This document shows, in pieces, positions 1-35,519 of a stretch of 35,519 nt of DNA. Where the stretch lies: assembly GCA_014240285.1 (NCBI GenBank), contig JAAZXI010000011.1:1-35519 (forward strand), written 5' to 3'. The first letter of the stretch is position 1, and every line of letters starts with the position of its first letter. The position numbers and the translations under genes are program-made. The notes beneath the pieces are model-generated. The model searched no databases, was not told the DNA's origin, and was given only the letters and a program-made list of their open reading frames with translations. Source of the DNA: Methanobacteriota archaeon (GTDB lineage: Archaea > Thermoplasmatota > Poseidoniia > Poseidoniales > Thalassarchaeaceae).

Positions 1-447
1 AAGATCGAGAGTCAAACCTCGCTTTCAGAAGATGAGATCAAGCAGAAGGTCGCCTATGCGGAGACATTCGCCAAGGAGGACAAACTGCGAAGGGCTGGCA
101 TCGAACTCATCAACTCGGCTGACAGCATCCTCTACCAGACCAAGCGGATGCTCGAGGACGCCGCCGAGAAGGTCAGCGACCTCGATACCGATCAAGTTCA
201 CTCCAAACTTGACGAGTTGAGGGCACTAATCACCAAGGAGGACGGCGAGACCACCATCGAAGTCGAGGACCTCGATGAGGCTGCTGTTCAGGCCAAGATT
301 AGCGAAGTCGAGCAGGAGATGCACGGCATCTCGACCAAGCTGTACGAGGCTGCCGCCGCTGAGATGTCCGAGCAGCAGGCCGAAGAAGGCGACGAGGACA
401 TCGTTGAGGCCGACTTCGAGGTTGTGGACTCTGACGAAGACGAGTGA
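1..447 (+). CDS. dnaK: Hsp70 chaperone DnaK, C-terminal fragment (5' end outside window)
   Basis: Frame 1 is open from base 1: KIESQTSLSEDEIKQKVAYAETFAKEDKLRRAGIELINSADSILYQTKRML... with acidic tail EEGDEDIVEADFEVVDSDEDE, typical of the DnaK C-terminus. Confidence 0.85.
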   Translation, partial: KIESQTSLSEDEIKQKVAYAETFAKEDKLRRAGIELINSADSILYQTKRMLEDAAEKVSDLDTDQVHSKLDELRALITKEDGETTIEVEDLDEAAVQAKISEVEQEMHGISTKLYEAAAAEMSEQQAEEGDEDIVEADFEVVDSDEDE

Positions 448-1971
448 TCAGCCATCGGTGATGAGCTGGTGCAGGGTCCTTACATGGACTCCTGAAACAC
501 CGAACTCGAACAATGGATTAGCGCCCTCGGAGCGGGCCTTCGAGCCCGGCCCCCAAGCGGTCCCGGCGATGTCGAGGTGCACCCATGGTATCTTGTCGGC
601 GTCTTCGTCGTAACCGCGGTGCGGCACGAAGAACTCGAGGAACGAGGCCGCGCTGTTGGACGAGCCGGCGCTACCACCGATCGAGCCGTTGCGGATGTCG
701 GCGAATGCCGAGTCAGTCATATACTTCCTGAACTGGGCGTTCAGAGGCATTCTCCAGACTGACTCGCCCGACCTATTAGCCGCCTTCGTGATCCGCTTGC
801 CGATGCTCTCGTCGTTGGCCCACATGCCGGTGATCTGGTTGCCCAGCGCGACCACGATGGCACCTGTCAGTGTCGCGAGGTCGACGATGTATTCGGGGTC
901 GAACTCGCCCGCCTTCCACAGCCCGTCCGCGAGTACGTTGCGTCCCTCGGCGTCGGTGCTGAACACCTCAATGGTCTTCCCTGAGTATGTCTCGAACACA
1001 TCACCGGGGCGATATGCTCCCGACCCGGGCATGTTCTCAGCTAGGCAGGTGACTCCGTTCACACGGCGCTCATAACCGGTTGAATGCAAGGCCTCCATGA
1101 GGCCGAAGACGGTGGCGGCACCGCACATGTCGTACTTCATGTCCCACATTCCGCTTGATGGCTTGATCGAGATGCCGCCGGTGTCGAAGGTGATTCCCTT
1201 GCCGACAATGCAAGGCCTCTGCATGCCCTCGTCGGCGTCGGGGTTGAGCGTGAAAAGCACCATGCAGGGCTTCCTGTCGCTGCCCTTGCCTACGTTAATC
1301 AGACCACCCATGCCGAGCTCTTGCAACTTGTCCCAGTCATAGACCTCCACGATTACGTTGTCCTTTCCATCTGCCCACTCGACAGCCCTGCGGGCGTACT
1401 CCATCGGGTACAGCACGTTTGCAGGCTCGTTGCCGAGGTCGCGAGCTAGGTGGACCCCGCCGACAACCGAGTGGATTCTGGAGAGCCCGGCTGCGAGTGC
1501 ATCCTGATGGCGGGCGCTGGCTTGGAAGTCAGCCGACCACGGCTCGGTGATGTGCTCGTCATCGATTCCTTGGTGCTCAAGGAACTCGTAGTCGCGCAGC
1601 ATCATGCCCTCAGCGAAGTCGAGCATGCGCTCGCTTGACCAGCCCGAGGTGAAGCGGACAGTCAGTTCTAGCCCGTTCTTCTTGGAGAGAGCGGCTATGA
1701 CGCGGGCACCGATATTCCGGGCCTTCCTGTGCCCGAACCCGTCCTTCTTGCCCAGGCCTACCAACAGCACCCTGCACCCGGGAGTCCAGACAGCCATCCT
1801 CTGGCCCTTTTTGCCCTCAAAGTCTTCCGATGCTATCGCCTCCCGAACTAGACTTCGCTGACTCCGACTCAGCCCCGACAGGGCGTTGTTAGGAGCCTTC
1901 CCGATGCCCTCGAAGAGAGGTAGTAGCAGTTGTTTTCTAGCTTCTCCGAATTCGCTGTTGTTCCATTCCAT
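448..1971 (-). CDS. pepA: Leucyl aminopeptidase, M17 family
   Basis: 507 aa; M17 signature STDAEGRNVLADGL, GKGITFDTGGISIKPS and DMKYDMCGAATV. Confidence 0.93.
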   Translation of the reverse strand: MEWNNSEFGEARKQLLLPLFEGIGKAPNNALSGLSRSQRSLVREAIASEDFEGKKGQRMAVWTPGCRVLLVGLGKKDGFGHRKARNIGARVIAALSKKNGLELTVRFTSGWSSERMLDFAEGMMLRDYEFLEHQGIDDEHITEPWSADFQASARHQDALAAGLSRIHSVVGGVHLARDLGNEPANVLYPMEYARRAVEWADGKDNVIVEVYDWDKLQELGMGGLINVGKGSDRKPCMVLFTLNPDADEGMQRPCIVGKGITFDTGGISIKPSSGMWDMKYDMCGAATVFGLMEALHSTGYERRVNGVTCLAENMPGSGAYRPGDVFETYSGKTIEVFSTDAEGRNVLADGLWKAGEFDPEYIVDLATLTGAIVVALGNQITGMWANDESIGKRITKAANRSGESVWRMPLNAQFRKYMTDSAFADIRNGSIGGSAGSSNSAASFLEFFVPHRGYDEDADKIPWVHLDIAGTAWGPGSKARSEGANPLFEFGVSGVHVRTLHQLITDG

Positions 1972-2069
1972 GAATATCGCCGAAGCCCCCGATTAGGTAG
2001 TGATATACAAAGAATTGCCTTCAAAAGATGAAGTTTTGAGCCTATTTCCAACAATATAATGTCAAATTA

Positions 2070-3575
2070 TTACCCAAACTTGCGATTTCGGCTGTTTATC
2101 GCCGCTAGAGCGAAGGCGACGAAAACAAGTAGCATCGAAGGGGCCGGAAGAAGGCTCTGTAGTACCCCTTCCTTACTCTCCACGACGCTCTCGTTGACCA
2201 ATTCTCCCACCCACATCGAGGAATCTATCACTCTCTTCTGGTAGTACAGGATCCAATACCCTTCGCTGGAAATCGGAGCGCCTGAAAAATCGAGCGTTGT
2301 GACGGTGCTATTCGTGGCATTGACTGCGAAGCCGTACCCCGGGGCGGAGAGGTTGAAGTCGGAATCAAAATGAATCTGAGGCATATTCCCCTTAATCTCC
2401 CCAGTCGATTCGGTTGGTTCATTCGACCCAGGGATCCAAAACTCTGTCGAATCCTCGTCCTCGAAGTATAGCAGTGTGGTATTTGACGTGCTCGCGTGTC
2501 CTAGGTTAGAAACGCTCAGATGCACTTTCCCATCTTCCACCACTAGGGAATCGACAACAAGACGAGCCCTCCAGTACCAGACATTCTGAATCAGATATCT
2601 CATCACATCGAGCTCCTCGCCCAATCTGTCCGAGAGGGCCTCTACTGTCCCCAGCAGGAATTGCTCATCATCGGTCTCGAAGGTGAATGTGGGGTACCCC
2701 ATCACCCCGTAGCCGTAATCGCGGCTGGTCCCACAGTTCGGGTAGAGGCCTTGGTTCGCATTCCGAATCGGGATGTCGGATATGTTGGCATGCACATCAT
2801 CTCTGATGAAATGGAACAATTCCCAGTCTGAGGGCTGATCCGGCCACTTGCCCCAAGGATAGAGCATAATCCAAACTCCTGTGTGCATGGTGATATACAG
2901 GTCAGCATGAGGGACGACTTCATTCATGTAAATCGAATTTGCATGAGTCTCCGATTCACTGAATGCAGAACTTCCGGGCTGAGTCGTAGGGCATGTGTTC
3001 CAGTAGTGGTCGTAGTTTCTATTCAGGTCCACTTGGTTAACATTCCATCTTGTGTCGAAGTCATTACCGTCTGCATTGAGCATAATCAGGATGTGCAACT
3101 CAGTGGTCGCCAATGAATCGATTATCTCTTGATCCCCATTTGCCCAGCCCTCGATGTAGTACTCGGCGACCAGGAAGGCGAGCTCCGTTCCCAGATGCTC
3201 ATTGCCATGGTGGCCACCATCGATGTACACCACTTCTTTGCGTAGTAGCAATGTCCTATCTCCCACGCCATCTCCTCCATGGTAGTAGTGTTCACACCCA
3301 GGCATGTCCTCAAACGGCCCCAACCGCCAACAAGATTCGTCAGTGATTTGCAGCATCCAGAGGTTTCTGCCCATTTCCGTTTGTCCCACGACGGACAAAT
3401 TGATGATTTCTGGATAGTCATCGGCCCATGCGTTGACATCTAAGGTCAGTGTTGCATAGGAGTGGTACCAGTGCTCCTGAACGATGTCCGGCTGACCAAT
3501 CTGTGCTGATGCAGCCGGCGCAACTGGTACAGTGAGCATCAGGGATGCGAGAACGATTGCTGCCCAGCGGCGCAT
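2070..3575 (-). CDS. Secreted, membrane-anchored M14-family zinc carboxypeptidase
   Basis: 501 aa; N-terminal signal peptide, HGNE zinc motif, LNADGNDFDTRWNVNQVDLNRNYDHYW, C-terminal TM segment (LLPAPSMLLVFVAFALAAINSRNRKFG). Confidence 0.85.
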   Translation of the reverse strand: MRRWAAIVLASLMLTVPVAPAASAQIGQPDIVQEHWYHSYATLTLDVNAWADDYPEIINLSVVGQTEMGRNLWMLQITDESCWRLGPFEDMPGCEHYYHGGDGVGDRTLLLRKEVVYIDGGHHGNEHLGTELAFLVAEYYIEGWANGDQEIIDSLATTELHILIMLNADGNDFDTRWNVNQVDLNRNYDHYWNTCPTTQPGSSAFSESETHANSIYMNEVVPHADLYITMHTGVWIMLYPWGKWPDQPSDWELFHFIRDDVHANISDIPIRNANQGLYPNCGTSRDYGYGVMGYPTFTFETDDEQFLLGTVEALSDRLGEELDVMRYLIQNVWYWRARLVVDSLVVEDGKVHLSVSNLGHASTSNTTLLYFEDEDSTEFWIPGSNEPTESTGEIKGNMPQIHFDSDFNLSAPGYGFAVNATNSTVTTLDFSGAPISSEGYWILYYQKRVIDSSMWVGELVNESVVESKEGVLQSLLPAPSMLLVFVAFALAAINSRNRKFG

Positions 3576-3634
3576 GCGCCGCTGAGAGGGTCTTCATCTA
3601 CAATCATTGTCACTTTCTGTGAGCCTATTGACTA

Positions 3635-4552
3635 CTAACCACGGCTTGCGATGTGAGCGGCCATGATCTTGGTGGCGATGAGTGCTGCGTTGAATTGTGT
3701 CAAACGATCTTCTCCGGGCACAATCTCGTTCACGTCCGCTCCTATGACCTCCGCACCACTCGCGAAGAGGCGCTCGATGATTTCAACCGCACCCCAGTGA
3801 CTCAGACCTCCGGGGACCGGGGTGCCGGTGTCCGGGACAAGCGACCCGTCTAGACCATCGACATCAAAGGTCAGCCAGACAGGACCCTCTATGCTGTCAA
3901 TCCTATCCATAAGGGCGGCCCATCCGGCCCGCCCGTCGCACACTCCCATGAAGTCGCGAGCGAACCAAGTCTCCACCCGCTCGTCGGACTCGGCGAAAGC
4001 AGCCTCCTCGCGGGACAGCACTCTCGTACCAATCTGGACCACTCTGCCCACGCCTGTATCGAGAGCCCGGCGCACGGCGGTGCCGTGCGAAAACCGCTCT
4101 CCTCCCAGTTCGTCTCGCAGGTCGGCGTGTGCATCGATCTGCACCAGTGTCAAATGACCTAGGTCGCCTCCTATTTCGGGATGTCCGGCGACCGCTTGCA
4201 TCAACGGTGGCAGGATGCCGTGCTCACCACCGAGGAAGACTGGGAACTGAGATCCGTCAACCCACTTGGCAGCGTAGTCACGAATCGAATCCAGCTGCTC
4301 GAGCAGTGTACCAGCTTCAGAGCCCCAAGCCTCAGCGGTGTGGATGTCCAGACCACACGGCAGGTCATCAGGTAGCAGGGGGTCGTAGAGCTCGACTTGG
4401 GAACTTGCTTCGATGCAAGCAGCAGGTCCCTTTTCGGTGCCCTCGCCCCAGCTCGCCGTCATCTCAAACGGTACCGGCAGAATAACCACGTCCCAGGGGC
4501 CTGAGTCAGACTCCTCCAGCCCTAGGAACCTCAGTCTACTGGGGCCTTCCAC
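3635..4552 (-). CDS. speB: Agmatinase/arginase (ureohydrolase) family protein
   Basis: 305 aa; GGEHGILPP, IDAHADLRDE and FDVDGLDGSLVPDTGTPVPGG metal-binding motifs. Confidence 0.88.
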   Translation of the reverse strand: MEGPSRLRFLGLEESDSGPWDVVILPVPFEMTASWGEGTEKGPAACIEASSQVELYDPLLPDDLPCGLDIHTAEAWGSEAGTLLEQLDSIRDYAAKWVDGSQFPVFLGGEHGILPPLMQAVAGHPEIGGDLGHLTLVQIDAHADLRDELGGERFSHGTAVRRALDTGVGRVVQIGTRVLSREEAAFAESDERVETWFARDFMGVCDGRAGWAALMDRIDSIEGPVWLTFDVDGLDGSLVPDTGTPVPGGLSHWGAVEIIERLFASGAEVIGADVNEIVPGEDRLTQFNAALIATKIMAAHIASRG

Positions 4553-4674
4553 GACACTGCGAAAGTAGCGAGGAGATTAACCGCTTCGGAGGTCAGAATG
4601 GCGAAAAACGAGGCTGAGCGAAGGACTGTTGAAATAGCGCGGCCTTCCATATTAGGCCACCGGAGTCGTATGCG

Positions 4675-5088
4675 ATGGGTCTGACGCTAGCACAACTCAC
4701 ACAGGCCATCCGCCACAAGGTCGACATCGACATGGAAACCGTCGTGGCTGAGTCAATCGCTGAACACGCGCTCGGCTTCTTCGGCTTCTCGAACCGCATC
4801 ATCGACAACGCCCTCGAGCCAACCGATCGCAACCTGTTCTACCAGTTGCAGGACTACGACCTACTGACCACCGAGTCAGAGGAGACAACCCTGTGGGACG
4901 GCAGGGAGTGGAGAATCCACTATTGGAAGTTCAAGTCCAATGCTGAGGAACTGGCTCTCCTGTCTCTGGAGGATAAGAACTCCGGCGAGGATGAGGACCC
5001 ATACGCCGGCATCTACGAAGACGTCCCAGTGTCGCTGTGGCGCGAGCGCTCTGGAGAGGACGACGACTACGAAGAGCCCCTGTTCTGA
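4675..5088 (+). CDS. Conserved hypothetical, possibly DUF6015-like
   Basis: 137 aa ORF with acidic composition; resembles small Thermoplasmatota proteins from memory, no catalytic motif. Confidence 0.65.
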   Translation: MGLTLAQLTQAIRHKVDIDMETVVAESIAEHALGFFGFSNRIIDNALEPTDRNLFYQLQDYDLLTTESEETTLWDGREWRIHYWKFKSNAEELALLSLEDKNSGEDEDPYAGIYEDVPVSLWRERSGEDDDYEEPLF

Positions 5089-5103
5089 GCAACAGGACGG
5101 GAA

Positions 5104-8100
5104 TTGGTTCATATCCTGAGGGTCGAGGCACGTTCCGTGCCTCGCGTGAGAGCGGCCCTTGCTGTTTTGACCATCCTACTGCTCAGCGGTCCCGCCGCGA
5201 TGGCAGTCGGAGAGGGCGACGAGACGACGAGCTGCACGGTACTGGTCGATTGGGACGCCGAGAGTCATTGGGACGGCGGATGGAACATGACCTACGACGT
5301 CCTGCACCGCTACCTCGTAGTCTTCGAACCGCCGTTCACCAACGGCAGCGCGCCGAGTGCCCTCAGCGTCGAGGTCCATCATCACAGGGACGGCGAGCAG
5401 ATAGCTGACACATCCAACACCTCGGTGCTGAGCGCTGGCGGCGAGGTCGACATCATTCTCTCTACCGAGCCCGAGTTCGGTGACTCGATATCGATCTCTG
5501 TCATCACCGGTGAGGCGTCCTGCTCGAGAAGCCTCGCCATCACTAACTGGAACCAGCCCATGGCCAATCACGAGATAACCCGAGAGACGACTTGGTCAAT
5601 GGAGGGTGCTGAGCAGAGTAATGGAATTGATTTCGAGGGCCGAGGTTGGCAGAAGAGGACAGGGAACATCCTTGAGTCTAACGAACTGGGCAACGGGACC
5701 CTGACTCTGGATTCGATGAACGGCACCGAGGGCCTCGAACTAGAACTTAATCTCGACCGAATCTGGCTGAACGAGACCTACGACGGCGTCGAACTGGTCC
5801 GTCAGGACTTCGAGATGAGCGGAAACGGCTCACTCTTCCTCAACACCACTGAGGAGGGTGAGGACGGCGAGAGCAGCGGCTTCTCAGTCGATGTCCAGGT
5901 CAACGACGTTTACGTCCTGCGTTCATGGGACGAGGGCAAACTCACCGAGCGCTTCCTCATTGATGGCACAGGATGGCTATCCTTCGGCGGCGGTGATAAC
6001 AATAGCAGCGGTGGAGGATTCGGTCAACTGTCATCGTTCTACTACGAAACTTGGGACGAGGACGACCGCAGACGCCTACAGCACCTGCAGATCGAGGCCA
6101 ATGCCACTCTGCGCCTCAATGGAGCGGACAGAGATCACTTCTCCTTCGACCTCGACGAATTCAGGATACTCGAGCGCTGGGAAGACGGCACGAGGGAGCA
6201 GCAGCACTTCCTGATTCTCGGAGGAGGGGATTTTGGTTTCGTCATCGAGGACGAGTTCCTCGAGGTCGAGGTCAATGGTACCATTCCGGTCATTCACTTT
6301 GAGGCCCAGGGCGGCGAGACCGTAGCGGAGACGATCCGAGTCGACGGCACCTACGATGGTGATGCTGAGGGAAGCTTCGGCTTCATCAGGAGGATAGTCG
6401 ACTCCGGCTCACAGGAGAATGCTACTGGGATGATGTTTGAGGCCGACAAAATCGAGAACGAGTTCTGGTTCAATGTATCTGCCACACCTATCGGCCCAAT
6501 CACCGAGGAGTGGGAGGCCGAACACAACCTGACCTACGAGTTCATTGTCCCGCAGACCGACTGGGACAACCGCACCATCCGCTACCAGTATGTCGAGGAC
6601 AACGGCAGTGTGACCAACGAGTACCCGGAGGTCTCCCCCATCATTATTCAGGCCGAGGCCCCAGAGGCTGGGGTCATGTTCGAGAACCACATATCCAGAG
6701 AGACCGGCGCCGCTCCCGAGATTGTCGTTGCCGGGGACCGCTTCTCATTGACCGGCAACGACGCGATGATACTGAGCATCGAGGTGACAGCCATCGTTGA
6801 GGACGAGATGGACGGTCACACAGTCGAGGTCGCCGAGTGGCTCGGGGACTACGGCGAGAATAGCCACGCCTCAGGCAGCATCGTCAACGAGGGCCCCCTC
6901 GCAGGCCTGCTCAACGAGGTCCACCGGTGGGTGGAGATCGAAATTGGTGAGAACGGCTCGGGTGATAGCATCGCCTTCGTCGAGCACCAGCTCGTTGACA
7001 GGGTACTGTCACCTTCAGTGGTATCTGAGGAAGAGAACACCCCTCCTTCGTTGGTCTCAGTCGGCTTCCGAGAGGGCAGGTTGCTGACTGAGGGCGACTC
7101 AGCCCACCTAGAGGTCCTAGTCTACGACTTCGACACAGATGTAACGGAAGTCTCCATCGACCTGTCGGAGTTGGGCCTGGGCGTGGTCGAGCTCTCCGAC
7201 TCAGGCCTGCAGGGCGACCACACCATCCACGATGACATCTGGACCGCGCTAATCACCTACGACGGCCTCGATCACGGAATGATGGATGCATCAGTGGTAA
7301 TCGATGACTTCTGGGTCTCAGTTGAGGAGCAGGCATCAATCGAGATAACCAACGCCGCACCGAGGATGATTTCACTGGTCTTCACGCCCGATACTGCCAA
7401 GCGCGGTGATACAGTTGACGTCAGCGTCACCGCATTGGATGGGCACGGCATCGATTCAGTCGGCATCGACCTGTTGAGCGCAGGCGGCGCACTCAGTGTA
7501 CTCTCAGAGTCTGATGGGATATGGGGGGGGCAGTTCGTGGTGCCGGACGGGATCTCTCCCGGTGAGCGTTCCATACCAGTCAGAATTACGGACGGTGACG
7601 GCGAGACCGTGATGGCAGTTCACACTCATCTGAATGGCTTCCCTGTGGATGCACCGATGCTGACTATCGAGAACGAGGCACCCTCAGTCAGCTCAGTCAA
7701 CGTGCTTAGGTCTGGAGAGGCGGCTGAGACGATTCACGTTCCGTACAGCGGCGATGCTCTTCTTCACACACTTGAAGCGACCATCGACGACCCTGACGGT
7801 ATTTCTTCCGCGCAGGCCAAGATAGGCAGGCTGGCGCCAATCGGCAGCTCTGACGTCTGGTTGCTCATGGTCGACGACGGAACGAATGGAGACAGAGTCG
7901 CAGGCGACGGTGTCTACACTTTGCAGTTTGATGTCAGGACGAGCCTTCCTGAGGGCAACATCTCAATTCAGATTCGAGCTACAGACACTTACCTGTCCAC
8001 TACACCGACCGTTGAACAGGGCCATACCCTCGAACTCGAGAAACTTGGCTCGGGCGGAGGAGGGGGCAGCTGGTTCAGCGATAACTCGACGACCCTCGTC

Positions 8101-8181
8101 TTCGTTACTCTTGGATTGTTGCTGATTGTCGGAATCACCGCCATAGCGATATCCGTGCGAAAATCAGATACCGAATGGTGA
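5104..8181 (+). CDS. Large secreted/surface protein with signal peptide and C-terminal TM anchor
   Basis: 1025 aa, TTG start; signal AALAVLTILLLSGPAAMA, many N-glycosylation sequons, Ig-like repeats in the C-terminal half, GSGGGGGS linker then TM helix TLVFVTLGLLLIVGITAIAI. Confidence 0.8.
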   Translation: MVHILRVEARSVPRVRAALAVLTILLLSGPAAMAVGEGDETTSCTVLVDWDAESHWDGGWNMTYDVLHRYLVVFEPPFTNGSAPSALSVEVHHHRDGEQIADTSNTSVLSAGGEVDIILSTEPEFGDSISISVITGEASCSRSLAITNWNQPMANHEITRETTWSMEGAEQSNGIDFEGRGWQKRTGNILESNELGNGTLTLDSMNGTEGLELELNLDRIWLNETYDGVELVRQDFEMSGNGSLFLNTTEEGEDGESSGFSVDVQVNDVYVLRSWDEGKLTERFLIDGTGWLSFGGGDNNSSGGGFGQLSSFYYETWDEDDRRRLQHLQIEANATLRLNGADRDHFSFDLDEFRILERWEDGTREQQHFLILGGGDFGFVIEDEFLEVEVNGTIPVIHFEAQGGETVAETIRVDGTYDGDAEGSFGFIRRIVDSGSQENATGMMFEADKIENEFWFNVSATPIGPITEEWEAEHNLTYEFIVPQTDWDNRTIRYQYVEDNGSVTNEYPEVSPIIIQAEAPEAGVMFENHISRETGAAPEIVVAGDRFSLTGNDAMILSIEVTAIVEDEMDGHTVEVAEWLGDYGENSHASGSIVNEGPLAGLLNEVHRWVEIEIGENGSGDSIAFVEHQLVDRVLSPSVVSEEENTPPSLVSVGFREGRLLTEGDSAHLEVLVYDFDTDVTEVSIDLSELGLGVVELSDSGLQGDHTIHDDIWTALITYDGLDHGMMDASVVIDDFWVSVEEQASIEITNAAPRMISLVFTPDTAKRGDTVDVSVTALDGHGIDSVGIDLLSAGGALSVLSESDGIWGGQFVVPDGISPGERSIPVRITDGDGETVMAVHTHLNGFPVDAPMLTIENEAPSVSSVNVLRSGEAAETIHVPYSGDALLHTLEATIDDPDGISSAQAKIGRLAPIGSSDVWLLMVDDGTNGDRVAGDGVYTLQFDVRTSLPEGNISIQIRATDTYLSTTPTVEQGHTLELEKLGSGGGGGSWFSDNSTTLVFVTLGLLLIVGITAIAISVRKSDTEW

Positions 8182-8214
8182 GAATCGGAGCAGTTACTAC
8201 CCTGCCCGAGCCAT

Positions 8215-8676
8215 CTAGTCCAGTTCCCTAGGGCGGATGATGCCTTCGAATGACCAGTTTCCCTCGGATTTGACGAGCAACGCAGCCGTCGCTGGAGGCA
8301 TTGCGTGCCACTCCTCAGTCAAGTGGTTGATTAGCACCTCCGAGCCGGGATTGTGCCCAAGGATCATCGTTGTTCCTTCCCCCATCATTCCTTCTAACTG
8401 AGTCAGCAGCGTGCTTATTCCAGCATGATAGATCTCAGGCCTTACCTCTATTCTCGCACCTTCCATGTGCTGAGCCATTCTCTCCAGAGTCTCCAAAGTG
8501 CGTGTGGAACTGCTCACCAGCACCAGTTGCGGCAACCATCCGCGCTCGGCCAGAGCATCACCTACGAGGCAAGCATCTTTCTGACCTCGAGCATTCAGGG
8601 GCCTGTCGTGATCAGCTAGGCCGCGGTAGTCACTACTACTCTCGGCGTGACGCATAACGATGAGACGTTCAACCAC
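8215..8676 (-). CDS. sixA: SixA-like phosphohistidine phosphatase (histidine phosphatase superfamily)
   Basis: 153 aa; LIVMRHAESS (RHG-type motif), DHDRPLNARGQKDA, ILGHNPG. Confidence 0.88.
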   Translation of the reverse strand: MVERLIVMRHAESSSDYRGLADHDRPLNARGQKDACLVGDALAERGWLPQLVLVSSSTRTLETLERMAQHMEGARIEVRPEIYHAGISTLLTQLEGMMGEGTTMILGHNPGSEVLINHLTEEWHAMPPATAALLVKSEGNWSFEGIIRPRELD

Positions 8677-8750
8677 ATATCCCAGAAGACATGTCAGTTA
8701 TTGAATTACATGAATCTCATAAGACGCCGCGCAGTCGAGTAGGTGTGCAC

Positions 8751-10163
8751 ATGCGCGAGGAGTTGTACATCGGCGGCCAGTGGGTCGAACCTTTCGGCGA
8801 AGGCACGATTGAAGTGATCAATCCCGCCAATGAGGAGTTGATTGGTTCGGTACCGGTCGGTTCCGCCGCCGATGTAGATGCCGCGGTGGCCGCAGCGCAC
8901 TCTGCTTTCCCCTCCTGGTCACAGACCCCAGTAGGAGAGCGAGCGGAGTTCCTGAACAGACTGTCCGCGGCCATAAAGGAGCAGACTGAGAAACTGTCTC
9001 AATTGATTACGGCCGAGGTCGGCACCCCCATCAATTACTGCAGGATGGCTATGGTGGGGACTCCGAAGGTGGTCTCACGCTCGTACGCGAAGATTCTCGA
9101 TGGCTTCGAGTGGGAGAAGGAGATTCGCAACTCACTCGTGGTCAAGGAGCCCATCGGCGTGGTAGCGATGATTACGCCCTGGAACTTCCCTCTGCACCAG
9201 ATTATCGGTAAGGTGGCGCCTGCAATCGCTGCCGGATGCACAATGGTGATCAAGCCGTCCAAAGAGGCGCCATTGAACGCCTTTGCACTCGCAGACATAA
9301 TCCACGAAATCGGACTGCCTCCTGGGGTGTTCAATCTGGTATCAGGGCATGGCAGGGAAATCGGAGAGGTCCTGAGCAGCCACCCCGATGTCGACATGGT
9401 CAGCTTCACCGGCTCCACCAGCGCAGGGGTAAGGGTCAGCGAGCTGGCCTCTCCCGGTGTCAAGAGGGTCACACTCGAGCTCGGCGGCAAGAGCGCAAAC
9501 ATCATCCTCGATGACGCCGACATCGCTAGGGCATCCGGCTCAGCAATCTACTCCTGCTTCAACAACTCCGGACAGGAGTGCTCAGCGCTGACTAGACTAC
9601 TCGTCCCCGAGTCCAAACGTGATGAGGTGATTGAGATTATTTCCTCCAAGATGGTCAAGTACACCGTTGGCGACCCACTCGACGAATCGATGCGCTGCGG
9701 CCCTATGGTGTCAAAGCGGCAGCAACAGAGCGTGGCTTCGTACATCGCCAGTGGAATCGAGGAAGGTGCTACTCTGGTTGCTGGGGGTTCGGGCATGCCT
9801 GAGGGACTGGATTCAGGCTGCTTCGTCAGACCCACCGTGTTCGCTGACGTGACTCCTGAGATGACGGTATTCCGAGAGGAAATATTCGGCCCCGTCCTCT
9901 CTATCACCACCTACTCGACCGAGGACGAGGCAGTTGCACTGGCCAACGATTCCGAGTACGGACTCTCCGGAGGTGTATGGTCTGGCGATGATGAACGAGC
10001 CATGCGGGTCGCCCGTCAGATGCGTACCGGGCAGGTGAGCATCAATGGAGGTGCGTTCAACGTCTCAGCGCCATTTGGCGGTTACAAGCTCTCTGGGAAC
10101 GGACGCGAGCTTGGAGTCCACGGACTCGAAGAGTACCTCGAGATCAAGGCAATCCAACGCTGA
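8751..10163 (+). CDS. Aldehyde dehydrogenase family protein
   Basis: ORF from 8691; probable start ATG 8751 (MREELYIGGQW). ITPWNFPLHQ, VTLELGGKSANIIL, FNNSGQECSA, EIFGPVLS. Confidence 0.92.
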   Translation: MREELYIGGQWVEPFGEGTIEVINPANEELIGSVPVGSAADVDAAVAAAHSAFPSWSQTPVGERAEFLNRLSAAIKEQTEKLSQLITAEVGTPINYCRMAMVGTPKVVSRSYAKILDGFEWEKEIRNSLVVKEPIGVVAMITPWNFPLHQIIGKVAPAIAAGCTMVIKPSKEAPLNAFALADIIHEIGLPPGVFNLVSGHGREIGEVLSSHPDVDMVSFTGSTSAGVRVSELASPGVKRVTLELGGKSANIILDDADIARASGSAIYSCFNNSGQECSALTRLLVPESKRDEVIEIISSKMVKYTVGDPLDESMRCGPMVSKRQQQSVASYIASGIEEGATLVAGGSGMPEGLDSGCFVRPTVFADVTPEMTVFREEIFGPVLSITTYSTEDEAVALANDSEYGLSGGVWSGDDERAMRVARQMRTGQVSINGGAFNVSAPFGGYKLSGNGRELGVHGLEEYLEIKAIQR

Positions 10164-10171
10164 GGGCCGAT

Positions 10172-10756
10172 ATGAGCAGACCTCGTCTACTAATCATCGC
10201 CGGCAGTAGCGGTGTAGGTAAGTCGACCATCTCCGCCAGAGCAGCATCTTCTCTGGGATTCTCCAAGAGCGCCTCTACCGACACCATCCGGGAGGCCCTT
10301 AGGACTCAGTTCGATGCCGAGCAGGTGCCTGCTTTGCACCGTTCTTCTTTTGAGTCAGCGGGAAACGGGGCCGTCGAAGACTGGCACGCGACCGTGGCAG
10401 TTCTCTCCGAGGCGATTCAGGCGATTGTGAGCAGAGCGGCCTCGAAACGCTCTGACCTAATCCTAGAAGGCGTTCATATCATCCCAGGCAGTGGTATTCT
10501 CGAAGGTTGGAGAGAATCTGGTGGGGTCGCCAGTGGAGTACTACTGCATGTGGGGGATGAAGACGCCCACCGCCAGTTCATCAGGACGAGAGAGAAGCAC
10601 AACGACCGAGGACTGGACCACTATCTGGACAATCTCGATCGCATCAGGACGATTCAGGAGGAGATGCTGGCAAAGGCCGACGAATCCGGATGGTTCGTTT
10701 TTGATGCTAGCATCGGTGACCCGATTGGACAGATAGGTGATTCGTTCGAGAATTAG
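10172..10756 (+). CDS. P-loop kinase, 2-phosphoglycerate kinase-like
   Basis: 194 aa; Walker A GSSGVGKST, STDTIREALR, LHRSSFES, LEGVHIIPG pattern. Confidence 0.7.
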   Translation: MSRPRLLIIAGSSGVGKSTISARAASSLGFSKSASTDTIREALRTQFDAEQVPALHRSSFESAGNGAVEDWHATVAVLSEAIQAIVSRAASKRSDLILEGVHIIPGSGILEGWRESGGVASGVLLHVGDEDAHRQFIRTREKHNDRGLDHYLDNLDRIRTIQEEMLAKADESGWFVFDASIGDPIGQIGDSFEN

Positions 10757-11328
10757 AATCCCAGCGTTTCGAGAATCATGTCGGACCTCTCCTCGAGCTC
10801 CTCGAGAGAGCCCTCGTTGAGAATAATCGCGTGAGCCTGCTCCATCAGCATCTCAAGCCCCCACCCCCACTCACGCTCCTCGCGTTCGGCGAACTCCTCT
10901 CCACTGCCGTCCTCTCCTCGCCCACGCCCCTCGAGCCATTCCAATCTCGATTGAGGTGCCGCCGACATCGCGACCACCGTGACATCGGTGACATGCTCCC
11001 TAAGCCGAACCATCTCCTCGGGCTGGCGCATCCCATCGATGAGAACATCTGACCCCTCCAAGGCACTCATCAGATTAGGAATCAGCCTGTCAACAACAAT
11101 TTCCTCACCATGCTCCTCTCGCATCGAGAGAGCAGTCTTGCCCACGTTCTCGGGAGTCTCCGGCAAACCCTTCGAGGTCGTCTCAGCGCGCACAATGTCG
11201 CCCAGTGAGAGGACTCTCATCCCGCGCTCGGAGGCCTTTCGTGCCACCACGCCCTTGCCCGAACCCGGTGGACCACACAGCACCAACACGCGCCCCGTCA
11301 TGAACTGCGGTGAGAGTTCTTCGGACAT
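10753..11328 (-). CDS. UPF0200 / dephospho-CoA-kinase-like nucleoside kinase
   Basis: Walker A GPPGSGKGVVARKA, LPETPENVGKTALSMREEHG typical of UPF0200; probable start at 11328 (MSEELSPQF) rather than 11433. Confidence 0.78.
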   Translation of the reverse strand: MSEELSPQFMTGRVLVLCGPPGSGKGVVARKASERGMRVLSLGDIVRAETTSKGLPETPENVGKTALSMREEHGEEIVVDRLIPNLMSALEGSDVLIDGMRQPEEMVRLREHVTDVTVVAMSAAPQSRLEWLEGRGRGEDGSGEEFAEREEREWGWGLEMLMEQAHAIILNEGSLEELEERSDMILETLGF

Positions 11329-11347
11329 GACGCTTGCTGGCCTTAGG

Positions 11348-12181
11348 CTATCTGCCGACCCATTTTGCGTCCTCGCGCTCAAGGAAGGCCGATACCCCGA
11401 TTTCTTTGTCCTCGGTGTCGAACAGAGCCACAAACTCGGAGCGCTCGGTTAGGATTCCCTCTGTGAACGGTAGGTCTAGAGCAGCACGAACAGCGCGCTT
11501 CGCGACCCTGACGGTGTAGGGTGATTTCCTAGCTATGCTCTCCGCAAGTGCAAGCGCCGCTCCTTCGAGATCCTCGGGCTCGACCACTTTGTTGACCAAA
11601 CCAATGCTCAGGGCCTCTTCTGCTCCGACCATCTCCCCGGTCAGAGTCATCTCCATCGCCTTGCCGTAGCCCAGCAGCCTGCACAGGCGCTGGGTTCCAC
11701 CGCCTCCCGGTATCAGTCCAAGGTTAATCTCGGGCTGTCCGAACTTAGCTCGAGTAGAGGCGACTCTCAGGTCGCAGGCCAGCGCGAGCTCGGTCCCACC
11801 ACCTAGTGCGAAACCATCTACCATGGCGATGGTCGGCTTGGAAAGGCCCCAGACTGCCTCCCAAGCATTGTTCGCGAAGAACTCACGTACATCGTCGGAG
11901 TTCTTACCCACAAACTCGGAGATATCTGCACCCGCAGCGAAGGCTGCCGGTTTGGGCCGCTTTCCCTCCTCCGGCGTCGGCGGGGCCGCGCCTCGGATGA
12001 CCACGGCCCTGACTGCGTCGTCCGACTCGACCCGAACGCACTGCTCCTTGATTGCCAAGTGCGAGTCTCGGTTCAGAGCATTGAGTTTCTCGGGCCGGTT
12101 TAATGTCCAGACGGCTATGACTCCATCTGAGGGACTGCATCCCTCGACAGCGATGTCATCAGTAAGAAGCACCCCGCTCAT
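11348..12181 (-). CDS. Enoyl-CoA hydratase/isomerase (crotonase) family protein
   Basis: 277 aa; LNRPEKLNALN, AFAAGADISEF, VDGFALGGGTELALACDLRVAS, FGQPEINLGLIPGGGGTQRL. Confidence 0.9.
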   Translation of the reverse strand: MSGVLLTDDIAVEGCSPSDGVIAVWTLNRPEKLNALNRDSHLAIKEQCVRVESDDAVRAVVIRGAAPPTPEEGKRPKPAAFAAGADISEFVGKNSDDVREFFANNAWEAVWGLSKPTIAMVDGFALGGGTELALACDLRVASTRAKFGQPEINLGLIPGGGGTQRLCRLLGYGKAMEMTLTGEMVGAEEALSIGLVNKVVEPEDLEGAALALAESIARKSPYTVRVAKRAVRAALDLPFTEGILTERSEFVALFDTEDKEIGVSAFLEREDAKWVGR

Positions 12182-12225
12182 GCGACGTCCACAGTCCCCC
12201 CGCGCTTCAATTTTCAGTTACCCAG

Positions 12226-13134
12226 CTAATTCTCTTCGCGGGTGACTGGGGGAGGCATAGGAGGCATTCCAGGAGGAGGAGGCATAGGAGGCATTCCAGG
12301 AGGAGGGGGCATGTTATCCAGAGGGGGCAACGGCATCTCGGAGACCTCTGAAGAGGCCTGTATGGATGTCTTCTTTACTGGCATTTCCAAAGGAGATCTA
12401 ACCTTCAGAATCCGCTCATCGTCGATTCGTATGTATGAAACGCCCTGTGGCTTACTGGGATCTGCTTCTTCAGGTTCCTCGAGCACAGTCAGTCCGTGAT
12501 TTGGGTCTTTCAGTAGAGCAGAGAGATCCTCGCCATCCTCAACAGCCGACCATGCCCTCGCCTTGGATGCTCTCCTCTCTGCTAGGTCCATCCGGCGCTT
12601 CCTAACCAGTTGGGAGCGTATCTCAGCTCGCTTGACCCTCCTGTCACTGACGTACGCCTCGACTTCCGCCTCTTCTCCGGACTGCGGGTCCGATTCGGCC
12701 ACGTATCTCGATGCTACCACGTTACCATCACCTGGGACGGGAGGCATAGGGATTACCGGTGCCCCCCCATCCTCAGCCGTCGAGACCGGCGGCGGCATAG
12801 GCAAAGGTGGCGGCAGAACCTCGGGGACGGGCTGCACCACTTTCCACCTGCTCCGCTTGATTTTTCCTTCGCGACGCTCGCTCGCCCCCTCAAGTTCAAG
12901 CACCGGCTCAGGCAGGTCGATTTCTACCTTCGGCTCCTCTACGACCACAGTCTTGACCTTAGGCGGCTTGGACACAGGCGAGCGGCCTGAGAACATCAGT
13001 ATCGAGACTAGAGCGAGTAGTATCGTACCGCCCGCAACCCTGGTAATCTCGCTCGCCTCGCCCTGTAGGACTAGAAACAGCGGAATACCTAGCAAAACTG
13101 CCGCCCAGAGGACCATACGAGTGAGTGAGACCAT
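12226..13134 (-). CDS. Membrane-anchored hypothetical protein with Pro/Met-rich C-terminus
   Basis: 302 aa; two N-terminal TM helices, charged middle, MPPPPGMPPMPPPPGMPPMPPP tail. Confidence 0.7.
   Translation of the reverse strand: MVSLTRMVLWAAVLLGIPLFLVLQGEASEITRVAGGTILLALVSILMFSGRSPVSKPPKVKTVVVEEPKVEIDLPEPVLELEGASERREGKIKRSRWKVVQPVPEVLPPPLPMPPPVSTAEDGGAPVIPMPPVPGDGNVVASRYVAESDPQSGEEAEVEAYVSDRRVKRAEIRSQLVRKRRMDLAERRASKARAWSAVEDGEDLSALLKDPNHGLTVLEEPEEADPSKPQGVSYIRIDDERILKVRSPLEMPVKKTSIQASSEVSEMPLPPLDNMPPPPGMPPMPPPPGMPPMPPPVTREEN
12254..12307. repeat. 27-bp tandem repeat, 2 copies (final base variant), coding PPPPGMPPM-type repeats on the minus strand
   Basis: ggcataggaggcattccaggaggagga at 12254-12280 and ggcataggaggcattccaggaggaggg at 12281-12307. 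Confidence 0.9.
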
Positions 13135-13167
13135 ACCTATCAGCCTGTCACGGAGAGCGCTCTGCCT

Positions 13168-13764
13168 TCACCTTGACGGGGAGTTGAGGAGCTCTGCGAG
13201 ACGGTTCATCGCCCTCGCTCTGTGTGTGATTTCACTGTTTTTGCCCTCTCTCCACTCTCCGAAGGTGCGCCCATCACCCTCATCAGGGATGAAGATAGGG
13301 TCGTAGCCGAAACCCTGGTTGCCCCTCACTGTCTCGGAGATTCTGCCTCTGCACACGCCTGTACCGTCCCACGTCCCGGCTCCATCAGAAACTATGGCGA
13401 CGGCCCTGTACTCAGCGCCCCTCTGCCGACCGTCGGCCAGCATCCTGAGGACACCCTTCAGGCCAATCTCTCTCTCGACGTCCGAGGATTCAGCTCCTGG
13501 CCAGTCATCGAAGGCATCGAGAAATATTCCAGAATCCTCGACCATGACCGCAGATCCCTCAAACTCGGTGCCACGTATGAGCCCGAGCGCCTGCTCAATC
13601 TTGGCTACGGCCACCGCTTCCAGCCCGAGTTCCTTCGGCTCCTCGAAGTCAGGTGGCACACCACCGACCAGCAGTTGTTCGACGCGGTGGCCGGATTGGC
13701 CCAGTACTGCGGATGCCTCCTCTACCTTGTTGGGATTGCTGGTCGCGAACAGTATCTTCATCAC
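13168..13764 (-). CDS. rdgB: XTP/dITP pyrophosphatase (RdgB/HAM1 family)
   Basis: 198 aa; ILFATSNPNKVEEA, VEDSGIFLDAF, GFGYDPIFIP, KNSEITHRARAM. Confidence 0.92.
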   Translation of the reverse strand: MMKILFATSNPNKVEEASAVLGQSGHRVEQLLVGGVPPDFEEPKELGLEAVAVAKIEQALGLIRGTEFEGSAVMVEDSGIFLDAFDDWPGAESSDVEREIGLKGVLRMLADGRQRGAEYRAVAIVSDGAGTWDGTGVCRGRISETVRGNQGFGYDPIFIPDEGDGRTFGEWREGKNSEITHRARAMNRLAELLNSPSR

Positions 13765-13769
13765 ATCGC

Positions 13770-14426
13770 CTATCCGTGATATCTGACTCTTCCCCTGATA
13801 GCGTCGAACCTAGAGACGACATCTCTGGCCCTAAATTCGCCCCCTCCGTCTCCGAGGTAGCCCTCGACCATCGCTTCCACCGCGCCCTCGAACTCGGAAT
13901 GACTAGCCGTCAGGCACTCGTTGAGGACCTGCAGGTCAAGTCCCATATGCTCGAGTTCGGGCGAGATCCTAGAGAGACCGAAATCAATCAAACTCAGACG
14001 GCCCGAGGCGTCAACGAGTATGTTGTGGGTGGTCATGTCTCCGTGGGAGAAACCCGCCTCATGCAGTCTCCTGATTAGCGCCCCGGCCGACTTTACCACG
14101 GCGAGGCCCGCCGAACCGTCCCTGAGCGCATCGCATAGGGGTCTGCCGTCTATACGGGAGAGCAGCATCCAGCCTTCCTCGACGTCTAGATCGTACAGTG
14201 AGGGGGAAGGGAAGCCCATGAGGTGTAGTCTGCCAAGAACCCGGGACTCTACTGATAGGCGCTGACGGGTAAGTCTTCGGTCTAGATCAGGGTGCCTGTA
14301 GCCGCGAGGTCTGCGCATTTTCAGGACCGCTGGCTTGCCTATCCAAGTACCAGCCGTGACTGTGGCTTCCGCACCCTCGTGAAGCACCTCGGAAGGTGCC
14401 CACATTGGTATAGCGGCGGTGGCCAT
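13770..14426 (-). CDS. bud32: Kae1-associated serine/threonine protein kinase Bud32
   Basis: GAEATV, AVLKMRRPRGYRHPDLDRRLTRQRLSVESRVL, FSHGDMTTHNILVD, LIDFGLSRISPELEHMGLDLQVL; probable start 14426. Confidence 0.92.
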   Translation of the reverse strand: MATAAIPMWAPSEVLHEGAEATVTAGTWIGKPAVLKMRRPRGYRHPDLDRRLTRQRLSVESRVLGRLHLMGFPSPSLYDLDVEEGWMLLSRIDGRPLCDALRDGSAGLAVVKSAGALIRRLHEAGFSHGDMTTHNILVDASGRLSLIDFGLSRISPELEHMGLDLQVLNECLTASHSEFEGAVEAMVEGYLGDGGGEFRARDVVSRFDAIRGRVRYHG

Positions 14427-14483
14427 GCAACTCCGAGGTGAGATGCCTTGAAAGCGGTTGCACATAACGAAGGCTCGGGAGAC

Positions 14484-15587
14484 ATGACAATCGAGCTTCC
14501 GTCCGCTCCGATGCCGCGTGGCAGCCTGATTCCAGGTTCTTACTCAGAATTTGAGATTGAGATGGAGGCAAGGCGCTTGCAAAGTGCCATCAAACAGCCC
14601 GTGAGGTGGAGTTTGGACACCTGCAGAGCGATTGCACCACTCACTCTGGAGATTAACGATCTGAAGCGGGAGAAAGACGTCTTCCTGATTGCCCACTCCT
14701 ACCAGACTCCAGACATCACTTATGGCGTAGCCGACTCGGTGGCAGACAGCTACGCGCTCTCGAAGGATGCCCGGGACGCCCCCCAACAGACCATCCTGTT
14801 CTCCAGCGTACGTTTCATGGCCGAGACCGCCAAGATAGTCAGCCCGCATAAGCTAGTGCTCCACCCGTCCCCCCAGGCCGGCTGTTCTCTCAGCGATGGA
14901 ATCACTGCTCAGGACATACGTGACCTCAGGGAGATGCACCCCGGAGCACCCGTGGTATGCTACATCAACACCAGCGCTGAGGTCAAGGCAGAGTGCGACG
15001 TCTGTGTAACCAGTAGCAATTACATGAGAATCTGTGAGATACTTCCTGGAGATAGTCTGATCTTTGTCCCGGACCGCTTCATGGGTAAGCACCTACAGAA
15101 TCACTTGGCAGGCAAGAAGGAAATCATCGTGTTCGATGGGGAGTGCGAGGTGCACGCTGCATTTACCGGTGACAAGATTCGCAACTGGAGGAAGCGCACT
15201 ACTGCGGTCGGCATCAATCTGAAGGTGCTCAGTCATCCCGAGTGCGATGCCGATGTAATCGAAGAGAGCGATTTCGTAGGTAGCAGCGAGGTGCTGATGA
15301 ATGAGGCATTACGTCTCGTCTCAGAGGGAAACAAGGACCTGATGCTAATCACCGAGTGCGGCACTGCCGACAGGGTGATTGCGGAGTCCGATGACGATCT
15401 GAACTTGATAGGGGCATGTGTGATGTGCCCTCACATGAAGACGACCCAACTCGAGGACATTCTGCAGGCACTCAGAAACCCTCGTCCCGAACAGGTCATC
15501 GAACTCGATGCAGATGTCATCGAGAGGGCGAGTCTCTGCCTCGATGAGATGTTCCGACTCACTGAGTATTCAGCCTCGGCGTTCTGA
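14484..15587 (+). CDS. nadA: Quinolinate synthase NadA
   Basis: FLIAHSYQTPDITYGVADSVADSYALS, SSVRFMAETAKIVSP, AGCSLSDGI, ECGTADRV, CVMCPHMKTTQLE; ATG 14484 preferred over 14448. Confidence 0.92.
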   Translation: MTIELPSAPMPRGSLIPGSYSEFEIEMEARRLQSAIKQPVRWSLDTCRAIAPLTLEINDLKREKDVFLIAHSYQTPDITYGVADSVADSYALSKDARDAPQQTILFSSVRFMAETAKIVSPHKLVLHPSPQAGCSLSDGITAQDIRDLREMHPGAPVVCYINTSAEVKAECDVCVTSSNYMRICEILPGDSLIFVPDRFMGKHLQNHLAGKKEIIVFDGECEVHAAFTGDKIRNWRKRTTAVGINLKVLSHPECDADVIEESDFVGSSEVLMNEALRLVSEGNKDLMLITECGTADRVIAESDDDLNLIGACVMCPHMKTTQLEDILQALRNPRPEQVIELDADVIERASLCLDEMFRLTEYSASAF

Positions 15588-17657
15588 AGCGGCTTGGTAC
15601 GCCCACAGGTACAGCAGTGGTATCAGCATCAGGATTGCTGCTTGCAATATCACTGATGAATATGGCTGAAAAGTCTCTCCCGAGTACACTTTGAGAACAG
15701 ACGTCCCATCGGAATCAACTTCGACCCAGGCTACATCCTCCAGCAGTACTTGAGGGTCCAGCTGATTGACGTCCTCGTCATGGGTTATCGCTAGAGTGCT
15801 GTTCGCCTCAATGTCATGCAGGTAGACGTCACTGGCTGTCGCTACCTCATCGGGGTCCAGTGACGGGTCCCAGAATGGTATCTGGAGGAATGCCACTCGC
15901 CCGTGAGCGACGCTTGGCGATGATGACTGCCAAATCGGGTCGGAGAGCATGGTTTGCTCTCCGGTCAGTATGTCCACCAGAACAGTTCGGTTGACTGGGC
16001 CGACATCGACTACTGCGACGACCCACGACGGATCCATATCGATGTCAATGACCTCCGCGTTACTGTAGTTCACCGCTATGCCAGAGATTTCCTCCAAGTA
16101 CTCGTCCTCGTCCTCGGAAGCAGTCACATCCAGAGCCAGACTGATGGATATGCTACCCGAAATCGAAGTCACGTTGACAGTGGGTGAGGACGATGCCACA
16201 TCGGCCCAAGCCACCAGCTGCCCGGACGCGGCCACGATAGAGAAAGCCTCCCCAAAGGCTCCCAATTCCGCAGGTGCCTGCTCGTCATCTACGACCTCGA
16301 GGTAATCCTCGTGGACCATGACCAGCAGGGGCTGACCTGTCGCGGACTCGGCGATGGCGACATCGAGCAATGCTTCGCTCTCGTTGCGACTGAATTTCGG
16401 GGAGAAATCAGTGCTGTTGGATTCAAGCTCATAGAAATCCAGCCTATGTGAATCGTGAAGCACCAGCGAGGAGCCCGAGATGACAACGGCCGGAGAAGAC
16501 CCCCACGGCTCGCCAGAAATCATGCTACCGCGCTCGTCGCTCACGTTCCAGACGCTTATCGAGACGCTCATGGATTCTGGATTTTCCTCTACCGAGACCA
16601 GCCATCCGTCAGAGCCGGCAGCCGAGGTCGGCCACTCCACCCCTTCTACAGGGAAATCTTGGTGTGTGGCGTCCCATAGCAGTACGAAGCTGGTGGAAAG
16701 GAGCAGTGCCGCGATTATAGCACCGGTCTGCTTCCTGTTCGGCTCCTTCAGGGGTCTGAAAACGGAGATGATGCTGCTAATCGTACCTCGAACCGACTTG
16801 CCCGGATCCGCGATAGCACGTGCCAGCCTACGGCTGAACAGACGTTCGTCTGCGACTTTCCAGAGTGACTGATTGGTCTTGGAGGTCATCTGGACTGCTA
16901 GGATGCCCACTGCCATGCCGCCGATGATGTCGACTATCCAGTGGATTCCAAGGTAGATGATGGCAAATGCAGTCAGCATTGTGAACGCCATCAGGAAGCC
17001 GCGGTACTTCGCCCACCTACCGTCATCGTCCCATCTCTGCATGGTCAGCCAGATCGCGAAGGGCAGTCCTATGTGCAGGCTGGGCATGCCGTTCGAGAAC
17101 GGATCAATGCGGGTGAACCAGTTGTTGATCTCTGGAGTCAGGTCGTAAGCTATGGTCTGCATAGCCGGGATATGGTTCCCGGTTACTCCTACGTTGAAGA
17201 ACAGGTAGAATGGAATGGCTATGACATAGACCCAGAACATCGTCAGTGACACCCTGTCCGCCATGTGTCTATCATCGAAGTATATCGGGTACAGGAAGGA
17301 GGCGAAGGTGGCGGTCATGAAGCCCATGACGTAGAAGTGAGTGAGGGCTTCGTCGAGGAACGCGTTGCGAAGTCCCTGCTGGACCCACAGCACGATGTCA
17401 CCCTCTACGGCATACACGTATGGGGTCATATCGACCTGGGTGTTGGCCATCAGAATCCTGTCCATACCATCCAGTAAATCCTTCCAGAGATAGACCGAGA
17501 AGACCACAATCATATGTGCCCAGTAGCGCCTAAACATGTCGATGAAACCGTCAAGGCTGAGTTTCGCATAGTTCGGCTTGAATAGCGGCATCATCGCTAT
17601 GCTGAGTATTATCGCACCTGTGACCCAGGTGATGTAGATGCCAGTGCCCGCAGCCAT
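15570..17657 (-). CDS. PAP2-superfamily (Aur1/Ipt1-like) membrane phosphatase/transferase with C-terminal propeller-like domain
   Basis: 695 aa; multiple TM helices, FSNGMPSLHIGLPFAIWL and YLGIHWIVDIIGG PAP2 motifs, then an extracytoplasmic beta-rich region and terminal TM helix. Confidence 0.8.
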   Translation of the reverse strand: MAAGTGIYITWVTGAIILSIAMMPLFKPNYAKLSLDGFIDMFRRYWAHMIVVFSVYLWKDLLDGMDRILMANTQVDMTPYVYAVEGDIVLWVQQGLRNAFLDEALTHFYVMGFMTATFASFLYPIYFDDRHMADRVSLTMFWVYVIAIPFYLFFNVGVTGNHIPAMQTIAYDLTPEINNWFTRIDPFSNGMPSLHIGLPFAIWLTMQRWDDDGRWAKYRGFLMAFTMLTAFAIIYLGIHWIVDIIGGMAVGILAVQMTSKTNQSLWKVADERLFSRRLARAIADPGKSVRGTISSIISVFRPLKEPNRKQTGAIIAALLLSTSFVLLWDATHQDFPVEGVEWPTSAAGSDGWLVSVEENPESMSVSISVWNVSDERGSMISGEPWGSSPAVVISGSSLVLHDSHRLDFYELESNSTDFSPKFSRNESEALLDVAIAESATGQPLLVMVHEDYLEVVDDEQAPAELGAFGEAFSIVAASGQLVAWADVASSSPTVNVTSISGSISISLALDVTASEDEDEYLEEISGIAVNYSNAEVIDIDMDPSWVVAVVDVGPVNRTVLVDILTGEQTMLSDPIWQSSSPSVAHGRVAFLQIPFWDPSLDPDEVATASDVYLHDIEANSTLAITHDEDVNQLDPQVLLEDVAWVEVDSDGTSVLKVYSGETFQPYSSVILQAAILMLIPLLYLWAYQAASERRG

Positions 17658-17717
17658 GCCTCATCCTTTTCGGGTCGCGAGTTCGCCATCAATTCGACCC
17701 CTAAGCGAGAGGCTCCG

Positions 17718-18731
17718 TCAAGTAATGCGCACCTGAGGCCCGGAGCCCTCTTCGAGGGTGGCCAGAATGTTGTCCACTATCAAGTCGAACGAGATCGCAG
17801 TTTCGCCATCGGGCTCAGCAATAATCCGATGCACCCCGTCATCACCCCCTCTGACTACTCCAGGATCGAAAGGCAGGGAGCCAAGGAACGGCACATCCAG
17901 TTCTGTGGCGGCGGAGGCACCACCTCCGGATTTGAAGATATCCAGAGTCAGCGACCAGTCACCTGCCTCATCAGCCAACGCCTGCAGAGGTACACCCGCC
18001 GGTCCCATTACCGAGACCTCGGTACTAGGCTCGGCTGTGCCTCGGATAGTGTAACCACTCATGTTCTCGACCACGCCCAGCACCGGGACAGAGAGAGTCT
18101 TGGAGAAGTTGATCGACTTGCGACTATCGAGTAGCGCTACTTCCTGAGGCGTAGTGACGATTACCATGCCGTCAATTCCTGGCAGGTTCTGGCTGACTGT
18201 AAGCGGCTCGTCGCTGGTTCCAGGGGGAAAGTCGATGATGAGGGCGTCAAGCTCGCCCCAAGACACGTCACCAATGAACTGTTGAACGGCTCCGAGCTTG
18301 ATTGGACCTCTCCATATGACCGGCTTGTCAGGGTCCTCGAGCAGGAAGGCCATCGAGATTACTTTCAGCCCATGAGGGCCAAGTGCTGGATGTATCTGTC
18401 CGTCCTCGACATTCAGCTCTGCTGCCTCTATTCCGAGCATCTTGGGCACATTCGGGCCGGTGATGTCGATGTCCATCAGACCGACGCTCATGCCCCTGCG
18501 CGCGAGGCACAACGCGAGCCCCGTGGCGACGGTGGACTTGCCCACTCCTCCCTTGCCCGACAATACCATCACCTTGTGCTTGATGCCCTCATCCAGTTTG
18601 GTTATTCGCAGCTTGCGCTGCATCTGCTGGTAGGCCTGCTCCATCTGAGCTTTCTGCTCGGAAGAGGTATCGTCTTCGACAACCTGCTCGACCGAGCCTC
18701 CAGAGTGATGGCTGATTGGTGAATCCGCCAT
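17718..18731 (-). CDS. Mrp/NBP35 (ApbC) family P-loop ATPase lacking the canonical CxxC motif
   Basis: 337 aa; VLSGKGGVGKSTVATGLAL, MDIDITGPNVPKMLG, IDFPPGTSDEPL, VLGVVENMSGY; only one Cys in the protein. Confidence 0.9.
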   Translation of the reverse strand: MADSPISHHSGGSVEQVVEDDTSSEQKAQMEQAYQQMQRKLRITKLDEGIKHKVMVLSGKGGVGKSTVATGLALCLARRGMSVGLMDIDITGPNVPKMLGIEAAELNVEDGQIHPALGPHGLKVISMAFLLEDPDKPVIWRGPIKLGAVQQFIGDVSWGELDALIIDFPPGTSDEPLTVSQNLPGIDGMVIVTTPQEVALLDSRKSINFSKTLSVPVLGVVENMSGYTIRGTAEPSTEVSVMGPAGVPLQALADEAGDWSLTLDIFKSGGGASAATELDVPFLGSLPFDPGVVRGGDDGVHRIIAEPDGETAISFDLIVDNILATLEEGSGPQVRIT

Positions 18732-18802
18732 GTGACGCTGGCAGCATGAGGCGTACTTGAATCCTGTTCAGACTCACTCAGTCTGCATAATGCGAAAAAT
18801 TC

Positions 18803-18820
18803 GGTTTAATTCATTAAACC
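18803..18820. promoter_or_regulatory. Perfect palindrome GGTTTAAT-TC-ATTAAACC (putative operator/promoter element)
   Basis: 8-bp arms, 2-nt spacer, 19 bp upstream of the ATG at 18840, in the divergent mrp/arsC-like intergenic region. Confidence 0.6.
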
Positions 18821-18839
18821 CGGTCAGCACTGCGTTGCC

Positions 18840-19199
18840 ATGAGACTGCTGTTCGTCTGTGTCGGCAACACTTGTCGCAGCCAGATGGCCGAGGCCGCAG
18901 CCAAGCACATGGGCCACGAGGCCCAATCTGCGGGAACGAATCCCGGTTCTGCAGTGGCCCAGGATGCAATCAAGGCGACCGAAGAGATTGACATAGAAAT
19001 GAGCGGACAGTATCCTAAATCGGTTGATGATATCGACACCACGGGTTTCGACCGGATAATCAGCATGGGCTGCGGTGTTGAGTGTCCGGCCCTGCCGATG
19101 GACGACGATTGGGGGCTTGAGGACCCGGTGGGTCGGGGCGAGTCTTTCTACAGAAAAACTCTCGAGCAAATCAAGCAGCGGCTCATAGCGCTGGACTGA
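18840..19199 (+). CDS. arsC: Low-molecular-weight phosphatase / arsenate reductase (ArsC)-like
   Basis: 119 aa; LLFVCVGNTCRSQMAEA (CX5R loop), MGCGVECP, WGLEDPVG. Confidence 0.85.
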   Translation: MRLLFVCVGNTCRSQMAEAAAKHMGHEAQSAGTNPGSAVAQDAIKATEEIDIEMSGQYPKSVDDIDTTGFDRIISMGCGVECPALPMDDDWGLEDPVGRGESFYRKTLEQIKQRLIALD

Positions 19200-19245
19200 G
19201 ATAAACCGACGCTTAGAAAAGCAATTCTTGTTTCCCAAATTCCAC

Positions 19246-19320
19246 ACGAGTGTAGTGTAGTGGTTATCACCGGGCGTTGCCAACGCCTGAACCCGGGTTC
19301 AAATCCCGGCACTCGTACCA
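19246..19320 (+). tRNA. tRNA-Gly (GCC), CCA encoded
   Basis: Acceptor ACGAGTG/CACTCGT; anticodon loop TTGCCAA; T-arm CCGGG-TTCAAAT-CCCGG; ends A-CCA. Confidence 0.93.
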
Positions 19321-19397
19321 TTTGATTGTTCCAGATGCCCCGAATTGCTCGTTGAGGTGACTTCGACAGATTCAATATGTACTGCCCACGACTCCGC

Positions 19398-19745
19398 TTC
19401 ATGAAGGAATTCAGAATCAACATGAGTGATGAACCCGGATCTTTGGCCGAACACTGCGAAGCCATCGCTTCAGAAGATGTCAATATACTGGCTATCGTTG
19501 CAATGGCGCGCGACTCCGCATCTGCTGCGATTCTGACCGACAACGCAGATGCAACCTCTGTTGCGCTTGATGGAATGGGTGCTGATTACTCGGTAGCAGA
19601 ACTCAAGTCGGCCAAGTTAGATCACAAGCCAGGCTCTTTGGCTGCCTTCACAAGAGGGATGGGCAACTCCGGAGTCAACCTCACATCGCTGTACGTCATG
19701 TCAATAGACGGCGACAGCGCCACCATCGGTTACACTACCGACTGA
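19398..19745 (+). CDS. ACT-domain protein
   Basis: MKEFRINMSDEPGSLAEHCEAIASEDVNILAIVA...; two ACT-like halves (EPGSLAEHCEAI; KPGSLAAFTRGMGNSGVNLTSLYV). Confidence 0.72.
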   Translation, partial: FMKEFRINMSDEPGSLAEHCEAIASEDVNILAIVAMARDSASAAILTDNADATSVALDGMGADYSVAELKSAKLDHKPGSLAAFTRGMGNSGVNLTSLYVMSIDGDSATIGYTTD

Positions 19746-19750
19746 TGCAA

Positions 19751-19825
19751 GCGGACATGGTCTAGTGGTTATGACAGTAGGTTCCCAACCTGCTAACCCG
19801 GGTTCAACTCCCGGTGTCCGCACCA
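19751..19825 (+). tRNA. tRNA-Gly (CCC), CCA encoded
   Basis: Acceptor GCGGACA/TGTCCGC; anticodon stem GTAGG/CCTGC with loop TTCCCAA; T-loop TTCAACT; A-CCA end. Confidence 0.93.
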
Positions 19826-19882
19826 ATCGCCCGCAGGGGATTTAGCAACGCTAATCCGCAAATCATGATCTGTACGGCCACA

Positions 19883-19960
19883 GGGCCAGTAGGTTAGCTT
19901 GGCCTATACTTGGCGCTTCGGGGGCGTTAGACCTCAGTTCAAATCTGGGCGGGCCCACCA
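19883..19960 (+). tRNA. tRNA-Pro (CGG), CCA encoded
   Basis: Acceptor GGGCCAG/CGGGCCC (A6.G67 mismatch), anticodon stem GGCGC/GCGTT around loop TTCGGGG, T-arm CTCAG-TTCAAAT-CTGGG, A-CCA end. Confidence 0.8.
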
Positions 19961-19963
19961 CTT

Positions 19964-20291
19964 CAGTAGTTGCCGATGGTCGATAGGCAGCGCTCTATCA
20001 GATTGCCAAGCTCGCCAATCATCGCATCCTCCTCGTTTGTGAATCTGAGTGTCACAGCTCCGGACTTCTTTGATTCAAGACTGGATGGTAGTTGTAGGGG
20101 TAGTAGTACAGCGGCAGCAGGTAGACCCCAACGTGGTGGAGCTGTATCCTGACGCTGGCGAAGGGTCTGCCCGCTTCGGTCTCGATCCTGAGGTCTCCTG
20201 GTTCGTCCACGGTGACCGGCAGTCCTGCAGAGCCGTCTCTTACTATCTCAGCCAACCTAGCCCAGAGGAACAGGTGGTCGGGGTTCTTCAT
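19964..20291 (-). pseudogene. Frameshifted small ORF (conserved hypothetical), or sequencing-error split gene
   Basis: Frame A MKNPDHLFLWARLAEIVRDGSAGLPVTVDEPGDLRIETEAGRPFASVRIQLHHVGVYLLPLYYYPYN...; -1 frame continues ...LPSSLESKKSGAVTLRFTNEEDAMIGELGNLIERCLSTIGNY*, stop at 19964-19966. Confidence 0.6.
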
Positions 20292-21163
20292 CGCTCGACC
20301 TTCTTGCCGCTGGTCCAGTTGTAGATGCCCTCTCCGGTCTTCTTGCCTAGGTCACCTGCTTCGACCAACCGGTCAAGCAAAGGGTGCGGTCTGTAACTCT
20401 CGTCATCAAAGGCATCCGCGAGGTTGTTGAGAATGTCGCGTCGTACATCCAGGCCAACGAGGTCGCTGAGTTCCAGCGGCCCCATCGGATGCCTGTAACC
20501 CAGACGCATCGCTGTGTCTATGTCGCTTGCCGAGGCAACTCCGTCAGCCAGCATGCGAATCGCCTCGTTGCCGAGGACGACCCCGAGGCGACTTGTCGCG
20601 AAACCCGGGACGTCGCGCACCAAAATGGTCGTTTTTCCCATCGCAGAACCGATTGACTGCGCGGCTGCGATGGTCTCCTCAGAGACAGTGTTGTGGCGAA
20701 CCAGTTCGAGCAGACTCATCAGTGGAACTGGATTGAAGAAGTGCATCCCGATAATCCTATCCGGACAACCCGTAGATTGCGCTATCTCTGAGATTGGTAG
20801 CCCTGAGGTATTGGTCGCGAGCATCGCGTGACTCGGTGCTAGACGCTCCAGCTCGGCGAAGATATCTTGCTTCAACTGCATGCTCTCCGGAACCGCCTCG
20901 ATGACGAGGTCGGCACCTTCGACCGCCTCAGCCAAGTTATTGACAGCTCTCAGGTTTCCCGACCACTTGACCTTCTGGTCGGATGTGGTCTTGCCTCGCT
21001 CGATGCCTTTGTCCCAGAAAGCCTCGATTGCAGCCATCCCCTTGGTCAGGCCCTCTGGGAACGCATCGTACAAACGGGTCTTCCACCCAGTCTGGGCGCA
21101 AACCTGAGCTATCCCTGCGCCCATAGTCCCAGCGCCGACGACGGCGACACTCCGGACATCCAT
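20288..21163 (-). CDS. 3-hydroxyacyl-CoA (3-hydroxybutyryl-CoA) dehydrogenase
   Basis: VAVVGAGTMGAGIAQVCAQTGW Rossmann motif, TNTSGLPISEIAQ, RIIGMHFFNPVPLMSLLELV; probable start 21163. Confidence 0.93.
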   Translation of the reverse strand: MDVRSVAVVGAGTMGAGIAQVCAQTGWKTRLYDAFPEGLTKGMAAIEAFWDKGIERGKTTSDQKVKWSGNLRAVNNLAEAVEGADLVIEAVPESMQLKQDIFAELERLAPSHAMLATNTSGLPISEIAQSTGCPDRIIGMHFFNPVPLMSLLELVRHNTVSEETIAAAQSIGSAMGKTTILVRDVPGFATSRLGVVLGNEAIRMLADGVASASDIDTAMRLGYRHPMGPLELSDLVGLDVRRDILNNLADAFDDESYRPHPLLDRLVEAGDLGKKTGEGIYNWTSGKKVER

Positions 21164-21167
21164 CCGA

Positions 21168-21728
21168 TCACTCCCTGCCATAGGCTGCAAGCGCGGCTTG
21201 GAATAGCCTCTGGCGCGGCACATCGTGCTCTATGAAGCAAGTGAATGGAGCGACGTCCTTCAGTAACTCGATGGCGCTGACGTAGGCGCCGTATACGAAT
21301 GGATCTGCTGACTTGGTGGCTGGAATTTCAATTCCCAACTTGACTAGGCCCATTCTTGTATCCTCGTCCCAGATGGCATAGGTGTGGTTGGTGAAGTGGA
21401 GGTATGCGGACAGCCTACGCAGATCCGACCTCGCCTTCTCGGTAAAGCTCTCTAACAGAAGCGTATCTGGATATCTGATAGCGTACAGCGCCAGCATGAC
21501 CTCTCTCTGAGTCTCCTCGCGCCAATCTCGTTTCTCCAGCCCCATCCAAGAGTCAATCATGTCTAGCATCTCGGGGGTGTACGGTCTGCGGACTCTGTAC
21601 AGCAGTTCCTCGTAACCTCCTGCATCCCCCTCCTTGGAGTGGTGATGCTGGTGAAAGTAGTCAGTCAGCATATCGAAGAACGGCCCACATCGCTCTTTGT
21701 CGAACGATGTCAGCGCTATGTGCTGCAT
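21168..21728 (-). CDS. Hypothetical helical protein in BoxB-like cluster
   Basis: 186 aa ORF immediately downstream of the BoxB-like gene, same strand; no recognised family. Confidence 0.7.
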   Translation of the reverse strand: MQHIALTSFDKERCGPFFDMLTDYFHQHHHSKEGDAGGYEELLYRVRRPYTPEMLDMIDSWMGLEKRDWREETQREVMLALYAIRYPDTLLLESFTEKARSDLRRLSAYLHFTNHTYAIWDEDTRMGLVKLGIEIPATKSADPFVYGAYVSAIELLKDVAPFTCFIEHDVPRQRLFQAALAAYGRE

Positions 21729-21747
21729 ATCGAGGACCCCCGTGGAT

Positions 21748-22890
21748 TCAGTCTCCCTTCCACTCTCGGTACTGTATCCATTCTTGCTTCAGATACTTGT
21801 TGACCAGCCTGTCCTCATCCTCATCCGTTGGCAGGACCGAAGAGAGATACTCCTCCCAAGCGACATCATCGCCCTCAAAATCCTCGCCATGGACAGTGTA
21901 TCGCTTTCCCGCGAATTTGCCTATGCCGCGCTTGAACTTGTCAGAGGGGATGTAGAGTTCTGACTCCCCTTCCTTGCGGACCTTGCTGATTCTACGCATC
22001 TCGTCTCGCAGTTCCTGAAAGTACAGTTCCCGACTGGCTTCGTTCAGATGTTCTCTGACTGCGGGCTCCTGAGCCTCTCGTTCGTCGTATCTACCCTTGA
22101 CCCCATACACATATGCCCATTGGGCACTCGTGGAGTCGTCGGTACCAAACAGGTCCAGTCCAGTACTAACCCACTTGTTGACGTACTTCTGGATGAGGTC
22201 ACAGGGGATGACACCCTGCTTCACTACCCTGCGAAGTCCATTGGCGCCAGTTCCAAGGTGAAATGACTCCTCCTTCAACATCGGCCCCATACTGGCAGCC
22301 AAGGGCTTGAACGACGAGGTGCTTAGCATCTTGAGTTGGTACTTGCCATCACGATCGATGAAGTGGGTGAACATGAAGAAATCGAGCCAGTGGTCGATAG
22401 GCTCGTTGAATGAACCAAGTATACGAGTCCCCTCCTGAGCATTCCTCTCAAGCAGTTTTGAGGCCTCTCTTACGCCCTGTTCGCCGAAGAACGTGCAGAG
22501 CAGGTAAGCCATTTGCCAGCCATGACGCTGCTCCTCACACATGATTCTCAGAGCCGACTTGCGGTCGTACTCGGTCGGCGCAGAGGCCAGCAGATGGTTC
22601 TGCTGCTCAACTGATGCGAACTCTGTGTCGCCCTGAACACTTACCATGTTGATTATGGCGTCTCGAATGGTCTGTTGGGGGATTTGCATTCTACGCTCCC
22701 ACTTTGGTTTACCTTTGAAGTCGCCAAACTCGATTTGACTGCCAGCAGTGTCCCAGTCGAACTTGATGTCAAAACGATAGTCGCCAAGCCATGAGGGGTC
22801 GAAGCCTATTCTGGTCTGCCACTCGCTGAAGTCGTCAATCCAAGCCTCGAAGTTCTGAGTGTAGTCTCCGACAACCTCTGCGTCTGCCAT
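21748..22890 (-). CDS. BoxB-like (benzoyl-CoA 2,3-epoxidase component B-like) diiron oxygenase
   Basis: 380 aa; VSVQGDTEFASVEQQNHLLASAPTEYD, CEEQRHGWQMAYLL, FNEPIDHWLDFFMFTHFIDRDGKYQL, KEESFHLGTGANGLRRVV resemble BoxB; carboxylate/His ligands of a diiron site present. Confidence 0.78.
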   Translation of the reverse strand: MADAEVVGDYTQNFEAWIDDFSEWQTRIGFDPSWLGDYRFDIKFDWDTAGSQIEFGDFKGKPKWERRMQIPQQTIRDAIINMVSVQGDTEFASVEQQNHLLASAPTEYDRKSALRIMCEEQRHGWQMAYLLCTFFGEQGVREASKLLERNAQEGTRILGSFNEPIDHWLDFFMFTHFIDRDGKYQLKMLSTSSFKPLAASMGPMLKEESFHLGTGANGLRRVVKQGVIPCDLIQKYVNKWVSTGLDLFGTDDSTSAQWAYVYGVKGRYDEREAQEPAVREHLNEASRELYFQELRDEMRRISKVRKEGESELYIPSDKFKRGIGKFAGKRYTVHGEDFEGDDVAWEEYLSSVLPTDEDEDRLVNKYLKQEWIQYREWKGD

Positions 22891-22937
22891 GCAATTACGG
22901 CAGCGAGAACTGGTATATCAAACGCTGTATCTCAATC

Positions 22938-22955
22938 CGCACTCTAAAGAGTGCG
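22938..22955. promoter_or_regulatory. Perfect palindrome CGCACTCT-AA-AGAGTGCG upstream of the BoxB-like gene
   Basis: 8-bp arms, 2-nt spacer; on the minus strand followed by TTTGATATACC (TATA-like) and then the ATG at 22890. Confidence 0.6.
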
Positions 22956-22961
22956 TTCGGC

Positions 22962-23789
22962 TCAATTCCCATCGAACTCTGGTACTTCCCTCTTGACGTA
23001 GGCGGCTATGCCTTTCTTGGCATCACCGCTTTGGAAGAGGTCTGACTGCAGCTCCCTTTCGAGAGCGAGATGGTACTCGAGAGGTATCTCCATGCCGCTC
23101 TGGACGCTGCGCTTGATGTTCCCAATTGCCTTGCTGGCAGCATAGGGCAGGGTGAACTGGCCTGCGTAGTCTAGGATGTCCTGGCGAAACTCGTCGAGGC
23201 TGCCGGCCCAGACGTCATGAACCAGATCCATCTCCTTGGCCTCCTCGTACGAGAATTTACGTCCAGTGACCATAATCTCCATCGCCTTTGCTTTACCGAC
23301 CAGACGAGACAGTCTGGCAGTCCCGCCGGTACCTGCGAGGACGCCTAAGGAGACCTCGGGCAGACCGACCTGCCCAGAGTCCTTGCGACCGATTCGGATG
23401 TCGGCTGCCATGGCAATTTCGAGGCCGCCTCCGACGGCGTGACCGTTGAGGGCGGCGATAACGAGCTTGGGGGTCTGCTCAAGCCTGCTCAGGGTCTCGT
23501 TGGCGTGAAGGCAGAAGAAATACTTGAATCCAGGACTGACAGAATCAAGCATACTGATGCTGGCTCCTGCTGAGAAGAACTTCTCACCGTGTCCAGTCAG
23601 CATAATCACAGTCGCATCATCATCGAAGCGAGCCTTCAGAACCGCCTCATCGATGTCGCGCATCATCGCGTGAGTGTATGTATTGACCGGAGTTTTCCCC
23701 TCAGTCAACGGGTCACCGGCTGAATCGGAGCACAGCTCGATGACGGCTATTCCGTTGTCCGTTACTCCGTAGTTCACAAGATTGTTTGT
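22962..23789 (-). CDS. Enoyl-CoA hydratase/isomerase (crotonase) family protein
   Basis: FSAGASISML, LNGHAVGGGLEIAMAADIRIG, GLPEVSLGVLAGTGGTARL; ORF opens at 23852, probable start near 23789 (MTNNLVNYG). Confidence 0.9.
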   Translation of the reverse strand, partial: TNNLVNYGVTDNGIAVIELCSDSAGDPLTEGKTPVNTYTHAMMRDIDEAVLKARFDDDATVIMLTGHGEKFFSAGASISMLDSVSPGFKYFFCLHANETLSRLEQTPKLVIAALNGHAVGGGLEIAMAADIRIGRKDSGQVGLPEVSLGVLAGTGGTARLSRLVGKAKAMEIMVTGRKFSYEEAKEMDLVHDVWAGSLDEFRQDILDYAGQFTLPYAASKAIGNIKRSVQSGMEIPLEYHLALERELQSDLFQSGDAKKGIAAYVKREVPEFDGN

Positions 23790-23872
23790 CATCGGCTCCA
23801 TTTCGGGCCAAGAGGTCATGCCCGCGCCACTGAGGGCCGCCATATCAATCAAACGGAGCAGGATGGACGCCT

Positions 23873-25099
23873 TTAGGCGTCACTCTTGTCGAAGGAGGTC
23901 TTGCCTCCACCCCTGCGAACGAGGTCCCACTGTTCTGCAATCTTTTCGCCTCTGACGCTCGGCTCCCAACTGTCCCTAGAAAGAGCCTTCCTGAATGGCA
24001 TGCGACTAACCATTCTACCGTCTGCGAGTTGTTTGCGCCTGAGCATGCCGAGCCTGACCATTGGCCACAGCATTCTCCGAATTAGTCCCGGCTTGTACAT
24101 CCAGCGCATGAACGCGAGACCGTCTCCCTTCCTGCGCTGATCTCGCATCCAGTGATTGGCAACCATCTTGAATCCGCGATTACCGACTCTGTTCATCATG
24201 AAGCGGTTGATGGCACTGGCCCTGACTAGGGGAACGAGGCGTTTACGCACTTCACTCTCATAGTCGCACTCACCAAGAACTGCTCTGGCTGCCAGTACAC
24301 CACTGGTGACCGCGTATCTCATGCCGAAGCCCCACATGAAGTCCTGTAGACCACCCGCCTCGCCCACATAGTAGCGTCCCTCGTGGACGTATTTGTCCGG
24401 CAGCGAGAAGTCGCCTTTGCCACCAACCCTCTTGATAGGTTTGCGATTTAGGTCGTAGTGCTGCTCGTACCATGCTATGGTCTCATTGAGGTAGCGCGAA
24501 GTCTTCTTCTGCTGCCTCCACAGACAGGTACAGATCAGACCTATGCCGTCGATTATGATGAGGTAGGAATAGGCTCCAGGTGCCAACTTGTCATTCAGCT
24601 GGAAGGTGACATGATTGGGGTGACTGGTGTGAAATATCTCCCCGAAAGCCACCGCGCTGGATTCCTTCGGACCGGCAGCTACGATTTGGCAGTCCTCGGG
24701 TTCCCTGCGGGTATCGTAGTGGATTTCTGCGCCCGCATTTAGCGCCATCTGCTTGAAGCCCTGGTCGATGCAGTGCTCGGCTGTCCCACGCTCTACTACT
24801 CGAAAAGCAACTCCTGAGGTTCTCGGTTGGGTTATCTCGTCGTCTGGGTGGACTAGATCGATTACATCGAAAGCGTCGGATTTGAACTCATCTGGATTGA
24901 AGCCCCACTCACGCATCTCATCGAAGAAGTCAGAGCCACTGGTCCAATTCTCTATGCCTTGGAAATCACCATCGAAGCGAGCCCCACTATCTGAGCGGAT
25001 TTCGTGGACATGAACCTCCCGGCCCGCGTTCGCCAGATAGGCGGCCGCGGCGAGACCCGAGAGGCCTGCTCCGAGGATGTGGACTGGCTCGTTACTCAC
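23873..25099 (-). CDS. FAD-dependent oxidoreductase (geranylgeranyl-reductase-like)
   Basis: 408 aa; VHILGAGLSGLAAAAYLANAGREVHVHE dinucleotide-binding motif, YYVGEAGGLQDFMWGFGMRYAVTSGVLAA. Confidence 0.82.
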   Translation of the reverse strand: MSNEPVHILGAGLSGLAAAAYLANAGREVHVHEIRSDSGARFDGDFQGIENWTSGSDFFDEMREWGFNPDEFKSDAFDVIDLVHPDDEITQPRTSGVAFRVVERGTAEHCIDQGFKQMALNAGAEIHYDTRREPEDCQIVAAGPKESSAVAFGEIFHTSHPNHVTFQLNDKLAPGAYSYLIIIDGIGLICTCLWRQQKKTSRYLNETIAWYEQHYDLNRKPIKRVGGKGDFSLPDKYVHEGRYYVGEAGGLQDFMWGFGMRYAVTSGVLAARAVLGECDYESEVRKRLVPLVRASAINRFMMNRVGNRGFKMVANHWMRDQRRKGDGLAFMRWMYKPGLIRRMLWPMVRLGMLRRKQLADGRMVSRMPFRKALSRDSWEPSVRGEKIAEQWDLVRRGGGKTSFDKSDA

Positions 25100-25120
25100 G
25101 CCCTCGCGACTTCAGGCCTA

Positions 25121-25158
25121 CCGCTTGAACGGTTGGGTCTCGTCCGTCGCGTTCAAGC
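25121..25158. promoter_or_regulatory. 10-bp inverted repeat CGCTTGAACG-N18-CGTTCAAGCG in a divergent intergenic region
   Basis: Perfect arms at 25121-25130 and 25149-25158, between the FAD oxidoreductase (-) and moaE (+). Confidence 0.55.
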
Positions 25159-25179
25159 GCAGCACCCGGATGGCACTGC

Positions 25180-25602
25180 ATGACTCGGGTACGGATACTC
25201 ATCGAACCCGAGCAACTCGACCCAGATGGTCTGCGCGAGATGCTCAATTCGGATGGCTGCGGCAGCGTAGTCAGCTTCGTGGGCTTGACGCGCGGAGAGG
25301 ACGACGGGGTGACTGTCGAGCGGCTCGAGTTCGACGCTTGGGAGGGAGAACTCCCCGGCGTTCTGAACGAGCTCGCCGAACAGGCTCTGGGCCAGTTTGG
25401 GGTGAGCTCGGTGGTGCTGGCCCACCGCACCGGCTCGGTCGGAGCGGGTGAGCCCATCGTGTGCATCCACGTCGGCTCACCCCATAGGGCCGAGGGCTTC
25501 GAGGCCTGCAGCTGGCTGATCGACGAACTGAAGCGCCAAGCACCGCTTTGGAAGAAGGAAATCCGGACTGACGGAGAGGTCTGGAAGCCCGGTCTCGGAT
25601 GA
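25180..25602 (+). CDS. moaE: Molybdopterin synthase catalytic subunit MoaE
   Basis: GSVVSFVGLTRGEDDG, LEFDAWEGEL, VVLAHRTGSVGAGEPIVCIHVGSPHRAEGFEA, APLWKKE. Confidence 0.93.
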   Translation: MTRVRILIEPEQLDPDGLREMLNSDGCGSVVSFVGLTRGEDDGVTVERLEFDAWEGELPGVLNELAEQALGQFGVSSVVLAHRTGSVGAGEPIVCIHVGSPHRAEGFEACSWLIDELKRQAPLWKKEIRTDGEVWKPGLG

Positions 25603-26949
25603 TTACATAGTGTCCATTGCACCACTGATGCTGGCCACTGCCTCAGGTACGTTCGATGCTATCCCCTCGACCATCATCCAGCCGTGGCCCTTGACCCCGT
25701 CGCCAACGAGTCTAATTCCTTCGACACCGATGTCCGAGGGTAGTTCGGCACCCTGTGGGGCGCGATTGCAAGGCCAGTTCTTGTGATAGGTGTGGACACA
25801 CAACTCCTCGCCATGGTCAGCGAGCCAAGGGATGGCATCGTAGAGATCCTCACGCCCCTTCACTATCTCCGATTTGACGCTCGGGTCCGGCACGTACTGG
25901 TGTGTGATCATCATGTGCTTTCCCTCAGGTGCGAGACTCGAATCGGAGAAGGTTGGAATAACGTACCCACCGACTCTTTCCAAACCCGGCAGCATAGTTA
26001 CCCCGCTGCCACGGTGGGGAATATCATCATCCAGCGCGAACACGAAGCCGATGCCTCCGACTGCTTGAGTGTCACGGACCTGCTCTCTGATTCCCGTAGC
26101 CACCTCAAAGTCGTCCGAGAGCGCCTTGAGCAGGTTAGGGTGTCCACCATTGTGAATGATCGCATCGGCACCAACCCAAACCCCCTCATCCCGACCGCGC
26201 CGCCTGATACCGATGCAGAAGCGGTTTCCCTTGGTCGACTCCTCTGCATCGCCAGGCAGTATCTCGGTGATTTCGTGGGACAGTTTGACGCGAGCCCCGT
26301 TCTCCCGCAAGTCGCTTCGTAGCCCGTCGATGACCCCCTTGCATCCTCCCTTGGGGACATGAGGGCGATCGAGCCAGAACGAGTTCTGAAGCATCCTCAC
26401 TACGGTCGAAGCAGGCATCTGCTCGAACCTAAGGCTGATAGCGAAGTTGGCGAAAGCATCGACAAAGTCAATGAAGTCATTGGAGAAGTACCTCGACATC
26501 CAGGTCCTGCCGTCCTCAGTCTCGTTGCCCCATGGCCGTTTGGCGGTCTTCATCAACAGCCGCGGCAGGTTCAGAGTGTCCTTGAGCGAGAACCACGGTA
26601 AGACCCCGTAGACCGAGTTGGCCCGTTGCAGCTTACCATCCTTGATCCGGCAGGCGAACTTGGTGGTTGGCAAGAAGTCGACCCCATGACGCCCCAAATC
26701 GAGCCCACCGTTATTCCTATTCCCGAGAATCAGTTTGGCGAAGGGACCCTTCTTGCCGTGTGGAATCATGTGGACTGCGCCGGTTGGAATTTGAAAACCA
26801 TCGTGGTCGTGCTGGGTGAACCTGCCGCCGGCGAAAGACATCCTTTCGTAGACTGAGACATCGTACTTCTGTGTCTGTGCGAGACTTGCGGCTGATGCCA
26901 GCCCCCCTACTCCGGCGCCGATAACCACTGCCTTTGCTCGCTCGCTCAT
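25603..26949 (-). CDS. Phytoene-desaturase-like FAD/NAD(P)-binding oxidoreductase
   Basis: 448 aa; AVVIGAGVGGLASAASLAQTQKYDVSVYERMSFAGGRFTQHDHDGFQIPTGAVHM; C-terminal GIRLVGDGVKGHGWMMVEGIASNV. Confidence 0.85.
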   Translation of the reverse strand: MSERAKAVVIGAGVGGLASAASLAQTQKYDVSVYERMSFAGGRFTQHDHDGFQIPTGAVHMIPHGKKGPFAKLILGNRNNGGLDLGRHGVDFLPTTKFACRIKDGKLQRANSVYGVLPWFSLKDTLNLPRLLMKTAKRPWGNETEDGRTWMSRYFSNDFIDFVDAFANFAISLRFEQMPASTVVRMLQNSFWLDRPHVPKGGCKGVIDGLRSDLRENGARVKLSHEITEILPGDAEESTKGNRFCIGIRRRGRDEGVWVGADAIIHNGGHPNLLKALSDDFEVATGIREQVRDTQAVGGIGFVFALDDDIPHRGSGVTMLPGLERVGGYVIPTFSDSSLAPEGKHMMITHQYVPDPSVKSEIVKGREDLYDAIPWLADHGEELCVHTYHKNWPCNRAPQGAELPSDIGVEGIRLVGDGVKGHGWMMVEGIASNVPEAVASISGAMDTM

Positions 26950-26958
26950 CCTGCCACC

Positions 26959-27219
26959 TCAGGAGTACACTAGGGCTCCTGTTGGACACCAAAGGAGACA
27001 CCTCAGGCAGTCAGTGCAATTATCCTCGATGACCTCGCAAAGTCCCTCGACGATTAGCGCATCGTCCTTACAGGCCATGAGGCAGTAAGAACAGCCGACA
27101 CAGAGTTCGTCGATTACCTGCAGTTTCAGGCCGTCAGTGATAGGCCTGTCATGGGCGATACCCGATTCCAGTTCGGGGACAGCGCCCGGAGTCGCCTTGT
27201 TTCGAAACGCCTCGGCCAC
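26959..27219 (-). CDS. 2[4Fe-4S] ferredoxin-like protein
   Basis: 86 aa; CVGCSYCLMACKDDAL and CTDCLRCLLWCPTGAL. Confidence 0.9.
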   Translation of the reverse strand: MAEAFRNKATPGAVPELESGIAHDRPITDGLKLQVIDELCVGCSYCLMACKDDALIVEGLCEVIEDNCTDCLRCLLWCPTGALVYS

Positions 27220-27348
27220 ACCACCCCATTGCCGCCGACTATTTCAGATGTTATCCGCGAACACGCCACAACCACAACTCCGCTGATAGGCCGGTTCTCT
27301 GAATAGTGATGATGAACTCGCGAGCCCGCAGGCGCGAGAGGCGATAGA

Positions 27349-27810
27349 TTGGATGAGGAGTCGTGGACCGGGATAATCGACGTCGGCTCTAAGCCCGTTG
27401 TCGCTCGCGAGGCAGTAGCAACTGGCCTCCTCGTCCTCTCCGAAGGAGGCATCGACGTCGTTGCCAACGGTCGCTCACCCAAGGGTGATGTCAGAGAGGC
27501 CTCGACAATCGCCGCCATCCAGGCGGTGAAGGAGACCCCTCGCACCCTGCCTCACTGTCACCCCATCCCTATCGAGGGCTGTACTGTTGATTGGAAGGTA
27601 GAGAAAAACGGTCTGCGCTGCACGGTCTCCGTGCGCACCCATTGGACCACTGGTGTGGAGATGGAGGCACTGTGCGGAGTCAATGCAGGGCTGCTGTGCG
27701 CCTGGGACATGCTCAAGTCAATTGAGAAGGATTCTGAAGGTCAGTATCCAACTTCCAAGATAGAAGGAGTGCGGGTCCTACGCAAGAGCAAGGGCGACCC
27801 GCATGATTGA
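27349..27810 (+). CDS. moaC: Cyclic pyranopterin monophosphate synthase accessory protein MoaC
   Basis: TTG start; GIIDVGSKPVVAREAVATG, PHCHPIPIEG, TGVEMEALCGVNAGLLCAWDMLKSIEK. Confidence 0.9.
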   Translation: MDEESWTGIIDVGSKPVVAREAVATGLLVLSEGGIDVVANGRSPKGDVREASTIAAIQAVKETPRTLPHCHPIPIEGCTVDWKVEKNGLRCTVSVRTHWTTGVEMEALCGVNAGLLCAWDMLKSIEKDSEGQYPTSKIEGVRVLRKSKGDPHD

Positions 27811-27834
27811 ATGCTAAGGCTCATTCGGAGCAGC

Positions 27835-28782
27835 ATGGCAACCACCGACCTCATTGAGCACTTCCTACAGGCCACTGAGGCCGCTGCGATAGCGGCCTCG
27901 ACTTGGAGGGGGCTGGAGGACGGCAAGGCCGCAGACGGAGCAGCTGTCGAGGCCATGCGCACTGTCTTCGACAGCGTGCCCTTCAACGGGCGCGTGGCGA
28001 TAGGCGAGGGCGAGCGTGACGACGCACCGATGCTTTGGATTGGCGAACCTCTAGGTTCGATGCAAGGTGTCTCCGGGGCACCGGCAATTGACATAGCCGT
28101 CGACCCTCTAGAGTGCACCAATCACGTCGCCTTCGACCTGCCCAATGCGATGGCAGTTCTCGCCGCAGCCCCTCGTGGTAATCTGCTGCACGCTCCTGAC
28201 TGCTACATGGACAAGATAGCCGGTCCAGCCGCCCTCGCAGGCGAGGTCAGCCTCGAGGCCGACACTTCTTACAACGTCGAGGCCGCCTGCGCCGCTCTCG
28301 GAAAAACCTCGTCACAACTCCGCGTGGTGGTGATGGACAGGCCGCGACACGAACAACTGATACGCGAGCTGAAGCAGCACGATGTCAACATCATCCTCAT
28401 TGGCGACGGCGACATTACCGCGGCTCTGAACGCCGCCGACCCCGATTCGGACATCGACATGCTGATGGGGATAGGGGCAGCACCCGAGGGAGTAATCACA
28501 GCAACTGCTCTCAGGGGACTGAATGCTCCCTTTGAGGGGCGACTCGTGTTCAAGAATGAAGGTCATCGAGAGCGTGCCGAGGAAATGATTGAGGACGATG
28601 TGGACAGGATCTGGAGTCGCGACGAGCTGTGCTCGTCGGATGATTCAGTCTTTATCGGCTCCGGGGTCTGTTCAGGGCGAACCCGCGGTGTCGAGGAAAC
28701 TGATGACGGAAGGTACTCAGTTCACTCAGAAGTGATTGACGTGAAATCCGGCGAGCACTACTTCGTATCCTCGGTGCGATGA
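27835..28782 (+). CDS. glpX: Class II fructose-1,6-bisphosphatase GlpX
   Basis: AAIAASTWRGLEDGKAADGAAVEAMR, RVAIGEGERDDAPMLWIGEPLG, AIDIAVDPLECTNHVA; ATG 27835 preferred. Confidence 0.92.
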   Translation: MATTDLIEHFLQATEAAAIAASTWRGLEDGKAADGAAVEAMRTVFDSVPFNGRVAIGEGERDDAPMLWIGEPLGSMQGVSGAPAIDIAVDPLECTNHVAFDLPNAMAVLAAAPRGNLLHAPDCYMDKIAGPAALAGEVSLEADTSYNVEAACAALGKTSSQLRVVVMDRPRHEQLIRELKQHDVNIILIGDGDITAALNAADPDSDIDMLMGIGAAPEGVITATALRGLNAPFEGRLVFKNEGHRERAEEMIEDDVDRIWSRDELCSSDDSVFIGSGVCSGRTRGVEETDDGRYSVHSEVIDVKSGEHYFVSSVR

Positions 28783-28823
28783 GTTCTTCTCCTACCGCCC
28801 GCACGTGAGCATGAGGTAATTGG

Positions 28824-29843
28824 ATGGACACGGAACTCCTCAAGAGGACCGCAAGCGAACTGGTTGCCCCGGGCAAGGGGATACTCGCAGCTGACGAGAG
28901 CAACGGGACGATGTCGAAGCGCTTGGCTACTGCTGGAGTCGAGCCCTCGTCCGAGTCCCGGCGTTCGTACAGAGCAAATCTGCTTGATACAGCAGGATAC
29001 GAATCTGCCGTCGGGGGCGTCATCCTGTTCGATGAGACAATTAGGCAGAACATGGATGACGGCTCCTCAATAGCTGAGGCACTGAGTTCTAGGGGAATCC
29101 ACCCTGGAATCAAGGTCGACACAGGGGCAAAGGACCTCGCCAATCACTCCGGTGAGAAGATCACAGAGGGTCTCGATGGACTCAGGGAGCGTTGTATCGA
29201 GTATTTCGAGATGGGCGCACGTTTCGCCAAGTGGCGAGCTGTCATCCGCATCGCTCAGGGGATGCCTAGTCCGGCCTGCATATCTACCAATGCCCACGCG
29301 CTGGCCCGCTACGCTGGAATCTGCCAAGAGCAGGGACTAGTCCCAATCATCGAGCCCGAGGTCCTGATGGATGGTTCCCACGACGCGCAGCACTGCTACG
29401 ATGTCACAGCCGAGATTCTCGATGCGACCTTCGCCGCCTGTGCTGAGCAGGGCATTTACATTCCTGGAGCACTGCTCAAGCCTAACATGATTATCGCAGG
29501 CAATGACTGCTCTGACCAGATTTCGAGGGAGGAGGTAGCAAGGATGACAGTGGACTGCTTGACGAAACATGTCCCACACGATCTCCCAGGCATCGTCTTC
29601 CTGTCAGGAGGACAGTCTGACGAGGATGCTACTGCCCACCTCAATCTGATGAACCAGATGGATGTCGAGCACCCTTGGCAACTTTCCTACTCCTACGGCC
29701 GGGCACTACAGGCACACGCTCTCACTACTTGGGCCGAAGGAGACTCTGGCGCTGCAGTCGCCAGCCAGCGGATGTTCGCTCATCGGGCCAGCATGAACAG
29801 TCTAGCTCGAAGCGGAGACTGGAGTCCTGACTTAGAGGACTAA
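28824..29843 (+). CDS. Class I fructose-bisphosphate aldolase (bacterial/eukaryotic type)
   Basis: 339 aa; APGKGILAADESNGTMSKRL, GVILFDETIRQ, FAKWRAVIRI, VPIIEPEVLMDGSHD, LLKPNMI, IVFLSGGQSDEDATAHLNLMN. Confidence 0.94.
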   Translation: MDTELLKRTASELVAPGKGILAADESNGTMSKRLATAGVEPSSESRRSYRANLLDTAGYESAVGGVILFDETIRQNMDDGSSIAEALSSRGIHPGIKVDTGAKDLANHSGEKITEGLDGLRERCIEYFEMGARFAKWRAVIRIAQGMPSPACISTNAHALARYAGICQEQGLVPIIEPEVLMDGSHDAQHCYDVTAEILDATFAACAEQGIYIPGALLKPNMIIAGNDCSDQISREEVARMTVDCLTKHVPHDLPGIVFLSGGQSDEDATAHLNLMNQMDVEHPWQLSYSYGRALQAHALTTWAEGDSGAAVASQRMFAHRASMNSLARSGDWSPDLED

Positions 29844-30095
29844 TCAGTTTTCGTCCAAGGCCCCAGGCCTCAGTTGCCAGACACAGATTTCGTAGCGGCC
29901 GGAGAGGGCACCACCCCGCTTCGTTGTTGCGACCTTCATGATGTCCTTGTCCTTGGAAAGGACATTCCCCAGTTGCTGAGGAGTAGTCCCATGACGCATG
30001 GTGGAGTTCACGTGTTCCAGAATCTCTGTCGTGTTGGCCTCTCCTCTAACATCCAAGAATTTCTTTATTTTCTGCCGTAGTCTTGTTGTCCTCAT
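29844..30095 (-). CDS. Small winged-helix/HTH-like protein
   Basis: 83 aa; MRTTRLRQKIKKFLDVRGEANTTEILEHVNSTMRHGTTPQQLGNVLSKDKDIMKVATTKRGGALSGRYEICVWQL. Confidence 0.65.
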   Translation of the reverse strand: MRTTRLRQKIKKFLDVRGEANTTEILEHVNSTMRHGTTPQQLGNVLSKDKDIMKVATTKRGGALSGRYEICVWQLRPGALDEN

Positions 30096-30106
30096 CCAAA
30101 TCTCTC

Positions 30107-30373
30107 CTATTTATTGTCGGGCTTGGCACGCTCGTGGTGCCTAACCCACTCCTCGGTCGCCCATTCCGAGAGTGGGGCGGTACTGCCAGTCATTCCGCTC
30201 TTGCGAACCGTCCCGATACGGACGATGCTTGCGTCTGACTCCATCAGTGATGCTAGATCCAAGCTTCCGGAGTAACCTTCCTGACTACTCAGCCAGGTTG
30301 CAATCTCAGCACTGTTCCTAGGCTGCTCAGAGAGGTATTTGCGAATGATAAGTCGGATTTTTTCCGCTTCCAT
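30107..30373 (-). CDS. Small HTH-like protein, similar layout to its downstream neighbour
   Basis: 88 aa; MEAEKIRLIIRKYLSEQPRNSAEIATWLSSQEGYSGSLDLASLMESDASIVRIGTVRKSGMTG. Confidence 0.6.
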   Translation of the reverse strand: MEAEKIRLIIRKYLSEQPRNSAEIATWLSSQEGYSGSLDLASLMESDASIVRIGTVRKSGMTGSTAPLSEWATEEWVRHHERAKPDNK

Positions 30374-30450
30374 CTGTCTTCCCCGAGCATACTCTCGAGC
30401 CAGGTAGTTGGCCCGATATGCATAGGGTGGCGGGCGCTGATATAACCGTT

Positions 30451-30577
30451 CTGTACGAAATCACACCTTTTCGTTACAGATAGTTGCTAGAAATGAGTGC
30501 ATTTTCAAGTTTGAACCAAGTGCGGAAATGAAACTGATATATTCTCCATAGGAAATATGTAATCAACTGTAACGAAA
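30451..30577. promoter_or_regulatory. Three-site inverted-repeat operator-like region (CTGTAACGAAA family)
   Basis: CTGTACGAAA 30451-30460 (1-nt shorter copy), TTTCGTTACAG 30469-30479, CTGTAACGAAA 30567-30577; AT-rich interval between the last two. Confidence 0.65.
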
Positions 30578-30588
30578 CAACATAATTT

Positions 30589-30615
30589 AATACATCAACT
30601 TTAGTAAGATGTATT
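30589..30615. promoter_or_regulatory. 8-bp inverted repeat AATACATC-N11-GATGTATT just upstream of the GTG start at 30628
   Basis: Perfect arms 30589-30596 and 30608-30615. Confidence 0.5.
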
Positions 30616-30627
30616 GAGAGGTGGCGA

Positions 30628-33249
30628 GTGGTGTCAAATGAATCCCCTGAGCCACTGAATCCCGATTATTCGAACAGTGCTTGGAAAATTAGGAGCAAGC
30701 ATCGCAGGAGACTCCTTGATCGGCTAACTGAGGGTGGTGCCACCGTCAGTGTGTTGGCTAGGGATGTCGAACTCAGGGTTCCGCATGCCTCAGCAGAGAT
30801 AAAACGACTGAGAAACGATGGACTGATCTCCAGTGACTTATCTGCTGGGAGCCGTGGAGCTAGGATCCATCTGACCGAATTGGGTTGGGAGTCAGTGAGG
30901 GCTGACGAGTGGGCGAGGGCATCTGAGGCCTCTCCCCTGCCCGAAGACTCCAGCTTGTGCTGCCTGCTTTCACGCGATGGCCCAAACCTCCTGCTTGGAG
31001 TAATGGAGCCTTGCGACTCCCCCCTGCTACTGATTCCTGATCGCCCCCCCGTTGCGATTCCGGGCAATCCCGGGTCCACCGGAAGCGATGGGGTTCCTTG
31101 GAGTTGGGCGGTACTCAGGGAGAGAGATCCCCGGTGGTTCGACCTCTCGTCGATGGAACCCAAACCAAGTCCTCAGCCCCCCTCCGATCCGGAGAACATA
31201 GCGGCTTACTCCGGACAGCGCACTGTCGTCGGGATAATCCGCGCCCGACTACTCGACTCCGAGCGACCGATAGCAATAGCACCGGGTCAGTGGTTTGGGT
31301 CTCCGGGCTTCCGACCCGCTCCCCCGTTACCTGAGAGCGACTATCATAGGGGGCAGTGGGTACTCGGTGCGTGCCACGAGATGTCACCTGAGATCAGACC
31401 AAAGGAGCCGGTGGTGGCTGTGCTGGAAGACAGGCTTCCTCGCTCCATGCTGCTCAGAACCGCGAGAAGCAACTCGTTAATCATCGCGGATCTTGGTGGG
31501 CTGGATGCCGATGGCGATTCGTACCCACTGGCAGCCCTCGATTCTTGGATCGAGAGGGCTCACCCACGTTTGAGCGATACAGAGAGGAGACGCAGACTAG
31601 GGGCCCTAAAGGACAGGGTCAGCAAGGCGAGAAAGGTCAGGACTGAGGATTCCACTTGGCGTCGATTCAGACAGGACTGGGGCGAATCGGTGTTCACCGA
31701 GGAAGGTGATTCAATCAGGATCCTCGACCTGAGAGGTCTGGGTGCCACGGCGGCCGAGGCATTAGTGAGATGGGCAATCAATGACGATGGTAAACGCCCC
31801 CTAACTGTTGAAGTTGGGGCCGATATGCCCGATGATTTGGTCTCATCGATTGCTTCACACTCCAACCTCAGATTGGCACTCCTAGATGGCGAGATCGCCG
31901 CCTTCGCTGGCTTTGACCGGCTGGACGCCGACCCTCTGAGGCCGCTGCCTTGGTTACGTCTGACAACTAGGGGGGGGAGGATACTGCCTATGCGACTGGT
32001 GGACTCCGCACAGGCCCCTTCGTTTTCAGGCTCCGAGGTAACCGTCGGACCTGAGTGGGAGTCCTTAGGCGTAAATATCGAGTTGTTTGAGGAGATTGAC
32101 GAGGGCCACCTATCAGTCATCAATTCAGCAGTAGTCCAGTACCCCGCAGGCAATGAGGAGTGGGCCAATCAGATGGAAGCCAGATACCCTATTGCGGCTT
32201 GGATAGCATCTCCCGCTGAGGCAAGATGGCCACGCTGGCAGAGACTCAGGAATCGACTCAGTCCGGAGTGGCTAGTACTCATGAATCTGGACGACCTCCC
32301 GCTCGAGAGACTCTCAGAGGTCGCCGACGAGGCACCCGACCTAGTCTTGAAAGAATTCTCCAAGAAGATCACCAGCAGACTCAGGCAGGACCCCGACGCG
32401 GCACTGAGGACGAGGCCAGCGGAGGATCCGAAGCAAGCCACCCGCGGAGCCTCTTGGGTGGCGGCTCAACTGCTGTCGAACGCTCCTTGGTTGCCGGAGC
32501 ACATGCACTCTGATTTGCTCCGTTGGGCTCTAGAGGCATGGCTCTCCGAGCCCCCGAGTGATTCAATGCCCGCTCTCCAGGGAGTTGCGTGGCTTTACTC
32601 CCCGGACCGCAGCGACGAAACCAGCTTCAGGCCGATTATAGAGGGAATTCGGAGCAAGGGCAGGGGGTCTCCATCTGGTCATGACCTGCACACTTGGGCC
32701 AGCCTAGCAGACATGATGCTGGACGATGCGGAGACAAGTCTCGATGATTTGGAGAAAATACTGGAACTGCCTCCCGGCTGGTGGGCACCAGTCTCAGTCA
32801 AGATTCTCTCTGAGCTGCTCGAGGATGACGATTCTACAGATTGGCTCATCGCTAATTCTGCCTCTTGGTGCGCGGCGGTGCTGCGCCCGATAGGCGATTA
32901 CTGCCAGGCCCCCGGGCTGCGTTCATACGAGCATCCTGGATGCGACTCCGAGTTGCGCTCTCGCCTCTTACGTAGGCTGAGGGGCAGGCGTGAGCGTCTG
33001 GGCCTGCCCGATAGCGCTGAACCACTACTTGATCTACTCGACGCCCTAGATGCAGTGAATGATGACAGATCCCCATCGCCAGGAAGGACACATCCGCTAT
33101 CGGGGTGGCTTGCCCAGCCGCTTGAGAAATGGCCGGAATTCTCTTCGGCCGAGGCTATGGACGGTGATTCTAACATCGCCGAGAGACTTCTCTTGAGGAG
33201 CTCCGGGTATCATTCGGAAATCATTGCATCGACGTCGATTTCGGACTGA
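30628..33249 (+). CDS. Large protein without recognised family, N-terminal winged-helix (MarR/ArsR-like) domain
   Basis: 873 aa, GTG start; RRRLLDRLTEGGATVSVLARDVELRVPHASAEIKRLRNDGLISSDLSAGSRGARIHLTELG is wHTH-like; the rest has no recognised motif. Confidence 0.8.
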   Translation: MVSNESPEPLNPDYSNSAWKIRSKHRRRLLDRLTEGGATVSVLARDVELRVPHASAEIKRLRNDGLISSDLSAGSRGARIHLTELGWESVRADEWARASEASPLPEDSSLCCLLSRDGPNLLLGVMEPCDSPLLLIPDRPPVAIPGNPGSTGSDGVPWSWAVLRERDPRWFDLSSMEPKPSPQPPSDPENIAAYSGQRTVVGIIRARLLDSERPIAIAPGQWFGSPGFRPAPPLPESDYHRGQWVLGACHEMSPEIRPKEPVVAVLEDRLPRSMLLRTARSNSLIIADLGGLDADGDSYPLAALDSWIERAHPRLSDTERRRRLGALKDRVSKARKVRTEDSTWRRFRQDWGESVFTEEGDSIRILDLRGLGATAAEALVRWAINDDGKRPLTVEVGADMPDDLVSSIASHSNLRLALLDGEIAAFAGFDRLDADPLRPLPWLRLTTRGGRILPMRLVDSAQAPSFSGSEVTVGPEWESLGVNIELFEEIDEGHLSVINSAVVQYPAGNEEWANQMEARYPIAAWIASPAEARWPRWQRLRNRLSPEWLVLMNLDDLPLERLSEVADEAPDLVLKEFSKKITSRLRQDPDAALRTRPAEDPKQATRGASWVAAQLLSNAPWLPEHMHSDLLRWALEAWLSEPPSDSMPALQGVAWLYSPDRSDETSFRPIIEGIRSKGRGSPSGHDLHTWASLADMMLDDAETSLDDLEKILELPPGWWAPVSVKILSELLEDDDSTDWLIANSASWCAAVLRPIGDYCQAPGLRSYEHPGCDSELRSRLLRRLRGRRERLGLPDSAEPLLDLLDALDAVNDDRSPSPGRTHPLSGWLAQPLEKWPEFSSAEAMDGDSNIAERLLLRSSGYHSEIIASTSISD

Positions 33250-33318
33250 AATCACGTAATTCTGTGACCGAGGGGTTCTTGACCACCTTCTGTGGCCGAT
33301 GAATGCCCGAGCTGCAAC

Positions 33319-33540
33319 ACCGTGGCGACGAAGCCCCCCGCTGGAGGAATAGGATGAATCACGGTACCAAGTTCGGGTCACCACTTGCCGAAGACCAGTG
33401 TGACCATCTGCAAAGGAATGATCACTGGAGCAAAACAAGTGGCCGGATTGTGTTAGGTCCCCCGATGACCGGAAGGAATGACTCAAGGGACTACCCCACA
33501 GTTCGACAGACGTCCCGGGGTGGGTCAGGCGCCCGAGCTT
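33319..33540 (+). ncRNA. Putative structured non-coding RNA or long 5' leader
   Basis: Long-range helix AAGTTCGGG 33369-33377 / CCCGAGCTT 33532-33540 (one G.U); nested CCACTTG 33381-33387 / CAAGTGG 33436-33442; inside that CCAGTG 33395-33400 / CACTGG 33423-33428; 5' hairpin ACCGTG 33319-33324 / CACGGT 33360-33365. No convincing ORF. Confidence 0.35.
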
Positions 33541-33607
33541 TGCTGTGAAGGATCGCCGTTACGCCCCGGGGCACACACTCCATTAATCCAAAAAAGGAGG
33601 GAATCTG

Positions 33608-34624
33608 ATGCATGACGTCGGCCTAATCGGCGGCACCTTCGATCGCTTCCATGCCGGCCACCTATCGCTGATGGCAGCCGGTCTGTCCAAATGCTCCTCC
33701 ATTGAGGCTTGGATCACCTCAGATCGGATGGCCCATTCAAAGGACCCGCGGGTGAATTCATGGGATGCAAGGGTTCGGGAGATGAAGGAGGCGTTGGAGG
33801 AAGATGCTAGCAGAGTGACCTTCCACGTGCTCGATGACAATCACGGACCCGCACCGGCGCATGCTGATGCCACAGCGATCGTCTGCACTGACGAGACTCG
33901 CGACGAGTGTGAGAAAATCAATCGCCTCAGGGAGGGCAGCGACCTTTCACCGCTGCACATCATCAGCGTAGCACACGTAGCCGCATGGGATGGCGAGTCG
34001 ATATCCAGCTCTAGGATTAGAGCAGGTGAGATAGACCGTGACGGACAACCATGGATCCCAGAAACGATCAGGAGGGGCAGGGCAATCCTGACACCCCAGG
34101 TCGAAGCAGAACTCAAGCAGCCCTTCGGACAATTATTCTCGGGTCCCGAGGACGACCCCTGTGTTGCGATGACAGAAGTCCTCGCCCATGTTGAATGGGA
34201 CTCAGGACCAATCATTGCTGTAGGGGATGTGACCGTCCGCACCCTGCAGGACCTCAACCGGCCAGCCGACATCGCCCTCATTGACGGCCTCACTAGGAGG
34301 GAGCCCTGGGAGGGCGCTGACGCAATCAACCCATCTCTGTATGACAGGGCCCTGCGATGCTCCAGTCCTGCAGGCTCTCTGACGCCTTCGCTGTTGGAGG
34401 CCTGCGAGCAGGCCATGGATTCCTGGAAGGAAGATCAGGTCACCCACCTGATTCAGGTCGAAGGCGAGGAGGACCTCGCTCCTCTCATCCTGCACCCCCT
34501 GGCTCCCCTGGGAGCCGTTGTGCTTTATGGCCAACCAGGGAAAGGAGTTGTAGTCAGACGGTGCGGAGAGGACGCCAAGCAGCGCTGCCGCAGACTGCTG
34601 AGCGACTTTGTTCCCGCCGAATAA
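33608..34624 (+). CDS. Fusion of archaeal phosphopantetheine adenylyltransferase (CoaD-like) and GTP-dependent dephospho-CoA kinase (DUF359)
   Basis: N-term GLIGGTFDRFHAGHLSLMAAGL and SSSRIRAGEID; C-term GPIIAVGDVTVRTL, ADIALIDGLTRR, LIQVEGEEDLAPLILHPLAPLGAVVLYGQPGKGVVV. Confidence 0.87.
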   Translation: MHDVGLIGGTFDRFHAGHLSLMAAGLSKCSSIEAWITSDRMAHSKDPRVNSWDARVREMKEALEEDASRVTFHVLDDNHGPAPAHADATAIVCTDETRDECEKINRLREGSDLSPLHIISVAHVAAWDGESISSSRIRAGEIDRDGQPWIPETIRRGRAILTPQVEAELKQPFGQLFSGPEDDPCVAMTEVLAHVEWDSGPIIAVGDVTVRTLQDLNRPADIALIDGLTRREPWEGADAINPSLYDRALRCSSPAGSLTPSLLEACEQAMDSWKEDQVTHLIQVEGEEDLAPLILHPLAPLGAVVLYGQPGKGVVVRRCGEDAKQRCRRLLSDFVPAE

Positions 34625-35158
34625 TCAGGACTCGGCATCAGCCATCGTGTGGATAGCGAAGCCGAAACTCACCATCACAATCATCACTGCGTAAACTCCG
34701 GGGTCAACCCAGGTTGTGTTCATCAAACTCCAGTACAGGTAGAATCCAACACCGAAGGCGATGAACCAACTTGCGATGGTGCGATTGAAACCTTCGTCAG
34801 GAGAGAACAGACTGGATGCAATCACTCCTTTGGGAATGCTACTGACCCAAGCTGAGAAGCCACCCTCGACGGCCTTGCCCATTCCCATGGCACCGAGGCC
34901 TAGGAGGACTACGCCAATCAGTCCGAAGACGATGTCGTCTGCGACCACCTTGAGCCCTTCATGGGCGATGTTCGAAGAAGCACTGTCGCCGGTGATGAAT
35001 CCGATCCACAGTACTTTGATTCCGGATGAGTAGGCTCCAGAGAAGAGGTTCACTACAGTCAGCAATAGCACCCAGATACCGAGCAAGACGGCGGCGCTCG
35101 ACGCAGTGCTACTAGGTCTGGTCAGGGCACTGCCCCACTCGGATTCCTGCATGGACAT
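34625..35158 (-). CDS. Hypothetical multi-pass (about 4 TM) membrane protein
   Basis: Hydrophobic segments AAVLLGIWVLLLTVVNLF, DIVFGLIGVVLLGLGAMGMG, TIASWFIAFGVGFYLYWSL, VYAVMIVMVSFGFAI; probable start 35158 or 35152. Confidence 0.7.
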   Translation of the reverse strand: MSMQESEWGSALTRPSSTASSAAVLLGIWVLLLTVVNLFSGAYSSGIKVLWIGFITGDSASSNIAHEGLKVVADDIVFGLIGVVLLGLGAMGMGKAVEGGFSAWVSSIPKGVIASSLFSPDEGFNRTIASWFIAFGVGFYLYWSLMNTTWVDPGVYAVMIVMVSFGFAIHTMADAES

Positions 35159-35213
35159 TGAGCCGGCGACCTTGCACTTCGGTTTAACGATTGTCTGAGG
35201 GCAGAACAGCCTC

Positions 35214-35519
35214 TCAGAGTTGGCTTTGCAGGTTGTATCTGCCGAGTGCGGCCTCGGCAATCAGAGGCTCACTTTCACTCATCGTGGTGATGGCGTCCAC
35301 CGCCTTGGGTATTGCCGAGTTGACCTGCTTGCTCCTGCCGCCACGGCCTTTGCTGACATTCCTAGCCATAATCAGTCCAAGCGTATCAAGCTCGTTGAGC
35401 AACGACGATATCCTCCTAGGGGTGAGTGGCTCTATGCTAATCTTCATGCACGCTTCGGTATAGGTTCGGTAAGTCTCCCCAGTGGAGATATTCCTCAGGC
35501 CATTATCTTCGTTCATCCT
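35214..35519 (-). CDS. cdc6: Orc1/Cdc6 replication initiator, C-terminal winged-helix fragment (5' part outside window)
   Basis: TGETYRTYTEACMKISIEPLTPRRISSLLNELDTLGLIMARNVSKGRGGRSKQVNSAIP matches the Cdc6 C-terminal wHTH pattern (Y..Y...C...G..PLT.RR.S.L..ELD.LG.I.A...S.GR.GR). Confidence 0.82.
   Translation of the reverse strand, partial: RMNEDNGLRNISTGETYRTYTEACMKISIEPLTPRRISSLLNELDTLGLIMARNVSKGRGGRSKQVNSAIPKAVDAITTMSESEPLIAEAALGRYNLQSQL

Follow-up and report, generated by a model that had tools for sequence, protein, structure and literature searches.

A candidate replication origin of Poseidoniales and its order-specific winged-helix protein with a HerA-like core

Our analysis points to a replication origin (oriC) of the archaeal order Poseidoniales and to an unusual protein encoded within it. 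This protein is specific to the order, is predicted to bind DNA and to combine a winged helix with a HerA-like core devoid of a Walker A motif, and its own gene carries an origin recognition box (ORB) inside the coding sequence. We give this reading as a whole a probability of about 0.6. The window, that is the whole stretch of 35,519 nucleotides that was analysed, lies within contig C8 of a 1.33-Mb draft genome of the family Thalassarchaeaceae (f1); a second group of genomes, f2, presumably corresponds to the order's other family. A literature search found no paper on an origin of Marine Group II or Poseidoniales and no description of the protein discussed here, which we refer to as the focus protein (Table 1).

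Table 1. Coordinates of the focus gene, its predicted domains and the surrounding origin-like features in the window
Feature	Position	Strand	Basis or remark
DUF3860 gene a (PF12976)	29844..30095	-	Divergent neighbour, kept throughout the order
DUF3860 gene b (PF12976), second copy	30107..30373	-	Divergent neighbour
Diverged tandem copy GCAACTATCTGTAACGAAA	30469..30487	-	Faces the DUF3860 genes
Candidate unwinding region	30488..30607		71% AT, the highest of any 120 bp in the window (mean 43%)
Mini-ORB-like CTCCATAGGAAAT (TTCCAgTGGAAAT in most relatives)	30544..30556	+	Upstream of the focus gene
Tandem element TGTAATCAACTGTAAC, 10-bp period	30558..30573	+	Focus promoter; the only exact copy of the source genome
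Putative TATA-like promoter element ATAATTTAATAC	30582..30593	+	Sequence; conserved in the genus
Focus gene	30628..33249	+	Winged helix, HerA-like pseudo-ATPase core and helical C-terminal domain; 872-873 aa
ArsR/MarR-like winged helix	30688..30906	+	About residues 21-93; profile matches and Foldseek to MarR/SmtB structures
HAS-barrel-like beta-rich domain	30940..31425	+	About residues 105-266; DSSP of models, Foldseek to HerA, followed by F1-ATPase subunits
Intragenic origin recognition box TCCACCGGAAGCGATGGGG	31075..31093	+	Codons 150-156; full ORB with G-string
RecA-like core without Walker A	31411..31998	+	About residues 262-457; E395 kept at the expected Walker B
Helical C-terminal domain	32101..33195	+	About residues 492-856 (about 370 residues); many conserved Trp
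orc1/cdc6, C-terminal part, cut by contig end	35214..35516	-	Cdc6_C, E 4.2e-17; full gene in relatives

A conserved gene confined to one order

The 873-codon reading frame is open at 30628-33249(+), and we judge it to be a genuine gene because other genomes contain full-length or nearly full-length orthologues at 21-88% identity, those at 72-88% coming from relatives named Candidatus Thalassarchaeum and Marine Group II euryarchaeote, which places the source organism in Poseidoniales. The GTG start proposed in the initial annotation is present at 30628; the true start is probably the next GTG, at 30631, which gives 872 aa and is preferred because the corresponding codon of a relative (L008) is ATG. 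Taxonomic distribution, a check named in that annotation, confines the protein to Poseidoniales. A single-sequence search matches 123 of the 128 sampled genomes of the order, the other five being drafts, and none of 7 class-mates nor any other genome among the 390 of the phylum sample. Profile searches give the same picture, with 38/39 order members and 0/21 class-mates matched, and the HerA-like middle domain alone as query retrieves 62 genomes, all from Poseidoniales. Conservation spans the full length of the protein, with many invariant tryptophans, and the gene is normally single copy. From these searches we regard it as an order-specific core gene of Poseidoniales (Marine Group II archaea). 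A viral source of the protein was also considered and set aside: among viral models, Foldseek matched the winged helix only.

Gene order around the focus gene is equally stable. The arrangement DUF3860 (divergent), focus gene, PPAT-DUF359 fusion, 211-aa protein and orc1/cdc6 recurs in 71 further loci and in 8 loci of f2, thus spanning both families with few exceptions or contig ends, and orc1/cdc6 lies 3-5 kb downstream of the focus gene. The two small opposite-strand frames that had been described as HTH-like are indeed a pair, being paralogues of PF12976 (DUF3860; E 1.6e-38 and 1.3e-22), one of which matches the solved structure 2OD5 (E 4.7e-29). DUF3860 is near-universal in Poseidoniales and forms two lineages, one at the candidate origin and one elsewhere; a third copy lies at G000:C72:29457-29672, and outside the order the family was found in one other Thermoplasmatota genome of the sample (G097). 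Among the remaining neighbours, 33608-34624(+) encodes a cytidylyltransferase-like domain (probable phosphopantetheine adenylyltransferase) fused to DUF359 and conserved beside the focus gene. The 211-aa protein at 34625-35260(-) has no Pfam match, is apparently membrane-bound and is conserved between the PPAT fusion and orc1/cdc6. At 27811-29843(+), a GlpX-type fructose-1,6-bisphosphatase adjoins a class I fructose-bisphosphate aldolase, a pair conserved in f1 beside the candidate origin.

Origin-like elements within and upstream of the gene

Of 106 orthologous genes, 92 have the ORB motif TCCAnnGGAAnngAaGGGG within their coding sequence, at the same site in all 92 and nowhere else in the gene; in the complete genome G037, a member of f2, the counterpart reads TCCAATGGAAACAGAGGGG. 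Synonymous recoding predicts 0.54 genes with the motif, and as the 106 genes are related by descent the comparison of 92/106 with 0.54 gives no independent-sample probability. Codons 150-156 form by far the strongest peak of synonymous conservation in the gene (synonymous-codon excess of 0.36 over the 106 genes; the gene averages 0.045, with an SD of 0.035 among its scan windows), and in the structural model they encode a low-confidence, disordered loop. Across 79 loci, mostly of 10-18 kb, there are 72 copies of the motif, 71 of them at the intragenic site, and this site is also its only occurrence in the window and in the 0.8 Mb sampled from G037. The consensus derived from focus genes, TCCAnnGGAAnngAaGGGGt, has exactly the length of the ORB of Methanomassiliicoccales, a lineage of the same phylum (GTTCCAGTGGAAATGG-AGGGGT, the archaeal consensus being CTTCCAGTGGAAACGAAAGGGGT; PMC4153887), and the palindrome TTCCAGTGGAAA corresponds to the archaeal ORB core. 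When the 79 loci are scanned with this core, matches form two clusters, one between -200 and -100 and the other between +300 and +400 relative to the focus start, the downstream cluster being the full ORB with its G-string. Thermococcales, too, have an ORB inside a gene, that of PolD DP1 (PMC2643942). The intragenic box is absent in genus g3 (L027, L030, L058) and genus g8 (L052, L053), both of which retain the TGTAAC tandem element; since g8 keeps the tandem without the palindrome, the two elements are separable.

The upstream region, described as elaborate in the initial annotation, is real and conserved across Poseidoniales. Of 60 genomes from both families, nearly all have TTCCAnTGGAAATnTGTAACTAAATGTAACtAA 5' of the focus gene, even though the focus proteins may share less than 30% identity. 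The exact form TGTAAY-N4-TGTAAY has one copy per genome in three genomes of the genus, always in the focus promoter, and is absent from the fourth genome searched (G037), where the element is degenerate. With a 20-base version and 3 mismatches allowed, the focus promoter is the sole match in 4/5 genomes, including G037; the tandem copy of the source genome exceeds 3 mismatches to this version. A wider regulon of TGTAAC elements was rejected, no further sites appearing in the genomes searched. The mini-ORB core was likewise rejected as an origin marker when taken alone: it is not diagnostic by itself because it gives 0-13 exact matches per genome, weakly above control. The full ORB with G-string, unlike the core, is diagnostic in these sequences. 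We consider the notable upstream DNA to be, probably, part of a replication origin that extends into the focus gene.

The components that PMC4010727 reviews for archaeal oriC are present at the locus: an ORB with G-string, an AT-rich segment and linkage to orc1/cdc6. Sampling G037 in 40 blocks of 20 kb gave a noisy GC skew and an AT skew that does not change sign at the locus. From its sequence features, the locus is very likely the active replication origin of Poseidoniales. The arrangement resembles the oriC that adjoins orc1/cdc6 in Methanomassiliicoccales (PMC4153887) in ORB spacing, G-string, nearby orc1/cdc6 and AT-rich segment; it differs in that the full ORB of Poseidoniales sits inside the focus coding sequence, 3-5 kb from orc1, and in that a lineage-specific TGTAAC tandem element is added. 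A lineage-specific element besides the ORB is also found at Sulfolobus origins, where ucm is bound by UBP, a binder other than Orc1/Cdc6 (PMC12141716). As a nucleoid protein, UBP has hundreds of sites, whereas the exact TGTAAC element is found at one promoter region per genome.

A winged helix joined to a HerA-like core without Walker A

The N-terminal MarR/ArsR-type winged helix recognised in the initial annotation is borne out by profiles across the family: NF033788 (ArsR/SmtB) matches 34/34 members, with a best E of 7.9e-9, and Pfam HTH_5 matches 24/34, with a best E of 7.7e-7, the single sequence of the window falling below the Pfam cut-off for HTH_5. The focus protein likely binds DNA through this domain. 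Beyond it, no credible match emerges in Pfam, NCBIfam, PADLOC or a sequence search of the PDB, and the view that the rest of the protein matches no domain holds at the level of sequence. It does not hold at the level of fold, where residues 102-466 are HerA-like. A full-length AlphaFold2 model (pLDDT 85.7, pTM 0.82) has HerA 9x1l_A as its best PDB match in Foldseek (E 3.5e-3), followed by MarR/SmtB winged helices. Residues 102-466 were modelled separately to test the HerA lead (pLDDT 87.1, pTM 0.83), and their best match is HerA 9x1m_A (E 1.8e-5, probability 1.00), with a borderline TM-score of 0.48 by query; HerA 8wiv (E 1.3e-4) and then F1-ATPase subunits come next. The entries 9x1l/9x1m and 8wiv were confirmed as HerA proteins, and F1-ATPase subunits are the other HAS-barrel family, so this order of matches is as expected of a HAS barrel plus a RecA core. 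By eye, the order of strands and helices tracks HerA, with strands at IIAD (284), ILDLRGLG (363) and TVEV (392) and a final hairpin (442-457). The helical C-terminal domain has no separate structural match in the whole-protein Foldseek search (residues 490-860). The only fold match beyond the winged helix is thus to a DNA-translocating ATPase family, and structure prediction of the C-terminal region yielded no strong match to an enzyme family without a DNA-binding role.

The Walker A pattern (A/G-x4-GK[ST]) is absent from the domain in 62/62 members; the sole match to it, in L025, lies at the extreme C-terminus, outside the HerA-like domain. The acidic position where Walker B is expected, E395, is E or D in 55/62 members. 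Profile-profile comparison (hhalign) with 18 HerA proteins of the phylum gives a probability of 0.1% or less for the whole protein and for the domain alone, and because it found nothing the relation to HerA is one of predicted structure only, with borderline support for homology from the fold at a TM-score of 0.48. Without a P-loop, the core would not be expected to bind ATP in the usual way. As the P-loop is gone and the HerA of S. islandicus requires its Walker A lysine (PMC4351679), the domain is unlikely to act as a motor. What the protein shares with HerA, the archaeal HAS-barrel DNA translocase (9x1l/9x1m, 4D2I), is the predicted fold, a HAS barrel plus RecA-like core; it cannot be classed as a HerA, since Walker A, profile similarity and a NurA partner are all missing. 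In contrast to HerA, it adds a winged helix and a 370-residue helical domain, and its gene is sited at the candidate oriC instead of with mre11-rad50. Searches for NurA (PF09376) hit 0/40 Poseidoniales genomes, and the canonical HerA HAS-barrel domain was found in none of the listed genomes of the order. Genomes of f2 instead carry a DUF87 ATPase of about 835 aa whose P-loop is intact and which apparently has membrane segments.

Proposed role and alternatives

What might such a protein do at an origin? We propose that its winged helix, or the divergent partner DUF3860, binds the TGTAAC tandems in the shared divergent promoter, and that this binding would control expression of the focus gene itself. 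The same binding would occupy the AT-rich segment that separates the ORB sites and so control initiation by Orc1/Cdc6, and the HerA-like part would be not a motor but a platform for assembly, possibly ring-shaped as HerA is. That one or the other of these two proteins binds the tandem elements is probable on sequence grounds. What links the focus protein with the TGTAAC elements is their occurrence at one place per genome, and DUF3860 is an equal candidate as their binder. The odds that the focus protein takes part in replication control are about even, and its exact function would be that of an autoregulator or an initiator accessory. A more specific version, in which it is a lineage-specific second initiation or licensing factor that forms a ring, is independent of ATP, binds its own tandems in oriC, works with Orc1/Cdc6 and couples its own expression to origin duplication, is put forward tentatively. 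The nearest functional analogue appears to be WhiP, with which we claim analogy and not membership; we know of no HerA-like domain in that protein. WhiP is the winged-helix initiator at Sulfolobus oriC3 (PMC4010727), likewise a winged-helix protein beside an origin and unique to one archaeal lineage, yet oriC3 has no ORB whereas the Poseidoniales locus has ORBs and a neighbouring orc1/cdc6.

The alternative that survives best regards the focus protein as an ordinary transcription factor, autoregulated and with a large sensor portion, that neighbours oriC by chance; the intragenic ORB would be a cis element of the origin, and the protein would have no role in replication. Its winged helix is of the ArsR/MarR type, the promoter element lacks another exact copy in the genomes searched, as it would for a locus-specific regulator, and the ORB within PolD DP1 of Thermococcales (PMC2643942) shows that an unrelated gene can host one. 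Linkage to orc1 and ORB throughout the order, in a protein found nowhere else, argues against this view, as do its DNA-translocase fold and the lack of a recognised ligand-binding domain. The initial annotation had thought the protein oversized for a one-component regulator. The size is indeed unusual, and at 873 aa the protein has the winged helix of such regulators without either the small build of a winged helix alone or a known sensor domain (Pfam, NCBIfam, PADLOC); with a HAS barrel and a RecA-like HerA core lacking Walker A, it is not simply a large regulator of that kind. We consider this alternative unlikely.

Less probable still is a division of labour in which DUF3860 binds TGTAAC and the focus protein acts on DNA nonspecifically or elsewhere, for example as a partition or repair platform replacing a lost HerA-NurA. 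DUF3860 is the conserved divergent partner, and neither canonical HAS-barrel HerA nor NurA was found in Poseidoniales; on the other hand, there is no nuclease partner gene in the neighbourhood, a core without Walker A cannot replace the HerA motor, and no matching element was found at the second DUF3860 lineage elsewhere in the genomes. Finally, that the intragenic motif reflects some other regulatory or protein-coding constraint is very improbable: the encoded S150 and G155 are also conserved, but the constraint falls on synonymous positions (TCC, GGA, GGG) of a disordered loop, length and G-string match the ORB of the same phylum exactly (PMC4153887), the ORB core also occurs upstream and orc1 is nearby.

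Marine Group II ranks among the most abundant archaeal groups in the surface ocean; to our knowledge, none of its members is in pure culture. A sequence-defined oriC with a conserved ORB would provide a testable origin for the whole order, and its position would anchor growth rates estimated from the read depth of metagenomes. A protein that fuses a winged helix with a P-loop-less core of HerA type, and that is kept at the candidate origin throughout the order, may represent an undescribed class of origin-linked protein, in which a DNA-translocase fold has apparently been re-used without its motor.
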